Part shown: positions 1-54,286 of the stretch, piece after piece | Numbering within the stretch: position 1 is the stretch's first letter | Layout of the letters: the number at the start of each line of letters is the position of its first letter | Source of the DNA: a virus | Reading direction: 5' to 3' (one strand) | Virus record (IMG/VR): IMGVR_UViG_3300046522_000413 | Span: 1 to 54,286 of that record | DNA length: 54,286 nt | Translations under genes and position numbers: made by a program | Notes under the pieces: generated by a model | Database searches by the model: none | Seen by the model: the letters and a program-made list of their open reading frames with translations, nothing else | Told to the model about the DNA's origin: nothing

Positions 1-3000
1 TTTTATCTGACTGGTAAAAGCACTCTTTTATATAAGGGTAGTAATTACGCTGCTGCTAATCAATTACAACTCCGCCCGGGTGTGTACACTCGATCAAGAG
101 ACACTGGCGAACTGGAATCCCACTTTAACACGGGTTCTGGTCGAAGCTTTGCTATTACCCTGGAACCACAGACTGGTATGTTCTACGTCGAAGTGGCATC
201 TAGCCGTATTCCTCTGGCACCTCTGCTGTCCAGAGTTTTTGGCGTTGGCCCTAAAGAAGTATCAATGTACATTCCGGAATCGGTTTGGAACGATAACCTT
301 AAGGCTACTTCGGGGAAAGAAGAAAAGATCATCAACGATCTTTATACCCGTCTGACCACCCGTAAAGTTCCGGCCAATTCTATAGAAGAAAAGATCGCAG
401 CCTTGCGTCTGGCTCTTGAGAACTCCCAGTTGAACGTTAATACGACCAAGATTACCCTCGGTAAACCTCTAGCTACTGTTACTCATGAAGCAGTGCTATT
501 GGCGTTGCATAATCTGGTCGAGGTCCACGCTGGTCGTAAACCTGAAGACAACCGAGACTCTCTGCAGTTCAAAGCAGTTCAGAATTTGCCTGACTTCCTG
601 GAAACTCGTTTCAAGAAAGAGAAGCTTCTAACATCCACTCTTAAGAGCCGTATCACCTATGCTCTAGATAAAGCGGAGAAAAGTGGCCAAGCCATTAAAA
701 TCCGTGGATCCGTTGCGAGTAAACCTTTCAACAAACTGTTCTCCAGCTACATCATAGAATCAAATCTGGTTACCACTCCTAGTGAGACCAACCCGATCGA
801 ATCTCTGGAAAACGTTGGCAAGGTAACTGTGCTCGGTGGCCTGGAAGGCGGTATTAGTTCTGACCGTGGCGTCCCTATGAGTGCCCGAGATATCGACCCA
901 TCTCACCTAGGTATCCTTGACCCTTCCCGTACTCCGGAATCGGGACACGCTGGTATTGACCAACGTTTCACCATCGCAGCTCATCGTGATAAAGCAGGTA
1001 ATCTGTATGCACGTATGAAAGATAAGAGTGGCAAGGAAGTTTACCTAAGCGTAGGTGAGGTGATGAACTCCGTCATCGGTTTCCCTAATCAAGAAGGTAA
1101 AACTATTGTCCAAGCTCAAATCAAAGGTGAACTTGGCGAAGTCCCTGTTTCCAAAGTGGATTACTGGTTAAATAGTGCCACGGACCTGTACACAGTTACT
1201 ACCAACCTAGTGCCGTTCTTGAATAGTAATCACCCGGGTCGTCTAACCATGGCCGGTAAAGCTATTCCTCAGGCACTGTCTCTGGTAGACCGAGAAGCTC
1301 CTCTGGTTAGAACGGTGGACGAACATGGTAGAGCCTTTGTTGAGACTTTGGCTAAAGTCATTTCTCAAACTACTTCGCCTGTTAACGGGACCGTAAAGTC
1401 GATTACGAACAAATCAATCGTAATAACTGACGAAGGTGGTAAAGACCATACGATTACCCTGGTAAAGAACCTTCCGTTCAACATGAAAGGTTTCTACGAT
1501 GATGAACATCCCCTGGTCAAAGTTGGCGACAAGGTAAAAGCTGGTCAAGTTCTGGTAGATAACAACTACACTAAAGATGGTGTTCTGGCTCTCGGTAAGA
1601 ACCTCCAAGTGGCGTACATGCCTTATAAGGGTTATAACCACGAGGACGGCCTTGTTATTAGTAAAAGTTGTGCTCAAAGTCTTAGCAGCCATCACGCTTA
1701 TAAAGTAGACTATGATGTGCAGCCTACAACCCTGTTAAAGAAGAGTTTGATTCCTCGTTATTTCCCAGGCAAATTCACTAAAGAACAGCTTGAGAAACTG
1801 GATGACAAAGGGTTCCCTCTGATCGGTACCAAACTCTCCAACGGAGACCCCGTTTACATCGTCCTAGAGAAGCGTGAGCCGACTCCTGAGGACAAGATGC
1901 TAGGTAGACTCCATAAGAACCTTGTGAACCCGTATAGGGCCGTTACGGAGGTTTGGCATCATGATGAGCCGGGTGTTGTGGTTGATGCCCATACTGAAGG
2001 TAAAGCTATCCGTATACTTATCCGTAGTATCAAAGAGTTGGAAGTAGGCGACAAACTTACGGGTATGCACGGTAACAAGGGTATCGTTTCGTTGATTATG
2101 GAAGATCACGATATGCCTTTCAACAAGGAGACTGGTAAACCTGCTGATATCCTGTTGAACCCTGCATCGGTTACGAGCCGTATTAACCTCGGTCAGCTGA
2201 TGGAAACTGCAGCAGGTAAAATTGCCCAGAAAACTGGACAGCCTTATAAGATTCATAACTTCTCGAAAAAGTCTAATATCGTAGATATCAACAAAGAGCT
2301 TAAGAGCCACGGTATCGACGATAGCGAAGTGTTCGTGGATCCTAAAACTGGCAAGGATTTGGGTAGAATCCTGACTGGACCTCAGTACATGATTAAGCTC
2401 TATAAGACCTCTGACCAAAACTGGAGTGCTCGTAACGTCGGTGCCTATGACAATACGATGCAACCTACCAAGGGTGGTGAAGAAGGTTCCAAGAGCGTTG
2501 GTTACATGGAGATGCTCGGTCTTCTCGGTTCGGATGCCCGTAAGAATCTTAAAGAGATTACGACGCTGAAGAGTGAGGAGAACAGTGACTACTGGAAGAA
2601 ATTCCTGACCGGTCAACCGTTGCCTAAGCCTAAGACGACTTTTGCAACTGAAAAGTTCTTTAACTATTTGACTGCAAGTGGTATCAAGACTTCGTTTGAC
2701 AAAGGTAATATCACTGCCAGCCCATTAACTGATAAAGATATTATATCGATGAGTAATGGTGAGATTAAAGAGCCTACTAGACTTAATGCTAAGAATCTAG
2801 AACCTGAAAAGGGCGGGTTGTTTGATAGTGCGCTTACTGGCGGTATTCGTGGAACGAAGTGGACTCACTACAGATTAGCTGAACCGATTGCCAACCCAGC
2901 TTTCGAAAGACCGATCAAGAGTCTTCTAGGTCTAAATACTAAGGAGTATACAGGTATTGTCCAAGGATCCATCGGTATTACTCACGTTAAGGACGGCGTA

Positions 3001-3114
3001 TTCCACCTCCATGATACTACTAACGGTAAAAAACTGAAGGTAATCGATACGAGGGTAAGTAGTCTTGTTGACCACGTGGATGATCCGGAGCCCGAGGAAC
3101 ACGAAGAAGCGTAA
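1..3114 (+). CDS. RNA polymerase beta subunit fused to N-terminal segment of beta-prime (5' partial)
   Basis: The reading frame is open from the first base, so the true start lies outside the window. About 1,037 residues are visible. The order of motifs follows bacterial RpoB: RPGV near the left edge, GKNLQVAYMPYKGYNHEDG around 1590-1650, GDKLTGMHGNKG around 2050-2085, DMPFN...DILLNPASVTSRINLGQ around 2110-2200, and the KLY...SARNVGAYD clamp-binding region around 2390-2450. After the beta C-terminus, 2740-2930 matches the N-terminus of beta-prime: GEIKEP...LEPEKGGLFD...GTKWTHYRLAEPIANPAFERPI, without the Zn1 cysteines. This gene is therefore seen as a beta/beta-prime fusion whose continuation is the next gene. 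A terminator follows. Phage multisubunit RNA polymerases made of split beta and beta-prime chains are established in phiKZ-like phages. Whether this one is packaged in the virion is not shown. Confidence 0.93.
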   Translation, partial: FYLTGKSTLLYKGSNYAAANQLQLRPGVYTRSRDTGELESHFNTGSGRSFAITLEPQTGMFYVEVASSRIPLAPLLSRVFGVGPKEVSMYIPESVWNDNLKATSGKEEKIINDLYTRLTTRKVPANSIEEKIAALRLALENSQLNVNTTKITLGKPLATVTHEAVLLALHNLVEVHAGRKPEDNRDSLQFKAVQNLPDFLETRFKKEKLLTSTLKSRITYALDKAEKSGQAIKIRGSVASKPFNKLFSSYIIESNLVTTPSETNPIESLENVGKVTVLGGLEGGISSDRGVPMSARDIDPSHLGILDPSRTPESGHAGIDQRFTIAAHRDKAGNLYARMKDKSGKEVYLSVGEVMNSVIGFPNQEGKTIVQAQIKGELGEVPVSKVDYWLNSATDLYTVTTNLVPFLNSNHPGRLTMAGKAIPQALSLVDREAPLVRTVDEHGRAFVETLAKVISQTTSPVNGTVKSITNKSIVITDEGGKDHTITLVKNLPFNMKGFYDDEHPLVKVGDKVKAGQVLVDNNYTKDGVLALGKNLQVAYMPYKGYNHEDGLVISKSCAQSLSSHHAYKVDYDVQPTTLLKKSLIPRYFPGKFTKEQLEKLDDKGFPLIGTKLSNGDPVYIVLEKREPTPEDKMLGRLHKNLVNPYRAVTEVWHHDEPGVVVDAHTEGKAIRILIRSIKELEVGDKLTGMHGNKGIVSLIMEDHDMPFNKETGKPADILLNPASVTSRINLGQLMETAAGKIAQKTGQPYKIHNFSKKSNIVDINKELKSHGIDDSEVFVDPKTGKDLGRILTGPQYMIKLYKTSDQNWSARNVGAYDNTMQPTKGGEEGSKSVGYMEMLGLLGSDARKNLKEITTLKSEENSDYWKKFLTGQPLPKPKTTFATEKFFNYLTASGIKTSFDKGNITASPLTDKDIISMSNGEIKEPTRLNAKNLEPEKGGLFDSALTGGIRGTKWTHYRLAEPIANPAFERPIKSLLGLNTKEYTGIVQGSIGITHVKDGVFHLHDTTNGKKLKVIDTRVSSLVDHVDDPEPEEHEEA

Positions 3115-3125
3115 GCTTAAAATAT

Positions 3126-3148
3126 AACCCGGCTAGTCCGGGTTTTTT
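3126..3148 (+). terminator. Rho-independent terminator after beta gene
   Basis: AACCCGG and CCGGGTT form a 7-bp stem with a 5-nt loop, followed by a run of six T. It separates the beta fusion gene from the next RNA polymerase gene, which has its own promoter-like element. Confidence 0.8.
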
Positions 3149-3171
3149 AATATTCAAATATAGCCGAGAGT

Positions 3172-3178
3172 TAAACTA
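3172..3178 (+). promoter_or_regulatory. Late -10-like element for leaderless start at 3184
   Basis: TAAACTA followed by exactly 5 nt and then ATG. It is a one-base variant of the TAAAATA-N5-ATG pattern seen before several other late genes, and no Shine-Dalgarno sequence is present. This suggests transcription starting at the A of the start codon. Confidence 0.45.
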
Positions 3179-3183
3179 TTATC

Positions 3184-4356
3184 ATGACTACTTCAACTGC
3201 GAATAAAAATACATCAGTGGATCCAGGCATCCTGAAGGTAGGAGGTCCCGCCCTGGAAGAGATGTTATCCCGTGTAAATCTTCAAGCTCAGGTTAAGAAC
3301 CTGAAAGATGAAATTCTGTCTACTAAAAGTCCTAGCAAAAGGGATACGCTTATCAAGAAATTGAAGTACGTAGATGGATTAATTAAAAACGAATTGCAAC
3401 CTGACGAAGCTTTTATCATCAGGCACATGCCGGTGGCACCTCCGTTAGCTCGACCTATTACCATCATGGGTAATAACAACATCGAGTATGCTGACGCCAA
3501 CGAGCTTTATAAAGATCATATGACCGTTAATGAGTCCTTTAAAGGAATTAAAGACTACATGACGGACGATATGATGATAGCAGAGAGAAAAGCTCTGTAT
3601 GACGGTGCTAAGGCTATTTTTGGACTTGGAGATGCGATCTCAGGTTCAAGCCGTGGTAAGAATCTGAAGGGTTATATCCGCCAGATCTCAGGTACATCGG
3701 GTCCTAAGCAAGGTTTCTTCCATAGTAAGCTTCTGAGTAAAAAACTCGACTTCTCTGGACGCGGCACCATTTATGCTGAGCCTAATCTAGGGTTTAACGA
3801 AGCTGCTATCCCGGAAGATATGATCTGGGTGACGTACGCCTTCCATATTACTAGAGACTTAGTCAGACAAGGCTATGATTATGTAAGTGCTAAACGAGCA
3901 GTCGCAGAAAGAAGTCCTGCTGCCCAGGCTAGTTTTAACAAACTCATCAAACAGATTCCAGTGCTCCTAAACCGTGCACCAACACTGATGAGAACTAATA
4001 TTACCGCTCACTACCCTGTGCCAATTAAGGGTAAGACTATCGGTATTAACCCCTTGCACCTACCCCTGTACGCAGGTGACTATGACGGTGACGCATTAAC
4101 CCTACAGGTTCCAATGACCCCTGAGGCGGTTCTTGAAGCCCGAACAAAACTATTGCCGGAGCATCATATCCACGATTATCGTAAAGGGTTGAACAGTAGT
4201 ATGGTTGCACCGGGCCATGAAGCTATTATTGGCAGTGTTCATATGACTCAACCTGATATGACTCAACAACCAGTGCATTTTAAAACTGAACTCGAAGCTT
4301 TGAAAGCCCTGAAGGACGGGACTATTAAAGAAAATACCCCAATAACTATTGGCTAA
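3184..4356 (+). CDS. RNA polymerase beta-prime, central catalytic part
   Basis: A 390-residue protein collinear with bacterial RpoC from roughly the region after the zinc ribbon to the active site. It starts with a GGPALEEML...KRDTLIKKLK segment typical of the clamp coiled-coil approach. It continues through LPV-like MPVAPPLARPI, the lid/rudder region KLLSKKLDFSGRG, LLNRAPTLMR, and the catalytic loop AGDYDGDA around residue 300 (bacterial NADFDGD). All three metal-binding aspartates are kept. The bridge helix and trigger loop are absent here and lie in the gene at 15639. The N-terminal segment of beta-prime is attached to the preceding beta gene, so beta-prime is broken into three pieces. It acts as part of the phage transcription enzyme. 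Confidence 0.92.
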   Translation: MTTSTANKNTSVDPGILKVGGPALEEMLSRVNLQAQVKNLKDEILSTKSPSKRDTLIKKLKYVDGLIKNELQPDEAFIIRHMPVAPPLARPITIMGNNNIEYADANELYKDHMTVNESFKGIKDYMTDDMMIAERKALYDGAKAIFGLGDAISGSSRGKNLKGYIRQISGTSGPKQGFFHSKLLSKKLDFSGRGTIYAEPNLGFNEAAIPEDMIWVTYAFHITRDLVRQGYDYVSAKRAVAERSPAAQASFNKLIKQIPVLLNRAPTLMRTNITAHYPVPIKGKTIGINPLHLPLYAGDYDGDALTLQVPMTPEAVLEARTKLLPEHHIHDYRKGLNSSMVAPGHEAIIGSVHMTQPDMTQQPVHFKTELEALKALKDGTIKENTPITIG

Positions 4357-4377
4357 GCAATCTAGAAAGGACTAATT

Positions 4378-5136
4378 GTGATAACCACACAATCTAACAA
4401 TATAGAGGTTCAAGAAGGATTATCGGCCTACAAGAAGTTCGAGTTCAAAGATATCTCCACAGGGCTAAGCTCTGATTTGACAGGTTATGTCGTAGAGATC
4501 AAGGTTCAGTTTGAGTACCTGCCTATTGCAATTTCTTACTCATCAGATACTTCACCGTGGGTGGCTGTGAATGGCCCTGCCGGTTCCGTAACTATTAGTC
4601 TACCTTGGTTGGATCTTTATGAAAACGAAATAGGTACGGCAAATTATTGGCTGTATGGGCAAAGTCCTTCTGGACAAAAGATATTATTTTCAAAAGGCCT
4701 TTATACGATACTAGAAGGGCCCTCTGAGGACGAACAATCCCCGGTTGGATCCACTTCTAGTAATAAATATTCTATCCGTAAAATTACTGAAGATTATCAG
4801 TTAACAGTAAATGATAGCACTATCCTAGTTGATGCTACCCAGTCACCGATTAACATAACCCTACTGGATACCTTATACGGATACGCTAACGGAAGGGGCA
4901 TTCTCTATAACATAAAGCGGGTAGATTCAGGATCAAATTTAGTCACTTTAGTGGGGACCGTCGATGGTGGGGCCAATAAAACTATCACCGGATCTGGCTC
5001 CATCCAAGTACAAGCTTTTGAAGATGGGTATTATGTAGTCGGTAATACCGGCACCGGTTCCGGGGGCACTGAAGATCCTGGCGACACTACTGGGGACGAT
5101 GTTTCTCAGTTCACTTTCATAGCAGCAATTTTCTAA
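4378..5136 (+). CDS. Putative tail fibre or baseplate protein
   Basis: A 252-residue protein starting at GTG, chosen because AGAAAGGAC lies at a good distance upstream. The N-terminal ~115 residues are beta-rich and resemble phage baseplate-proximal domains (KKFEFKDISTGLSSDLTG and similar). The middle carries a beta-rich segment (SIRKITEDYQLTVNDSTILVDA) of the type found as a pre-fibre repeat in tail proteins, followed by a Gly/Thr-rich tail. It is first of five co-oriented fibre genes with short spacings. Its exact place in the virion cannot be told from sequence. Confidence 0.6.
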   Translation: MITTQSNNIEVQEGLSAYKKFEFKDISTGLSSDLTGYVVEIKVQFEYLPIAISYSSDTSPWVAVNGPAGSVTISLPWLDLYENEIGTANYWLYGQSPSGQKILFSKGLYTILEGPSEDEQSPVGSTSSNKYSIRKITEDYQLTVNDSTILVDATQSPINITLLDTLYGYANGRGILYNIKRVDSGSNLVTLVGTVDGGANKTITGSGSIQVQAFEDGYYVVGNTGTGSGGTEDPGDTTGDDVSQFTFIAAIF

Positions 5137-5145
5137 GGAATAACA

Positions 5146-6159
5146 ATGGCTCAACCAACTCTAGTAATTAAAGACGCTAACGGTTTAAACCGCACAGTTT
5201 TCACCCACAATCCCAATGGTCAGGATATCGCAGATAACTCTCAGTCAGTGGTTCTTGCATCTGATGATCCGTTGGTTCAAAAAGTGGCAACAGAATCCAC
5301 CCTGAGTAACATAGCAAATAAAATACCGGCAAAAGGGTCTGCCCTCAAGGCCTCTTCCGTTCCGGTGACCTTGGCAACTGACGATGGTCTTCTAAGTACC
5401 GTTGCTACTGAAACTACCCTGGCAGCCCTGTCTAGTAAAGTTGCAACCGATGCTAACTTAACCGCTATTTCGAACAAGGTCGCAACTGACACTACCTTGG
5501 CAGGTATTTCTAGTAAAGTAGCTACCGAAACCACCCTTGGTACAGTTTCGTCTACTGCCACTGCAATTTCTAATAAAGTGGCTACTGAAACTACTTTAGG
5601 TGCTGTTTCTACTACGGCCAATGCGATCTCAAATAAGGTAGCTACCGAAACTACATTAGGTACCGTTTCTTCTACAGCGACGGCTATCTCTAATAAAGTA
5701 GCTACGGAAACCACTCTGGCTTCGGTATCATCTACAGCGACGGCTATCTCTAATAAAGTAGCCACCGATGCAAATTTAATAGTCCTTTCGAATAAAATAC
5801 CTTCAGTTGGGCAAGCTGCTAAATCTGGGTCTCTACCAGTAGTCCTGGCATCTGATCAAGGTCCTGTCAACGTCTCTAGCCAAGTCGGTCTAGGCAGTAT
5901 GACTCTGGTTCCTGCTAGTAGCGCCAATGGCACCGCCATCGGGACATTGCCTGCGGGGGCAGTAGGCCTCAGGATTTATCTTGGGACTAGTGACTCAGTT
6001 ACTTTCACCATCTCGTCGGTTACTCCATCCTCACCTCCTGCTAGAGTCTTCACTATCAGTGGATCTACTACGGGGCCTAACTGGGATGAAAACTTATCAG
6101 GTGGACAAATGATGTACATCACAGCCACATCAGGGACTCCTCAGTTCCGTTGGATTTAA
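5146..6159 (+). CDS. Repetitive tail fibre protein
   Basis: A 337-residue protein with SD GGAATAAC before ATG. Residues about 90-215 consist of ~20-residue units of the type VATETTLGTVSSTATAISNK, read as alternating short coiled or beta-helical trimer repeats, as in many tail fibre shafts. The C-terminal ~110 residues form a non-repetitive globular domain (TLPAGAVGLRIYLGTSDSVTF, GPNWDENLSGGQMMYI). The N-terminal part (QSVVLASDD, VPVTLATDDG) repeats a motif that comes back near residue 230 (LPVVLASDQGPVNV), which is common in phage virion proteins. It sits in the fibre operon. Confidence 0.7.
   Translation: MAQPTLVIKDANGLNRTVFTHNPNGQDIADNSQSVVLASDDPLVQKVATESTLSNIANKIPAKGSALKASSVPVTLATDDGLLSTVATETTLAALSSKVATDANLTAISNKVATDTTLAGISSKVATETTLGTVSSTATAISNKVATETTLGAVSTTANAISNKVATETTLGTVSSTATAISNKVATETTLASVSSTATAISNKVATDANLIVLSNKIPSVGQAAKSGSLPVVLASDQGPVNVSSQVGLGSMTLVPASSANGTAIGTLPAGAVGLRIYLGTSDSVTFTISSVTPSSPPARVFTISGSTTGPNWDENLSGGQMMYITATSGTPQFRWI
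5515..5775 (+). repeat. 60-nt tandem repeats inside fibre gene
   Basis: Four to five near-identical 60-nt units encode the 20-residue shaft repeat. Two neighbouring units share a stretch of more than 30 identical bases (around 5668 and 5728). Such repeats allow length change by recombination. Confidence 0.8.
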
Positions 6160-6171
6160 TAGGATAGCCCC

Positions 6172-6576
6172 ATGCTAGGATATTCAGCTATAGCAAGTGG
6201 TCCGATAGCGGAAGGGGCTCCTTTAGCGGTTTCGGTAACGTCTGTATCAGTAAGCCCCTTCTCATCTGTTGTAGCCGGAGGGGGCACTTTGACATTTACA
6301 GCTACTGTAAACGGCACTGGAGCTCCTCCTCAAACGGTTACGTGGTCGGTTGTGGGAGGGGGATCCATAACCTCAGGAGGAATACTAACTATTCCCTCTG
6401 CGACATCTAGTATTCAAGTCCTGACGATAACTGCTACTAGCACCTTTGATGGATCTAAGTCGGGCACTGCTACCCTAACTGTGAGTGCATCAGGTGGAGG
6501 CGCCACCCTATATGGAAGAAAATTCAAAACTAGAATATCACGTATACACGGATTTTCAGGTTTCTCTGGATGGTAG
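6172..6576 (+). CDS. Small Ig-like (BIG-type) fibre-associated protein
   Basis: A 134-residue protein. Residues about 20-110 show the bacterial Ig-like domain pattern: VSVSPFSSVVAGGGTLTFTATV, then TVTWSVVGGGSITSGGILTIP, then VLTITATST and SGTATLTVSA. Such domains decorate phage surfaces and can bind carbohydrates weakly. It lies between two fibre genes, 12 nt after the first. A short basic C-terminus follows the domain. Confidence 0.65.
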   Translation: MLGYSAIASGPIAEGAPLAVSVTSVSVSPFSSVVAGGGTLTFTATVNGTGAPPQTVTWSVVGGGSITSGGILTIPSATSSIQVLTITATSTFDGSKSGTATLTVSASGGGATLYGRKFKTRISRIHGFSGFSGW

Positions 6577-6614
6577 TAAACTAGATATACTAGTTATAAT
6601 TAAAAAGGAAATTA

Positions 6615-8672
6615 ATGAATTACGCAGATAGAATAAAAGAAACTACTACTGTAACCTCCACGGCTACTATCAGTTTGGCCGGGGCTGCGACTGGTTATAG
6701 AAGTTTTTCATCAGCGCTAACTACCGGTACTGCTAATATACCGGTATGTATAGTTGACTCTGCAGGCAACTGGGAGATAGGGTTTTATACGCTTACCAAT
6801 AGCTCACTTCTGACTAGAGAGAGTGTTGTATCAAGCTCAAATAACAACTCCGCTGTAGCGTTCACATCCGGTTCAAAAGATGTGTTCTGCACTATTCCTA
6901 GTGCAGCGTTTCAACGCATGGCTATTGATCGTGACGTAACGTTTTCGCCGACCATCCCTCTGAGCCCCCCTGGGACTATTTGGATGGACCAGAAAATTGT
7001 TTCCGGTGCCATTCAGTTTGTACCTGCAGCAGGTGCTGTAAAAGGGGCCTACACGACGGTTCGTCTCGTAGCAGACGGGATTAACACCCCGACCTATCAG
7101 TCCTTTTCTGAAGATGGAGGGTCAGCTGGATACGTAAACACTTCAGGTATCATTAATACCATGACCTTCTGGTATGACGGGTACGATTACTGGTATAGTG
7201 CGAGGCAGGCTGCTAATCCTGTCGCCATCGATATGGTCGCTCCAGGTGCTAGCAGTGCTGCTGTATCCAATTCTACTCCAGCTACTGTAACTATTACCGC
7301 ATCAGAATCTCTGAATAGTTCGTATACCCCCGCAGCAAGTGCATTTACTGTAACTGGCCATACGGTGTTGTCGGTATCGGTGTCCGGGAATAGTGTAAAC
7401 CTAAGCGTTTCCCCTAGCTTTGCAAATGGAGAAGTTCAGACTATTTCGTATGTTCAACCTGGCGCTAACGGTCTGAGAGATCTTTCTGGTAACCTGATGC
7501 CTTCGTTCTCTAATCTTTCAGTCACGGATGGTGTTCAGCCTAACGCTAGTGCTCTTACTATGACGGGTCCTACTTCAGGTAGTGTCGGCGCAGCTTCGGC
7601 AGCCTTCACGGTAGCATTGTCCCCGGTCGGTTCGAATCTGAGTGGCACTGCTGTAGCGACGCCTTCCGACGGCGGAGCAGGTGGTACGTTCAACCCAACT
7701 AGCCTTAATCTGACTCAAGGTAGCCCGTCAGGCACGTTCACTTATACCCCGTCATCAAGTGGTAATAAGACTATAAGTCTCACTAACAACGCAAGTCTGT
7801 CGAATCCCACTTCGATCACCCTTTCTGTAGCTGCAGTGGATAGCCAAGCACCGAATCTGTCAAGTCCGGTAGGTACGCAAACAGGTTCTACTACCGCAAC
7901 TGCGACAGTCTCCACGGATGAAGGCAATGGTACTTTGTACTACATGGTGAGTACTAACACGACTGAAACTCCAACTGTAGTTAAAGCAGGTTTCAGCCAA
8001 GCAGTTACCGCAGTTGGAACGCAGAACGTCAGTTTCTCAGGACTTACTGCCGGTACGACTTACTACACCCATTTCTTGCATAAAGATGCAGCAGGTAACG
8101 AGTCTAGCGTTGCCAATGGTCCGGGATTCACTACTCTTGCCAATAGTAACGTTCGACTGAACCGCGTCATTACAAACTGTACTGAATCTGCTTCGGCCCC
8201 TTGGAAATACACTGGTTCAGGTGGCAGTGGAACTAACGGTACCGTCGGCGCAATATCTATGGTAGGTAAGCCTTCTGGCGTAAACGGCGCAGCTATCTTT
8301 AAGGTTGAGACCCATGCAGCGGACATGATGGTGCAAATTGGTACTACAACCGTTATAGATGCGTATGTTAACAGTGATTGTATCTGGAGTTCCGGTGGTA
8401 ACTGGAAGTATATCACTAGAGGAGGTACTGTAGTTACTCCTAGCTCAGCCGTGGCGGCGGCTTCAGGAGATCTGCTGAAGATAGAGCACACCAACGCGGA
8501 TACCGCTGCTGATTTCTCAATTACTACTGTATTCAGCGTCTCTAAAGACAGCGGTAATACCTGGACTCAGCTTGGAACCACTAACAATGGTAAAAAGGCG
8601 ACGTACTATGCTAAAGCAGTCCCTGCTGGAGCATCTGTAATTAGCTGTGTTTCTGCTACAGGATACGTATGA
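6615..8672 (+). CDS. Large tail fibre protein with Ig/FnIII-like domains
   Basis: A 685-residue protein with AAAAAGGAA before ATG. The N-terminal ~105 residues (DRIKETTTVTSTATISLAGAA ... SKDVFCTIPSAA) match a common phage fibre attachment domain. Several beta-sandwich modules follow: one around residues 205-300 (SAAVSNSTPATVTITASESL), one around 315-405, and an FnIII-like one around 410-505 (TGSTTATATVSTDEGNGTLYYMVSTN, AGTTYYTHFLHKDAAGNES). The C-terminal ~165 residues are unassigned and may bind the receptor. It overlaps the next gene by ATGA, so the two are translationally coupled. Confidence 0.75.
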   Translation: MNYADRIKETTTVTSTATISLAGAATGYRSFSSALTTGTANIPVCIVDSAGNWEIGFYTLTNSSLLTRESVVSSSNNNSAVAFTSGSKDVFCTIPSAAFQRMAIDRDVTFSPTIPLSPPGTIWMDQKIVSGAIQFVPAAGAVKGAYTTVRLVADGINTPTYQSFSEDGGSAGYVNTSGIINTMTFWYDGYDYWYSARQAANPVAIDMVAPGASSAAVSNSTPATVTITASESLNSSYTPAASAFTVTGHTVLSVSVSGNSVNLSVSPSFANGEVQTISYVQPGANGLRDLSGNLMPSFSNLSVTDGVQPNASALTMTGPTSGSVGAASAAFTVALSPVGSNLSGTAVATPSDGGAGGTFNPTSLNLTQGSPSGTFTYTPSSSGNKTISLTNNASLSNPTSITLSVAAVDSQAPNLSSPVGTQTGSTTATATVSTDEGNGTLYYMVSTNTTETPTVVKAGFSQAVTAVGTQNVSFSGLTAGTTYYTHFLHKDAAGNESSVANGPGFTTLANSNVRLNRVITNCTESASAPWKYTGSGGSGTNGTVGAISMVGKPSGVNGAAIFKVETHAADMMVQIGTTTVIDAYVNSDCIWSSGGNWKYITRGGTVVTPSSAVAAASGDLLKIEHTNADTAADFSITTVFSVSKDSGNTWTQLGTTNNGKKATYYAKAVPAGASVISCVSATGYV

Positions 8673-9481
8673 TACCCGCACTATCAGGAACCTCACGGAT
8701 ACCATTCGATAGTAGGTTAAACCTGGTGCTAGATGGAAATTCTCACCTCGCCGGAGTCGGCGGGGGACAGAATATTACTAAATTGTTGGCTAAAACGTCC
8801 CCAATTTCAGTAATAACGCACCAGGGTATCCCGAATTGGAATGACGCAACGATTCTAGATGGTCAAGGCGCCGGGCAGGCTAAGAAATGGCAGAGCGATA
8901 AAGGGGTGGTGTTAACCAATCTCGGCATAAGTGGTCAGACCTGGAGAAAGATGAATGGTCTGGACGGATATTCTTCAGCAGACGTAGATGGGGCATGGGT
9001 CGATGGAAAGATAAATGTCCTTTTTGCATGGGAGGGAACTAACTCAATGGCGTCTCCCAACAATCGCCTCCCGGCCGATGCTATTCAAGATGCTCGGGAT
9101 TATATTGCTGCTAGAAGAGCACTGCATCCAGGCTGGATTATATTAGTCGGCACAGTAGCTCCGAGGCAGGCTGCAGACCAGGCAGCAACCACTGCTCTTA
9201 ACCAGAAGATTGATACCTATAATAACTTGTTGAGGGCACAATATAAGGATATGGGGGCTAACGGTTTATTTGATATCCGTGCACCGGGAAGTTGGTTCAA
9301 TTTCCCGGACTATTTAATGAGTACATTTGATACATCTGCGGCAGCTACAGGTACCTACTGGGCGGGTGGGGAAGATATCTCTACAGGAGGTGCCGGACAC
9401 GTTCACTTTAGTTCAGAAGGGAATATGTATCTTGTGAATGCATTTATTCTCCCAGCACTTAAACGATTATCACGTAGGTAA
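8669..9481 (+). CDS. SGNH/GDSL-family esterase, tail-associated
   Basis: A 270-residue protein. Block I is LDGNSHLAGVG (the catalytic serine is in GNSH, in place of GDS). A glycine block is LGISGQTW, the asparagine block is AWEGTNS, and the C-terminal block is GHVHFSSEG, where the histidine expected in the DxxH pattern is present but the aspartate is not obvious. SGNH hydrolases at the end of fibre operons usually remove acyl groups from capsule or O-antigen sugars, so this is probably a receptor-modifying depolymerase-type enzyme. It starts within the stop codon of the fibre gene and ends at a bidirectional terminator. Confidence 0.7.
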   Translation: MIPALSGTSRIPFDSRLNLVLDGNSHLAGVGGGQNITKLLAKTSPISVITHQGIPNWNDATILDGQGAGQAKKWQSDKGVVLTNLGISGQTWRKMNGLDGYSSADVDGAWVDGKINVLFAWEGTNSMASPNNRLPADAIQDARDYIAARRALHPGWIILVGTVAPRQAADQAATTALNQKIDTYNNLLRAQYKDMGANGLFDIRAPGSWFNFPDYLMSTFDTSAAATGTYWAGGEDISTGGAGHVHFSSEGNMYLVNAFILPALKRLSRR

Positions 9482-9482
9482 T

Positions 9483-9511
9483 AAAAAAGCCCGGTTAGTT
9501 CCGGGCTTTTT
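9483..9511. terminator. Bidirectional terminator between convergent operons
   Basis: AAAAAAGCCCGG, six-base loop, CCGGGCTTTTT. A-tract and T-tract on both sides serve the fibre operon (+) and the ligase operon (-). The same hairpin sequence occurs again at 45285-45315. Confidence 0.88.
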
Positions 9512-9513
9512 CT

Positions 9514-10434
9514 TTATCTAACGTGGAGTTTATCATAAACCCCGTACTCGACTTTATCTATATCTCCGTCCGCATCTCCATTAAAGACCGGTACTCTAAG
9601 CCTACCACCTTCAATGCTTAACCCCATAGTTTTAACCTGGATAAGACGGCCAATCCATTCTCTTGGATTTTTCCAAATCTCTTGACGTAAGGGCCTTGAA
9701 AATCCAGTGCCAACCATACCTACAACTTTGCCTGTCGAATCAGTTAATTCAAGGGCCCCCATAGAATCTTTAGGATGTCCGTTCTTGTCAAACTCCTGGA
9801 TAACTCTATTTACTCGTAGATTGAAAGTATAGAAGTGTTTAATCTTCGCCCGGGGATTATCATGCTCCGGCTTAGTCAAGCTTGCAACGATAACGCCTTC
9901 TCTCTGCTGCCGCTTAGTGAAATCAATAAGCTTATCAATGTTCTCCTTTCCTATGGCTGGATCATCAACAAACATAAGGTCGGGGTTACCGAAATGTTTC
10001 TCCAAAGTTTTCATATGGATAAGCTTGTCTTTGTACGTTGGAAGCTTAGGTTCTATAACATCGATTAAAGCCGCCCGTATTGGGCCAGTATCTTTCTGAG
10101 TTTGAATAGCCTTGAGAGGTAGTGAATTCAAAATACCACTAGTAGCCGTGTGAGACTCTGGCGTTTCTTTAAGGTGACCTGTATGTATAAGCTCAACGCT
10201 AAATACTTGGCCTGCAAACTGAGGTAACTTCTTTTCAGATAGATGGGGTATTTGCGCAGATCTTTCGGGGTGACCTCCTTTTACGGAAGGTCTACGAGAA
10301 TAGTATTTTTGATTGCCCTCGTTATCGATCTGGAGAAAGAAGTGGGCGCCATCACGTTTTAAAGTTGCAACGGGATCGGGTATATCCCGGTAGTCTAATT
10401 TACCAGGGTCTTTGTATTTGGCGCGTTCGTACAT
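9514..10434 (-). CDS. ATP-dependent DNA ligase-like nucleotidyltransferase
   Basis: A 306-residue protein with the covalent nucleotidyltransferase motifs in order: motif I TLKRDGAHF (lysine nucleophile, KxDG), motif III VFSVELIH, motif IV REGVIVAS, motif V KIKHF, then an OB-fold-like C-terminus ending WIGRLIQVKTMGLS...RVPVFNGDADGDID. This is the organisation of minimal ATP-dependent DNA ligases. It overlaps the upstream gene by one base (TAATG) and sits 1 kb from a LigD-like 3'-phosphoesterase gene in the same direction, which suggests joint work in DNA end healing and sealing. An RNA ligase is a less likely alternative. Confidence 0.8.
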   Translation of the reverse strand: MYERAKYKDPGKLDYRDIPDPVATLKRDGAHFFLQIDNEGNQKYYSRRPSVKGGHPERSAQIPHLSEKKLPQFAGQVFSVELIHTGHLKETPESHTATSGILNSLPLKAIQTQKDTGPIRAALIDVIEPKLPTYKDKLIHMKTLEKHFGNPDLMFVDDPAIGKENIDKLIDFTKRQQREGVIVASLTKPEHDNPRAKIKHFYTFNLRVNRVIQEFDKNGHPKDSMGALELTDSTGKVVGMVGTGFSRPLRQEIWKNPREWIGRLIQVKTMGLSIEGGRLRVPVFNGDADGDIDKVEYGVYDKLHVR

Positions 10435-11261
10435 TATTTACGCCCGATTTTATATTTATCTAAGTGATGCTTTAAATCGTCGTGCACTGAGTGAAGGGCT
10501 GCATCCGTATCCCAGTCTTCGTTTGCCTTAGTCCTTACCGGCACGTCTCCTTCATAGCGCCTTCTCAACTTACCTGACATATCCGGGCCATAGACTTGAG
10601 TTCGTACCTTTTCACTAGCATGCCCTAATCTCTCTTTAAACAGGTGATTTCCACCCGAACTGTGGTCGTAGGGAACGTCCAGCTGAGACCCACGTCTCTT
10701 CATGGCGTTAGCTATATCACCATGATATACGACTCTAGAGTGCGTATTTTTTATATGGCTGAGTATTTTATTTTTTTCTTCTGAAATCGATGCTGCCTCG
10801 TAGTGGTCCCACTGGGGGTGATTAGTTTTAGGAAGTTTCCTACCTTTGAAATCATCCGGTAATACAACGTAAGATCCCTTACGGATGGGTACGTCGTGTC
10901 GACTTATAGAGTCCATGAATAGATGGTCTGTTTTTTTAGCATACCCCATTCTAGGGTTCTTGCTGGAAGGTATCTCAACGCTATGACTATGTTCGTGAGG
11001 TACCGCTATATAAGGGCGAGTTTGATCAGTGGGGTGGTATCCATGAGCAGGGCCCCCCTTTCCGAAGTAAACCGCTTGCCCTTCGTTAGACGCTGCGTGT
11101 CCATGTTCAAGTCCCAGTTTACCTTCAGATATGGCTTTCCTGAACGCTGGGAAATTGGTAGAGTGAAAATCGTGAGAGCCGGTGTGTATTAGTTGAGTAG
11201 CTCGTCGGGTAGCTTTTATTAAACGATTAACTACGGCTACTTTCTCTAAGTATTTATTCAT
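10434..11261 (-). CDS. Putative ADP-ribosyltransferase-like protein with MNKYLEKVA tag
   Basis: A 275-residue basic, His-rich protein. It begins MNKYLEKVA, the motif shared by many proteins here that resembles the T4 capsid targeting sequence. Residues about 20-70 hold LIHTGS and GQAVYFGKGGPAHGY. These look like the H and Y positions of PARP-like ADP-ribosyltransferases (LxHGT, GxYF); the third catalytic residue is not identified. The rest (SHSVEIPSSKNPRMGYAKK, SRVVYHGDIANAMKRRG) is unassigned. The next gene, a ligase, is translationally coupled. The ART assignment is an inference; packaging into the virion is inferred from the tag. Confidence 0.45.
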   Translation of the reverse strand: MNKYLEKVAVVNRLIKATRRATQLIHTGSHDFHSTNFPAFRKAISEGKLGLEHGHAASNEGQAVYFGKGGPAHGYHPTDQTRPYIAVPHEHSHSVEIPSSKNPRMGYAKKTDHLFMDSISRHDVPIRKGSYVVLPDDFKGRKLPKTNHPQWDHYEAASISEEKNKILSHIKNTHSRVVYHGDIANAMKRRGSQLDVPYDHSSGGNHLFKERLGHASEKVRTQVYGPDMSGKLRRRYEGDVPVRTKANEDWDTDAALHSVHDDLKHHLDKYKIGRK

Positions 11262-11285
11262 CTTATTCTAAGTTAGATACCCCAA

Positions 11286-11297
11286 TTTTGGTATAAG
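11286..11297 (+). promoter_or_regulatory. Early-type promoter motif TTTTGGTATAAG
   Basis: The only plus-strand copy of the TTTTGGTATAAG motif found at ten places in the window. It lies about 29 nt upstream of a small ORF with a good Shine-Dalgarno sequence. Confidence 0.6.
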
Positions 11298-11325
11298 ATA
11301 TATACCATATATAAAGGAGTTTATA

Positions 11326-11469
11326 ATGGATACTGCACTATTCTATCTAGGATATTACACAAAGCCTCTATTCAAGTACTTTGAGGAACATCCTCTTGTA
11401 TTTCTCACGTTGATCACTGCATTAACCATTAAGGTAACCTCAACGAGGTTCGGTAAAGGTAAGGATTAA
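11326..11469 (+). CDS. Small 47-residue membrane-like protein
   Basis: A short ORF with AAAGGAG 6 nt before ATG and a TTTTGGTATAAG promoter motif just upstream. The protein starts MDTALFYLGYYTKPLF, has a hydrophobic stretch (HPLVFLTLITALTIKV) that could be one membrane span, and ends in a basic tail (RFGKGKD). Its last codons overlap the convergent gene at 11466. Opposite orientation to its neighbours plus its own promoter argue that it is real. Function unknown. Confidence 0.65.
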   Translation: MDTALFYLGYYTKPLFKYFEEHPLVFLTLITALTIKVTSTRFGKGKD

Positions 11470-12734
11470 GACTTAAGAGCATCGGTGAATGCAGCCGATG
11501 TTCTTTTTAGCTGGGCAGCAACCGGATTAATACCGATCTCAGATACTTTATGTTTTATCTTAGATAAGATTCCGTTTTTACCCCCGTTAAGCTCTGACTT
11601 AACACCTTTTTTGATAGGCTTAAACACTAGTTGTTTATGAATGATCCCGTTAAATCTTTTACCGACCAGAGTGTCATCAAATCTATGGCTGCTTGTAAGC
11701 GCCTTCAGGGTATTTAATGCGCCGCCGGCAGGCTCAACCGCCATACTGGTAAGCGCCCCTGTCAACGGGGCTTTCACAGTTAACTGACCTGGTTTGAAAT
11801 GTTTACCCTGAGGTAAGCTCCCGCGACTTATATTCTTAACGAGATTCGATACTAATGGGTGAGACTTATCTTCAAACAGTCTTTCTACATGATGAGATTT
11901 ACTTGCTAACGTTTCGATAGAGGGTAGATTGTCTATATGTTTAGATGCGATCTCGTAACCTTTACGTACAACGTGGTCTTCATGAAGTTTATGTTTAACC
12001 AGATCGGAAATACGTCCTTCACTGATCATCCTCAAACCTACTTTTTGTCTATCTGAAGCACGATCCAGGAGGGGCTTCATTGAAGAGCCTAATTCATGTA
12101 CCCGCTTATGGGCAATAGCGAGGTCGGGTAGAAGTGCCCCTGACGCAAGTCTAGTAACCCTAGCCTTAATACTTTTATCAACAACTCCGTGTGCACCTTG
12201 TGAAAAGGCGTTGGCTAAATATTTGCCTACACCTTTATGCCCTAGGGCCGCTTTGGTAGCAACGTTTTGAACTATATGAGTACCTACTGCGCCTGCTATG
12301 AGACTGGCGGACTTATCCAGGAACTTATTCGAACTCGAACCTAGATTCCTAAACAGCCATGCCTTTTCACCATACTTAGTAGGAAGCTTTTTGAACAGGT
12401 ATCGTTCACCCCGCTTGGTAGTCAGGGTGAACTTTTCTGGATCTTCTTCAGGATTATTAACTGTGCCTTTTCTAACCCAATCCAAGGTAGTAACCCCCGC
12501 ACCGTACTGGCCAGTGGGAATAATAACCTTCTTACTCAATGCATATGCACTATCATGCACCGGCTGTTCCCATAGGATAATAGACGAGCCAACGCCCGGC
12601 ATGTCCTTTTTGGTTGCCCATGAAAAAGCTTTGTCCCCTACGACAATTCGATAATCGAAGTGCAGGCCCATTCTTTCAGCCTCGTGTCTTTGACGAGTTA
12701 GTAGTACTTCTTGGTTATGTGATAGTGTTGGCAT
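11466..12734 (-). CDS. LigD-type 3'-phosphoesterase domain protein with internal NKFLDKSA motif
   Basis: A 422-residue protein. Residues 10-131 match the phosphoesterase module of bacterial LigD: RHEAERMGLHFDYRI (HxxxxxxxHxDxR), KAFSWATKK, an E and H in WEQPVHDSAYA, IPTGQYGAG, and a closing WLFRNL. In LigD this metal-dependent module removes 3'-phosphate or 3'-ribonucleotide ends before ligation. At residues 136-143 stands NKFLDKSA, a variant of the NKYLEKIA motif. The C-terminal ~280 residues are helical with Ala/Gly stretches and are unassigned. Fusing a nuclease module to a virion-type tail suggests the enzyme is injected. TAAAATA lies 5 nt before ATG, as in late genes. Confidence 0.75.
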   Translation of the reverse strand: MPTLSHNQEVLLTRQRHEAERMGLHFDYRIVVGDKAFSWATKKDMPGVGSSIILWEQPVHDSAYALSKKVIIPTGQYGAGVTTLDWVRKGTVNNPEEDPEKFTLTTKRGERYLFKKLPTKYGEKAWLFRNLGSSSNKFLDKSASLIAGAVGTHIVQNVATKAALGHKGVGKYLANAFSQGAHGVVDKSIKARVTRLASGALLPDLAIAHKRVHELGSSMKPLLDRASDRQKVGLRMISEGRISDLVKHKLHEDHVVRKGYEIASKHIDNLPSIETLASKSHHVERLFEDKSHPLVSNLVKNISRGSLPQGKHFKPGQLTVKAPLTGALTSMAVEPAGGALNTLKALTSSHRFDDTLVGKRFNGIIHKQLVFKPIKKGVKSELNGGKNGILSKIKHKVSEIGINPVAAQLKRTSAAFTDALKS

Positions 12735-12739
12735 GATTA

Positions 12740-12746
12740 TATTTTA
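12740..12746 (-). promoter_or_regulatory. Late -10-like element for leaderless start at 12734
   Basis: On the minus strand TAAAATA is followed by 5 nt (TAATC) and ATG, identical in layout to the elements before 15639 and 37410. No Shine-Dalgarno sequence is present. Confidence 0.55.
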
Positions 12747-12758
12747 CCACATTAAGCT

Positions 12759-12785
12759 AAAAAACAGGGGTTAAGCCCTGTTTTT
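12759..12785 (-). terminator. Terminator of the 12809 gene
   Basis: On the minus strand AACAGGG-CTTAA-CCCCTGTT is followed by TTTTTAGC. It ends the transcript of the gene at 12809-14095 just before the phosphoesterase gene begins. Confidence 0.75.
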
Positions 12786-12808
12786 AACGTTCTTACGAAC
12801 GGAGATTA

Positions 12809-14095
12809 TTACGGACGTGCGTGACCCGGGAGGGGCCATTCAGGTGCCGGACTCGGGTAAGGCCATTCAGGTGCCTGAGACACTGCCGGGGCAGGGGTCA
12901 GGGTATTCATGGCCTCTTCGATTGCTTCCACGGTTTTCTTTTTCGGAAGAGCTCTCTTAGGCTTAACCTCTTTGGTCTCGGTTACCTTAGTCCTCTTACG
13001 GGGATTCTTAGGCTTCGACTCTTTCACAGGTTCTACTTTGACAGGTTCCAGCTTTGCTTCTTCTGCAGGTGCGGGTGCCTCTTCCGGGTAAAGCTTGGAC
13101 TTGAGATCGAGGAGAGAGGCTTTGATCGTATCCGGAAGGCTGGACAGGACATAAGCATCGAATCCACTTTCGCTCTTGAAGCTATCGATGTAGGTCTTCA
13201 TGAGTTGGTTGAGGTTTTCACCCGAAAGACCCGTGATTTGGGAAACGACCGTTTCGTTGAACTTCGTTTTCACGAGGTTCTTGAAATCGGTAGTCTCCTT
13301 GATCGAAACGATCTTCTCAACCGTATCTGGGAATTGGCTACGGAAGTTACTTGCCCAACGTAATCCACTGTACTGAGTAGGGTCGAACATGTTGGTATCG
13401 CTTACTGCTGCGGAATGCGTTGCAAATTCAGCCAGAAGTGGCCTTTCTGTAGCGGAAGCGGTAGAGGCCGCCACACTCGCAGCAAACGTGTTCTTGTTGT
13501 AGAGGGACATACGAGTAAGAACGCCCCAGATATCTCTTTTGCTATTAACCCCATGGTAATACGAGTTGAGATCCAGTCCCAACATCGTGCAGATAACCGT
13601 CGGATTGGAGCTTAAAAGCTTTGGGCCGAAACCTTCGATATTCAAGGAGAGACCCTCTTCGTTGAGAAAGAAATCAAGGGGTTTGATAATCTCGTTAAGG
13701 ATCTCATTAACACCAGAATACCGATGGTAAAAATCTGCGGCTTCAATTTCAGTAACGAGATGCATGTTCACCAGGTGGTCCCCCCATTGGAACGAATATA
13801 CATCGGCGTCGGGGAGCTTGGAATGATGTTCAGTCATGAGGCCTTTACGCCCCACCAGACTCACCCATTCGGAGGGCCAATATTCACGTTTAACCAGGAT
13901 ATCGATAGCAGGTTTCATGTTGCCATCAGGAGTAGGTATGACGGTCCTAGTATACCGGGTATGTATGCCGGCCCTACGGGACAGATTTGCACGGAGGTTT
14001 TCCGCAGTCTCGATATACCGTTGACGCCCGATATTCACTGGGGTATGTCCGGTTTTAGTGATGTAATAATCCCGGGCAGCGCTTTGGTTGATCAT
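12809..14095 (-). CDS. Unrecognised early-type protein with basic Lys/Pro-rich tail
   Basis: A 428-residue protein with AAAGGTAG before ATG and its own TTTTGGTA-type promoter. Residues 1-340 form a globular region with no family that could be named. Segments such as LPDADVYSFQWGDHLVNMHLV faintly recall nucleotidyltransferase acidic motifs, but this is too weak to assign. Residues about 345-400 are a low-complexity Lys/Pro/Ala/Glu linker, and the end holds two PEWP repeats. It lies beside the palindromic element A, and both neighbours of that element are transcribed away from it or toward it by the same promoter class. A role linked to replication or DNA binding is possible but not shown. Confidence 0.7.
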   Translation of the reverse strand: MINQSAARDYYITKTGHTPVNIGRQRYIETAENLRANLSRRAGIHTRYTRTVIPTPDGNMKPAIDILVKREYWPSEWVSLVGRKGLMTEHHSKLPDADVYSFQWGDHLVNMHLVTEIEAADFYHRYSGVNEILNEIIKPLDFFLNEEGLSLNIEGFGPKLLSSNPTVICTMLGLDLNSYYHGVNSKRDIWGVLTRMSLYNKNTFAASVAASTASATERPLLAEFATHSAAVSDTNMFDPTQYSGLRWASNFRSQFPDTVEKIVSIKETTDFKNLVKTKFNETVVSQITGLSGENLNQLMKTYIDSFKSESGFDAYVLSSLPDTIKASLLDLKSKLYPEEAPAPAEEAKLEPVKVEPVKESKPKNPRKRTKVTETKEVKPKRALPKKKTVEAIEEAMNTLTPAPAVSQAPEWPYPSPAPEWPLPGHARP

Positions 14096-14144
14096 ATTTC
14101 TACCTTTCTAAGTAGGTTGATAAAAAATAATGCTCTACATATAT

Positions 14145-14156
14145 CTTTTACCAAAA
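14145..14156 (-). promoter_or_regulatory. Early-type promoter for the 12809 gene
   Basis: On the minus strand TTTTGGTAAAAG, one base different from the TTTTGGTATAAG consensus, about 50 nt upstream of the ATG. Confidence 0.6.
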
Positions 14157-14171
14157 ACAGGACGATTAATG

Positions 14172-14815
14172 AAAGGTGTCCAGTTTTCCGGACAGGTGTC
14201 CGTTTTTAGCAAAAAGAGTCGCATCTTAAAACACCAATAAATACTAACTGTGTAAGGATTACTGTCCAATTGTCCAAAATGACCAAAATAAAACTGGACA
14301 CCTCTTTTAGTTATGGATATTAGACTTATATCTCAAATGTCCAGTTTTTCTCGATTTTTTGAAAAACATACACCAACCTTCGTGGAGAGAATCGAGGGGA
14401 AATCGACTGAGCCTATCTCACCCTCAACAAATCTGCTTTTATGAGATTGGCTACCTACCCTGTAGATACTGCCTATCTATATATATAATATATAATATAT
14501 AAATAATAAATATATATATATATAGGTAATATGACGCAGTTTCTTGACTTGTAACGGAATATTTCAAATACCAGTTTTCCAAAAATTCTGAGAGTTTTTT
14601 TATAAAGGTAGGTGTATGTTTTTCAAAAAACGGCGAAAAACTGGACACTTGGCTTATAACATTAATAGGCACAAGAGAAAGAGGTGTCCAGTTTTTTTTA
14701 GCGTTTTTGGACACTCTGGACACTTCACTTCAAAACCCTATAAACCACTAAGATTACAGAAATCGGACGTGTCCTGGAATTTTGGACACCTGTCCAGTTT
14801 TTTGGACACTTGGCT
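14172..14815. repeat. Element A: palindromic AT-rich repeat, inverted copy of element B
   Basis: A ~640-bp stretch without a convincing gene. It holds many copies of a GTGTCC / CTGGACAC motif (for example AAACTGGACACCTCTTT at 14291 and its inverse around 14680). Two ~110-bp arms (14270-14385 and 14605-14735) are inverted repeats of each other around an alternating A/T core at 14474-14525. The reverse complement of the whole stretch matches 52660-53240 at high identity, including the A/T core. Iterated short motifs plus an AT-rich core and dyad symmetry are typical of replication origins or partition/regulatory centres. This function is inferred. Confidence 0.85.
14451..14723 (-). CDS. Doubtful ORF inside element A
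   Basis: A 90-codon ORF (MSRVSKNAKKNWTPLS...) running through the arm and ending in Tyr/Ile codons from the A/T core. Element B carries a matching ORF at 52736-53014 that aligns over about 80 residues without a gap. It has no Shine-Dalgarno sequence and the base pattern is dominated by the repeat, so it is probably not translated. It is listed because both copies stay open. Confidence 0.15.
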   Translation of the reverse strand: MSRVSKNAKKNWTPLSLVPINVISQVSSFSPFFEKHTPTFIKKLSEFLENWYLKYSVTSQETASYYLYIYIFIIYILYIIYIDRQYLQGR

Positions 14816-14842
14816 AAAAAACGAGGTTTATGGCCTCGTTTT
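14815..14842 (-). terminator. Terminator of the 14850 gene
   Basis: On the minus strand AACGAGG-CCATAAA-CCTCGTT runs into TTTTTAGCC. It closes the winged-helix gene at the border of element A. Confidence 0.8.
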
Positions 14843-14849
14843 AGGGTTG

Positions 14850-15479
14850 TTACTCGATCTTGCCGTTGGCCCGGATCATTGCGGATACGGCATGTACCGT
14901 CTTAACGCCACGGACAATGCTGTCGAGGTGGTCCTTGATCAACTGGACGTTGCGCTCTAGGTTACGGATGTCACCGTTAGCCATGCTGTCAGCCAGACCC
15001 TGAAGGAGTTGTTCAGTCGATTGTTTGTCGACCTCACGACGTTTAGGCAGAGAGTTTTCACTGGCTTCCCGTGCCGCCTTCGACGCCTTATCCTTGATCT
15101 TCTGCTGCTCCCGGGTCGGCGACACAACGATGTTGACCATCGAGGTGTCCGGCGGCGTAGCCCCCTTGCTCCACATGTAGGCATATGGGGATTTCTGGGT
15201 GCGGGTCAACATGCCAAGCTTATACATGTTCGTTACCGTAGCTGCGACGGTAGCAGAGTGATAGCCGAACGGCTCCAACGCGTCTTGAAGTTCTGCAACC
15301 AGCGTGCCGGTCGTTTCTTTTTCCAAGAACTCATAGATAGCTCGGGAGGTATTCAACAGCGACACTTCTTTACCCACGACACGTTTGGGATGATGAGTGT
15401 CATTGGCCTTACGGATACCTGCCTGCATCGGGCCCTGGAGTTGGTCGTTGACAGCGTTGTTATTGGTTTGGGTGTTCAT
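14850..15479 (-). CDS. Winged-helix DNA-binding protein
   Basis: A 209-residue protein with AGAAGGAAAATT before ATG. Residues about 42-110 have the winged helix-turn-helix pattern: SRAIYEFLEKETTGTLVAELQDAL, then HSATVAATVTNMYKLGMLTR, then a wing SPYAYMWSKG. A basic, helical C-terminal half (REQQKIKDKASKAAREASE, NVQLIKDHLDSIVRGVKTV) may dimerise. It borders the iterated element A and is driven by the early-type promoter, so binding to the GTGTCC repeats as an initiator or repressor is an attractive but untested idea. Confidence 0.65.
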   Translation of the reverse strand: MNTQTNNNAVNDQLQGPMQAGIRKANDTHHPKRVVGKEVSLLNTSRAIYEFLEKETTGTLVAELQDALEPFGYHSATVAATVTNMYKLGMLTRTQKSPYAYMWSKGATPPDTSMVNIVVSPTREQQKIKDKASKAAREASENSLPKRREVDKQSTEQLLQGLADSMANGDIRNLERNVQLIKDHLDSIVRGVKTVHAVSAMIRANGKIE

Positions 15480-15575
15480 AATTTTCCTTCTGGGTGGTTA
15501 TTAAAATCTTATATAAACATGCTCGTACTTTCGTACTGCGTTCTAAGCAGTTAACTATGTGTTGACTGCATAATT

Positions 15576-15587
15576 CTTATACCAAAA
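15576..15587 (-). promoter_or_regulatory. Early-type promoter for the winged-helix gene
   Basis: TTTTGGTATAAG on the minus strand about 97 nt upstream of the ATG at 15479. Confidence 0.6.
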
Positions 15588-15626
15588 ACTATGTGCATAG
15601 TGTAAAATCTGCCAATATAGTGAAAC

Positions 15627-15633
15627 TAAAATA
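15627..15633 (+). promoter_or_regulatory. Late -10-like element for leaderless start at 15639
   Basis: TAAAATA, 5 nt (ACACC), then ATG. There is no Shine-Dalgarno sequence. Confidence 0.55.
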
Positions 15634-15638
15634 ACACC

Positions 15639-17465
15639 ATGACTACTAACTATACAACCGCTGGAAGCCTGCTGTTAAAGCACTCCATGCCTACCGAAGA
15701 ATCGAAAAAAGCATATGACGTTCATCAAGTGCTAGACAAACCTGGTATGTCTAAACTTGTTAACATGCTGCTGAGTAAGGGTGGAGATAAGGCTCATGAA
15801 ACTATCAATGATCTAGGGAAGACCTTCTTCACTAAGGCGTATGAGATTGGTGCGTCCACGCCCCTCAGCGACTACATTAACGATAGTGATGAAAGACAAG
15901 CCATCATTAAAGAGTACGACTATAAAGTCACAGATCTGAAATCTAAGATCAAAAATAAGTCTCAACTGAACTCGGCTTTGGCGGAACTTACTGGTAAGTA
16001 CAACAAAATCATCGAGAAACAAAACCTTGAATACCTTGTTCCCAAGGGTTCCATGGCTGCTCGCATGGCTCAGACTGGTGCCCGTGGTAATCCTGCTCAG
16101 TTAGGTACTGCAACCTCGACCCCGCTGATGTCAGCGAACATGTCGGGTAACCTGGTCCCCATCGTTATCAAACACTCGTTTGCAGAGGGTATGAGCCCCG
16201 CTGAGGCTCTTGCACTGTCGTACATGGGCCGGGGTAGCACCGTGTTGTCTCAGCTCTCTACGGCCCTTCCTGGGGCTCTATTCAAGCGTATCTCCCCTAC
16301 TGTCTTCCATGAGGTTATCACGATCGAAGACTGTGGCACCCGTAATGGTATCATTCAGAAAACTGACGACAAGAAAGCTGTCCTTGGTCGATTCGAAGCC
16401 CGTACCAATAAGCTCATCGACGAGTCGTATTTGAACGAACTCGTACATAGCGGTAAGAAAGAAGTTAAGGTCCGCAGTTCGATGACCTGTGAGGCTCCGG
16501 ATGGTATCTGCAAGAAATGCCATGGGCTGATGGGTAATGGCAAGATGCCGGAGACAGGTGAGAACGTGGGTGTTATCGCTGCACAATCTGTCTCAGAAGT
16601 TCTTACTCAGGCTATGCTTGGTACCAAACACAAAGCAACGGTCGGTGAACGTAGAGGTAATGCATATCAACAGGCTAGTAACCTTCTGAACAACCCTACT
16701 GAAAACTTCCAAGATGAAGCAACGATTTCTACTCTGAACGGTAAGGTTAATAAGATCGAAACCACGAGTCTGGGTGACAGTAATGTGTACGTCAATGGTG
16801 TTAAGCACTTCGTACCCATTTCCCAACCGCTGGTAGTCAAGGAGGGTGAGAATGTCCTACAGGGAGATAGACTAAGTGATGGGGTTATCAATCCTCGTAA
16901 ACTCGTAGCTCTTCGTGGCATGGGTGCTGGTAGACGTTACTTGGCTGATGAACTTCGCAACATCTACGGCGGTGGGCTGGATCCGCGTCACTTCGAGATC
17001 ATTGCTAAGAACCTTATTCGCTATGTACAAGTAACCGATCCCGGTGAAAGTCCATTCCTGCCAGGTGACAAAGTAGAGATAAATGCTATTGCAAAGTACC
17101 TGCAACATAATGAAGGTGAAGTGGCTACGGAAAACGGCGCAGGTAAGATTCTCGCCAAACCGATCCTGAACTTAACTCCGGGTACTCTCCTTGACTCGAA
17201 CCACATCAAAGAACTGACTGATCATGGTATTACTAAGATCTTTGTAAGCCCGACTGGACTAAGAGTTAATCCAATCGTTCCGGGTCTACAGACTGCTAAG
17301 CTGTTGGATAAAAACTGGATCAGTAAGTTAAGTTTTGCAAAGTTGAAAGATACAATTACTCAAGCAGCGGCTCTTCACGAAGAAAGTCCCATCCACTCCA
17401 CGGATCCTATTGCTCCGTATATTATGGGTACGGAATTCGGTGAAGGCGCAGACGGGAAATACTAA
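15639..17465 (+). CDS. RNA polymerase beta-prime, C-terminal part
   Basis: A 608-residue protein. It contains the bridge-helix region MAARMAQTGARGNPAQLGTAT around residues 133-155, followed by SYMGRGSTVLSQLS, then EDCGTRNG. Next comes the Zn2 cysteine cluster CEAPDGICKKCHG around residue 285, and the trigger-loop approach GENVGVIAAQSVSEVLTQAML. These match the second half of RpoC. It is separated from the catalytic middle part (3184-4356) by 11.3 kb that includes the fibre operon and element A. It overlaps the transglycosylase gene by one base, so it is expressed with virion genes, which fits a virion or late RNA polymerase. Confidence 0.92.
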   Translation: MTTNYTTAGSLLLKHSMPTEESKKAYDVHQVLDKPGMSKLVNMLLSKGGDKAHETINDLGKTFFTKAYEIGASTPLSDYINDSDERQAIIKEYDYKVTDLKSKIKNKSQLNSALAELTGKYNKIIEKQNLEYLVPKGSMAARMAQTGARGNPAQLGTATSTPLMSANMSGNLVPIVIKHSFAEGMSPAEALALSYMGRGSTVLSQLSTALPGALFKRISPTVFHEVITIEDCGTRNGIIQKTDDKKAVLGRFEARTNKLIDESYLNELVHSGKKEVKVRSSMTCEAPDGICKKCHGLMGNGKMPETGENVGVIAAQSVSEVLTQAMLGTKHKATVGERRGNAYQQASNLLNNPTENFQDEATISTLNGKVNKIETTSLGDSNVYVNGVKHFVPISQPLVVKEGENVLQGDRLSDGVINPRKLVALRGMGAGRRYLADELRNIYGGGLDPRHFEIIAKNLIRYVQVTDPGESPFLPGDKVEINAIAKYLQHNEGEVATENGAGKILAKPILNLTPGTLLDSNHIKELTDHGITKIFVSPTGLRVNPIVPGLQTAKLLDKNWISKLSFAKLKDTITQAAALHEESPIHSTDPIAPYIMGTEFGEGADGKY

Positions 17466-18262
17466 TGTCAACCACTGTAGGACTAGCAAGATCAAGTAGT
17501 AAACCTAGTGCTATTTCGAAGTCCTACTCCTCTGCCCAGGCTATTCGAACCGAAGTCGATGAACTTATAAAAAAACATTTTTCATCGACCTTAGGTACGA
17601 TACAGGACGTAACTAAACTAGTAATGGCCTGTATTTATAAAGAGAGCGCGTTCAATCCTAACGCTAACTCGGGCATACACGGGGAGTCTCAACTGAAGAA
17701 ATTCCTAGGATTTCCCAGTATAGCTGCGAAGATAAGAAATCCCGCTACTACTCAGCAAGAACGTGTTAATCTTAGAAACTCCGTAGCAGGGTTTGGACTT
17801 ATGCAGGCTACAGGTTGGTATCTTATAAAGGGTGCTAGTTCTAGTGGAACCAGTGAGATTCTACGCATGAGGAGTGACCTTGCAGGGGATCTTATCGTTG
17901 AGCCTGGCACTGATATCAATACTGTGTTAGGGCCAGACAACGTAACTAACCAGATCTTGGCAGGGCTTATAATCCTTGAGGATAAGTATAAGATAGCCCA
18001 AAGTTACGTCAGCAATCCTCCTACTGGGGCCAAGCCTTATTCAAACCGGACTATGGCTACGTTTGGCCTCTACCTGGGTAAGGGCATGGACAAGTTCAAC
18101 TCAACGCCTCAAGCATATGCAGCCTCAATCCTGTACGGGGATTCTTACAAAGTAGCAAATGGACCTGGAGCTGCTATGCCTGGAAACAACAACGGAAACT
18201 TAGCAAATGGACCTACTACGACTAAAGCTAGTGGGGATAATAGAGGTCCAGCAGGATGCTGA
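17465..18262 (+). CDS. Lytic transglycosylase (SLT-like), probable virion lysin
   Basis: A 265-residue protein. The lysozyme-like fold is indicated by ACIYKESAFNPNANSG (catalytic Glu60) and GFGLMQATGWYLIKGA around residue 112. A Gly/Asn-rich tail follows, with a final cysteine. It would cleave peptidoglycan strands, most likely during DNA entry because it is coupled to a virion-type operon, with no holin or spanin nearby. There is no signal peptide. Start overlaps the RNA polymerase stop (TAATG). Confidence 0.75.
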   Translation: MSTTVGLARSSSKPSAISKSYSSAQAIRTEVDELIKKHFSSTLGTIQDVTKLVMACIYKESAFNPNANSGIHGESQLKKFLGFPSIAAKIRNPATTQQERVNLRNSVAGFGLMQATGWYLIKGASSSGTSEILRMRSDLAGDLIVEPGTDINTVLGPDNVTNQILAGLIILEDKYKIAQSYVSNPPTGAKPYSNRTMATFGLYLGKGMDKFNSTPQAYAASILYGDSYKVANGPGAAMPGNNNGNLANGPTTTKASGDNRGPAGC

Positions 18263-18300
18263 TATAATATGCAGTAAAATAGTAAGTATTATTGCAAGCA

Positions 18301-18308
18301 TTAAAATA
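18301..18308 (+). promoter_or_regulatory. Late promoter element TTAAAATA
   Basis: TTAAAATA 25 nt upstream of the GTG start at 18334, followed by AAGGAAT as Shine-Dalgarno. The same octamer precedes capsid, sheath and tube genes. Confidence 0.5.
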
Positions 18309-18333
18309 GAGTATATTTTTAAGGAATTAACAC

Positions 18334-20208
18334 GTGGACCAAAATCAAGATTTTAATGACATCGCACTTTCAAAGTTTCTGGCTACTAGCCCAGAACTGG
18401 GTGGATTGATCCTGAGTTTTAAAGACATCACCGATGATCTCCAGGAAGAATCCGATATGAAGGTCGGCGTATTCATTCTTAAATCGGGAGCGGAGGTATT
18501 CTATGTACCCGTCGTATCGAAGATGGATAATGTATATCCAATAGATAGCATCTTCTTTGCTTCAAGACAGAAGTTCTTCCCCATCACTAAGAAGACTATC
18601 GCTACGATCATAAGTTCCAGTCAAATGGACCAGGGTAGGGGTAAAAAGATTCCGACCTCTGCTAACCTGAATCCAGATGTAAGTCAGTTAATCAATCCGC
18701 CTAGAACTGGTAAGTTCGTTTCTGCATCTACGAGCAGACTTGGCGATTTCATGGCATCTATGCCAGATTACCTCAAAGACTTCACTCTGGAAAAAATCTC
18801 AGAAGAGAAAACGGTCTACGAGAATCTTCATAAGATGTTCTCCATCAGGGACTTATTTGCAGCCCTGAAATCTCGTGCAACCAAGAGCCCGGCTTCGACG
18901 GTTGGTAACCTTGCACCAGTACAGATCATCACCATCAAGGATGAGGGTTTGACCCCCGTTGAGATCAAGGCTATTCTTGAGAACGGATACCATGTTCGTG
19001 GAGCACCTGAGCATAATCGTATCGCAGTTACCATGGAAGACCAGAACGACGGTAAGTTCACTACGGTCAGCGATGTTGACGGAGATAGTGACTACGAAGT
19101 GGTCATGCAGAATGCCTCTACTAAAGAAGCGTTTGTTCCCAAGCTCATGGACATTGGTCAAAACCTAGGATCCTCTGCAGGTTCTGTGGCAATCTTCACT
19201 AGCGGTGATTATGCAGTTTCAAGTAAGTTTGTCGTTAAAGGCGATAAGCTGGCCCGCAAAGAAGTTCTTAACACGGTCTTTGAATATAATCCTCCCGTAC
19301 TGCCCCGTGATGTAACTATCGATGATACTTTTGCCATTATCAATGGAAGTGCAGAACTACTAGGAGTGTTCACTGCCCGTAAGGTGATGCTGAATCATCT
19401 TGGGGTAGAGATCGATGTAGGTGTAATTGCTGGACCTATGGCAGGCGCAGCTAAAATTCATGCATATCGCAATTACGGCGCAGCTCCTCAGAAAGAAGGC
19501 CGTGATATCTATATCCCATATTCGTCTCTGGTTATTAAACTCGGCGCGAATCTGAGTTCGGATATTGAGATTACCGCTAATGCTGCCAGTATCAAACATT
19601 GCATCAGTCAAAAAGAATTGCTCGGAGACACTTTAAAACTTTCGTTCGATGGTGTAGAATTCTCTGCTAACGGCGAAGTTTTAGGTCAAGAAAAAGCAGC
19701 TATGCAGCGCCTTGTTGTCGAGGAAAGCATTGATCCTAATCTGGCTAAGAGTTTTATCAAACAAGCTAAAGAGAGAAAAGTAACGACGATCTACCTGAGC
19801 AAACAGGCTGGTCAACGTTTTGAAGCTGGTCAGATTGCCGAGTTCGGCGAGAAGCCTCAGCCTCAAGGAAAACTGGGACTTAACGGATCGTTTATTCCTA
19901 GTGTTCAAAAGAGTTTGGCTCTTAGCGATGCACAGGTTACTGAAGCGACGATTATCTCGGAACTGCTACAGGCACCTAATATGTTTGACTTGATCCAGGA
20001 ATATATTCCTGACATCGAAGAGTGCATTGATAAACTTGGTAGAATTCTATTCCTGAGCCGTGTACACATTAATCAGCTGAGCGAAAACAACGACACCGAT
20101 TCGGTTTTTGGATTCCTGGCAAACCTGAAATCTGTTTATCGCATGCTTGGCGACAACGTAGTTAAGCTGCAGGAACTATTAGCACTGAGACCTAACGAGA
20201 AGAACTAA
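18334..20208 (+). CDS. Large virion-type protein, unrecognised
   Basis: A 624-residue protein starting at GTG, supported by AAGGAATTAACAC and by the lack of a nearby ATG. It has mixed alpha/beta composition with no signal peptide or membrane span. No catalytic motif was found. It lies in the late operon between the transglycosylase and tagged proteins, which fits a structural or internal virion role. A portal function was considered, but no portal signature could be seen. Confidence 0.8.
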   Translation: MDQNQDFNDIALSKFLATSPELGGLILSFKDITDDLQEESDMKVGVFILKSGAEVFYVPVVSKMDNVYPIDSIFFASRQKFFPITKKTIATIISSSQMDQGRGKKIPTSANLNPDVSQLINPPRTGKFVSASTSRLGDFMASMPDYLKDFTLEKISEEKTVYENLHKMFSIRDLFAALKSRATKSPASTVGNLAPVQIITIKDEGLTPVEIKAILENGYHVRGAPEHNRIAVTMEDQNDGKFTTVSDVDGDSDYEVVMQNASTKEAFVPKLMDIGQNLGSSAGSVAIFTSGDYAVSSKFVVKGDKLARKEVLNTVFEYNPPVLPRDVTIDDTFAIINGSAELLGVFTARKVMLNHLGVEIDVGVIAGPMAGAAKIHAYRNYGAAPQKEGRDIYIPYSSLVIKLGANLSSDIEITANAASIKHCISQKELLGDTLKLSFDGVEFSANGEVLGQEKAAMQRLVVEESIDPNLAKSFIKQAKERKVTTIYLSKQAGQRFEAGQIAEFGEKPQPQGKLGLNGSFIPSVQKSLALSDAQVTEATIISELLQAPNMFDLIQEYIPDIEECIDKLGRILFLSRVHINQLSENNDTDSVFGFLANLKSVYRMLGDNVVKLQELLALRPNEKN

Positions 20209-20211
20209 CCC

Positions 20212-20952
20212 ATGACTGTAAACGCCAGAGCAATCTTAATCAGAAAAAAGACTTCTGGCGCTGACGAGCTTGTTGATAAGATTCTAGCAAGTGAGGACAG
20301 TGCAGAGGCAGTAATTTTCGCCAAAGCTCAGAAAATCTTCAACCATACGCTGAAGAGACAATATCTCGAATCGTCTCTTCTAGCATCAAAGGAACTAGAC
20401 AAGATAGCCACCCTACTGGAGATCCCGGTAGAGGTGGTTACCATGTATAGGGACGTCTACTATAACGTCACAGATCTGGACCGCTTGTCCAAAATGGATC
20501 TGATGAACGTTTCCGACCCCGCTGAGAGAACTTTGAAGATGTGGTCCCTAAGCCAGGGACTTAACTTCATCTCTTGGCGTATCGGTAACCAGGTCGATAT
20601 CAGCCCTGTCGAAGGGTTACAGGATCTGTTTACTACCTGCATATACAAAAGTAAAGAAGCCATGTTCAATGGCAATGCTACCGAAGCAAGTAAAGAGAGT
20701 ACAAAATACATCAAACTTGCTATGGACCTCGCACGTCTATTGAAAGTGTGGATTCTTGACTCCGCTGCAGCAAAGCACGATATCGAGATTGCACTTCGTA
20801 GTGTTAATCCTTCGTTTACTGGGCTTGATACGTTGGAGGAAGATATTGAGAAGATGGATAAGGCTGCTAAGCTGGAGGAGTCCGATGAGTTACCGTCGTT
20901 AAGTACTATGAGTCTGGACGACATGTTTTCTGAGAATGATAAAGATGAATAA
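20212..20952 (+). CDS. Helical late protein, unrecognised
   Basis: A 246-residue, mostly helical protein with an acidic C-terminus (LSTMSLDDMFSENDKDE). Residues 45-90 (LKRQYLESSLLASKELDKIATLLEIPVEVVTMYRDVYY) have a helix-turn-helix-like spacing. It starts 3 nt after the previous stop and overlaps the next tagged gene by 8 nt, so it belongs to the late operon. Confidence 0.8.
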   Translation: MTVNARAILIRKKTSGADELVDKILASEDSAEAVIFAKAQKIFNHTLKRQYLESSLLASKELDKIATLLEIPVEVVTMYRDVYYNVTDLDRLSKMDLMNVSDPAERTLKMWSLSQGLNFISWRIGNQVDISPVEGLQDLFTTCIYKSKEAMFNGNATEASKESTKYIKLAMDLARLLKVWILDSAAAKHDIEIALRSVNPSFTGLDTLEEDIEKMDKAAKLEESDELPSLSTMSLDDMFSENDKDE

Positions 20953-21613
20953 ATATTTAGAAAAAATCGCTGCCGCTGCTAGCGACGATAAATACGGCAA
21001 TATGGCACTAGAAGGGGCCGTAGGCGCCGGATTAGCTAAAGGAGCTCCTCAAAGGCTTCTGGGATATCATACAGTGTATCACGGCACCAGTAAAACTAAT
21101 GCTGAAGCTATACGCAAAGAAGGTTTCAAAACCAAATACGGCGGTGGTGAGAACGGTGCAAGCCAAGCTCACCCTTCGAAAACTTCTAAAGAGGTATTCT
21201 CCGAAAGAAGCAAGGGAAAGATCCACGTCTCTAAAAACCCTTTCGTAGCGGGGCAGTTCGCCGGATTCCAGGCCGCTAGACGGAGTACCCAACCAGGTAT
21301 GGTTAAAGCCCGGGTTAGTGACAAGATGTGGAAAAGCTTCCAGAGAGACGACGACGTAGCAGGTAAGTTCGGATCCAAGGATACTGCTGCTACTACAACT
21401 CATAATATTGGGTCTCAGTTCGTGGCAGGAGGGAAAAACAGTAAGGGGGCTTTTGCGTTCCTTAAAAAACGTCACTTAGAAGGTTACTACGGCAGTGCGT
21501 CGGGCAGAGCTAGGGCGGGTAAGGGCGCTGCAATGTTAGTCGGGGGAGGGACATTGCTTGCACATGCATTAACAAGAGCTCACTCTAAATTAAAAGACGA
21601 TTATCCCCTCTGA
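20945..21613 (+). CDS. ADP-ribosyltransferase-like protein with MNKYLEKIA tag
   Basis: A 222-residue protein. The ATG at 20945 is chosen because it places MNKYLEKIA at the N-terminus as in related genes. Residues about 38-60 read LGYHTVYHGTSKTNAEAIRKEGF, the beta1 HGT motif and following helix of ART/PARP-like folds; GKIHVSKNPFVAGQFAGFQ matches the second conserved strand and helix. The third catalytic residue is uncertain. The C-terminus has a Gly/Ala hydrophobic stretch (AAMLVGGGTLLAHALT). By analogy to T4 Alt, a capsid-packaged ART could modify host targets immediately after entry. That analogy is inference. Confidence 0.6.
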   Translation: MNKYLEKIAAAASDDKYGNMALEGAVGAGLAKGAPQRLLGYHTVYHGTSKTNAEAIRKEGFKTKYGGGENGASQAHPSKTSKEVFSERSKGKIHVSKNPFVAGQFAGFQAARRSTQPGMVKARVSDKMWKSFQRDDDVAGKFGSKDTAATTTHNIGSQFVAGGKNSKGAFAFLKKRHLEGYYGSASGRARAGKGAAMLVGGGTLLAHALTRAHSKLKDDYPL

Positions 21614-21623
21614 TAACACAGCG

Positions 21624-21631
21624 TTAAAATA
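21624..21631 (+). promoter_or_regulatory. Late promoter element TTAAAATA
   Basis: TTAAAATA in the gap before the 21689 gene, directly followed by a hairpin. Confidence 0.4.
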
Positions 21632-21634
21632 AAC

Positions 21635-21668
21635 AAAGCGAACCTAGTATATTCTAGAGTTCGCTTTT
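21635..21668 (+). terminator. Terminator before the 21689 gene
   Basis: AAAGCGAAC and GTTCGCTTT pair around a loop that itself contains CTAG...CTAG; TTTAT follows. Confidence 0.7.
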
Positions 21669-21688
21669 ATAACATAAGAATAGACAAT

Positions 21689-22771
21689 ATGCCATTCATA
21701 ACCTCAGATCAAATTAGAGATATTTCCATTAAGACTGTAGAGAACTTTCTTAATGGTAAAGTTCCATTAAGTGAAGGTTTGGCTAAGTACGCTAGTGATC
21801 TAAATCTAAACTCAGAGCAAATCCACAGAGCCGTCGAAGCTACTAACTCGATCGCATATCTGAAAGTTCTGAGTCTGGCCGATGACAGAACGATGGAGTT
21901 CCCTCTTTGCAAATACGCAGAGGTTATGGAGACGCTATCGATCCCTGATACTATCACTAAGTCTGCTTCAGCCAATGATACCGGGACTGATATTTTCGGT
22001 TTTGTGCGTAGTAAGGAAGTAGCCCTTGAAAAGGTTGCCTCTGAAACTCCTGCAGAGCCAGAACTTAACGAAGCAGAAAAAAGAGTTTACTTCATCAAGA
22101 TGGCTGCTCAGAATAAGAGAGATCTTGGTGAGCTTAGAGACAAAGAAATGCATCTAGGCCCGGGACTCCTAAAAGCCGCTAGCGATTTTCGTAAAGATCC
22201 TCAAGGACTTGAGAAATTAGCTACCGTAACTAATGGCGCTGAATTTGACAAAGTAACAGCGTTAGTTTATGGTGTACCCCAGAAATATACTGATGATGGT
22301 ATCTTCAAAGAGGCTGACCTTAAAGAAGCCAAAGCTCTGGTAGGTATGCTGAAACAAGCCGAGGCGCTGGTATCTGAGATCAAGTCTCGTGAAGCCCTTG
22401 ATAAAAAGGCTGAACTTTTGAAAGAAGCGTTCATAGGTGCAATCGGAGCTGGAATTGGACGTGCTATCGGTAGTACCGCTGCGATGGCTGCTAAGGCTGT
22501 AGGTAAGATAGGCGCCCCTACCGTAAACAATGCTACTAACTTTGCACAGAGAAAAACCACCCAGATGGGTAACGTTTTCAGGAACATGGCGGGTGAGACT
22601 CCGAAGCCTATTCCTCCAAAACTCCCAGCCCGTAAGTTGACTTTAGGTGCAGTGGCAGCAGGGGCCGGCGCAGTGGCGGGTGATGCAATTATGTATAGTC
22701 CTGGCGTAGATAAAACGACTGGCAGAAGTAAAGACGTGTGGACCTCACTTCAACGTGAACCCAATATTTAA
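21689..22771 (+). CDS. Internal virion-type protein with glycine-zipper segment
   Basis: A 360-residue protein. The first ~240 residues are helical and charged. Residues about 247-275 (AFIGAIGAGIGRAIGSTAAMAAKAVG) and 315-335 (TLGAVAAGAGAVAGDAIMY) are Gly/Ala-rich with GxxxG spacing, suited to membrane insertion or tight helix packing. Proteins of this kind can form part of an ejected core. No tag motif is present at the N-terminus. The promoter element at 21624 and a weak ribosome site precede it. Confidence 0.75.
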   Translation: MPFITSDQIRDISIKTVENFLNGKVPLSEGLAKYASDLNLNSEQIHRAVEATNSIAYLKVLSLADDRTMEFPLCKYAEVMETLSIPDTITKSASANDTGTDIFGFVRSKEVALEKVASETPAEPELNEAEKRVYFIKMAAQNKRDLGELRDKEMHLGPGLLKAASDFRKDPQGLEKLATVTNGAEFDKVTALVYGVPQKYTDDGIFKEADLKEAKALVGMLKQAEALVSEIKSREALDKKAELLKEAFIGAIGAGIGRAIGSTAAMAAKAVGKIGAPTVNNATNFAQRKTTQMGNVFRNMAGETPKPIPPKLPARKLTLGAVAAGAGAVAGDAIMYSPGVDKTTGRSKDVWTSLQREPNI

Positions 22772-22785
22772 TTAGGAAAATAATA

Positions 22786-23355
22786 ATGAATTATAACGAA
22801 AAAATCGTAGAATACGCCATGGAGAAGTTTGCAGGTGATCAAGAGGCTTGTGAAGCTTTCATCGACGGGTTCATGAAAGAAGCCTCGGCTAACGACGTCC
22901 TGAAATCCTTCCTAAATGCCCATACCAGTGCGGGTACCCAGGGTGGTAACATTCGTCCTCCTGAAACTATGGGTCATACCATTGCTCGTGGCGTTGGTAA
23001 CTCGATGGGTCAAGGTCTTGGTAGTTTGGCTGTTGGCCTCGGCGCTACCGCTGCTGGATCGATGTTTAACGTTGCTAAGAACATGGCTCTACATAGCAAG
23101 TTCCTGCAAGCCCTGGAACAAGCGTATAAGACTAACCGTATCCTAGCTCAAGAAGACAGAGAAAAAGTTCTTCGTTACGCTGAGACGATTTTCAAATTCG
23201 CTCCTAACATTGCTACCGACGCTAACATCCTGAGCTCAGTCCTTGCTAATGCTATCCACGGCGAAGGTATCTACCCTGACACCATCAAGATGCTGACGGA
23301 TATCGAAGCTCGTTACTCTGGTAATACCACGTTTAACCCGAAGTCGTACACCTAA
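22786..23355 (+). CDS. Internal virion-type protein, MNYNEKI N-terminus
   Basis: A 189-residue protein with AGGAAAATAATA before ATG. The N-terminus MNYNEKIVEYAMEKFA loosely resembles the tag family but is not a clear match. Residues about 65-90 (VGNSMGQGLGSLAVGLGATAAGSMF) are a glycine-zipper-like stretch, and the remainder is helical. It belongs to the late operon. Confidence 0.75.
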   Translation: MNYNEKIVEYAMEKFAGDQEACEAFIDGFMKEASANDVLKSFLNAHTSAGTQGGNIRPPETMGHTIARGVGNSMGQGLGSLAVGLGATAAGSMFNVAKNMALHSKFLQALEQAYKTNRILAQEDREKVLRYAETIFKFAPNIATDANILSSVLANAIHGEGIYPDTIKMLTDIEARYSGNTTFNPKSYT

Positions 23356-23357
23356 GG

Positions 23358-23364
23358 TAGAATA
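23358..23364 (+). promoter_or_regulatory. Late -10-like element for leaderless start at 23370
   Basis: TAGAATA, 5 nt (GCGGC), ATG; a one-base variant of TAAAATA with the same spacing. Confidence 0.4.
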
Positions 23365-23369
23365 GCGGC

Positions 23370-23846
23370 ATGATTAAAAAAGAAGATATTTTTACAAAGA
23401 TCAGGGCCGCTGACAGTGGGCCTCCTGCGGGGGCCTACGCTACAGAAATCCCTGATAAACGATACGTAGTTGGCAACCTTAATAGCCAATACGAATATAA
23501 CCAGACTGAGGATAAAGACAACGGTCAAGGTAACACCGGTGTAGGCAGTGGGGGAGGAATATCCAAATTGGCAAGTAATATTTACCTAGAAAAAATCGCT
23601 AGTATGTCCACGGTAAAATCGTGGGGCAAAAGACTTTACAAAAATGTAAGGGACGCCGAACCTTTAACCCAAGTAGGTATTGCTGGAGGTATGCTTATCG
23701 GTGCGGGCAAGCTTAAGAACGTCTATGACGACAAAGTTCTTAAAAAGCAGCACTCCACTTTGGAAGAGCGTAGTCTAAAAACTCTTCAATCCATTAACCG
23801 AAACCTTAAGAACGTTGCTGTTATCCCGGCAAGCGATTTAGGATAA
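23370..23846 (+). CDS. Small virion-type protein with internal NIYLEKIA motif
   Basis: A 158-residue protein. The tag motif appears internally at residues 70-77 (SNIYLEKIASM) after a Gly/Asp/Asn-rich region. If the motif marks capsid targeting followed by proteolytic trimming, the first ~70 residues could be a removable pro-piece or a separate peptide. A hydrophobic segment (VGIAGGMLIGAGKL) follows. It lies immediately before the prohead protease gene. Confidence 0.75.
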   Translation: MIKKEDIFTKIRAADSGPPAGAYATEIPDKRYVVGNLNSQYEYNQTEDKDNGQGNTGVGSGGGISKLASNIYLEKIASMSTVKSWGKRLYKNVRDAEPLTQVGIAGGMLIGAGKLKNVYDDKVLKKQHSTLEERSLKTLQSINRNLKNVAVIPASDLG

Positions 23847-23849
23847 ACA

Positions 23850-25340
23850 ATGTCACTGATAAAACTAGTTGACTCAAGTTCTTTTTTTAGTCCGGACGAG
23901 GCTACGATCTCAATCCTGGATATTGGGAACGCTAAGGGTCTAGTGAAACAGGCGGCTGATTCGAGAGTCCAGGAGTTTATCTCCAAGATTACTCCAGAGC
24001 CTGACAAGATTTTCGTACACATACTGGCAATGGGTGCCGGAGAGTTCTACGGTGCCAATAGGAACGCAGATTACTTCCCGGAATCTAATCTCATCGAATG
24101 CCATAAAACCTTTGAAACTAGCCCGGCTCATATTTTCCGTAACCACGTAAATAAAGATCCGACCATTGCTATTGGCAAGGTGATTTTCTCGATTTATAAT
24201 CACCGCATGCATCGAGTAGAAGTGGTGGCTTATATAGAAAAAGATAAGGCACCAGATGTGGTAGAGAGAATTGAACGTGGAGATTTCCCGGCTACTTCGA
24301 TGGCTTGTAAAACTCCGTATGACGTTTGTTCTATCTGTGGTAACGAGGCCCATACCCGCCAAGAGTATTGCAGCCACTTGAATAACGAACTAGGTAAAGT
24401 GTATCCTGATGGACGTAAAGTAGCGGCTCTCAACGTCGCGCCTTTAAAGTTCTTCGATATGTCTATCGTGGTTCGCCCCGCAGACGTTACAAGTTCTGTT
24501 CTTCAGAAGGTAGCTTCACAGCATGGTTTCTCTGTGGATCCAATTATCGGGTCCGCCGATAGTGCTGCAGCAGAAGGTTTACTGGAAGAAGGCGTAGTTA
24601 AAGAAGCGGCTATTCAAAAGCTGTCTGAATTTATTAAGGAGATTGAAGGTGGCGTTGTACTCGATGTTTCTAATTCTTTGGAACCTTTACTGGCCAAAGT
24701 AAGCGATCCCGATCATAAGTTGATCGATATACTGGTTAACTTTAAGCTGGCGGAAATTTACAACACTCTTGCTGATCTAGGTATTAGCCCGAGTCTCACC
24801 TTCCTAGCAGAACTCATAGGTAGAAAAACTTTGGGTGAAATGGCTAGGGGAATCGGTGCTCTTGCCGCTAATACAGTGTCTCATGTGGGCCCGGGTCACC
24901 TGGAATTACCTAATGATGAAGCTGTGGAGGGGGATTCATCTCATACCATTGCTCACCTGTTAATGCCGTACGTTCACACTAGCAGTTTACTTCCGGAGTT
25001 CGTAGAGAAGAGAGCATACATGGCAGCAACCAATGTTGGGTATGTAGGAAATGGACCTAAGATTGAACCTACCGCTTATGAGTTATTCCGTGAAAAAAAT
25101 CTTCCGGAAGAGACAGGTAAGCAAGGTTTATATAAAACCCTTCAAATCATTATGGCTATAGGGGCTTCAGCTCTGGCTGCTAAATGGTATATTACCCGTG
25201 CACTTAAACAAAAAATGAAGCAGGTAGAGCCAACTCGTAGTTATGATGCTAAAATACATTTAGTTAAATCTGCCTCAGATCTAAAAGTGTCCTATAAACT
25301 GGCACAGGCTGACATGGCTAGGGTGATTACCCGGAAATAG
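23850..25340 (+). CDS. Prohead (capsid maturation) protease
   Basis: A 496-residue protein. The N-terminal ~220 residues match a phage prohead protease family: IFRNHVNKDPTIAIGKV (candidate His99), IERGDFPATSMACKTPYDVCSICGN (candidate Ser150) and a cysteine cluster C160, C163, C174 followed by EYCSHLNNE and PDGRKVAALN. The C-terminal half is helical with a late hydrophobic stretch (LYKTLQIIMAIGASALAAKW) and could act as a scaffold or core anchor. It would cut head proteins during maturation and could also trim tagged cargo. Gene order protease, core protein, decoration, capsid is usual for tailed phages. Confidence 0.8.
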   Translation: MSLIKLVDSSSFFSPDEATISILDIGNAKGLVKQAADSRVQEFISKITPEPDKIFVHILAMGAGEFYGANRNADYFPESNLIECHKTFETSPAHIFRNHVNKDPTIAIGKVIFSIYNHRMHRVEVVAYIEKDKAPDVVERIERGDFPATSMACKTPYDVCSICGNEAHTRQEYCSHLNNELGKVYPDGRKVAALNVAPLKFFDMSIVVRPADVTSSVLQKVASQHGFSVDPIIGSADSAAAEGLLEEGVVKEAAIQKLSEFIKEIEGGVVLDVSNSLEPLLAKVSDPDHKLIDILVNFKLAEIYNTLADLGISPSLTFLAELIGRKTLGEMARGIGALAANTVSHVGPGHLELPNDEAVEGDSSHTIAHLLMPYVHTSSLLPEFVEKRAYMAATNVGYVGNGPKIEPTAYELFREKNLPEETGKQGLYKTLQIIMAIGASALAAKWYITRALKQKMKQVEPTRSYDAKIHLVKSASDLKVSYKLAQADMARVITRK

Positions 25341-25343
25341 GAT

Positions 25344-25372
25344 TTGACAACGAATTTGGACCTAGGTAAAAT
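25344..25372 (+). promoter_or_regulatory. Sigma70-like promoter before the core protein gene
   Basis: A perfect -35 TTGACA, 17-nt spacer and TAAAAT as -10. The start of transcription would fall near 25379, about 33 nt before ATG with AAAGGA as Shine-Dalgarno. It is the clearest host-type promoter in the window. Confidence 0.6.
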
Positions 25373-25411
25373 TTACTTTGCCTAAAACTTAATAAAAATA
25401 AAGGATATGCA

Positions 25412-26434
25412 ATGGGACTGACACTCGAAAGTCTGGTAGCCGACCTAGAAAAACAGGCGGGATTCGTGGCGGAATCTGACGAAGATAAAGCCAAGAAAAA
25501 AGACGACGAAGGTAAGAAGGACGAGGACAAGAAGGAAGATAAAAAAGAAGAGAAGGAAAAGAAAGAAGACGAACAAGAAAAGTCGGCATCTTTCAAAACC
25601 GGATCTGACCTCGCCAACGAAATCATGGAAAAAGTAGCATCACTTAAAATCGAACAAACTAACAAGGATACAGGAATGAACAAACAAGCATCTGACGCCG
25701 GTAAAGCTCTGGCACAAGCACTTCTGACTAAGCTGGCTGGTGTTGGCGACGTCATTACTGAGAACGGCATCCCGGGCGGTGTTGTTCCAAACAAAACCCA
25801 AGTTGACCTGGCTCAGCAAAAAGCTGAACACGATGGTTCGTTCCAAGCTACTCCAGGTACGGATGGTCAAGGTAACGGTGGTACTATCAACGAAATCTTT
25901 GACGCCATCGTCGCTGACGCTCAAGCCCGCACTGGCGCGGTTGTAAGCGGTCAAGGTGCATCGGCCCCTGCTGAAGGCGCTACCAACCGTCAAGCCCCGG
26001 CCCAAGTCCAAGTTGACGAAAGCCAAGAGAAAATGGCTGCTGCTATCGCCCTGGTCAATAGTGGTATCGACTTCGACACCGCCATCGATATGGTTAAAGC
26101 TGCTAGTGCAGAGATCGAAGCTGAAGAAGAAGCCCAGGTCAAGCAAGCCGCTTTCAACGAACTGCTGGATCAAGGCGTTGACTTTGACCTGGCCGTCGCT
26201 ATGGTTAAACAAGCTGGTGCCCTAACCGCCGTCGGTGGACGTGCAGCTGCTGTTGCTGGCAAAAAAGGTATGAGCATGGGTAAGAAAGTAGCTATCGGTG
26301 CTGCTGCCGCTGGTACTGCCGGAGCCGCTGGTTATGCCTATAAAAAAGGCCAAGAGAAGAAAGCTGCCCTAGACGCACTGCTGGACCAGGGTATCGATTT
26401 CGACGAAGCCGTGGCCTATGTCTCGCAAATGTAA
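25412..26434 (+). CDS. Core or scaffold-like protein with three (D/N)xGIDFDxA repeats
   Basis: A 340-residue protein. Residues about 22-60 are almost only Lys, Glu and Asp, as in scaffold or internal core proteins. Three copies of an ~18-residue helix-turn-helix-like unit follow: ALVNSGIDFDTAIDMVKAA around residue 208, ELLDQGVDFDLAVAMVKQAG around 248, and ALLDQGIDFDEAVAYVSQM at the C-terminus. A Gly/Ala segment (VGGRAAAVAGKKGMSMGKKVAIG) lies between the last two. The unit has the length and spacing of a UBA-like motif, but no real homology is claimed. Its position after the protease fits the scaffold slot. Confidence 0.7.
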   Translation: MGLTLESLVADLEKQAGFVAESDEDKAKKKDDEGKKDEDKKEDKKEEKEKKEDEQEKSASFKTGSDLANEIMEKVASLKIEQTNKDTGMNKQASDAGKALAQALLTKLAGVGDVITENGIPGGVVPNKTQVDLAQQKAEHDGSFQATPGTDGQGNGGTINEIFDAIVADAQARTGAVVSGQGASAPAEGATNRQAPAQVQVDESQEKMAAAIALVNSGIDFDTAIDMVKAASAEIEAEEEAQVKQAAFNELLDQGVDFDLAVAMVKQAGALTAVGGRAAAVAGKKGMSMGKKVAIGAAAAGTAGAAGYAYKKGQEKKAALDALLDQGIDFDEAVAYVSQM

Positions 26435-26478
26435 TTTAGTCAGTCAACCTTACAAAAGGTGATATAGACTACGAATAG

Positions 26479-26508
26479 AGCCTTTAGAAATAAAGGCTTT
26501 ATTTTTTT
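26479..26508 (+). terminator. Terminator after the core protein gene
   Basis: AGCCTTTA-GAAA-TAAAGGCT followed by TTATTTTTTT. Confidence 0.85.
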
Positions 26509-26525
26509 GTACGTTAGGAATTATA

Positions 26526-27308
26526 ATGACAGTTGAAAAGAAATCTACTCATGCATTTAAAATTTGGTCAGACGGTGCTTCTAACGTAGAGCGTGATATC
26601 GCTAAGAAACACGGTCAAAAGGGGCCTAAGGATACATTCTGTGGTGATGTAGGTAGAGATATCGGATCTTCCCTAAAAGCACATGCAGAGGGCGCTGTTA
26701 CCGGAGTTGCCGCAGGTGCCCTGGGATTTAAAGGCGCTAAGGCATTAGCCCAAAGAGCACTTAATCGTGGTGCGACCAATATTACTAGAGCCCATAAATT
26801 TGCTATTGGTACAGGGTTAGGCTCTTATTTCGTCGGCCAAGAGGCTGGTAAGTTGCATTCATATCATAGACAAGGTAAAAAAATGGAAAAGAAATATCAA
26901 GAAAAAGCAGCACACGCTGTCAATATGTTGATCGATCAAGGTGTGGACTTTGAAACCGCCGCTGATTTGGTTATGGAGAAAGTGGCATTCAACGCTGCAG
27001 GCTTGGCGGGGGATGTGGCCGTAGGGGCTGGTTTAGGTGCTATTGTCGCAGGTAAGGGCCATAGATCTGATGGGGCTAAGGCCGGAGCGGTGGGTGGGGC
27101 AATTAGCCACGCCGCATTCCATGTTACTAAAAATCCTTACGTTGCTCTAGGCGGATTAGTAGGCACAGGTTACGCAGCTAAAAAATATGCGGAATCCAAA
27201 AAACATGAAAAACAAGCTGCAGTGAACGCACTGGTGGACAACGGTATCGATTTCGATACTGCAGTTGATCTGGTAGAATCCAAAGCCCAAGAACTGTACG
27301 GCGATTAA
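26526..27308 (+). CDS. Glycine-zipper virion-type protein with two DQGVDF repeats
   Basis: A 260-residue protein with TAGGAATTATA before ATG. Gly/Ala-rich segments (AVTGVAAGALGFKGAKALA, DVAVGAGLGAIVAGKG, YVALGGLVGTGYAAKKY) alternate with two repeat units shared with the previous gene: MLIDQGVDFETAADLVMEKV around residue 138 and ALVDNGIDFDTAVDLVESKA near the C-terminus. The shared unit suggests assembly on a common partner. Function is otherwise unknown; a UUCG-loop terminator follows. Confidence 0.72.
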   Translation: MTVEKKSTHAFKIWSDGASNVERDIAKKHGQKGPKDTFCGDVGRDIGSSLKAHAEGAVTGVAAGALGFKGAKALAQRALNRGATNITRAHKFAIGTGLGSYFVGQEAGKLHSYHRQGKKMEKKYQEKAAHAVNMLIDQGVDFETAADLVMEKVAFNAAGLAGDVAVGAGLGAIVAGKGHRSDGAKAGAVGGAISHAAFHVTKNPYVALGGLVGTGYAAKKYAESKKHEKQAAVNALVDNGIDFDTAVDLVESKAQELYGD

Positions 27309-27321
27309 AATCAATAATAAT

Positions 27322-27345
27322 AGAGGGGTTCGCCCCTCTGTTTTC
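27322..27345 (+). terminator. UUCG-loop terminator
   Basis: AGAGGGG-TTCG-CCCCTCT followed by GTTTTCTT; a very stable tetraloop hairpin. Confidence 0.85.
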
Positions 27346-27364
27346 TTAACCACACTGAACAACT

Positions 27365-28363
27365 ATGAATAAATATTTGACACAACTACAACACAACATT
27401 AGTATGGTTAAGGAAGCAGAAGATACCAAGAAAGAACTGCGTGATACCGGCGTTATCGGTGCTCTAGGAGTAGGATCAAATCTTATATCAGACCATATTC
27501 AAAATAGGATGGGTCTGAACGGAGTGCGTCCCCCTAAAGCACCCGTAGCTCCTATCGCAGAAAGACTTGGCGGTTTCCTTAAAAATCCCGGGCCGAGCGT
27601 GGGAAATGCATTGAGAAGTCCAGGGTTAAAACGAGGACTTAAAGTCGGTGCTATTGGCGGGGGCATTAGCCTTCTAGGTGATTACGCCGCTATTAAAATA
27701 AACAAAGCACTTGAGAAGAAGGCTATGGACAATAACAAATATCTAGAGAAGATCGCCGGCAACGTTCAAGAATATAGAGTTAAAGGTATTAAGGATACTC
27801 GGCTAGCCAAAATAAACACTGCTACCGATTATGCATCGATGTTCTTACCTGGAATGGGTACCTCCTCGGCAGCAAGATACGTCGCCCACGGTGCTGCAGG
27901 GAGAGACCTAAAAGGTGCATTCAATGAAGAGACTCGTGCATCTGCAACGGCCCTAGCCAAAGGCACCGGATACGGATTAGCAGGAGCTGGTCTAGGAGCA
28001 CTGGCAGGTAAGGTAATTGGTAAGAAACTAGGTAACGAACGTGTAGGTAAGTTCATTGCCAATAAAGGCGCACAGGCTGCATCCTTTGCTTACAATGCGG
28101 GTAAACCAGCAGCTCAAAGGGTTAAACCCCACCAGCTCTTAAATGTGATTGCTCAACACGATTCTGAGGGCGTACGTAAATTCTTCAGTAATCCTCATCT
28201 AGGTGCTCATGGAGGGGCTATGGTAGGAGCGGTTGGGGGATTGGCGGTTGGTGGCACGGTGGGCGCAGTTAAAGGCAACTACGATGGTCGCCTAAAATCA
28301 ATTAGAAATCAGATTAACGACGGCAGACTTGCTAACGTTATTAATACTCAGAAAAAGAAATAA
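27365..28363 (+). CDS. Tagged virion-type protein with a second, internal NKYLEKIA
   Basis: A 332-residue protein beginning MNKYLTQLQ, a degenerate tag, with a perfect NKYLEKIA at residues 124-131 after AMDN. The ATG at 27725 could start a second product (DNNKYLEKIAGN...) because AGAAGAAGG stands just before it. Both halves carry glycine-zipper segments (LKVGAIGGGISLLGDYAAI; GYGLAGAGLGALAGKVIG; GAMVGAVGGLAVGGTVGAV). This suggests a fusion of two tagged cargo proteins or a polyprotein cut during maturation. Function unknown, most likely an internal or ejected protein. Confidence 0.72.
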   Translation: MNKYLTQLQHNISMVKEAEDTKKELRDTGVIGALGVGSNLISDHIQNRMGLNGVRPPKAPVAPIAERLGGFLKNPGPSVGNALRSPGLKRGLKVGAIGGGISLLGDYAAIKINKALEKKAMDNNKYLEKIAGNVQEYRVKGIKDTRLAKINTATDYASMFLPGMGTSSAARYVAHGAAGRDLKGAFNEETRASATALAKGTGYGLAGAGLGALAGKVIGKKLGNERVGKFIANKGAQAASFAYNAGKPAAQRVKPHQLLNVIAQHDSEGVRKFFSNPHLGAHGGAMVGAVGGLAVGGTVGAVKGNYDGRLKSIRNQINDGRLANVINTQKKK

Positions 28364-28372
28364 GGAATAATA

Positions 28373-28966
28373 ATGTCACAACTATCACAAGTTCTATTAC
28401 AAGCAGCTGAAGATATCCGTCTTAGCTCTCCGACTGAAAGCGCCGTTGAGCATCTGAAACAAGCTGGATACAACGAAGTTGAAGCACGTGCAATGGTCGA
28501 TCAACATCTCATGGAAAAAGCTGCTACGGATGCTATGGTCCAGGCTGGCGTCGATGTTGAGCAAGCTGTCTCTATGGTTAAAGCCGCCGGTGTGAACCTA
28601 AAGGACCTGGTCACCTACGCCCCGGAAGTTGAAGAAACCCATCCTAGCGTCGACCTTCTGACCAAGGCTGCTCATTACATTGAAGCTCTGGAAGCTGAAG
28701 TAGAGCATCTGAAAGATGAAATGGCCTCTAGCCTGGAAAAAGCTGCACAAGCCAGGGCATTCCAGGAAATAGAACTACCTGAGCCTATCGCTAAAGCTGC
28801 TAGTGTCGGTGCGTTTACCAATGAGGATCTGGCTGAACTACAGAAGGTTGATCAAGGTCTATTGAATAAGATCGCTAGTGCAATGGACGAACCCTGGAGT
28901 ATGGGTAGCGCCTCTGGCTACGCTAGACCTAAGACTGACCCTCTGACTGAATTCTTGTTCGGATAA
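28373..28966 (+). CDS. Helical core-type protein with QAGVDVEQAV repeat
   Basis: A 197-residue, acidic, helical protein with AAGGAATAATA before ATG. Residues about 25-65 contain two adjacent units (HLKQAGYNEVEARAMVDQ and AMVQAGVDVEQAVSMVKAAG) of the repeat found in the two preceding core-type genes. A predicted coiled coil (YIEALEAEVEHLKDEMASSLEKA) follows. It ends with TAATG overlap into the next tagged gene. Confidence 0.72.
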   Translation: MSQLSQVLLQAAEDIRLSSPTESAVEHLKQAGYNEVEARAMVDQHLMEKAATDAMVQAGVDVEQAVSMVKAAGVNLKDLVTYAPEVEETHPSVDLLTKAAHYIEALEAEVEHLKDEMASSLEKAAQARAFQEIELPEPIAKAASVGAFTNEDLAELQKVDQGLLNKIASAMDEPWSMGSASGYARPKTDPLTEFLFG

Positions 28967-29898
28967 TGGAAAATCGATATCTCGAAAAAGTCTCGGGATT
29001 CGGGGGAACTCTGGGTAAGATCGTAGGGAAGTACGCCAAGAACTTGACTGGCGAAACCGTACGAGAAACCCAGAGGGCTGCTAATTTGCATAAAAGCATG
29101 GACGCTGCTGCTCACGCATCCGAGAGTATGAACAAGTCCTTTAAGGACACTATGAGTAGAAACGGCCCTAAGAAAAACATGGGTGAGTTTTTCCTCAATA
29201 GAGAAGCCAAGGTCCAAGCTAAAAAAAGCGGTATGGATCAGATGAGAAACGCTGCTACTAAAGAAGTTCCGCATACCACTCAATCCCATGTAGATTCCGC
29301 AATTAAAGCTCGTGATGCTACTCGTAAAGGGACTGCGCTAGCTGCGGGGGTTGCGGCAGGTAGCATGTATAGCGGCGCTAGACGCAGAGCTCAAAACGAA
29401 GAATACCAATATAAGTACGCCAGCGACAACCGCTACCTAGAAAAGATTGCCTTGAACCTAAACGGTATTAAAGCCGGTGTCAAAGACGTTGTAGATACTG
29501 TAAGTGGTAAGAGCGTAAAAAATGCCATGAAAAAGTTCGATAGAGCCGACATAGCTGCTATCAAAACAAAACATAACAGAGATTACTACAAAAAGAACTT
29601 AGATGAAGGCGGCTTTAATCCGGGAGGACAAGTGCATCAGTTATACGAGAGGAAATTTAACTCATATAATAAAGCCGATTCTAAAATCCAGAATATAAAA
29701 ACCCATAGAGAAGGTGTTCTAAAAGATACAGTTGCTAAAACCACTGAATACCGTGGGGTAGCTGGTTCTGCGGTCGGGGCTGCTAATGGAGCTTATAGGG
29801 ATAAAAAACACCCAATAGCTGGTGCCGCAACCGGGGCTGTAATAGGCGGGGCAGTTGGTAGGTTCGTAGGAGGATCTATGGCTAGAGGTGGAGTTTAA
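28966..29898 (+). CDS. Tagged virion-type protein with two tag motifs
   Basis: A 310-residue protein beginning MENRYLEKVSG, with a second NRYLEKIA at residues 155-162 after a short acidic/Tyr-rich spacer. Each half has a basic helical body, and each half ends in or contains Gly/Ala stretches (GTALAAGVAAGSMYSGA; IAGAATGAVIGGAVGRFVGG). It looks like two tagged proteins fused head to tail, as in the gene at 27365. No enzyme motif was found. Confidence 0.72.
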   Translation: MENRYLEKVSGFGGTLGKIVGKYAKNLTGETVRETQRAANLHKSMDAAAHASESMNKSFKDTMSRNGPKKNMGEFFLNREAKVQAKKSGMDQMRNAATKEVPHTTQSHVDSAIKARDATRKGTALAAGVAAGSMYSGARRRAQNEEYQYKYASDNRYLEKIALNLNGIKAGVKDVVDTVSGKSVKNAMKKFDRADIAAIKTKHNRDYYKKNLDEGGFNPGGQVHQLYERKFNSYNKADSKIQNIKTHREGVLKDTVAKTTEYRGVAGSAVGAANGAYRDKKHPIAGAATGAVIGGAVGRFVGGSMARGGV

Positions 29899-29908
29899 AG
29901 GAAACGAA

Positions 29909-30181
29909 ATGTCAAACAAATATCTAGAAAAAATCGCAGGAATGTCGCTCGGTCCAATCGGGCGTAACGCTGTCCGTGGTGCTGCAATCGGTAGCGTGAG
30001 CGGAGCAATCGTAGGAGGCAAAGACAACCGTATTAAGGGTGCTTTGGCAGGTGCTGCTGCAGGTGGGGTAGCAGGTAGTGTGTTCGGTCGTGCAATGAAA
30101 CCTAAGACTTCGCATATTTTTGATGCAAGCTCCCCGGTTGGCCGTGATGCTAAACTGATTAATCCTAAGATGGTAGCTTAA
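29909..30181 (+). CDS. Minimal tagged glycine-zipper protein
   Basis: A 90-residue protein with AAAGGAAACGAA before ATG, beginning MSNKYLEKIAGM. Nearly all the rest is a glycine-zipper segment (GAAIGSVSGAIVGG, GALAGAAAGGVAGSVFG) and a short tail. It shows the tag plus zipper in their simplest form and is a good model for the family. It could insert in a membrane or pack in the capsid core. Confidence 0.75.
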   Translation: MSNKYLEKIAGMSLGPIGRNAVRGAAIGSVSGAIVGGKDNRIKGALAGAAAGGVAGSVFGRAMKPKTSHIFDASSPVGRDAKLINPKMVA

Positions 30182-30234
30182 AGTTTAATTAGTCGAAATT
30201 TTTACTAATTTCAAACCACTAATCAAATTAGGCA

Positions 30235-30268
30235 TTAAAATAAATTTAGTTACAGCATAGTAACAATG
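30235..30268 (+). promoter_or_regulatory. Late promoter region before decoration/capsid genes
   Basis: TTAAAATA at 30235-30242 and CATAGTAACAATG at 30256-30268. The same pair (TTAAAATA, then CATAGTAACATCG or CATCGTAACAACG) precedes the sheath (41039) and tube (43808) genes, so it marks the most strongly expressed late genes. Confidence 0.65.
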
Positions 30269-30346
30269 AATAAATAATCCAGCTTGACTATACAGGATAG
30301 CTGGGTAAGCGCAGTAAACCAATAATAGATAAAAGGAACTTCGAAA

Positions 30347-30769
30347 ATGAAGATGGAATATACGGCAATGATTCGTCGTGGCTGGCCTAATGAAGGTGCC
30401 CTAGACCGCGTCGAACCGATCAAAGCTGGCGTGACTCTGGTCAACGGTGACTGGGTTGCTAAACAATCGGACGGTACTGTTGATAAAGTCGGCGCTACCG
30501 CTTCTAACAAGGCTGGTCTAGTAGTTTCGGGTAACGGTGATGCAGCTTCGGCTAAAAACACCAACCTGGCAGTTGTTCTGTGGAGCGGTTTCATCGTTGA
30601 TACCCAGAACTACGCTGCCGGTGCTTATGTCCCGGGTTCGCCTGTTACTGTTAAAAACGGTCAACTGGCTCTAGGCGTTGAAGGCACTGACCCGATCGTT
30701 GGTTCAGTTCTGGATGTTGTCGCTACTAGCGCAACTGAAACCGCTCACCTGACGGTTCTTGTTAAGTAA
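30347..30769 (+). CDS. Capsid decoration-type protein
   Basis: A 140-residue beta-rich protein with AAAAGGAAC before ATG. Its pattern (IKAGVTLVNGDWVAKQSDGTVDKVG, SGNGDAASAKNTNLAVVLWSGFIVDTQNY, GSPVTVKNGQLALGV) resembles small head proteins that precede major capsid genes. It has its own promoter region and lies 15 nt before the capsid gene, so high expression is expected. It could equally be a structural protein of unknown place. Confidence 0.6.
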   Translation: MKMEYTAMIRRGWPNEGALDRVEPIKAGVTLVNGDWVAKQSDGTVDKVGATASNKAGLVVSGNGDAASAKNTNLAVVLWSGFIVDTQNYAAGAYVPGSPVTVKNGQLALGVEGTDPIVGSVLDVVATSATETAHLTVLVK

Positions 30770-30783
30770 TAGGAGAATATACA

Positions 30784-31677
30784 ATGAGCGGATATAACAC
30801 TGAGGGTATCAACACCCAATTCCTGAACCAGTCGTTCCTGGACAAAATTGACCAAGGCATGACTAAAGAAGCTGGCGCAGCAATGTCGGCTTTCGTTCGC
30901 CAAAAACTGCGTGAAGATGGTTTCACCCGTAAGATCCTGAAGCCGGTTCAAATCACCGCTTCGGAACTGGATCGCCAACTGACCGAAGAACCGACTGTTA
31001 TCGTTGAGAAAGAGATCGACTCTGTCGCAGCTAACATGCCATTCCTGGGTCGTGGTCAACTGCGTTACTTCACGGGTTCCCGTTACCCAGTGACGTTCCA
31101 GAAGATCGAGTCGGACACCTTCACCAAGTCGAAGTTCGAACTTGCTACGTACCGTACTGACATCCGTACGATTCTGCAAGAGAACTCGGTCAAGGACCTG
31201 CAAGAACAAGAAGACAAGAACTTCTACAACAACATCGTTCAGATCGCTACTGCTAACAGCAACGTATCGACCATCGCTGGTGGTTTCACTATCCCCAACC
31301 TGATGAACGGCGTTAAGAAGCTGCTGGCTAAGAAGCTGCCGGTTGGTTGCATCCTGATGACCCAATCGATGTACGCTGATCTGCTGGCTCAACCGGCAAC
31401 GACCATCGGTAGCAACAAGGCTGGTGCGTTCTTCACCGGCGAAGAAAGCCTGAACAACTTCTTCGGCTACAAGATCATCACCACGAACAAGGCCGACATT
31501 CTGCCGACCAACCGTGCGATCATCTTTGCTCCGGAAGATTACCTGGGCCAATTCTACAGCCTGCAAGAACCGACCGTGTTCCTGAAGACTGAGGGGGATC
31601 AGATCTCATTCAGAACTTACGAAGCAATCGGTTCGGGTATCGGTAACGTCAACGGTGCAATCGTCGTCGACTTCTAA
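30784..31677 (+). CDS. Major capsid protein (HK97-like)
   Basis: A 297-residue protein with AGGAGAATATACA before ATG. The order of segments fits the HK97 fold in small capsid proteins: an N-terminal helix region, an extended loop with E-loop-like PVTFQKIESDTF, a spine-helix region (TILQENSVKDLQEQEDKNFYNNIV), and a P/A-domain with GCILMTQSMYADLL and FGYKIITTNKADILPTNRAIIFAPEDYLG. Codon use is strongly biased compared with neighbours, as expected for the most abundant virion protein. The position after protease, core and decoration genes supports the call. Confidence 0.85.
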   Translation: MSGYNTEGINTQFLNQSFLDKIDQGMTKEAGAAMSAFVRQKLREDGFTRKILKPVQITASELDRQLTEEPTVIVEKEIDSVAANMPFLGRGQLRYFTGSRYPVTFQKIESDTFTKSKFELATYRTDIRTILQENSVKDLQEQEDKNFYNNIVQIATANSNVSTIAGGFTIPNLMNGVKKLLAKKLPVGCILMTQSMYADLLAQPATTIGSNKAGAFFTGEESLNNFFGYKIITTNKADILPTNRAIIFAPEDYLGQFYSLQEPTVFLKTEGDQISFRTYEAIGSGIGNVNGAIVVDF

Positions 31678-31698
31678 TCGATTAAGCTGAATTAAGCT

Positions 31699-31734
31699 AA
31701 AAAAAGCCAGGGTAAAACCTGGCTTTTTCTTTTT
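31699..31734. terminator. Bidirectional terminator after capsid gene
   Basis: AGCCAGG-TAAA-ACCTGGCT with A-tract and T-tract on the two sides; it separates the capsid gene (+) from the accessory array (-). Confidence 0.88.
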
Positions 31735-32000
31735 CAGACTCTGGGAACTTCAAACGACTTATTGAAGAGATCGGTTAAATACGCAATAAACCCTGCCTTA
31801 TCATTGTCGTGTTGGAGAAGTTGTCTCATCCTGTCGTAGTGCTTGAACGCGTCTGGGCCATTGAATAGTTCAGAGTTCTTACCCTTCATACCCGGCTCTT
31901 TGTGCCACAAATAGTAATCGTTAGGTTCACCGATTACACAATAATGGAAAGGCTTGTTATAAGCCCCTACCTCCAACTTTACTCTTGTTCTTACTTTCAT
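31734..32000 (-). CDS. Small accessory protein at array end
   Basis: An 88-residue protein with AAGGAGCGCCT before ATG. It contains FHYCVIGEPNDYYLWHKEP and a C-terminal helical part. It is the last gene of the array and does not clearly share the array's motif. Unrecognised. Confidence 0.65.
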   Translation of the reverse strand: MKVRTRVKLEVGAYNKPFHYCVIGEPNDYYLWHKEPGMKGKNSELFNGPDAFKHYDRMRQLLQHDNDKAGFIAYLTDLFNKSFEVPRV

Positions 32001-32009
32001 AGGCGCTCC

Positions 32010-32357
32010 TTAGATATCTAATTCTACCAGCATCTCTCGGAGTTCGTCCACGTTTGCCTTCATGTTTACGAAGTTTAAAAGCCTAAGTTTAATCCGTGTT
32101 AGTTTAAGGTCTGTAGGATGCATAACTAACGCCAGTTCTTGAGTAAAGTCCTCCACACTATAGGTATAGTCGCCGGGGTTCACACGACCGGGATCCCTTG
32201 CTGGGTTCGGCCCTATACCGTAAAAATTTATACTTTTCTTGGTAAGATCTGTAGCTTCTTTATACTTTACAATACGGTAATAGTCACCCCTCACTGAATT
32301 ACCGTATCTATATCTCCAGAGGGTGCCCGGGCCAAACATCTTTTCTCTGTTAATCAT
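32010..32357 (-). CDS. Array paralogue (ninth of the tandem series)
   Basis: A 115-residue protein. The N-terminal half has the array pattern FGPGTLWRYRYGN...YYRIVKY, and the C-terminal half is helical, ending in the array motif DELREMLVELDI. It overlaps the upstream gene by ATGA, so translation is coupled. Unknown function. Confidence 0.75.
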   Translation of the reverse strand: MINREKMFGPGTLWRYRYGNSVRGDYYRIVKYKEATDLTKKSINFYGIGPNPARDPGRVNPGDYTYSVEDFTQELALVMHPTDLKLTRIKLRLLNFVNMKANVDELREMLVELDI

Positions 32358-32704
32358 ACTTCTACCTCCATCAAAAGATTATGAACATCAGAGATTGATC
32401 CGAAACTATGGAGCATAGCTATTGTCCGTTTAGCCTTGAATACCTTTTTATCAGTATCACTGATATGAGGTGTGAAGTTTTCAAGAAGATGAAATATTTT
32501 GAGTCCGTCCGGAGTACCACGGCGATCCTCAGGGATTAATGCGTTGATATCGCCACCTATATATCGGAGCCACGCACTGGAATACTGCATGCCACTCTTG
32601 GACATATTTGTACGGGTTGCTTCGTGGATGTAAGGGCCTGTACGATGTCTATTTCGATTAAGCCACAGTGCACCCGGCAGTAACCCCTTCTTGTAATGAA
32701 TCAT
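32354..32704 (-). CDS. Array paralogue (eighth)
   Basis: A 116-residue protein beginning MIHYKKGLLPGALWLNRNRH and ending SISDVHNLLMEVEV. The PGALW start and the final helix match the other members, although the middle is divergent. Overlaps both neighbours by 4 nt. Confidence 0.75.
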   Translation of the reverse strand: MIHYKKGLLPGALWLNRNRHRTGPYIHEATRTNMSKSGMQYSSAWLRYIGGDINALIPEDRRGTPDGLKIFHLLENFTPHISDTDKKVFKAKRTIAMLHSFGSISDVHNLLMEVEV

Positions 32705-33030
32705 AGTTTTACCTCAAAAACAACGTTGTAAATATCTTCTTTTAAAACTTGGTCTTCTACACATTGGTGCAGGAGAGCTGTGAGCCGAGCCATCTTGAGA
32801 TAGTGCTCAGGAGGGATTTTGATGAACGTATTTTTGAACTCATCCTCTGAGAACGTGATAGAATCCTGATATAGAAGTCCGATTCTTCTGGTGCGGATAT
32901 CTCCCGCTCTAATTTCTTCCACCCGGAATATAGAGGTTCCAATAGAGTCAAGCGGGACTTTACTACGTCTATACTGACTCATCCAAAGGGATCCTACCTC
33001 GACCTCTTCGTTCACGGCATATTTAATCAT
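32701..33030 (-). CDS. Array paralogue (seventh)
   Basis: A 109-residue protein beginning MIKYAVNEEVEVGSLWMSQYR. The middle holds the strand pattern IFRVEEIRAGDIRTRRIGLLY, then FIKIPPEHYLKMARLTALLHQ, which matches the RPPEYYRKL segment of members four and three. It ends EDIYNVVFEVKL. Confidence 0.75.
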   Translation of the reverse strand: MIKYAVNEEVEVGSLWMSQYRRSKVPLDSIGTSIFRVEEIRAGDIRTRRIGLLYQDSITFSEDEFKNTFIKIPPEHYLKMARLTALLHQCVEDQVLKEDIYNVVFEVKL

Positions 33031-33362
33031 TAGACTTCCAACTGAATGAGAAGTTTGTGAAATTCCTCAGTAAACCCTGCCCCATACAAGCTCCTTAATT
33101 GATTTACGATAGCAATCAATTTGGAAAGCTTAGTTTCCCAGGGTTCGTTGAGGAGGACAAACTGTCTGTCCAGCATATGGAAATCAAAGTTATGTTCATC
33201 CCCTCGGTAACGGCCCTTCCCCCCTATGATTTCATATTTACCATCCTTCCGGGGCCTCGCCTTAATAATAAACTCGGATCCAGCTGATCCCGCCATCGTA
33301 GGGGATTTGTAAACTATCACCGTGCCGGGGTACAGCGTTTCAGGCAATTTCTTAATCATCAT
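33030..33362 (-). CDS. Array paralogue (sixth)
   Basis: A 110-residue protein with LYPGTVIVYKS, then the internal IIGGKGRYRGDEHNFD, which is close to IGGRGNYDGETYHFD of the next member, and the end FHKLLIQLEV. This pair is the most similar in the array and suggests a recent duplication. Confidence 0.78.
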   Translation of the reverse strand: MMIKKLPETLYPGTVIVYKSPTMAGSAGSEFIIKARPRKDGKYEIIGGKGRYRGDEHNFDFHMLDRQFVLLNEPWETKLSKLIAIVNQLRSLYGAGFTEEFHKLLIQLEV

Positions 33363-33688
33363 ATCTCCAGTTCAACTAGAATTCTATAAATGTCATCTCG
33401 GGACGGCTCCATATACGCAGGGTGAAGTTGACCGAAGATAGACGTCAGTTGAGTCAGCTTTCGTTCCCATTTTTCTCCCAAAGGAACCAGATTAGTCTCA
33501 ATGTCCTTCCGGTCAAAATGATAGGTTTCCCCATCATAGTTACCTCTTCCTCCGATGAAACTCTGCCTTTTATCAGAATTTCTTATGATGTCTGCAACGA
33601 ACAGGCTACCGACACTGGATAGGGATCGAGCGTCTTTATAAACGAACACTGAACCTTGAGGTATGATGTTTGGAATTGGTTTGATCAT
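33359..33688 (-). CDS. Array paralogue (fifth)
   Basis: A 109-residue protein with IPQGSVFVYKDAR, IGGRGNYDGETYHFD and the end DIYRILVELEI. Closest relative is the neighbouring member at 33030. Overlaps its neighbours by 4 nt on both sides. Confidence 0.78.
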   Translation of the reverse strand: MIKPIPNIIPQGSVFVYKDARSLSSVGSLFVADIIRNSDKRQSFIGGRGNYDGETYHFDRKDIETNLVPLGEKWERKLTQLTSIFGQLHPAYMEPSRDDIYRILVELEI

Positions 33689-34005
33689 AGTTCCATCTCA
33701 ACTAACAAGTTATAAATCTCAGAGACATTAATGAGATCCTTGAGGGAACAGATTATACTTTTAAGGCGTATGAGCTTTGTGTTTTCAGAGTTAGGCTTCT
33801 CTATGAATTTCGTGTAGAATTCCTTTTTGTCATAACTAAAGGTATCTCTCCTATATTCTCCTACCCGGTCGTACCCCTGGAGAGTTAGTTCATATTCGCC
33901 AACATTATTACAACGGTAGAAATATGAATCATAGGATTTTGAATAAGTGTAAATCCAATCCTTACCTTCAAAATTTTGAAGAACTTTATCTGGTCTAATT
34001 ATCAT
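33685..34005 (-). CDS. Array paralogue (fourth)
   Basis: A 106-residue protein beginning MIIRPDKVLQNFEGKDWIYTYS, with YRRDTFSYDKKEFYTKFIEKP in the middle and EIYNLLVEMEL at the end. The first residues match members at 34006 and 34348 (MILRPEKT, MIIHLEKT). Confidence 0.78.
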   Translation of the reverse strand: MIIRPDKVLQNFEGKDWIYTYSKSYDSYFYRCNNVGEYELTLQGYDRVGEYRRDTFSYDKKEFYTKFIEKPNSENTKLIRLKSIICSLKDLINVSEIYNLLVEMEL

Positions 34006-34347
34006 TCAAACACCCTGACTGTTTATAACCTCGTATACTTCGAGAGGCGTGGTTATATGTTGAAGTTGCATTAACGTAGACTGAAGCTGTGCCAACTTAC
34101 GATAATACTCCGGGGGGCGGAATACGAAGCTTTTGAAGGTAGTCTCCAGGTTAAATCCGAAAGTGTCTGTTACAGGACCCTGTTCATAAGTAGCGTCTGA
34201 AAGCCGTGCTTCAAGATGGCTACCATAGCGAGTTCTTAAGACGTCTCTGCAAATGTAGTATTCTGTACGAGAAAAACTCTCTGTATAGATAAGGTCTCGC
34301 CCTATTAAGTTTTTACCATCCTGGGTTTTTTCAGGTCTCAGAATCAT
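34006..34347 (-). CDS. Array paralogue (third)
   Basis: A 113-residue protein: MILRPEKTQDGKNLIGRDLIYT, then EYYICRDVLRTRYG, DTFGFN, RPPEYYRKLAQLQSTL, and the end PLEVYEVINSQGV. Strongly similar along its length to the next member (34348), so a recent tandem duplicate. Confidence 0.8.
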   Translation of the reverse strand: MILRPEKTQDGKNLIGRDLIYTESFSRTEYYICRDVLRTRYGSHLEARLSDATYEQGPVTDTFGFNLETTFKSFVFRPPEYYRKLAQLQSTLMQLQHITTPLEVYEVINSQGV

Positions 34348-34686
34348 TTAAATCTCCTGACTGGCTACCGCTTCGTATATCTCGATGGGGTCCGAGATGC
34401 CTTGAAGCAAGATGAGAATTGACCGGATTTTCATCAATTTACGATAGTACTCTGGGGGACGGAGTATAAAATCGTTGTAAACATAGTCGCCGTTATGTTG
34501 GAAGGTGTCCTCTCTAAGTCCCCTATCAGGGTACCCTACCGATAGCTCCGCATTATATCCGCCGTATCTTGACTCAGAAATACTTCTGCAGACGTAATAT
34601 TCCTTGTCCGAGCCTCCTAATGTATAAACCAGTTCCTGTCCTATTAGGTTTCTACGATCAGGAGTTTTTTCGAGATGAATTATCAT
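34348..34686 (-). CDS. Array paralogue (second)
   Basis: A 112-residue protein: MIIHLEKTPDRRNLIGQELVYT, EYYVCRSISESRYG, DTFQHN, RPPEYYRKLMKIRSILILL, and the end PIEIYEAVASQEI. Clear sister of the member at 34006. Confidence 0.8.
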   Translation of the reverse strand: MIIHLEKTPDRRNLIGQELVYTLGGSDKEYYVCRSISESRYGGYNAELSVGYPDRGLREDTFQHNGDYVYNDFILRPPEYYRKLMKIRSILILLQGISDPIEIYEAVASQEI

Positions 34687-35043
34687 TTAAATCTCCAAGT
34701 CTATCAACGTCCTGCCAAGCTCTTCCTTGCTCAAGAACTCTGAGCTCTGGGTCAGGATACTCCTAAGCTTTCTCAGAACACGTTCATGCTCAGGAGGATA
34801 CGGCCTGAAATGGCTATTCCAGCTTTTAATCCCGTAATCTTCATACCAACTGAATCGATTTGTTTCCAGGTCGAGAGTTCCATCTCGAAGTTCGGCCTCT
34901 CTACCCAGGTGCCTTACCGCCAGACTACCTCCCTTACGTACTCTGGCTTGGTAGATATTTCGATTATCCAAACCATCAGTGCCGGCCACTCCTACCCATA
35001 GCGGCAGTTTATCTATTTCATCAAGTGTGTAATGCCTATGCAT
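34687..35043 (-). CDS. Array paralogue (first of the main series)
   Basis: A 118-residue protein: LPLWVGVAGTDG, YQARVRKGGSLAVRHLG, FRPYPPEHERVLRKLRSIL, and the end ELGRTLIDLEI. It carries the same two-part layout, and its PPEHERVL matches the PPEYYRKL segment of its neighbours. Starts 15 nt after the terminator of the upstream operon, so it is probably expressed by read-through. Confidence 0.75.
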   Translation of the reverse strand: MHRHYTLDEIDKLPLWVGVAGTDGLDNRNIYQARVRKGGSLAVRHLGREAELRDGTLDLETNRFSWYEDYGIKSWNSHFRPYPPEHERVLRKLRSILTQSSEFLSKEELGRTLIDLEI

Positions 35044-35057
35044 AACTACCCCTAACT

Positions 35058-35084
35058 AAAAAAACAGGGTACATGGTACCCTGT
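35058..35084 (-). terminator. Terminator between macro-domain operon and array
   Basis: On the minus strand ACAGGGTAC-CAT-GTACCCTGT is followed by TTTTTTTAG. Read-through would feed the array. Confidence 0.8.
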
Positions 35085-35090
35085 TGTTAA

Positions 35091-35384
35091 TTACAGACCC
35101 ATGGAATCCATGAGTGCGTAGACATTGTCGCCGTAGCCCATCGTCTTCAGTTCGGTCAACGTTTGACGCAGCTCATCCAGGAGTTGGTCCTTTTGGGTCG
35201 CCAGGTTCCCGGTGTAAGGGCGGAAGTTACCGAGGAAGGTACCTTTGGTGAGGTAAAAAACCTGGTCGATATGAGGGTATCCGTACTCCACGATTTCATC
35301 GTCGACGTCGGTCACGGTGAGAGGGCGCTCCGAGCTGCTGTCCGACCATACTGTGCCTACTTTGATATCTTCACGAGAAGCCAT
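35091..35384 (-). CDS. Array-related paralogue next to macro gene
   Basis: A 97-residue protein with AAGGAATAAAAC before ATG. It has KVGTVWSDSS, LTVTDVDDEIVEYGY and a helical end NVYALMDSMGL, the same layout as the array members, with a different codon style. It lies 3 nt after the macro-domain gene. Confidence 0.72.
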   Translation of the reverse strand: MASREDIKVGTVWSDSSSERPLTVTDVDDEIVEYGYPHIDQVFYLTKGTFLGNFRPYTGNLATQKDQLLDELRQTLTELKTMGYGDNVYALMDSMGL

Positions 35385-35387
35385 GTT

Positions 35388-35882
35388 TTATTCCTTTACG
35401 AGTGGTTGAGGGATTTCGGGTTTGATCCAGAGGTTAAGTTCGATGCTTGGATCGACAGCATCTTGGATGATCTTTAGAATTCTATCCCAGTCGCCATTGG
35501 CCAGGCCAGCGCCGATCTTGGGAAAGTGAATCTGGCTAATGCCACGCTGTATGGCGTAGCGGCTTATCTTCATAAAACAGGTAGAGATCGCATCATAGTC
35601 GACGTACACACGATCTTTATCTGTGCCGTAGAACTCCTGGGTAATAGCATTGGCGATGACAAATTTATCGCAGTGAGGAGGGACTTCTGAGAGTACTACT
35701 CTACCCACTCGAACCTGCCCGGAGTCGTACGCTTGTTTATAATCGTTGTACGCCTTAGGATAGGTGGCTCTGAGTTGCTTAGCGAAACCCGACCTCATCT
35801 TCCCCTGTGCGTTGCAGCCATGAACTAGGATGCCTTCTTTGACATTTTCCAGAAGGTCCTCGTAATGTGTTTTTAAAGCCAT
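35388..35882 (-). CDS. Macro-domain protein (ADP-ribose binding/processing)
   Basis: A 164-residue single macro domain: ILVHGCNAQGKMRSGFAKQLR (phosphate loop 1, with the catalytic-type Asn/Gly), VIANAITQEFYG, VDYDAIS, and IHFPKIGAGLANGDW (phosphate loop 2). These are the hallmarks of phage and bacterial ADP-ribose 1''-phosphate phosphatase or deacylase macro domains. It would remove or bind ADP-ribose derivatives, possibly made by host defences or by the phage's own ART-like proteins. Driven by an early-type promoter at 35929. Confidence 0.85.
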   Translation of the reverse strand: MALKTHYEDLLENVKEGILVHGCNAQGKMRSGFAKQLRATYPKAYNDYKQAYDSGQVRVGRVVLSEVPPHCDKFVIANAITQEFYGTDKDRVYVDYDAISTCFMKISRYAIQRGISQIHFPKIGAGLANGDWDRILKIIQDAVDPSIELNLWIKPEIPQPLVKE

Positions 35883-35928
35883 AGTAACTCCATTTAAATA
35901 AAAAGAGCTAATAGCTCTGTCTACTAGC

Positions 35929-35940
35929 CTTATACCAAAA
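35929..35940 (-). promoter_or_regulatory. Early-type promoter for macro-domain operon
   Basis: TTTTGGTATAAG on the minus strand 46 nt upstream of the ATG at 35882. Confidence 0.6.
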
Positions 35941-35963
35941 AATGCGAAAATCGTGAATCCTTG

Positions 35964-35971
35964 TTAAAATA
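35964..35971 (+). promoter_or_regulatory. Late promoter element TTAAAATA
   Basis: TTAAAATA 24 nt before the ATG at 35996; it stands back to back with the early promoter on the other strand. Confidence 0.5.
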
Positions 35972-35995
35972 GGATATCAGTTAAGAGAACGGATT

Positions 35996-36346
35996 ATGCC
36001 ACTTCTAAATAAACAAAAGCTTCTATCCAAGGTAGTGCAGTTCGGAGATGAACTAGCCGGGGTTTCTGCTCGTCGTTATAAATCCGATGTAGAGTCCCTG
36101 AAGCGCTTTAAAAAGGCTGGTCCTAAGGGCGTGCCAGAAGCTACGATAAATCGCGCCCAGAGGCTCTATGACGTTGCTAGGGCCAAATCCACAAGAACCC
36201 GGGTACGGACTGCGTTGGGTACAGGGGCGGGGGTTACAACAGGTTTCCTTGGGTTGCACAAATACCACCAACACAAAGACGAGAAGATCCTAGCCAGGAT
36301 CAACAGCATGTACTATAATAACAACACGCCTGGTGAAGGCACTTAA
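35996..36346 (+). CDS. Small basic late protein
   Basis: A 116-residue, Lys/Arg-rich protein (MPLLNKQKLLSKVVQFGDE...). It has a Gly/Thr stretch (RTALGTGAGVTTGFLGL) that may pair with a membrane or zipper partner. AAGAGAACGG precedes ATG. The N-terminus is only remotely like the tag. Probably an internal virion protein. Confidence 0.65.
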   Translation: MPLLNKQKLLSKVVQFGDELAGVSARRYKSDVESLKRFKKAGPKGVPEATINRAQRLYDVARAKSTRTRVRTALGTGAGVTTGFLGLHKYHQHKDEKILARINSMYYNNNTPGEGT

Positions 36347-36368
36347 ATTTAAGAATTATAATTACACT

Positions 36369-36725
36369 ATGACTACTAAAAAATACCTAATCAACAAACT
36401 TCCTTCAGAGCTGGTCCTTAAAGCAGGCTACGTTAGCATCCCACCGTACGGTTTCCATGCAATCCATCATACAGAAGTAGATGAAGCCACCATCGTTTAC
36501 GCTGTGATGCGTGACTGGGCTGAGATTTCCGACACCGAGCCGAAGGTTAAGGCAGTTGCTAAACCTGAAGTAGAAATCGAAATCACCAAGCCGTACGAAG
36601 GCCTTACCGAAGAAGAACTAAAGGAACAACTTGCTGCTAAGGCTGCTGCTGCAGAAGCAAAAGATGCTGAATCAACTGAAGCGCCGGCGGAATCAGCTCC
36701 TGCAAAAACCCGTAAAGCTAAATAA
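36369..36725 (+). CDS. Small late protein with acidic/Ala-rich tail
   Basis: A 118-residue protein. The ATG at 36369 is preferred because TATAATT stands 5 nt upstream and the earlier in-frame GTG overlaps the previous gene. Residues 1-60 (KKYLINKLPSELVLKAGYVSIPPYGFHAI) are a compact beta domain; the rest is Glu/Lys/Ala-rich low-complexity. A head or neck role is likely from the neighbours. Confidence 0.65.
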   Translation: MTTKKYLINKLPSELVLKAGYVSIPPYGFHAIHHTEVDEATIVYAVMRDWAEISDTEPKVKAVAKPEVEIEITKPYEGLTEEELKEQLAAKAAAAEAKDAESTEAPAESAPAKTRKAK

Positions 36726-36727
36726 AT

Positions 36728-37162
36728 ATGGCAAATCTCTCCATTGAGGAAGTACGTGAATACGTAAGTGATTACGCTCCAAACAACTATCTTATCGATG
36801 GAGAGGAGTTCACTGATACGTACATCTCCCTGTGTAAATCTCTCGGAATCGATTCATATAACATGATGACTCCTAAAAGTAACTACACTGAGGATAATTT
36901 CCCTAGCAAATCCTTGCTGCTTCTTGCAACGTGCTGGCAGATGTATCTCGGTAAATCCGCGCTGTTAGCCAGAAACACTATGCAGTATTCCGATGGTGGC
37001 CTTCAGATCCCCGTCGAAGAAAGAGCAGAACTCTACATGGGTCTCGCTAATTCCTTCAGATCGCAGTTTACAGAAACTGCTAAAGCTCTGAAGATTCAGT
37101 TGAACATGGAATCCGGTTGGGGCTCGGTCAGCTCTGACGAAGCAATGTTCCCTGTATGGTAA
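36728..37162 (+). CDS. Head-tail connector-type protein
   Basis: A 144-residue mostly helical protein with the pattern of small head-completion/adaptor proteins (FPSKSLLLLATCWQMYLGKSALLARNTMQYSDGG, ELYMGLANSFRSQFTETAKAL). It starts 2 nt after the previous stop. The assignment rests on size, helix pattern and its position between capsid and tail genes. Confidence 0.55.
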   Translation: MANLSIEEVREYVSDYAPNNYLIDGEEFTDTYISLCKSLGIDSYNMMTPKSNYTEDNFPSKSLLLLATCWQMYLGKSALLARNTMQYSDGGLQIPVEERAELYMGLANSFRSQFTETAKALKIQLNMESGWGSVSSDEAMFPVW

Positions 37163-37197
37163 AAAAAGTTACAGGATATGGGAGGATATCCTGTAAC
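37161..37197 (-). terminator. Strong terminator on minus strand, end of candidate small RNA
   Basis: A perfect 12-bp stem GTTACAGGATAT/ATATCCTGTAAC with a 6-nt loop, followed on the minus strand by TTTTTTTACC. No minus-strand gene ends here, which points to a non-coding transcript. Confidence 0.85.
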
Positions 37198-37312
37198 GAA
37201 AATCCCGACCGGCGGAGACCGTCGGAACTGTGTAACCCACCCAGGGTTATTCGGTGAATCGGTGAAACTATGAAGGGGATGACCTGGTATTGGTGGAAAA
37301 TCGTAGTTATAT
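37165..37312 (-). ncRNA. Candidate phage small RNA
   Basis: A ~148-nt interval bounded on the minus strand by an early-type promoter (37321-37332) and the strong terminator at 37161-37197. No plausible start codon with a ribosome site lies inside. Besides the terminator it contains a GC-rich hairpin (CCGAC...GTCGG around 37206-37227). The region is an unusual 247-nt gap in tightly packed genes. Confidence 0.6.
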
Positions 37313-37320
37313 GTACTATA

Positions 37321-37332
37321 CTTATACCAAAA
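37321..37332 (-). promoter_or_regulatory. Early-type promoter of candidate small RNA
   Basis: TTTTGGTATAAG followed by TATAGTAC on the minus strand, identical to the copies before 45659 and 46081. Confidence 0.65.
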
Positions 37333-37351
37333 ACGGCATTCTTTATTTATA

Positions 37352-37386
37352 AGCCTTACTAACATATGTGTAGTAGGGCTTTTTTA
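37352..37386 (+). terminator. Terminator of head-tail connector operon
   Basis: AGCCTTACTA-loop-TAGTAGGGCT followed by TTTTTTATT. Confidence 0.8.
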
Positions 37387-37397
37387 TTACCTACGGC

Positions 37398-37404
37398 TAA
37401 AATA
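37398..37404 (+). promoter_or_regulatory. Late -10-like element for leaderless start at 37410
   Basis: TAAAATA, 5 nt (CTTTC), ATG. No Shine-Dalgarno sequence is possible because a terminator stem ends just upstream. Confidence 0.6.
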
Positions 37405-37409
37405 CTTTC

Positions 37410-38312
37410 ATGTCATTCAACTACTCCTTCTCAGTAGGGCACCTCCTACAAACTAATGTTTACAGCAAGAATGCTGACGATAACGTAAAGTCACAGCCTC
37501 TTACGACTAACGTTTCGGGAAATATCAAGGTCAACCTATATCCACGTTGGTACAAACACGTGGTAGTGGATTGGTCCGTACCTGCAGATTGGGGACGTTG
37601 CCTGTTCAACGTATATTTCGGCCCTACAAGTGATGGCCCATTCCAGAGGCTTAATGCTGCCCCTATTGACGGCAATCACTTAGCCGATACCTCTACCCAA
37701 GAGTACAGTAAGTTCAACAAGGGTTTTTATCTGGTAGAAGCTTTGCTCCTAGACAAGAACAGCGTAAGCATTAAATCCAAGCCTCATACCTGGTACACGA
37801 CTCAGACTCCCTGGGTTGAGCTGCGCAGTAAGGAGATTCAACGTAGAGAGTGGATGCTGCTCAGCCATTTCACGGGTACTAAAACCTATCTATTCCGTAG
37901 GATGACCTATGGGGAACGCTGCCCTGAATGCTGGAATGCCCGAGTCGGTAAGGTTATGAAGGATAACTGCAGAACGTGCCTTGGAACGAGTTTCAAAGGT
38001 GGGTATTTCCCATGCTATACTACGTATCTTCAGTATGATTCTTCTCCCGATAGCAATATTAAGTCCTACTTTACTTTGTTTGAACCTAGTCAAATGGCTG
38101 CGTGGACTATCGCTGTCCCTGAGATTTTACCAGACGACATAGTGATACGTCATGGTGAGTGGGATCTGTTCAGGGTTGAGAATACTGCTAATACAGAATT
38201 ACAAAGTAAACCAGTTAGGCAGATGCTACAGCTAACGGAACTGGCCAAACACAGTATCGAGTTCGAGCTCTTAACTAAAAATATACCAGACTTCCCTCAA
38301 GAATACACATGA
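37410..38312 (+). CDS. Neck/tail-type protein with zinc ribbon
   Basis: A 300-residue protein. The N-terminal part (HVVVDWSVPADWGRCLFNVYFGPTSDG) has a fibronectin-like look, the middle has a four-cysteine ribbon CPEC...CRTC around residues 171-191, and the C-terminal part (IVIRHGEWDLFRVENT) recalls head-tail joining proteins. Zinc ribbons of this kind occur in some phage neck proteins. Ends in an ATGA overlap with the GIY-YIG gene, which is an insertion-like neighbour. Confidence 0.65.
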   Translation: MSFNYSFSVGHLLQTNVYSKNADDNVKSQPLTTNVSGNIKVNLYPRWYKHVVVDWSVPADWGRCLFNVYFGPTSDGPFQRLNAAPIDGNHLADTSTQEYSKFNKGFYLVEALLLDKNSVSIKSKPHTWYTTQTPWVELRSKEIQRREWMLLSHFTGTKTYLFRRMTYGERCPECWNARVGKVMKDNCRTCLGTSFKGGYFPCYTTYLQYDSSPDSNIKSYFTLFEPSQMAAWTIAVPEILPDDIVIRHGEWDLFRVENTANTELQSKPVRQMLQLTELAKHSIEFELLTKNIPDFPQEYT

Positions 38313-38932
38313 TAAAAAGTGGAATTTATAAAATAACTAACACTCTGAACGGTAAATCCTATATAGGTTCGTCGGTGAACCTTGTTAAAAGAAAGAACGA
38401 ACACTTCAGACGTCTACGTAAAAATATTCACGAAAACTCCAAACTTCAAAATGCTTGGATTAAGTACGGGGAAACCTGTTTCATATTTGAAATAATTTTA
38501 GAATGTCCAGTAGAAAATTTATTGATAGAGGAACAGACTATCCTCGATGAGATGAACTCTACTGAAAATGGATATAATATATGCCCTACAGCCGGTAACA
38601 CGTTGGGTGCCAAACACACTGAAGAGTCTAAATTAAAAATATCAAAATCAAAGGTGGCCGCTAATAAAAAGGGTACCAAAAGACCCCCTAGGGACCCGGA
38701 ATGGAGCAGGAAAATTTCTGAAGCTAATTCCGGTAGACCATTGTCTGATAGTCATAAACTAAAAATTTCAGAAGCTAATAAAGGTAAACCTAAATCAAAG
38801 GAACATAATTTAAAAGTTTCAATGTCTAACAGAGGTAAGCCTAAATCAGAAAAACATATGGAAGCTCTAAGGGCTGGATGCAGAGCGTATTGGGATAACC
38901 GAAAACGTAACTCAGGTGCGAATAATGAATAA
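38309..38932 (+). CDS. GIY-YIG homing endonuclease with NUMOD repeats
   Basis: A 207-residue protein. Residues 4-90 form the GIY-YIG nuclease (SGIYKITNTLNGKSYIGSS, KRKNEHF, N and E positions present). The C-terminal half has NUMOD3-type DNA-binding repeats (GAKHTEESKLKISKSK, SRKISEANSGRPLSDSH, KLKISEANKGKPKSKEH, LKVSMSNRGKPKSEKH). Freestanding homing endonucleases of this type are common in T4-like phages and spread by cutting related genomes. A/T-richer codon use than its neighbours suggests a recent arrival. It overlaps the helicase start by 8 nt. Confidence 0.9.
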   Translation: MIKSGIYKITNTLNGKSYIGSSVNLVKRKNEHFRRLRKNIHENSKLQNAWIKYGETCFIFEIILECPVENLLIEEQTILDEMNSTENGYNICPTAGNTLGAKHTEESKLKISKSKVAANKKGTKRPPRDPEWSRKISEANSGRPLSDSHKLKISEANKGKPKSKEHNLKVSMSNRGKPKSEKHMEALRAGCRAYWDNRKRNSGANNE

Positions 38933-40379
38933 ATACTTAGAGAAGATAGCTAAAGAAGCACTTCAGAAACATCAGTCTAGAAGCGTGGATAAGCTATTAA
39001 AAAACAAGGGATTAATCCTCGCTCACTCTACCGGTTCGGGGAAAACCCGTACTATTAATGAAGCAGTTAGTAAAATTCAGAATCTTGATAAGTCGGGTCT
39101 TCAGTTAGTCATCACCCCGGCCAGCTTGACTACCAACATCGAAAAAGACCATAAGAAACATGGGATCGATGTTGACTCTGATCGTCTGGAAGTTCTAAGC
39201 TATGAAAAGGCTGTCAACGATTTACCACGCCTTCTGAAGAACAAGTACTCTCTGGTAGCGATGGACGAAGGTCATAAGCTACGTAATACGGATACCAAGC
39301 GCTTCAAGGGCCTGGAAAAGCTACTGTCTGGCGCAGACCACAAGCTCCTGGCTACTGCGACCCCTATTTATAATTCCCCCGAGGATATCAGCCCTCTGGT
39401 TAACCTTGTTAGTGGAGAAAAGCTTCTGCCGGTTAATAAGTCTGATTTCGAGAATCGCTACATTACCAAAACTGTCTCGGATCCAGGTATTGTTGCCCAA
39501 TTTCTCTTAGGTAAAAAGCCTGGAGTCAAAACGACTATCAAGAACAAGGGTGAGCTTTCCAAGGTTCTGAATAAGTACGTCGACAAGTACGATGTTATGG
39601 ACGATCCTAAAGCGGAGAAGTATTTCCCTCGTAAGGTCCATGAGACTCACGAAGTTCATATGAATGAGAAACAAGAGAGGATGTATAAATTCCTGGAAGG
39701 TAATATTCCGTTCATTATTCGTATGAAGATCCGACATAACCTACCTCTGGATAAAAAAGAAAGTGCACAGCTGAACGCTTTCTCAACCGGAGTTCGTCAA
39801 GTCAGCAATAGTACTAAGCCCTACATCGCCGGCGATAAACACGAACTCAGCCCTAAGATTCAGAAGGCGGTAGATGAGCTGAAGAAACATATGAAGGGCG
39901 ATAAGAACTATCGTGGAGTAGTCTACTCCAACTATCTGAAGGCTGGGCTGGAAGACTATTCTAATCACCTCAACGAGAAGGGTATTAAACATACTCTATA
40001 CCACGGTGGATTGAGTAAGAAAGAGAAGGACGCTGCAGTAGCTGCGTATAATTCTGGCGAGGTCCCGACTCTACTGATTAGTTCCAGCGGCGCTGAGGGT
40101 CTTGATCTAAAAGGGACTAAGTTGATTCAGGTCCTAGAACCTCATTTCAACAAGAGTAAGATAGATCAAGTTGTAGGGAGGGGCGCACGTTATAAGAGTC
40201 ACGACCATCTGCCGGAGGAAGAGAGAGAAGTTAAGATCCAGCACTTCCACTCTACGTTCAGGCCAGGCTTCCTAGGTAGGAAAAACAAGAGTAAGACGAT
40301 CGACCAGTATCTAAGCGTCAACAGTGATAACAAAGACGAAGTGACCCGGAAGATTAAAGATTTGATAAAGAGCGATTGA
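38925..40379 (+). CDS. SNF2-like SF2 helicase/ATPase with MNKYLEKIA tag
   Basis: A 484-residue protein. The ATG at 38925 puts MNKYLEKIA first. Helicase motifs follow: Walker A AHSTGSGKT (residues 33-41), motif II DEGH (114-117), motif III ATATP (143-147), motif V-like SSSGAEGLDL, motif VI QVVGRGARY. Architecture resembles SNF2/viral DEAD-like ATPases with an N-terminal and C-terminal RecA core. The tag suggests packaging into the head. Because the genome also encodes a multisubunit RNA polymerase, a role in transcription from the injected genome, as in poxvirus virion ATPases, is conceivable; that part is speculation. Confidence 0.85.
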   Translation: MNKYLEKIAKEALQKHQSRSVDKLLKNKGLILAHSTGSGKTRTINEAVSKIQNLDKSGLQLVITPASLTTNIEKDHKKHGIDVDSDRLEVLSYEKAVNDLPRLLKNKYSLVAMDEGHKLRNTDTKRFKGLEKLLSGADHKLLATATPIYNSPEDISPLVNLVSGEKLLPVNKSDFENRYITKTVSDPGIVAQFLLGKKPGVKTTIKNKGELSKVLNKYVDKYDVMDDPKAEKYFPRKVHETHEVHMNEKQERMYKFLEGNIPFIIRMKIRHNLPLDKKESAQLNAFSTGVRQVSNSTKPYIAGDKHELSPKIQKAVDELKKHMKGDKNYRGVVYSNYLKAGLEDYSNHLNEKGIKHTLYHGGLSKKEKDAAVAAYNSGEVPTLLISSSGAEGLDLKGTKLIQVLEPHFNKSKIDQVVGRGARYKSHDHLPEEEREVKIQHFHSTFRPGFLGRKNKSKTIDQYLSVNSDNKDEVTRKIKDLIKSD

Positions 40380-40380
40380 T

Positions 40381-41013
40381 ATGTATTTCAGCCCATTGTA
40401 CTTGACTACCATGATAGTCGAACCTTTGAGGTACTTCTTCAGCCAGTTTCCCAAGACAGAAGACGGACTGTTTTGGGATCCGGATGAGAAAAAATCAAAG
40501 ATTGATATCGGGACTGTAAATGATTTTCACAAGATCCAATTACAGACTAAGCCCCGAATCCTTGTGAATAGAGGTAATTACTCTATAAATAAGACCGGTC
40601 TATCTGATAACATGGTCTCAGCCCCTCCCATCAAGGATGTGTTCGGCAAGAGTGAGAGGACGAATATGGTATTTGTAAATGGTGTGGCTCAGATAATCAT
40701 CGAAACTAGCCAAGAAGGCAGCTGTGAGCTTATTACGGATATGGTTACCCACTTTTTAGCCGCGACTAGGCCCTTCCTATGTAACGAGATGGGGTTCCAG
40801 GAGTTCGGTCTTGATATGTCCGTAAGCGCCTGTGAACCAGATAAAGAAGATACCGAGAAGTTCAAGGTTTCTATCTCCATTCCTTACCGTTGTGAAGATA
40901 GTTGGATGGTCAAGTTCGATGCGGTTAAATTCAAGAGTCTATATCTCAGCATCAGGACCGATAATATTCCAGAGCGTTTGATAGCCAGAATCGGACAATC
41001 CAAAGTCTCTTAA
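40381..41013 (+). CDS. Tail completion/virion-type protein
   Basis: A 210-residue alpha/beta protein starting 1 nt after the helicase stop. The middle (NMVFVNGVAQIIIETSQEGSCELITDMVTHFLAATRPFLCNEMG) and end (FKVSISIPYRCEDSWMVKFDA) fit a small domain used by tail terminator proteins. It stands directly before the tail sheath gene, where such genes usually occur. Not recognised by clear motifs. Confidence 0.55.
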   Translation: MYFSPLYLTTMIVEPLRYFFSQFPKTEDGLFWDPDEKKSKIDIGTVNDFHKIQLQTKPRILVNRGNYSINKTGLSDNMVSAPPIKDVFGKSERTNMVFVNGVAQIIIETSQEGSCELITDMVTHFLAATRPFLCNEMGFQEFGLDMSVSACEPDKEDTEKFKVSISIPYRCEDSWMVKFDAVKFKSLYLSIRTDNIPERLIARIGQSKVS

Positions 41014-41038
41014 ATTAAAATAGTAAACTTAATCGGGG

Positions 41039-41063
41039 TTAAAATACAATCATAGTAACATCG
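41039..41063 (+). promoter_or_regulatory. Late promoter region before tail sheath
   Basis: TTAAAATA (41039-41046) plus CATAGTAACATCG (41051-41063), the same pair as before capsid and tube genes. A second TTAAAATA lies at 41015. Confidence 0.65.
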
Positions 41064-41134
41064 TTACCTTAAAAGTATTTCGCCCGTTGTTGTTGAACAG
41101 CGGGTAACACCGAAAAATATAATAGGAGTAGTTA

Positions 41135-43771
41135 ATGTCGTATACTCAACCAAGTGTTTTAGTATATCAAGAATTAGAGAATGCGGGCGGGGTTGTTCAA
41201 GGTACCCCGAGCCTGGAAGCCTGCATTGTTGGTCCTGCATACAACGTTCTACGTTACGTGCCTGGGAGTGCAACTTCCCTGGTTAAAACGGCTGCTACCA
41301 GCGCAGCCAGTGCAAGTGGGTCTATGGTTAAAGGCAGCGCAGATCTGACTTTTGATAACATCCCTCCTTTCACTGTAGGTGATACGGTCCTGGTTACCGG
41401 AGCTGCAGATTCGACAGGTGCGAGCCTGTCAGGTAAAGTAGTCTCGGCAGCAGGTGTTGTACTGACTCTGGATGCTGTAGCAGGCGCTACCGTTACAGAC
41501 GCTCAAGTAAGCAAGCGCGGTATCATCGTGAACTCAGCTGCTACTAACGTGTTCAACCTACCGGGTCAACTGCCGGGTCAAGTCGTAAACTCGTCGTCGA
41601 TTCAGGTTCTGGTAAACCAGGCTAAAGTCGAAACTCTAGCAAGTGGATTTGCGGGATATCCGGCTAACAACAAACTGGATTTCTTCGCAGTAAGCACGAC
41701 TGGTAATGTTACCTCGGGTAACGCAACCATCGCTTCTGTCGCTGATGTAATCTCGTTCCGCCAAGGCGACCTAGTAACCGTTACTGGTGCTGGCGTTTCG
41801 GGCGCCGATCTGTCGGCAACCATCGTAGACATCTCTGGCAGCAACGTGACCATCTCTGTGGCCCCGTCGACTACCGTTGCAAACACCGCAATCACGAAAG
41901 TCAAGATCGCTAACGTGAACTCGGTCACCTCGACCCTGGTTATCGAAGCTGGCGACGAAGTATCCCTGGAATATACGGATAACACCTCGACTGCTAGAAC
42001 TTTCAGCTCGACCGTACTGGCTGTGAATGCTGTCAGTGGCATCAGCTCGGTTACTCTGGCAGATATGCTCCCGGCTAATGTCAGCCAATCGACCACTACT
42101 AGTGGTTCTGTTGCTTCTGGTTCGTCAACCCTAAGCCTGACCTCCGCTACTGGTTTCGTAGCCGGTGATACCATCCTGATCAAAGGTGCTGGTGCCAGCG
42201 GTAGTGACCATGAAGCTGTTATCGGATCTATCACGGGTTCGACCATTAATGGTCTTTCGCCAGTTACTGTAACTGCTGTCAGCGCAGGTGCTGTGGTTAT
42301 CAAGAAAGCCAAAGTAACCCTAAAGACCCGTAAGCTGTTCAATAACCAACTGGTTCCTGCTGTCAAGCCTATCTCGGGCGGAAGCAACTACGTAACGTCG
42401 AATGTTGCAGTCGATGGTACCGTAACGATCAATCCGAATCCGGAAGTCATCTACGGTAAAATCATCAGCGGTACGGTTCATATGGCTTATACGGCTCTAC
42501 GTACTGATTTGAGCAGCAGCGTCCTGGCTATTGAACAAGGTGAAGTCGAAGGTACTCTGGGCGAAATTTCGGAAGACAATCCTCTGGCCCTAGGTGTTAG
42601 CACCGCCCTGGCTAATACGACGACCCGTGTTCGTGCTATCGCTATTAGCAGCAACGACAGTCAAGGTTTCTTTGAAGCCCTGGAACTTGCTGAAGGTGAA
42701 CGTGTCTACGGTCTAGTTCCGATGACCCAAGATCAAGACGTTTGCCAAGCTTTCGCTTTGCATGCACAGCAAATGAGTACTCCGGGAGAAGCTGCTTGGC
42801 GTGTGGCTCTGGTTAACACCAAGATCCCGACCAAGACTCCGGTTGGTCAATACACGGATGTTCTGGTAAACGCTAATGGCGGTAACAACAACATCACCGT
42901 GGCAAGTGGCAAATATGTCCTGACTTCGAGCAACTCTACGTTTATCAACGACGGCGTGACTCCTGGCGACATCCTGAATGTAACCGCTGGTACAGGTTCT
43001 CCTAGCCCTGTCGGTACGATGCAGATTCTGGAAGTTGTAAGCAACCAACAGATCGTTGTTCAAGCCCAAGGCGTTGCAACTGGTGTTAGTTTCTACATCA
43101 CCCGTACTCTGACTAAGACTCAGCGTGCAGCAGCAGTGGCAGCAGTTAGCAAGACCTTTGGTTCTAACCGCGTCATCCACATCCAGCCTGATACCGTTGC
43201 AGTTAACGTTGATGGCCGTAAAGTGATTGTCCCGGGTTACTATCTGGCTTGCGCAGTGTCTGGTCTAGTTGCTGGTATGCCGGCTCAACAAGGCTTTACC
43301 AACATGGGCGTTGCTGGTGTGTCGGATCTGTACAATAGTAACTTCTACTTCACTCGTGCTCAGATGAATGCGATGGCTGAAGCTGGTACGTTCCTGTTCG
43401 TGCAGGAAACGACTGGTTCGCTGCCTTACGTAAGACATGAACTGACGACTGATATGTCGGTTCTGGAATACCGTGAACTGCAGCAAGTTAAGAACTGGGA
43501 CTTCGTGTCGTACTTCTTCCTGGATAAGCTGAAAGCTTTCATTGGTAAGTGGAATATCACCGAAGACACTATCGGCACGATCCGTCAGACGATCAACGCT
43601 AGCTCGGAAATGCTGAAAGCTCAGAAACTTCCACGTATCGGAGCTCCGCTTCTGTCAGCGGTAATCGATTCTCTGGCTCAGAATGCAACCAACAAGGACA
43701 ACCTTGATTGCAGACTGAAGATCAAGATTCCGAAAACCCTGAATTACCTGAACCTGTACTTGGTCATCTAA
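41135..43771 (+). CDS. Tail sheath protein with four inserted beta-repeat domains
   Basis: An 878-residue protein with TAGGAGTAGTTA before ATG. The N-terminal (QPSVLVYQELENAGG) and C-terminal parts (VPGYYLACAVSGLVAGMPAQQGFTN, VLEYRELQQVKNWDFVSYFFLDKLKAFIGKW, LDCRLKIKIPKTLNYLNLYLVI) match contractile tail sheaths. Between them stand four related ~63-residue beta modules at about residues 67-128, 194-257, 328-393 and 592-658, each with a (V/A)GD-(I/V)-L-x-(T/K)GAG core. They are likely surface-exposed decorations. Codon bias is high. A contractile tail means a myovirus morphology. Confidence 0.9.
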   Translation: MSYTQPSVLVYQELENAGGVVQGTPSLEACIVGPAYNVLRYVPGSATSLVKTAATSAASASGSMVKGSADLTFDNIPPFTVGDTVLVTGAADSTGASLSGKVVSAAGVVLTLDAVAGATVTDAQVSKRGIIVNSAATNVFNLPGQLPGQVVNSSSIQVLVNQAKVETLASGFAGYPANNKLDFFAVSTTGNVTSGNATIASVADVISFRQGDLVTVTGAGVSGADLSATIVDISGSNVTISVAPSTTVANTAITKVKIANVNSVTSTLVIEAGDEVSLEYTDNTSTARTFSSTVLAVNAVSGISSVTLADMLPANVSQSTTTSGSVASGSSTLSLTSATGFVAGDTILIKGAGASGSDHEAVIGSITGSTINGLSPVTVTAVSAGAVVIKKAKVTLKTRKLFNNQLVPAVKPISGGSNYVTSNVAVDGTVTINPNPEVIYGKIISGTVHMAYTALRTDLSSSVLAIEQGEVEGTLGEISEDNPLALGVSTALANTTTRVRAIAISSNDSQGFFEALELAEGERVYGLVPMTQDQDVCQAFALHAQQMSTPGEAAWRVALVNTKIPTKTPVGQYTDVLVNANGGNNNITVASGKYVLTSSNSTFINDGVTPGDILNVTAGTGSPSPVGTMQILEVVSNQQIVVQAQGVATGVSFYITRTLTKTQRAAAVAAVSKTFGSNRVIHIQPDTVAVNVDGRKVIVPGYYLACAVSGLVAGMPAQQGFTNMGVAGVSDLYNSNFYFTRAQMNAMAEAGTFLFVQETTGSLPYVRHELTTDMSVLEYRELQQVKNWDFVSYFFLDKLKAFIGKWNITEDTIGTIRQTINASSEMLKAQKLPRIGAPLLSAVIDSLAQNATNKDNLDCRLKIKIPKTLNYLNLYLVI

Positions 43772-43776
43772 TCTAA

Positions 43777-43800
43777 AAGGCCCTGGGAAACTGGGGCCTT
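43777..43800 (+). terminator. Weak terminator after sheath gene
   Basis: AAGGCCC and GGGCCTT pair around a 10-nt loop, followed by AATTTG; the short T run makes it leaky. Confidence 0.6.
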
Positions 43801-43807
43801 AATTTGA

Positions 43808-43832
43808 TTAAAATACCTACATCGTAACAACG
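43808..43832 (+). promoter_or_regulatory. Late promoter region before tail tube
   Basis: TTAAAATA (43808-43815) plus CATCGTAACAACG (43820-43832). Confidence 0.65.
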
Positions 43833-43854
43833 AATAATTAACAAAGGAATTACA

Positions 43855-44517
43855 ATGGCAGATGCTAAAACAGACGTGCTATCGACCGTAGAAGACAGTG
43901 GATTCACCACGTCTTGGGACTATAAAGGTAGTTACGTTTCTAAACTAAACGAAGACGGGCTAGAGCGTTTTAGCCAGTTCTCTGCAAGCCCTGATACGAC
44001 TATGCTGTTTGCGGGACCGGCCAGATTCACGGGTCTGTCAAGCGGAGCTGATCTCATCCCTATCGGTCTGGTAGATAACATCGCCTTCCAAGATAACGCT
44101 CAACTGATGCGTCTATTTGAAATCGGTTCGAACCGTTCTTTCTTCACCCGTGGTAAGAGTACTCCGGTCGTATCTATGTCGAAAGTCCTGGCTGACCAAG
44201 CTAACATTCTGGCAGCTCTGAGCCGTGCAGCGTACCGTCCTACGATGGCTACGGATGGTCAACGTGCTCCAGGTTCGGATGGTAACGATATTATGATGAA
44301 CCTAGGTTCGGAATACTTCTCGGTACCGTTTGGTCTTCTGCTTGTAATGAAGACTCGTGGTGGTAACACCGACGGATACGGCAAAGTTCTGAGCGCTGTT
44401 TACCTTGAATATTGTATGTTCGACGGTTATTCCTTTCAAGTAGCCTCTCAACAGCCAGTCATTGCAGAGAACATCTCAGTGCAGTTCGACCGTCCCGTAC
44501 CTGTATCATTCGGTTAA
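43855..44517 (+). CDS. Tail tube protein
   Basis: A 220-residue protein with AAAGGAATTACA before ATG. The pattern IPIGLVDNIAFQDNAQLMRLFEIGSNRSFFTRGKSTPVVSMSKVL is the strand-turn-strand core of many large-phage tube proteins (EIGSxRxYF). It follows the sheath gene directly, as is usual. The C-terminal part (YLEYCMFDGYSFQVASQQPVIAENISVQFDRPVPV) matches tube proteins that mirror the sheath-binding edge. Confidence 0.82.
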   Translation: MADAKTDVLSTVEDSGFTTSWDYKGSYVSKLNEDGLERFSQFSASPDTTMLFAGPARFTGLSSGADLIPIGLVDNIAFQDNAQLMRLFEIGSNRSFFTRGKSTPVVSMSKVLADQANILAALSRAAYRPTMATDGQRAPGSDGNDIMMNLGSEYFSVPFGLLLVMKTRGGNTDGYGKVLSAVYLEYCMFDGYSFQVASQQPVIAENISVQFDRPVPVSFG

Positions 44518-44540
44518 TAAACACTGAAATAGTAGTAAAA

Positions 44541-44568
44541 AGGCCCGGAGAAATCTGGGCTTTTTATT
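44541..44568 (+). terminator. Terminator after tube gene
   Basis: GCCCGGA-GAAA-TCTGGGC followed by TTTTTATTT. Confidence 0.85.
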
Positions 44569-44609
44569 TAGTATTGACGGAAAACATTTCAGGTGATAAA
44601 CTTATAAGC

Positions 44610-45281
44610 ATGGAAGCTTATACTAAAAAATGCACTAGATGCCTTATTGAAAAATCCCTAGACTCATTTGCAAAACGATCCGCGTCGGCAGACGGATTAA
44701 TGTATACATGCAGAGATTGTAACAAGAAATACCAAAGAGATAATTCAGAAGCTATAAGGGCTAAAAAGAAAGAATACTATGACGCTAATAGAGATTCGAT
44801 TCTTGAGGATAAATCTAAATACTATATAGAAAAATCTGATTCGATAAAATCAAAACGCAAAAATTATTATCACCAGAATAAAGATAAGTGTGCGGAGCAG
44901 ATGAAGTCCTATCGGGAAGCTAATCCAGAAAAGATAAAACAACTACAGAAAGACTATATCGATAAAAATAGAGAAGAGATACGTAAGAAACGCTCTGCAT
45001 ACCAAAAGACAAATATAGAATTATTTAATGCTCACTCCGCAAAACGTAGGGCATATAAACTGAAAGCTACCGTTGGATGGACCGACGATGCTATTATTAA
45101 GTCCCTCTATGCTGCTGCCAAGACTATCAGCGAAAATACGGGGATTCTCCACCACGTAGATCACGTAGTCCCACTTAAGAGCAAATACGTATGTGGGCTC
45201 CATGTGCCTTGTAATCTTCAGATAATACCCGCATCTGAAAATCTCTCCAAACGTAATTCCTATTGGCCCGACATGTGGTAA
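44610..45281 (+). CDS. HNH homing-type endonuclease
   Basis: A 223-residue protein. ATG at 44610 is chosen because a CxxC zinc pair (CTRCLIEKSLDSF...CRDCNKKY) follows directly and upstream in-frame sequence overlaps the tube gene. A long Lys/Tyr/Asn/Asp helical linker is followed by the HNH core HHVDHVVPLKSKYVCGLHVPCNLQIIPASENLSKRN. A TTGACG box upstream (44573) may be a -35. Such free-standing HNH genes are mobile in phages. Low GC, rare codons and placement between tube and accessory genes suggest an insertion. Confidence 0.85.
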   Translation: MEAYTKKCTRCLIEKSLDSFAKRSASADGLMYTCRDCNKKYQRDNSEAIRAKKKEYYDANRDSILEDKSKYYIEKSDSIKSKRKNYYHQNKDKCAEQMKSYREANPEKIKQLQKDYIDKNREEIRKKRSAYQKTNIELFNAHSAKRRAYKLKATVGWTDDAIIKSLYAAAKTISENTGILHHVDHVVPLKSKYVCGLHVPCNLQIIPASENLSKRNSYWPDMW

Positions 45282-45284
45282 CCT

Positions 45285-45315
45285 AAAAAAGCCCGGTTAG
45301 TTCCGGGCTTTTTCT
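45285..45315. terminator. Bidirectional terminator
   Basis: AAAAAAGCCCGG, six-base loop, CCGGGCTTTTTC; same hairpin as at 9483. Confidence 0.85.
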
Positions 45316-45317
45316 TT

Positions 45318-45659
45318 TTAGACGTGCAGAACAACCCAGTAAATCAAACTACTATCTGCACCCCTTGACTGCATAACAGTAGCTGTATGAAAGACTTCCA
45401 TTCTAGGGAAGTCCGTTCTCCTGTACGTTTTATTGATCAGGGCCTCGACAGAAGGTGGGACCTTTGCTTTATCTATCTGATTAACAAACGTTACGAATCC
45501 GTGTATATCATCTCGGTCTGATTTGATCAGAATAGCCTCTACCCCATCCCTAAGGATAGCGTACGCATAGTGGTGACCCTCGCTTAAGTCGGGTATTTTG
45601 GCTTCTCCCTGGGGTGAGACTACCACCATCTTCACCGTTACATCCCTCCGTATAATCAT
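45318..45659 (-). CDS. Small accessory protein
   Basis: A 113-residue protein. The ATG at 45659 is preferred because ACGGAGGAAG is at optimal distance; a longer frame begins with TTG and lacks a ribosome site. Beta-rich (VKMVVVSPQGEAKIP, YAYAILRDGVEAILIKSD) with a C-terminal strand region (FHTATVMQSRGADSSLIYWVVLHV). Unknown function; early-type promoter upstream. Confidence 0.7.
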   Translation of the reverse strand: MIIRRDVTVKMVVVSPQGEAKIPDLSEGHHYAYAILRDGVEAILIKSDRDDIHGFVTFVNQIDKAKVPPSVEALINKTYRRTDFPRMEVFHTATVMQSRGADSSLIYWVVLHV

Positions 45660-45723
45660 CACTTCCTCCGTAAAGACAACGGTAATCGTGTTCACAAATT
45701 TCTCCAAAGTTCTGTGTACTATA

Positions 45724-45735
45724 CTTATACCAAAA
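45724..45735 (-). promoter_or_regulatory. Early-type promoter for the 45318 gene
   Basis: TTTTGGTATAAG then TATAGTAC on the minus strand, about 65 nt upstream of the chosen ATG. Confidence 0.62.
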
Positions 45736-45753
45736 TTCGGGCCTTGATTAGGC

Positions 45754-45780
45754 TAAAAAAAGCCCTGTAGTTAGCAGGGC
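45754..45780 (-). terminator. Terminator of the 45788 gene
   Basis: On the minus strand GCCCTGC-TAACTA-CAGGGC runs into TTTTTTTAGCC. Confidence 0.8.
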
Positions 45781-45787
45781 ATTTCTC

Positions 45788-46081
45788 TTAGTGCATCGAA
45801 TCCGAGATATTGCCACTGGCTCGGAGTTGTGCGATCTCAAGGTTTCTCTTAATCTCGTCCAAAGCGGCCAGGCCGTGCAGGAGACCTTTATTCATCTCAC
45901 CTTCAGACAAGGTTTCCATCTTAGCCCTTATCACCGGGTCGTCAACCATCTGTCGAATGGCGTCAGGGTACACCATCAGTCGTTTGGCTTCAGGTTCTGT
46001 GAGGAGGGGCTTGAGTTGATCAGCTATCCGGAGGTTCTCCCTCATAGCTTCGAATAACTGTTCAATCTTGGCGGTGTTCAT
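45788..46081 (-). CDS. Small helical accessory protein
   Basis: A 97-residue protein with AAAGGAAGTC before ATG. All-helical (KIEQLFEAMRENLRIADQLKPLL, MNKGLLHGLAALDEIKRNLEIAQL). Own promoter and terminator make a single-gene unit. Unrecognised. Confidence 0.72.
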   Translation of the reverse strand: MNTAKIEQLFEAMRENLRIADQLKPLLTEPEAKRLMVYPDAIRQMVDDPVIRAKMETLSEGEMNKGLLHGLAALDEIKRNLEIAQLRASGNISDSMH

Positions 46082-46147
46082 GACTTCCTTTATAGTAATG
46101 GGAGTAGATCCTACGATCTTCCGGGTGGTTTAATTCTTAGTACTATA

Positions 46148-46159
46148 CTTATACCAAAG
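46148..46159 (-). promoter_or_regulatory. Early-type promoter for the 45788 gene
   Basis: CTTTGGTATAAG then TATAGTAC on the minus strand, 66 nt upstream of the ATG. Confidence 0.6.
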
Positions 46160-46514
46160 AACGGGCTCTTTTCAGCCACCCAATACTGAGAACGTAGCGA
46201 GTGCCTTCCCAAACCGGAGTGACACAGTGCTCCGTAACATCCGGTCGGAAGAAATGAAATCTCCACCATTTAAATACACCAGAATAGTTAGGACATATAA
46301 ATGCTCCTCCTGCAGCTTTTGTAAGGATTATATTGAGACGATAGTGTTTATAACCTTCTTTAACAGGATCGGTATGGAACGGGATATACGATCCTGTCGG
46401 ATACTTCAGAATATGAAGATCGAACTTCAGCAACTTGCTGTTAATCAGGGTTAATACTTTATAGCCCGTGCCTTGACGGCCGTCTTGCCACTTGGGTAAT
46501 TTTGGAAATTTCAT
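46149..46514 (-). CDS. 2-oxoglutarate/Fe(II)-dependent oxygenase
   Basis: A 121-residue protein; ATG at 46514 is used (a longer frame would begin with TTG without a ribosome site). It holds the metal and cosubstrate motif of prolyl-4-hydroxylase-like dioxygenases: HTD in SYIPFHTDPV, the distal His in RPDVTEHCVTPV, and the 2OG-binding Arg in GTRYVLSIGW. Core length is at the lower end for the family. Such phage enzymes hydroxylate proteins or nucleotides. Substrate unknown. Its 3' end overlaps the promoter of the next unit. Confidence 0.75.
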   Translation of the reverse strand: MKFPKLPKWQDGRQGTGYKVLTLINSKLLKFDLHILKYPTGSYIPFHTDPVKEGYKHYRLNIILTKAAGGAFICPNYSGVFKWWRFHFFRPDVTEHCVTPVWEGTRYVLSIGWLKRARSLV

Positions 46515-46524
46515 TTTAATAATC

Positions 46525-46550
46525 AAAAAAGAAGCCCGAGTTACCGGGCT
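46525..46550 (-). terminator. Terminator of the 46560 gene
   Basis: On the minus strand AGCCCGG-TAA-CTCGGGCT followed by TCTTTTTTG. Confidence 0.75.
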
Positions 46551-46559
46551 AAGAAAGGC

Positions 46560-46862
46560 TTACGCCTGGGTGAAACCTTCCGGCAGTTTCGGTTCTGCGA
46601 AGTTACCACAATCGCTGATGGCCAGGAAGCCGGCCTTCTGACCGTAGTAGGCCGAAGCCTTGTTACCGCAGGGCACCTTGCCATCGGCTTGACGTTCGAA
46701 GTGACCGCAGTTGGTGCAGGTGTTGGAGGACGCTGCCTTGCGAGGAGCAGGAGCCAGAGTGCGCTCATCGTTCACGTCGATGAGGCCGATGTGGCTGGCC
46801 ACGATAGGGATCATCTTCAGGCTCGGTTTGCGCAGCGGTTTGTTGCTGTTCAGGTCGATCAT
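46560..46862 (-). CDS. Small zinc-finger-type protein
   Basis: A 100-residue protein with GGAGAAACAT before ATG. Residues about 49-86 contain CTNCGHF, a central Cys in VPCGNK and SDCGNF, a possible four-cysteine metal site. N-terminal part is basic. High GC3 codon use compared with neighbours. Unknown function. Confidence 0.7.
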   Translation of the reverse strand: MIDLNSNKPLRKPSLKMIPIVASHIGLIDVNDERTLAPAPRKAASSNTCTNCGHFERQADGKVPCGNKASAYYGQKAGFLAISDCGNFAEPKLPEGFTQA

Positions 46863-46924
46863 ATGTTTCTCCTACTGGGTGAGTTTATTTATGAAAAGAA
46901 GAGATGTGTACCATCTCTATTCTT

Positions 46925-46936
46925 CTTATACCAAAA
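46925..46936 (-). promoter_or_regulatory. Early-type promoter for the 46560 gene
   Basis: TTTTGGTATAAG on the minus strand 62 nt before the ATG at 46862. Confidence 0.6.
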
Positions 46937-46950
46937 TGACAGCGGGAAAT

Positions 46951-47154
46951 TTACCAGAAACGAGGGTCAGACAAGATGCGAGATTCAAACTTCCAAGCAC
47001 TTTCAAAATCCAGACCCTTCCCGATAGCCCACCCTACGATGAGGCCACTCCAGTCATAAAGCGTATCATCGGGATCGATTTTGTACCTCTTGTTCCAAAT
47101 TTCTTCAGTAAAGAGGTCCTCCTGCTCTTTCTCACTCAGATCGTTAAAGTCCAT
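46951..47154 (-). CDS. Small acidic protein
   Basis: A 67-residue acidic protein (MDFNDLSEKEQEDLFTEEIW...) rich in Trp. It is the last gene of the unit that starts at 48477, 8 nt after its neighbour. Unrecognised. Confidence 0.65.
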   Translation of the reverse strand: MDFNDLSEKEQEDLFTEEIWNKRYKIDPDDTLYDWSGLIVGWAIGKGLDFESAWKFESRILSDPRFW

Positions 47155-47162
47155 CTTCGACC

Positions 47163-47465
47163 TCAGACTGGGTTAGGCAAGCTGTACTTGAAGTTCAAGA
47201 AAGGCTGTTTAGCCGGAGCGAAGTTCACCGCTTCAGCCTTTTTCTTCATCTTGCGTTCCGCTTCCTTTTTAGCCAGGAGTTCAGCAGCTTGTCGGGCCAG
47301 ACGTTTGCCCGGTTGGTTGTAGCTCAAAAGATAACGCAGGCTGTTGAGTTGGTCTTCCTGGGTAATGTCTTCGTCAGCATGAAGCTGAGCCATGTCCACG
47401 AGGATACGGCCATCGAAAACACGGACCACGAGGTCTTTGGTATTGATAACTGCGAGAATCGTCAT
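47163..47465 (-). CDS. Small accessory protein
   Basis: A 100-residue protein with AAAGGAATAAC before ATG. N-terminal beta hairpin (ILAVINTKDLVVRVFDGRILV), central helix of Lys/Ala/Glu (RQAAELLAKKEAERKMKKKAEA). Unrecognised; same transcription unit as its neighbours. Confidence 0.7.
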   Translation of the reverse strand: MTILAVINTKDLVVRVFDGRILVDMAQLHADEDITQEDQLNSLRYLLSYNQPGKRLARQAAELLAKKEAERKMKKKAEAVNFAPAKQPFLNFKYSLPNPV

Positions 47466-47479
47466 GTTATTCCTTTTGG

Positions 47480-47872
47480 TTATTGAGTTACGTTGATTAC
47501 GTCTTGGCCGTCCAGCGTGGTCACTTCCGGTTGGGCTTTGTCAATAGCCTCCCAGAAACGGCGAACAGATATACCTACGGATCCGCCTGGGGTAGGCAGG
47601 TTAATAGCATCCCCAATAGCATTGAAGATAATCTGGTAATTATCTTTGACTGCACGGAATCCTTTAGGCAATTTCGAAGGCTGAACTTCTTTCGATTTAG
47701 CCAGACCCCGTTCGTATCCATAATCGTACGCATGCTTAAGGACCGGGGTGAAATAAGGGTTATCGAGGCCGTCTTTTTTCAAACCATGACCAAATCCAGA
47801 TTCATAAGCTTCGCAGATATCAACGATTCTCGATTCCGAGAGTTGGAATCCGGAGGTATCAAGTTTAGACAT
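47480..47872 (-). CDS. Small accessory protein
   Basis: A 130-residue protein. The ATG at 47872 is chosen because AAGGAG lies 7 nt upstream; the longer frame would overlap the previous gene heavily. Contains EAYESGFGHGLKKDG and HAYDYGYERGLAKS, two similar Tyr/Gly helix units. Unrecognised. Confidence 0.7.
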   Translation of the reverse strand: MSKLDTSGFQLSESRIVDICEAYESGFGHGLKKDGLDNPYFTPVLKHAYDYGYERGLAKSKEVQPSKLPKGFRAVKDNYQIIFNAIGDAINLPTPGGSVGISVRRFWEAIDKAQPEVTTLDGQDVINVTQ

Positions 47873-48155
47873 GTTCATTCTCCTTGTTCTGAACTTTGCT
47901 GCAGAAGAGTTCCGTACGATTATCTCTGCAAACATCATTGATTAACCTGGCACAGCTACTGCAGTAGTGTGCCCTTGTGATTTTGTTGTACCAGTCTGCC
48001 CCTGGCCGCAGACATGCCTGACGGTTGCAGAGTCCGAGATATTCACCCTTTACAAGCGGCTTAGGCCCAGGTTCCGGAACCGTCTGAAACATTGACAGTG
48101 ACTTTCGTTTGTTACGAATAGCTACGAGTTTCCCATTCACTACTTTGTATGCCAT
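47865..48155 (-). CDS. Small protein with zinc-binding cysteines
   Basis: A 96-residue protein, ATG at 48155 selected because AGGA stands 9 nt upstream and the longer frame lies inside the previous gene. Cysteines in LCNRQACLRPG and HYCSSCARL have the spacing of a zinc ribbon that resembles phage recruitment or RNA polymerase-binding factors. Overlaps neighbours on both sides. Confidence 0.7.
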   Translation of the reverse strand: MAYKVVNGKLVAIRNKRKSLSMFQTVPEPGPKPLVKGEYLGLCNRQACLRPGADWYNKITRAHYCSSCARLINDVCRDNRTELFCSKVQNKENEHV

Positions 48156-48477
48156 ATTCAAATCCTGTAGGTTCCATAGGAACGTTGAGTCGTTTGTTCT
48201 CCAAAGGCATGTCCGAGACTGGCTCGATGTTGACATACGCTTTTATCTCTGCTTCCGTGAATACTTTGACAATTTCGAAGTTTTCCGGGTTACTCGATTC
48301 GTTCTCGTCGTGCCACCAACTCACGTCCATTGGGACCATTTGGAGCATATCTGCGAGCTTCGGAGTAAGCGGGAATCTTCGTATAACCCTACAGAGATAA
48401 GGATGTTTCCACGCCTTGTCTCGCTTGTAGCCCTTGAACCGGGCCAAATAATATTTTCCTGGAATTGGCTTGGACAT
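48112..48477 (-). CDS. Small accessory protein, first gene of a five-gene unit
   Basis: A 121-residue protein beginning MSKPIPGKYYLARFKGYKRDK. The early-type promoter stands 33 nt before the ATG. Mixed alpha/beta, with VSWWHDENE as the only notable motif. Unrecognised. Its 3' end overlaps the following gene by 44 nt. Confidence 0.7.
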   Translation of the reverse strand: MSKPIPGKYYLARFKGYKRDKAWKHPYLCRVIRRFPLTPKLADMLQMVPMDVSWWHDENESSNPENFEIVKVFTEAEIKAYVNIEPVSDMPLENKRLNVPMEPTGFEYGIQSSEWETRSYS

Positions 48478-48509
48478 AATAAAAATATTCTATTGTTATA
48501 GATACTTTA

Positions 48510-48521
48510 CTTATACCAAAA
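48510..48521 (-). promoter_or_regulatory. Early-type promoter of a five-gene unit
   Basis: TTTTGGTATAAG on the minus strand, upstream of the genes at 48477 to 46951. Confidence 0.62.
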
Positions 48522-48542
48522 ATCACCTCTCAAATTTAGGTT

Positions 48543-48619
48543 ATAATATTTGTGAAGTCCTTTGGATCCAGACACATACTTTTGGATAAAGGCGAGCCCA
48601 GAATTATCTGGGCTTTTTT
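48543..48619 (+). ncRNA. Possible plus-strand small RNA
   Basis: A plus-strand terminator (48595-48619, AGCCCAGA/TCTGGGCT then TTTTTTA) has no plus-strand gene in front of it. TATAAT at 48543 could be a -10 box, and a CCTTT..ATCCA/TGGATAAAGG hairpin fills the interval. The evidence is limited to these signals. Confidence 0.35.
48595..48619 (+). terminator. Orphan plus-strand terminator
   Basis: AGCCCAGA-ATTA-TCTGGGCT followed by TTTTTTATTT. It faces the 3' end of the phosphoesterase gene on the minus strand. Confidence 0.75.
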
Positions 48620-48628
48620 ATTTGTAGG

Positions 48629-49417
48629 TTAGATTTCAATGAGGAGTTCGTTGTTATACGCATGATTACGGTCTCCACCTGGCCGACCACGGGGATTACA
48701 TACCACTCTGGTTCTACCTACTTTATAATCAAAGCTGTCATGGGTGTGGCCGTGGATCCAGAGATCAGGACCCCATTCTTCCTTCATAATATCTTCGCAA
48801 TCGTTGACAAAGATGCAGTTAGTCTCACTGCCTTTAAATCGTAAGGGGACGCTGAAATAGCTTGGGAGATGATGGGTCACCACTACCTTTTTCATCGAAG
48901 CAAAATCACTAAACGATAGTACCCGCTCGATAGCTGCCCTGGACCCTATGTTGAGGAAATTCCATCTTTTAGGATCCATATCCTTTATAAGATGGAAATC
49001 TGCTATATCTTTAATGTATTCCGCCTGTGCAGCATTGAGATAAGTCCAGAGTGTAGCACCAACGATAACTATACGTTTGGAACTATCTTTCGGATCGGGG
49101 ATGAGACGCCAGTCGTTGTCCAACAACGAGATATTCGAACCCTCCAACTCCTCTCTCAACATCTGACGGCCCTCCGAAATTCCAGTGTGCCAGTATTCGT
49201 GATTACCTGGAACATAATAGATGGGAACTGTGACGTCCTTCATTTGGTTCTTCAGATAATCAATCTGATACTTATTGATGTTGATGATATCCCCAGCTAA
49301 AATTACAGCGTCAGCATGAGGAGATACGTACAGTGAGCCCTTCGCATTAGGGTCATAGACGAGCGTTTTTCCGATCTCAGTTTCCAGATGCAGATCAGAT
49401 TTGATTTGAATTTTCAT
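48629..49417 (-). CDS. Metallophosphoesterase
   Basis: A 262-residue calcineurin-type phosphoesterase with AAAGGAAATTT before ATG. Metal-binding motifs are complete: SDLHLE, LAGDI, PGNHEYW, a HH pair in VVTHHLPS, and HGHTHDS. Closest in layout to phage and bacterial serine/threonine phosphatase or nucleotide phosphodiesterase homologues; substrate unknown. Own early-type promoter at 49462. Confidence 0.88.
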   Translation of the reverse strand: MKIQIKSDLHLETEIGKTLVYDPNAKGSLYVSPHADAVILAGDIININKYQIDYLKNQMKDVTVPIYYVPGNHEYWHTGISEGRQMLREELEGSNISLLDNDWRLIPDPKDSSKRIVIVGATLWTYLNAAQAEYIKDIADFHLIKDMDPKRWNFLNIGSRAAIERVLSFSDFASMKKVVVTHHLPSYFSVPLRFKGSETNCIFVNDCEDIMKEEWGPDLWIHGHTHDSFDYKVGRTRVVCNPRGRPGGDRNHAYNNELLIEI

Positions 49418-49461
49418 AAATTTCCTTTAACATAAAAATGTAGGAAGTTAATCCTATACTA

Positions 49462-49473
49462 CTTATACCAAAA
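49462..49473 (-). promoter_or_regulatory. Early-type promoter for phosphoesterase, back to back with late start
   Basis: TTTTGGTATAAG on the minus strand. On the plus strand the same bases give CAAAATA 4 nt before the ATG at 49480, so one site may serve both directions. Confidence 0.55.
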
Positions 49474-49479
49474 TACATC

Positions 49480-50700
49480 ATGTTTAGTAACCCAACAGCC
49501 TCAGACCCCTTAACCGAAGAAGGTACAGTAACAGAAGTAGACTCTATCCGTAAAGTCTGCAAGGTAAAAACTCTAAGTGGTCAAAACCTGACCGGAGTTC
49601 TATGGTCTCAGCCTGCTGGTGGTGCAAGCCGAGGTGGCGACCGCATTACTCCCTTGTTAGGAGATAGAGTTGTTATTAGTAATAAGCTCGGATACCCGAT
49701 CATAGATCAGTTCTTGCCAAGACTACAGAGTGAGAGCACTAACACCCCTCTACAAATTGATCGTGGTGATATCGCAGTTGACACTGGGAATTTCTCTGCT
49801 GCAGGTAAGAACGTCATGGGAGATCAGACCGCTCCTAAGGACATGCTTGTAGGTGATCGAATCATTTCTAGCCCAGGTGGAGGTATGCTGGCACTTCTGA
49901 GGGCAGGTACTATGCTCATCAGATCCAGCCGTTTCTCAGAAATCGTATTATCCAAGCTACAGGACTTAGTCCGTATATCATCTCGTAACTTCGAACACTT
50001 CACTGATACGAGCTCTGAAGTTGTAAGAAACATTAAAGGACGGATATACCGGTACTCCGGCCATTCCCATAAGATCGCTGATGCCAAGACTGAAGCCTAT
50101 AACTATAACGAATACATCGGTGATGTGGCACTAGCCGAAACCTGTAAGACAGACTACAGCCTTATCGATGATGCTCCAGAGGCTACGGACATTGTATACA
50201 AGGAGCAGATTCTCGATAGGGTCACTGAAGCCTCACCAGAGTTGATGAAGAGAGAGATCTCCCTCACAGGGGATCATAACCTTATAGTTAAGAGCGCGGA
50301 CGGTACGTTGTTCACTCATACGTTCTCCTCAAAGGATGAGGTCATAATCTCTTATGGAGATGTAAACGTTATCCACATAAACAAAGACGAAATATCCCTT
50401 AAGAAGAACGGCGATCCTTGTTCAGTAGTGATGACAGATGCAAGTATTCTGTCTACGTTTAAGGATGGCACGGTTCTTATGGACGATACGGGTATCAAGT
50501 CTACGTACAAAAACGGAGTAGTTTATATGAGTGAAAGCTCAGTCAAGACTACCCACGATGGTAGCGAACTTAAGGTAGACTCCTCGGGAATTACCTCTAC
50601 TAAAGGCGGTGCAGTTCACAAAGTCACTTCAAGTGAAATCTCTTCCACCTGTGGAGGTCACTTTATCAAAGTCAACTCAGCCGGTGTTTCGTTTGGCTAA
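49480..50700 (+). CDS. Baseplate spike protein (gpV/gp5-like)
   Basis: A 406-residue protein. Residues 15-85 resemble the OB-fold of baseplate spike hubs (EEGTVTEVDSIRKVCKVKTLSGQNLTGVLW, LLGDRVVIS). Residues about 270-405 are a repeating beta-helix of the type DGTVLMDDTGIKSTYKNGVV and DSSGITSTKGG, as in membrane-piercing needle proteins. No lysozyme domain is inserted. The isolated plus-strand position in an early region is unusual. Confidence 0.75.
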   Translation: MFSNPTASDPLTEEGTVTEVDSIRKVCKVKTLSGQNLTGVLWSQPAGGASRGGDRITPLLGDRVVISNKLGYPIIDQFLPRLQSESTNTPLQIDRGDIAVDTGNFSAAGKNVMGDQTAPKDMLVGDRIISSPGGGMLALLRAGTMLIRSSRFSEIVLSKLQDLVRISSRNFEHFTDTSSEVVRNIKGRIYRYSGHSHKIADAKTEAYNYNEYIGDVALAETCKTDYSLIDDAPEATDIVYKEQILDRVTEASPELMKREISLTGDHNLIVKSADGTLFTHTFSSKDEVIISYGDVNVIHINKDEISLKKNGDPCSVVMTDASILSTFKDGTVLMDDTGIKSTYKNGVVYMSESSVKTTHDGSELKVDSSGITSTKGGAVHKVTSSEISSTCGGHFIKVNSAGVSFG

Positions 50701-50727
50701 AAAAAAGATCCCCTGAATTAACAGGGG
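50700..50727 (-). terminator. Terminator of the reverse transcriptase operon
   Basis: On the minus strand CCCCTG-TTAATT-CAGGGG is followed by ATCTTTTTTTAG. It limits the 3' untranslated region of the operon to about 95 nt. Confidence 0.85.
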
Positions 50728-50738
50728 AAATTGTAACA

Positions 50739-50785
50739 CGGAGGGTGAGCTCGGGCCGTCTCACTCTCCGTTTGTTTATGTACCT
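50739..50785 (-). ncRNA. 3' UTR structured element of RT operon
   Basis: On the minus strand, AGGTACATAAACAA (50772-50785) is followed by an 11-bp hairpin (CGGAGAGTGAG/CTCACCCTCCG with one mismatch) whose loop ACGGCCCGAG is complementary to the 5' leader. The first 14 nt are perfectly complementary to 52603-52616 in the leader. Confidence 0.6.
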
Positions 50786-50794
50786 TAGGAATCA

Positions 50795-52063
50795 TCACCA
50801 AGGAGAGGCTTTAGCCCCTTCCAAGAGTTCATCCAGAGTAGGTGGTGCAGGCGGGAGAGTCTCCTTCTCCATGCCCTCCGGGGTAAAATCCGTCGTTGCT
50901 TCGTATACTGCTTTGAAGCGTTCCTTCAGCTTATTACCAGCCTCAGGATTGAGCTGGGCGAACCAGCCGATCTTGCCAGCGACCTTGGCTGCGAATTCGC
51001 CCGGCGTGATACCGGACTTTGCAGCTTCGTGCTTGATGCCGTTCTTTTCACAGTTGTGAACGATAGCCTTGAGAGCGTACCGGTCCTTCTTCAGGAGATT
51101 AACCTTCTGATTGACGACCGTGCCGCACACCCATTGCCGCTGATAGGTGTGCATCACTTTAGTCTTCTCACGATTGATCCTCATACCGAACTGGGAAACC
51201 GTACCGGTGATGAAGTCAATGATCTCCTTGTTTACCCGTTTACCGTCCTCACCTTCGAAGTCCGTATCACGGGAGATTGTGATGTCATCTGCGTAGATGC
51301 TGAGGGTATAACCCTTGGAGTCACAGTACTCCTTAATGATAGGGCCGAAGGTCAGAGAGGTAAAAAGATTGCTGAGCTTAGGGCTCGTCAAAGCCCCTTG
51401 TGGTACGAATGCTTTGTACGTGCACAGTTCGCTCAGCGTTCTTGCTGCGCCTTCTCCAAACCCCATATGCTGGTAGATCTGGAGGAGATGCGTTTGTTTG
51501 ATGCTCTTGAAGAAATCCTTCAAGTCCAGGCTAACCACCACTTTCTTACCTACGTGTATCGCCGCCATGTCGGGGATGTTCTTCCCCTTCTCGAAGGCAT
51601 GCACGTAATCCGGGATTGGCATCTTCTCCAAGATCTGGGTAAGTATCTTATACTGAACAACCCTCATGAGGTTGTCAGGATTGTGGAGAATACGGAACTT
51701 CTCAGCCGAGGGTGAACCGGTCCTCGTCCGGGTGTTCGCCCGAGAGGAGCTCGTCGTAGGTTGGTTCGTCTCCGTCGTCGTCTCCGACGATCTCGTACTC
51801 ATCTGAGAGAGGTCCGAGGTTGTCGAGGACGAATCTTGCTGACTCTGCGTAGTCTGCGCGGCTCGGACCTTGCGAGAATTGCTCGATCGCTTCTTTCGCA
51901 GCCTTAATACCGAGTAATGTTCCGACTTGTTCTTTCCAAGCAGCGTCAGCATTTTTGGTGATTTCCAGTTGAGCAGCTTCGCCAAGTCCTGGTTCGTCGG
52001 AATCTGAAACGGTGCTGTTTGCAAGGGCAGCAGCGACAGTTGAGTTGGTGTTGGTTGCGTCAT
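50795..52063 (-). CDS. Retron-type reverse transcriptase
   Basis: A 422-residue protein. RT motifs are complete: RT1-like EKFRILHNPDNLMRVVQ (121-137), SLDLKDFF (Asp180), the VPQGALTSPKLSNL box (220-233), the catalytic YADDITIS (257-264), the retron-type VxG motif VCGTVVNQKVNL (312-323, normally VTG) and the C-terminal KIGWFAQLNPEAGNKL. Residues 26-58 (DLAKLLNWKSPK...) resemble the retron N-terminal domain. Residues ~59-120 are Ser/Thr/Arg-rich and lie fully in the overlap with the upstream gene. AAAGGAA stands ~11 nt before ATG. The end PTLDELLEG recalls the upstream protein's PTYDELLSG. Confidence 0.9.
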   Translation of the reverse strand: MTQPTPTQLSLLPLQTAPFQIPTNQDLAKLLNWKSPKMLTLLGKNKSEHYSVLRLRKKRSSNSRKVRAAQTTQSQQDSSSTTSDLSQMSTRSSETTTETNQPTTSSSRANTRTRTGSPSAEKFRILHNPDNLMRVVQYKILTQILEKMPIPDYVHAFEKGKNIPDMAAIHVGKKVVVSLDLKDFFKSIKQTHLLQIYQHMGFGEGAARTLSELCTYKAFVPQGALTSPKLSNLFTSLTFGPIIKEYCDSKGYTLSIYADDITISRDTDFEGEDGKRVNKEIIDFITGTVSQFGMRINREKTKVMHTYQRQWVCGTVVNQKVNLLKKDRYALKAIVHNCEKNGIKHEAAKSGITPGEFAAKVAGKIGWFAQLNPEAGNKLKERFKAVYEATTDFTPEGMEKETLPPAPPTLDELLEGAKASPW

Positions 52064-52370
52064 TTGTAGTCGATTCCTTTACAATTTCTTTGGATTTACG
52101 TACGACCTTTCGAAGAAGGTCTTGCCGGGAAACGAGATAAACTCGACGGCCGATAATGGCGTAGCCCTCCATGAGTACCGGAGGGTTTCTTTCCAGACGA
52201 ATGATCGGAGCATCAGGAACCAGGTCCTTCGCTTTGATCGAGTACGAATAGAAGTTCTTCCCGTCGGTAACAACATAATAGTTATTCCGGGGGACGAACT
52301 CCTCGTCGACATACTTAGGCACGTTTACACTTGATCCAGTAGATCCTACAGGTGTAAGCAGTGGATTCAC
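51702..52370 (-). CDS. Accessory protein overlapping the reverse transcriptase gene
   Basis: A 222-residue protein starting at GTG with AAAGGAATTCT upstream. The N-terminal ~85 residues form a beta-rich domain (YYVVTDGKNFYSYSIKA, YAIIGRRVYLVSR), then a linker and an acidic helical tail (DDDGDEPTYDELLSGEHPDED). The last 362 nt also encode the first 120 residues of the reverse transcriptase in the +1 frame, and the stop codon falls exactly where RT motif 1 begins. It may be a partner, inhibitor or antitoxin-like factor, or the N-terminal half of a frameshift product. No known retron effector could be identified. Confidence 0.75.
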   Translation of the reverse strand: MNPLLTPVGSTGSSVNVPKYVDEEFVPRNNYYVVTDGKNFYSYSIKAKDLVPDAPIIRLERNPPVLMEGYAIIGRRVYLVSRQDLLRKVVRKSKEIVKESTTNDATNTNSTVAAALANSTVSDSDEPGLGEAAQLEITKNADAAWKEQVGTLLGIKAAKEAIEQFSQGPSRADYAESARFVLDNLGPLSDEYEIVGDDDGDEPTYDELLSGEHPDEDRFTLG

Positions 52371-52412
52371 AGAATTCCTTTCAGCAGCTATTTAATAGCT
52401 ACACGTATATCT

Positions 52413-52547
52413 TTAGGTTGCAGTGGCACACTCAGCGTTCATCTTCTCCATCACGGCTTGATAGATGTTCTTGAAAGCCTCCAGGACATCTAAAAAGATG
52501 AGACCCAAATTGAGTGCGGTTTTGATGATTTCCAGTACTTTGTCCAT
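52413..52547 (-). CDS. Small 44-residue amphipathic peptide of the RT operon
   Basis: A short ORF (MDKVLEIIKTALNLGLIFLD...) between the leader and the accessory gene. Predicted as one long amphipathic/hydrophobic helix ending in CATAT. It has only a weak ribosome site (ATAAGAAT). It could be a membrane-active effector, a leader peptide, or not be translated. Confidence 0.45.
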   Translation of the reverse strand: MDKVLEIIKTALNLGLIFLDVLEAFKNIYQAVMEKMNAECATAT

Positions 52548-52589
52548 ATTCTTATTCTATTTTTGATGTAATTATTTATGCAGGTCCGA

Positions 52590-52616
52590 CTCGGCCCGAG
52601 ATAGGTACATAAACAA
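52590..52616 (-). ncRNA. 5' UTR structured element of RT operon
   Basis: On the minus strand TTGTTTATGTACCT (52603-52616) followed by CTCGGGCCGAG (52590-52600, self-complementary). The first is perfectly complementary to the 3' UTR (50772-50785), and CTCGGGCCG pairs with the 3' hairpin loop. It resembles an a1/a2 pairing stretched around the whole operon. Confidence 0.6.
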
Positions 52617-52632
52617 TTTTTTGCTACAATGT

Positions 52633-52646
52633 CTTATACCACAAAA
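52633..52646 (-). promoter_or_regulatory. Early-type promoter of the RT operon
   Basis: TTTTGTGGTATAAG on the minus strand, the TTTTGGTATAAG motif with a 2-base insertion; the leader would start about 10 nt downstream. Confidence 0.55.
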
Positions 52647-52659
52647 TCTGGCTTTATGG

Positions 52660-53310
52660 ACTCAAAACGGACAAGTGTCCAGTTTTTTGGACAGGTGTCC
52701 AATTTTGCTGTGCGCAGGCGCCTTCGAAAATACTAATGAAAACAGAGAGTTTAGAGCAAGTGTCCAGAGTGTCCAAAAACGCTAAAAAAAACTGGACACC
52801 TCTTTCACTTGTGTCTATTAACGTTATAAGCCAAATGTCCAGTTTTTCGCTGTTTTTCGGAAAACATACACCCACCTTTGTAAAAAATATCGCAGAATTT
52901 TTGGAAAAACGGGAGAGACCTACGGACACTCTATGTCAAAAAACTGCGTCATATTATGTATATATATATATATTTATTATTTATATATTATATATTATAT
53001 ATATAGAGGGGTAGTAAACACTGGGGTGATGGAGAGTTGGAGAAAAGTAGTTTTGTAAAGGGTGGGGTACCCTCTCACGATTTCTCCTAAAATCTCTCCA
53101 CAAAGGTAGGTGTATGTTTTTCGAAAAATATAGAAAAACTGGACATTTGAGATATATCTCCAACAGCTGCAAGTGAAAGAGGTGTCCAGTTTTATTTTGG
53201 TCATTTTGGACAATTGGACACTTACAGACAAAACACTAACATTTACTATCCGTTTATAACTGGACAGATGTACCTTAAAATTGGACAGTGTCCAAAAAGA
53301 CTGGACACCC
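52660..53310. repeat. Element B: palindromic AT-rich repeat, inverted copy of element A
   Basis: A ~650-bp region without a convincing gene, with GTGTCC/GGACAC motifs at 52674, 52694, 52760, 52770, 52793, 53180, 53215, 53286 and 53302. Two inverted arms (52757-52880 and 53100-53205) flank an alternating A/T core at 52957-53005. The stretch 52757-53005 matches the reverse complement of 14460-14745 nearly throughout. A segment at 53005-53100 (GTGGGGTACC region) is not shared with element A. It lies between the RT operon promoter and a tagged peptide gene. Confidence 0.85.
52736..53014 (+). CDS. Doubtful ORF inside element B
   Basis: A 92-codon ORF matching the ORF in element A (14451-14723) without gaps over about 80 residues. 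No ribosome site. More likely a by-product of repeat conservation, but two open copies deserve note. Confidence 0.15.
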   Translation: MKTESLEQVSRVSKNAKKNWTPLSLVSINVISQMSSFSLFFGKHTPTFVKNIAEFLEKRERPTDTLCQKTASYYVYIYIFIIYILYIIYIEG

Positions 53311-53331
53311 TGACTTTACCTACACATTTAT

Positions 53332-53508
53332 ATGAACAAATATCTAGAGAAAATAGCGGAGGGATTGAGAGATGACCTATATAAGCCTAGGACGCGTTTA
53401 AAGGCCCCTAGGGGCGTTAAAGCGAAGAAGGTGACCCGAGTCTCCACCCACAAGATTAAAACGTCTCTAAAGGCCTCTAAGAGGCTTAGAGACAGATCGA
53501 TAGTTTAA
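53332..53508 (+). CDS. Tagged, highly basic (histone-like) peptide
   Basis: A 58-residue protein beginning MNKYLEKIAEG, then almost only Lys, Arg, Ser and Thr (YKPRTRLKAPRGVKAKK, HKIKTSLKASKRLRDR). If the tag sends it into the head, it would act like T4 internal proteins or a DNA-condensing peptide. It starts right after element B. No clear Shine-Dalgarno sequence. Confidence 0.7.
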   Translation: MNKYLEKIAEGLRDDLYKPRTRLKAPRGVKAKKVTRVSTHKIKTSLKASKRLRDRSIV

Positions 53509-53533
53509 GATAAACTTATAACAATAATAACAA

Positions 53534-54115
53534 ATGTCAATACTCTCTGAATTCACCAACGACGAACTAGAGGAGGTCATATCAAGCAACCCTAATCTTC
53601 GAGGTTATCTACAAGGATACCTCGCTGAGGTTGCATTGAAGAAACAACTCCTGGAAATCGAGGGTGTTTCAGAGGTGATCAAAATACCGGACCACGACGA
53701 AGAACGCGGAGACCTCCGAGTAACCTATAAGGGGTTACCTCTGACAATCGAAGTTAAAAGCATAAAAACCGACAGTGTCAGAAAAGACGTTCTCCACGAT
53801 ACCTGGCAGGGTACTGTAACTATCAAAAGCAGCGATAAACGAGAGGTTGAGGTAGAGGGCTTAGGTCTCATCAATTCCTCTCACCTTATCCGGGGCCAGT
53901 TTGACATACTAGCCATTTCCTGCTACGCTGTGTCCGGCCAATGGGAGTTCGTTTTCATGGATAATGATCACTTACCTCCTAAAAGCTATAAAACTCCAGA
54001 GCTAATAAAAACAAGCTTCGTCGTCAATCCTCAGACTACCCCATGTTTAATCACTGATATGCAAAGTATTCTAGAAGGCACATACGAAAAGAAGAAAGCG
54101 TTTGTTAAAATATAG
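53534..54115 (+). CDS. PD-(D/E)XK nuclease-like protein
   Basis: A 193-residue protein. The active-site signature is GDLRVTYKGLPLTIEVKS (D...ExK), with a preceding helix carrying GYLAEVALKKQL (the conserved Glu of the family). Restriction-endonuclease-like fold is therefore likely. The C-terminal region (GQFDILAISCYAVSGQWEFVFMD) follows the usual strand-helix pattern. Targets could be host DNA or recombination intermediates. Confidence 0.7.
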   Translation: MSILSEFTNDELEEVISSNPNLRGYLQGYLAEVALKKQLLEIEGVSEVIKIPDHDEERGDLRVTYKGLPLTIEVKSIKTDSVRKDVLHDTWQGTVTIKSSDKREVEVEGLGLINSSHLIRGQFDILAISCYAVSGQWEFVFMDNDHLPPKSYKTPELIKTSFVVNPQTTPCLITDMQSILEGTYEKKKAFVKI

Positions 54116-54136
54116 ACATAACCATTTGGGGAAATA

Positions 54137-54286
54137 ATGGAAGAAAAAATCATAAGAATTCTGATTGACGAATACAAGGCCCGTGGCATTGATGTTACGG
54201 CTGTTATCGACAATCCATTATTCAAAGAAATGTCTTTGGATAACAAACTTGACCTGATCAAGAAATTTGCATCACATATCAGCTCA
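54137..54286 (+). CDS. Unrecognised protein, 3' partial
   Basis: Open from ATG at 54137 to the window end (50 residues: MEEKIIRILIDEYKARGIDV...). GGGGAAATA precedes the ATG. Helical and acidic/basic mixed. Its end lies outside the window. Confidence 0.65.
   Translation, partial: MEEKIIRILIDEYKARGIDVTAVIDNPLFKEMSLDNKLDLIKKFASHISS

What the first reader, a model, noticed from the sequence alone, without database searches (positions are those of the whole stretch)
1..4356. Beta gene carries the start of beta-prime; beta-prime split in three
The C-terminus of the first gene matches the beta-prime N-terminus (PEKGGLFD...LAEPIANPAFERPI) while the second gene continues at the clamp/coiled-coil region and ends after the DYDGD loop; the bridge helix and trigger loop are 11 kb away. 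This gives a beta::beta-prime-N fusion, beta-prime middle and beta-prime C. Known phiKZ-type enzymes are split elsewhere, so this arrangement is worth structural study.
Basis: partly seen in the sequence, partly recalled or inferred. Interest (0 to 1): 0.7.

Follow-up and report, generated by a model that had tools for sequence, protein, structure and literature searches.

The report
Phage RNA polymerase broken into three
A large phage carries its own bacterial-type RNA polymerase in which the start of the beta-prime subunit is attached to the end of beta while the rest of beta-prime is made from two further genes; relatives show the same enzyme as one chain, two chains and three chains, a rare visible record of how split phage RNA polymerases can arise by gene breakage.

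Summary
Confirmed. The first gene (1-3114, cut by the window edge) is RNAP beta followed directly by the beta-prime N-terminus (RpoC ~10-140, zinc domain missing). Gene 2 (3184-4356) is beta-prime middle with DYDGD (RpoC ~179-552); gene 3 (15639-17465) is beta-prime C with bridge helix and trigger loop (RpoC ~570-1332). Profile tests put the gene-1 tail on beta-prime N-termini only. Fifteen contigs share the arrangement, with 69 nt to 8.1 kb between the first two pieces. Salmonella phage Arash and Vibrio phages D69/D148/D181 keep gene 1 + gene 2 as one ~1525-aa chain, and about 25 metagenomic phages have beta and all of beta-prime in one ~2060-aa chain. Trees place the three-chain state as one clade inside the two-chain clade, and a root beside it is rejected, so the second break is a derived gene fission. 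That the single chain came first is favoured but not settled. The lineage differs from phiKZ (one RNAP set, beta unsplit, sigma present), although the break after the DPBB shares the phiKZ/cyanobacterial site. In Arash the homologous chains are abundant virion proteins.

The parts
1..2709 (+). RNAP beta portion of gene 1 (5' end outside window); DPBB-B motif GDKLTGMHGNKG; ends at the beta C-terminus (FFNYLTASGIK...)
   Evidence: PF00562 E 3e-65; 52-97% to Arash, D69 and IMG/VR relatives; invariant GDK/G-K columns
2710..3000 (+). beta-prime N-terminal segment fused to beta (equivalent to RpoC ~20-140, zinc-binding domain replaced by ~10 residues TGGIRGTKW)
   Evidence: hhalign E 6.6e-9; PDB profile hits only beta' N-termini; PF04997 17/37; dN/dS about 0.03-0.15
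3001..3114 (+). C-terminal hairpin region and acidic tail of gene 1, stop at 3112
   Evidence: junction alignment; acidic tails in most three-chain members
3126..3150 (+). intrinsic-terminator-like hairpin plus T-run in the 69-nt gap between gene 1 and gene 2
   Evidence: 7-bp stem, 5 GC, T tail; consensus match only
3184..4356 (+). beta-prime middle (clamp coiled-coil to DPBB-A), separate gene, 390 aa
   Evidence: PF00623 E 1e-16, PF04997 from position 157; tblastn to Salmonella RpoC 179-515, E 4e-47
4078..4092 (+). catalytic DYDGD motif
   Evidence: read directly from sequence
15639..17465 (+). beta-prime C-terminal part, separate gene, 608 aa
   Evidence: PF04998 E 1e-15; RpoC 592-936 and 1187-1332; separate ORF in the three-chain relatives tested
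16188..16289 (+). bridge-helix region (GMSPAEALALSYMGRGSTVLSQLSTALPGALFKRI), approximate
   Evidence: motif reading inside the tblastn match to RpoC 592-936
16566..16637 (+). trigger-loop first helix region (VGVIAAQSVSEVLTQAMLGTKHKA), approximate
   Evidence: motif reading inside the same match

Best explanation
The three genes encode the catalytic core of one bacterial-type (two-barrel) phage RNA polymerase. An ancestor had beta and beta-prime fused in one reading frame. In this lineage the fused gene was broken first after the beta-prime DPBB (giving beta::beta'N-M plus beta'C, as in phage Arash) and then again in a short linker between the beta-prime N-terminal hairpin and the clamp helix (RpoC ~141-178). 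The beta-prime N-terminus therefore stayed as a tail of beta, where in multi-subunit RNAPs it packs against the beta C-terminus at the clamp base. The three chains are expected to reassemble into one enzyme without alpha, to work with the phage's own sigma70-type factor and, by homology with Arash, to be packaged in the virion and transcribe early genes. Shown here: homology, split sites, conservation, order of the second break. Inferred: reassembly, activity, packaging in this phage, and that the single chain preceded the first break.
For: Domain and profile matches. Relatives with the same residues in one chain. Predicted structure of the continuous beta'N-M of a two-chain relative (pLDDT 83) aligns end to end with E. 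coli beta' 20-552, Z ~23, and with cyanobacterial RpoC1; the later split falls in its low-confidence linker ~115-134. Trees of beta, beta'M and the concatenation give the minimum of three state changes once L044 and L058 are scored two-chain; three-chain clade supported 96-99 within the 2+3-chain clade (90-99); root next to three-chain rejected, AU p 4e-4. Purifying selection on the beta'N tail. No alpha (PF01193), sigma r2 in 5 of 6 records, a single RNAP set in 5 of 5. Arash gp206 (beta::beta'NM, 100% coverage, 3516 spectra), gp216 (beta'C) and sigma gp10 found in virions (PMC10585845).
Against: One-chain monophyly is not rejected (AU p 0.22), so the first break could instead be ancestral and the single chain a later fusion. 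Outgroups are distant. No biochemistry exists on this phage. A three-chain complex could not be modelled with these tools; the model of gene 1 res 640-1037 was of low confidence (pLDDT 64).
Confidence: 0.8

Rival explanations
1. Two-chain ancestral: the lineage began with beta-prime already broken after the DPBB (as in cyanobacteria or YerA41), beta fused to beta'N-M, and the single chain is a later re-fusion; only the N|M break is a fission.
For: One-chain clade not rejected (AU p 0.22); zero-length branch at that node; the outgroup phage YerA41 has beta-prime split after the DPBB.
Against: One-chain rows are paraphyletic around the root; bacterial outgroups and Cobetia phage Carin-5 have unsplit beta-prime.
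Confidence: 0.25
2. The separate pieces are relics of an originally multi-chain (pre-LUCA) RNAP and the longer chains arose by successive fusion.
For: Proposed for phiKZ-type RNAPs in PMC7824862.
Against: Root beside the three-chain clade rejected, AU p 4e-4; three-chain nested in two-chain in every tree; bacterial outgroups do not join on the three-chain side.
Confidence: 0.03
3. Genes 1 and 2 still give one protein (intron, translational bypass or assembly error).
For: Gene 2 lies in the same frame as gene 1 and only 69 nt away; a group I intron does interrupt beta in D181.
Against: The same break in 15 contigs with gaps of 69 nt to 8.1 kb, often filled by tail-like genes; separate ATGs and new acidic tails; no intron in the window; the same junction in an independent contig whose DNA is 87% identical.
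Confidence: 0.03
4. The beta'N tail is a non-functional leftover and gene 2 has taken over its role.
For: The tail end (res 1001-1037) varies more in some pairs.
Against: beta'N core dN/dS about 0.03-0.15, nearly as constrained as beta; gene 2 starts at the clamp helix and does not duplicate the N-terminus.
Confidence: 0.03

Closest known systems
Salmonella phage Arash RNAP (gp206 + gp216)
   Same: 53-54% identical to the three window genes; same beta::beta' fusion point, same missing zinc domain, same beta'M|C break; found in virions (PMC10585845)
   Different: beta'N and beta'M are one chain with beta (1525 aa); two chains, not three. The paper calls them plainly beta and beta' and, in the passages read, does not remark on the fusion
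Vibrio phages D69, D148, D181 RNAP
   Same: Two-chain version, ~47-52% identical
   Different: Not three-chain; D181 beta is also interrupted by a group I intron with a homing endonuclease
Single-chain beta-beta' phages in IMG/VR (e.g. L035, L043, L061)
   Same: Same domain order and the same direct beta-beta' joint
   Different: All in one ~2060-aa ORF, some with LAGLIDADG insertions in beta; metagenomic only
phiKZ/AR9 nvRNAP and vRNAP
   Same: No alpha; beta-prime broken after DPBB-A
   Different: beta also broken; two RNAP sets; no recognisable sigma; no beta::beta'N joint described (PMC7598289)
Bacterial rpoB-rpoC fusions (Wolinella, Ca. Adlerbacteria; PMC11515920)
   Same: beta joined to beta-prime in one chain, as in the one-chain phages
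   Different: Not re-split as far as described; relation to the phage fusion untested
Cyanobacterial RpoC1/RpoC2
   Same: Break after DPBB; continuous beta'N-M of a relative matches RpoC1 structurally
   Different: RpoC1 keeps its own N-terminus; beta is separate

Membership tests
Two-barrel multi-subunit RNAP (beta/beta') | DxDGD in beta-prime DPBB | tested here: met
   DYDGD 4078-4092; PF00623 E 1e-16
Two-barrel multi-subunit RNAP (beta/beta') | conserved lysines of beta DPBB (GDK...GNKG) | tested here: met
   GDKLTGMHGNKG; invariant columns G44 D45 K46 and K54 in A3
Two-barrel multi-subunit RNAP (beta/beta') | bridge helix and trigger loop region | tested here: met
   gene 3 matches PF04998 and RpoC 592-936
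Cellular-type core with alpha subunit | alpha (PF01193) encoded | tested here: not met
   0 of 6 phage records, 13 of 14 control genomes ring
phiKZ-type RNAP | two RNAP sets per genome | tested here: not met
   one PF00562 and one PF00623 gene in each of 5 related records; the window itself is a fragment
phiKZ-type RNAP | beta broken into two or more chains | tested here: not met
   gene 1 ORF ~1140 aa covers beta in the near-identical contig
phiKZ-type RNAP | no sigma homologue in the genome | tested here: not met
   sigma70 region 2 over cut-off in 5 of 6 records including the near-identical contig
phiKZ-type RNAP | beta-prime break after DPBB-A | tested here: met
   gene 2 ends near RpoC 552, gene 3 starts near RpoC 570
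Arash-like RNAP lineage | direct beta-beta'N joint, no zinc domain, separate beta'C | tested here: met
   junction alignments and ORF maps
Arash-like RNAP lineage | beta'N and beta'M in one chain | tested here: not met
   separate ORFs in the window and its clade
mReC RNAP (Weinheimer and Aylward) | beta and beta' matches each of 800 aa or more; membership of their clade | not tested
   window beta' pieces are 390 and 608 aa, so that screen would miss them; clade placement not run
Virion RNAP | present in the particle | not testable with these tools
   only inferred from Arash virion mass spectrometry

The most novel reading that the evidence does not exclude
One phage clade preserves a graded series of the same RNAP: a single ~2060-aa beta-beta' chain, then two chains, then three, by two successive gene fissions. 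This shows that phage 'split' RNAPs can be secondary breakages of a single-chain enzyme, with the beta-prime N-terminus permanently adopted by beta.
Probability: 0.65. Interest if true: 0.72.

Novelty: new variant of a known kind. Interest (0 to 1): 0.6.

Why it matters
Where the chopped-up RNAPs of large phages come from is disputed (intron-driven fission, cyanobacterial origin, or pre-LUCA relics). Here the intermediate states survive side by side in one clade, the later break can be placed on a tree, and one member with the two-chain form (Arash) is an isolate with published virion proteomics. That makes the question of how a catalytic core tolerates breakage, and assembles without alpha, testable with matched one-, two- and three-chain enzymes.

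Tried and rejected
AlphaFold model of gene 1 res 640-1037: pLDDT 64; Foldseek's top matches were beta chains and VIA-align covered only the first ~170 residues, so it says nothing on beta'N. D181 beta looked split but is interrupted by a group I intron. L044 and L058 were first scored one-chain and then re-scored two-chain: L044 has beta'C in a separate ORF far away, while L058 rests only on an ORF ending after beta'M near the contig end. L067 looked broken but has two in-frame TGA codons, possibly recoded, and was kept as one-chain on that basis. No intron or other Rfam family near the gene-1/gene-2 junction. A scan of bacterial genomes gave only two MAG contigs. Literature searches found no paper describing beta::beta'N or single-chain beta-beta' in this lineage, but the library is open-access only.

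Full report
What is there. The window is a phage fragment (a 54,286-bp virus record). Three + strand genes encode the RNAP core: gene 1 (1-3114, its start lies upstream), gene 2 (3184-4356) and gene 3 (15639-17465). Pfam: gene 1 is Rpb2 domain 6 (E 3e-65) with the very start of Rpb1 domain 1 at its C-terminus; gene 2 picks up Rpb1 domain 1 from position 157 and carries Rpb1 domain 2 with DYDGD; gene 3 is Rpb1 domain 5. In PHROGs, one unsplit 1216-position family (phrog_25354) is matched by gene 1 at 16-56, gene 2 at 170-539 and gene 3 at 641-1103.

Is the tail of gene 1 really beta-prime? Yes. By tblastn it hits the rpoC frame (not rpoB) of Salmonella (RpoC 4-66), Staphylococcus, Acinetobacter and Enterococcus (E 2e-4 to 1e-3 in a small database); gene 2 hits RpoC 179-515 and gene 3 RpoC 592-936 and 1187-1332. 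A 37-sequence profile of the segment downstream of the beta C-terminus aligns with RpoC N-termini at E 6.6e-9, bridging the missing zinc domain. Against all PDB chains it finds 31 distinct sequences, all beta-prime N-termini. 17 of 37 members match PF04997 on their own. The joint is direct: the beta ending FFNYLTASGIK is followed within about ten residues by the ASPLTDKDI...SNGEI...EPEKGGLFD of beta-prime.

How widespread. Scans of IMG/VR and INPHARED gave about 70 relatives. ORF maps show three states. One chain: about 25 contigs with beta through beta-prime C in one ORF of ~2060 aa. Two chains: beta::beta'N-M (~1525 aa) plus beta'C, in Salmonella phage Arash, Vibrio phages D69 and D181 (D148 by tblastn) and several contigs. 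Three chains: the window and 14 other contigs on which both pieces are seen, with 69 nt to 8.1 kb between gene 1 and gene 2; the gaps hold tail-like or other genes. beta'C is a separate ORF in each three-chain record tested. Acidic tails are seen at the new C-terminus of gene 1 in most three-chain members.

Order of events. Trees of beta (LG+G4 with 70 rows; LG+C20 mixture with 36 rows), of beta'M and of the concatenated core all make the three-chain phages one clade (SH-aLRT 96-99) nested in the two-chain phages. With L044 and L058 scored as two-chain, the four states need only three changes, the minimum. A root beside the three-chain clade is rejected (AU p 4e-4). One-chain phages are paraphyletic at the base, which favours a single-chain ancestor, but holding them as a clade is not rejected (p 0.22). 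The second break is therefore a derived fission; the first is probably one.

Is the tail still used? In pairs of three-chain phages the beta'N core has dN/dS about 0.03-0.15 where dS could be estimated, close to beta. The predicted continuous beta'N-M of a two-chain relative (L029, pLDDT 83) aligns along its whole length with E. coli beta' 20-552 (Z ~23, about 477-486 residues) and with cyanobacterial RpoC1. The linker that is later broken is its low-confidence stretch ~115-134, between a three-strand element and the clamp helix. Breaking there leaves two folded parts, and by the architecture of known RNAPs beta'N packs on the beta C-terminus (established knowledge, not tested here).

Setting. 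One RNAP set per related genome, no alpha, a sigma70-type factor in 5 of 6 records. In Arash, gp206 is the most abundant protein detected in virions (3516 spectra, 100% coverage), with gp216 (1210) and a sigma factor gp10 (467) (PMC10585845). So the lineage probably packages its RNAP; for the window phage this is inferred. Mobile elements do invade the gene: a group I intron in D181 beta and LAGLIDADG-bearing insertions in L061 and L064. That fits the idea, quoted in PMC7598289, that mobility drives splitting, but no such element is seen at the window junction.

Compared with the literature. phiKZ-type RNAPs also break beta-prime after DPBB-A but break beta too, carry two RNAPs and have no recognisable sigma (PMC7598289). 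Full rpoB-rpoC fusions are known in Wolinella and Ca. Adlerbacteria (PMC11515920), and a fused crAssphage RNAP is mentioned in PMC7481178. I found no description of the beta::beta'N arrangement or of this one-two-three series in the open-access library; absence there is weak evidence of novelty. The reading in PMC7824862 that phage splits are pre-LUCA relics is contradicted for the N|M break of this lineage, not for phiKZ.

Noticed in passing
window 53332(+), 20945(+), 27725(+), 29909(+), 38925(+), 11261(-): At least six ORFs begin with or near M(x)NKYLEKIA/VA; the motif also occurs in relatives (twice in a gap gene of L027). It resembles, from memory, T4 capsid-targeting N-termini; no paper in the library mentions it.
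   Followed up: partly
window 32010-35043 (-): A run of about nine head-to-tail ORFs of ~106-118 aa, many 25-45% identical to each other: a tandem-expanded family of unknown function.
   Followed up: partly
L067 10262 and 14036: Two in-frame TGA codons inside an otherwise single-chain beta-beta' frame; reading TGA as sense lengthens ORFs in the locus, so possible TGA recoding.
   Followed up: partly
L012 13436-13643 and 17233-17513: Two group I introns, one inside beta at window residue 409/410, with homing endonuclease ORFs annotated nearby.
   Followed up: yes
L061, L064 (also L058, L060, L068): Long in-frame insertions within beta; L061 and L064 contain LAGLIDADG_3 matches, so probable inteins.
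   Followed up: partly
window 12734(-), 15639(+), 37410(+): TAAAATA-N5-C directly before ATG at three gene starts (all three sites of the pattern in the window), where the AGGA-type ribosome site of other genes is missing: candidate phage promoter with little leader. The number of sites is not above chance; only their placement is striking.
   Followed up: partly
L092 971-1828 (near-identical phage contig, 184,920 bp): A 285-aa ORF with a weak match (E 3e-4) to the zinc-region of beta-prime C, possibly a partial paralogue; a similar weak match lies in L025's record.
   Followed up: no
L093 1106-1495 and 1687-2112: The sigma70-like factor of the near-identical phage is in two ORFs (region 2, then a region-4-like part), apparently interrupted.
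   Followed up: no
window 9514-10434(-), 11466-12734(-): Weak DNA ligase OB-like and LigD 3'-phosphoesterase-like matches between the RNAP genes.
   Followed up: no

What the first reader, a model, noticed from the sequence alone, without database searches (positions are those of the whole stretch)
51702..52063. 362-nt out-of-frame overlap between accessory gene and RT
The first 120 RT residues lie entirely within the upstream gene in the +1 frame, and the upstream stop codon falls exactly where RT motif 1 begins. The RT frame in the overlap still contains a retron-like N-terminal segment (DLAKLLNWKSPK...), then a Ser/Thr/Arg-rich stretch typical of a secondary frame. Either this is true overprinting with internal initiation (AAAGGAA before ATG at 52063), or a +1 frameshift near the UGA at 51702 makes a fusion protein.
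Basis: partly seen in the sequence, partly recalled or inferred. Interest (0 to 1): 0.72.

Follow-up and report, generated by a model that had tools for sequence, protein, structure and literature searches.

The report
Phage reverse transcriptase overlapping gene pair
A group of large, uncultivated phages carries a retron-type reverse transcriptase gene whose first part is also read, in another frame, as the tail of a neighbouring gene; this double use of one DNA stretch is kept across 23 diverged relatives, so it is a real overlapping gene pair and not a sequencing error or a frameshift.

Summary
Confirmed. The accessory ORF (51702-52370, -) and RT ORF (50795-52063, -) overlap by 362 nt in the +1 frame. 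The same arrangement, usually about 200-270 nt, occurs in 23 of 24 relatives (distinct IMG/VR contigs or near-identical contig pairs, down to 39% identity of the best-aligned segment). In the exception (L050) the two genes lie end to end, 2 nt apart. Given the RT protein, the chance of an open accessory frame is at most 0.4% per locus tested. Both frames are under purifying selection, and Shine-Dalgarno-like sites precede most RT starts. This supports two separately initiated proteins; a +1 frameshift fusion is not supported. 'RT motif 1 begins at the stop' needs correction: the RT fold begins inside the overlap (residues ~20-57). The Ser/Thr-rich stretch (58-119) is an insertion found only in the window and L002/L003, where the accessory frame is the constrained one. 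The overlap belongs to an apparently undescribed cassette: promoter, 38-56-aa peptide, accessory, RT. It carries a covarying hairpin before the accessory start and, in many lineages, 5'UTR/3'UTR complementarity resembling a retron a1/a2 pair around the whole operon. The RT is retron-related, but NAxxH and VTG are altered and no msr-msd was found. Function is inferred.

The parts
51702..52063 (-). 362-nt +1 overlap of accessory and RT reading frames
   Evidence: recurs in 23 of 24 relatives
50795..52063 (-). retron-type reverse transcriptase, 422 aa (YADD; MAxxH and VCG instead of NAxxH and VTG)
   Evidence: PF00078 2e-23, PADLOC RT_III-A 9e-62, Ec86 RT 6e-27
51702..52370 (-). accessory gene, 222 aa, GTG start with AAAGGAA; compact beta-rich core, basic RKSRE segment, C-terminal helix AxxAWxEQxxxL encoded inside the overlap
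   Evidence: no family match
52413..52547 (-). 44-aa hydrophobic/amphipathic-looking peptide gene, first gene of the operon; a small ORF of this kind stands at this position in the relatives whose upstream DNA is held
51893..52063 (-). conserved part of the overlap: RT residues 1-57 (retron RT N-terminus), accessory codons ~103-160
   Evidence: RT identity 95% against L002; changes fall at RT third positions; both frames constrained
51707..51892 (-). lineage-specific insertion: Ser/Thr-rich RT residues 58-119, read in the accessory frame as an acidic C-terminal extension
   Evidence: absent from all relatives except L002/L003; RT-frame identity 49%, 20 of 39 changes at accessory third positions
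52074..52080 (-). AAAGGAA, Shine-Dalgarno-like site of RT inside the accessory gene
   Evidence: combined P 2e-7 over 13 loci
52383..52403 (-). covarying hairpin with UAA triloop between the peptide gene and the accessory start
52624..52646 (-). promoter-like element TTTTGTGGTATAAGACATTGTAG, conserved upstream of the operon
   Evidence: GGTATAA found before the peptide gene in the relatives examined; similar sites before other minus-strand ORFs
52603..52616 (-). 5'UTR segment UUGUUUAUGUACCU, perfectly complementary to the 3'UTR segment
50772..50785 (-). 3'UTR segment AGGUACAUAAACAA, just after the RT stop, complementary to the 5'UTR segment
50710..50771 (-). hairpin (50738-50771) and terminator-like hairpin (50710-50727, followed by a T run) after RT
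   Evidence: sequence and fold

Best explanation
The two ORFs are an ancient, genuine overlapping gene pair in a three-gene phage cassette. One transcript from a TGGTATAAG promoter carries the small peptide, accessory and RT genes. RT is translated separately, by internal initiation at an AUG about 200-360 nt before the accessory stop, using an SD-like site inside the accessory gene. The RT N-terminus is the older coding use, being homologous to other retron RTs. The accessory tail was written over it in the second frame, and in the window's lineage was extended further by an insertion that RT tolerates as a loop in its fingers. Inferred, not shown: the overlap ties RT output to accessory translation; the accessory is a partner of the RT; the covarying hairpin and the 5'/3' UTR pairing are RNA sites that the RT or accessory binds; and the cassette acts as a phage-borne retron-like module against host or competing phages, with the small peptide or accessory as effector. 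I put the functional part alone at about 0.35; the confidence given here is for the dual-coding, separate-initiation part.
For: Overlap kept in 23 of 24 relatives. P(open accessory frame given RT residues) at most 0.004 in each of nine loci. Across seven diverged lineages both frames are more similar than synonymous-codon nulls, 0 of 2000 each. Substitutions switch from RT third positions in the old overlap to accessory third positions in the insertion. SD-like sites before RT starts (combined P 2e-7). L050 shows the two genes un-overlapped with separate starts. Hairpin covariation: 98.9% paired, score 0.695 against 0.242 shuffled and at most 0.18 when slid. Hairpin confined to this operon position in the sequence searched. 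5'/3' UTR pairing: permutation 44 of 100000; Fisher 2e-6.
Against: No expression data. Much of the accessory tail's conservation is forced by RT codons: pairwise accessory signals between single diverged lineages are weak (3-9% of nulls as good by BLOSUM score), and only the joint test is clear. SD strength is poor in some lineages (L005, L019, L036, L076). UTR complementarity is not significant in about half of the lineages, including L043, L051, L071, L073, L076, L083 and L050.
Confidence: 0.88

Rival explanations
1. Programmed +1 frameshift near the accessory stop makes an accessory-RT fusion.
For: The frame relation is +1 and the stop lies just before the RVT_1 match in the window.
Against: A fusion would drop RT residues 1-119, whose first 57 are 95% identical to L002 and strongly conserved in all relatives. 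Stop contexts differ, with no shared slippery sequence seen by eye, and stop position varies by tens of codons. L050 has separate adjacent genes.
Confidence: 0.04
2. Only RT is real in the overlap; the accessory frame there is a by-product and the accessory tail has no function.
For: The accessory tail is partly dictated by RT codons: its first codon base is RT's wobble base, the other two are RT positions 1 and 2. Pairwise accessory constraint is weak for single diverged pairs.
Against: Open frames in 23 lineages against at most 0.4% expected each in the nine loci tested; joint similarity test 0 of 2000; accessory codon pattern in the insertion.
Confidence: 0.06
3. RT really starts near residue 120 and its frame upstream is not coding.
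For: Pfam RVT_1 and Ec86 alignments start at residues 118-121.
Against: RT-frame conservation upstream; relatives have no insertion and the N-terminal segment is contiguous with the RT domain; RT-frame similarity given accessory residues 0 of 2000 nulls.
Confidence: 0.01
4. Assembly or sequencing frameshift split one gene.
For: The source is a metagenomic virus contig.
Against: Same frame relation in many independent contigs from different samples.
Confidence: 0.01

Closest known systems
Retrons (RT of PADLOC classes III-A and XIII; Ec86/Eco1 RT in the PDB)
   Same: RT fold and active site, N-terminal HY...KK..R.I..P region, RT next to an accessory gene, short complementary segments around the element
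   Different: MAxxH and VCG instead of NAxxH and VTG; no msr-msd found upstream of RT; accessory matches no known retron effector; the complementary pair flanks the whole operon; accessory and RT overlap in different frames
Overprinted (same-strand) overlapping genes of viruses and phages (reviewed in PMC8227390)
   Same: An older conserved frame (RT) and a newer tail (accessory), both under selection, with separate starts
   Different: I found no description of an overlap of this kind for a retron-type RT; the searchable papers are open-access only
Type III-A-like retron in record 'Staphylococcus phage SA 1306 Kay' (OR844994), nearest hit in the annotated phage collection, 28.6% identity
   Same: Retron RT with an upstream gene on the same strand
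   Different: 425-aa upstream ORF ends about 245 nt before RT, no overlap; canonical VTG motif

Membership tests
Overprinted overlapping gene pair | both frames open over the overlap in diverged relatives | tested here: met
Overprinted overlapping gene pair | purifying selection on both frames beyond what the other frame forces | tested here: met
   (joint tests 0 of 2000 for both frames)
Overprinted overlapping gene pair | independent translation start for each gene | tested here: inconclusive
   SD-like sites enriched and separate starts in L050, but no expression data
Retron | RT of the retron family with intact catalytic motif | tested here: met
   YADD (FADD in L039 and L051)
Retron | NAxxH and VTG motifs of retron RTs | tested here: not met
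   window has MAAIH and VCG where Ec86 has NATPH and VTG; VCG in almost all relatives, VTG only in L051
Retron | msr-msd ncRNA next to RT with a1/a2 repeats and branching G | tested here: inconclusive
   no Rfam match at gathering score, one spurious-looking hit below it; no common structured RNA seen in the 5'UTRs; a1/a2-like complementarity flanks the whole operon instead
Retron | known effector type | tested here: inconclusive
   accessory matches no Pfam, PHROG or PADLOC family at a meaningful score and no clear solved fold
Retron | msDNA production | not testable with these tools
   needs an experiment
Programmed +1 frameshift gene | conserved slippery site at the upstream stop | tested here: not met
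   stop contexts differ between lineages, inspected by eye
Programmed +1 frameshift gene | downstream frame not needed before the shift site | tested here: not met
   RT frame before the stop strongly conserved

The most novel reading that the evidence does not exclude
The operon mRNA itself plays the part of a retron ncRNA: the 5'UTR segment and 3'UTR segment are a1 and a2, the conserved hairpin before the accessory gene is the msr-like stem-loop that RT recognises, and RT copies part of its own mRNA, giving a self-templating retron with its protein genes lying inside the ncRNA, much as group II introns carry their RT.
Probability: 0.1. Interest if true: 0.9.

Novelty: new variant of a known kind. 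Interest (0 to 1): 0.62.

Why it matters
It adds a deeply conserved, statistically well-supported overlapping gene pair to a class of genes that annotation programs tend to discard, and shows the two frames sharing the burden differently along the overlap. It also exposes an apparently undescribed phage clade of retron-type RTs with its own partner genes and conserved RNA elements. If those elements are what they resemble, retron architecture is more varied than the msr-msd-then-RT layout.

Tried and rejected
Accessory homologues in bacterial and archaeal genomes: none. A scan of the same genomes with the RT alignment gave one distant, longer RT (L053). Phage collection: RT hits at 23-33% identity, accessory none. 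Two AlphaFold jobs on the accessory: core confident mainly in the second (pLDDT about 90 for residues 11-90), no clear fold match in the PDB or viral library, best VIA Z 3.5. Rfam: nothing at gathering score; one weak mir-42 hit taken as spurious. RNAduplex with large loops was uninformative for UTR pairing and was replaced by a helix score. The long inverted repeat at 52.75-53.22 kb was considered as a retron msd and set aside: it has an 83% identical inverted second copy at 14.26-14.73 kb away from any RT, and its two arms do not look co-varied between the window and L002. In one search two loci (L016, L020) were read from the wrong file; one search repeats the SD test correctly. Papers: no description of this cassette found; the main retron classification paper is not held. 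Not tested: a DGR-type template/variable repeat pair.

Full report
Check of the observation. The window is an IMG/VR virus record with multisubunit-RNA-polymerase-like genes at its left end (my reading of the translations). On the minus strand, an accessory ORF (51702-52370, 222 aa) and an RT ORF (50795-52063, 422 aa) overlap by 362 nt in the +1 frame.

Relatives. IMG/VR scans gave about 24 distinct relatives beside the window (near-identical contig pairs counted once), from 89% RT identity (L002/L003) to 39% of the best segment (L083). In every one but L050 an ORF homologous to or positioned like the accessory overlaps the RT start in the same +1 frame, by about 200-270 nt in most that were measured. 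In L050 the accessory ends (TAA) two bases before the RT ATG. The arrangement is therefore not an assembly error.

Is the overlap under selection in both frames? Holding the RT residues fixed and sampling synonymous codons, the accessory frame stays open with probability at most 0.004 in each of nine loci and 0 of 5000 in the window. In a 36-residue block shared by all lineages, the accessory translations are more alike than the null given RT residues, and the RT translations more alike than the null given accessory residues (0 of 2000 each, seven lineages). The RT signal is much stronger. Single pairs of diverged lineages give only weak accessory signals, as expected when the accessory's second and third codon bases are RT's first and second.

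How the constraint is shared. Between the window and L002, changes in the accessory-only part fall at its third positions (8, 5, 22), in the old overlap at RT third positions (10, 4, 2 by accessory position), and in the insertion again at accessory third positions (10, 9, 20). RT-frame identity is 95% in residues 1-57, 49% in 58-119 and 97% afterwards. So the Ser/Thr-rich segment is an insertion driven by the accessory frame and tolerated by RT. Relatives without it run LRK(K/R)GS straight into K(F/L)RILHNPD; in retron RTs this is the fingers strand-turn before R.I..P (family knowledge).

Which frame is older. The RT N-terminus in the overlap is homologous to other retron-type RTs (the non-overlapping L053 also has KNKSEHY...KKNGGKRTIHAP). 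No relatives of the accessory were found outside this clade. I infer that the accessory tail was written over RT.

Separate starts or fusion. SD-like sites precede most RT starts (13 loci, combined P 2e-7), though weak in L005, L019 and L036. Accessory stops vary in context and position; several come from RT's own conserved HNPD codons (CCT GAT gives TGA). A frameshift fusion would discard the conserved RT N-terminus. I therefore favour two proteins from internal initiation; expression evidence is missing.

The cassette. Upstream of the accessory lies a 38-56-aa hydrophobic, amphipathic-looking peptide gene (window 52413-52547), and before it a TGGTATAAG promoter-like element, in the relatives whose upstream DNA is held. 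Between the peptide and accessory genes a hairpin with a UAA/AAA/UUA triloop covaries in eleven aligned lineages: 98.9% of cells paired, covariation 0.695 against 0.242 in shuffles and at most 0.18 when slid. A covariance model finds it only at this place in the 19 sources searched, with no other match better than E 0.46.

5'/3' complementarity. In the window 52603-52616 (5'UTR) is perfectly complementary to 50772-50785 (3'UTR). Other lineages have different but again complementary segments, for example L005 CUCGAAGAAGCAG/CUGCUUCUUCGAG and L017 CUCCGGAAGCAG/CUGCUUCCGGAG. Own pairs beat swapped pairs (44 of 100000 permutations), and shuffles give a combined P of 2e-6 over 19 lineages. It was not detected in the most distant lineages. 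It resembles retron a1/a2 repeats, described as flanking msr and msd (PMC12887533), but here it flanks the whole operon.

Retron membership. The RT matches retron profiles and Ec86 RT and keeps YADD. NAxxH is MAxxH and VTG is VCG. No msr-msd was found. The accessory fits no known family; its predicted core is a small beta-rich domain without a clear match. I call it retron-related, not a retron.

Mechanism. Shown: conserved dual coding, both frames constrained, conserved RNA hairpin. Supported: separate initiation, 5'/3' pairing. Inferred: coupling of RT output to accessory translation; an RT-accessory-RNA complex; a defence-like role in competition with host or other phages, with the peptide or accessory as effector.

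Noticed in passing
window 14264-14726 and 52758-53220: Two inverted copies (83% identical, about 465 bp) of an AT-rich palindromic region rich in TGTCCA/TGGACA repeats; perhaps replication origins or another structural element.
   Followed up: partly
window 51764 and 50842 (minus strand): The motif PT[YL]DELL occurs just twice in the window's six frames: in the accessory's C-terminal extension and near the RT C-terminus. Possibly a shared short binding motif.
   Followed up: no
window 11258 (-), 20948, 23577, 27734, 28972, 29428, 29915, 38928, 53335: Recurrent N-terminal or internal tag NKYLEKIA in many proteins, including a basic 58-aa protein at 53332; recalls T4-type capsid-targeting sequences (from memory, untested).
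   Followed up: partly
L071 about 2196-2670: A gene that looks like a DnaQ/RNase T-type exonuclease (my reading, no family search) sits between the small peptide gene and the accessory gene in this relative.
   Followed up: no
window 53534-54115: Divergent ORF with a D...EVK pattern suggestive of a PD-(D/E)XK nuclease; no family match at a meaningful score.
   Followed up: no
window 52570-52617: The 5'UTR segment that pairs with the 3'UTR can also form a local hairpin within the 5'UTR in the window and L002, so the two structures may be alternatives.
   Followed up: no
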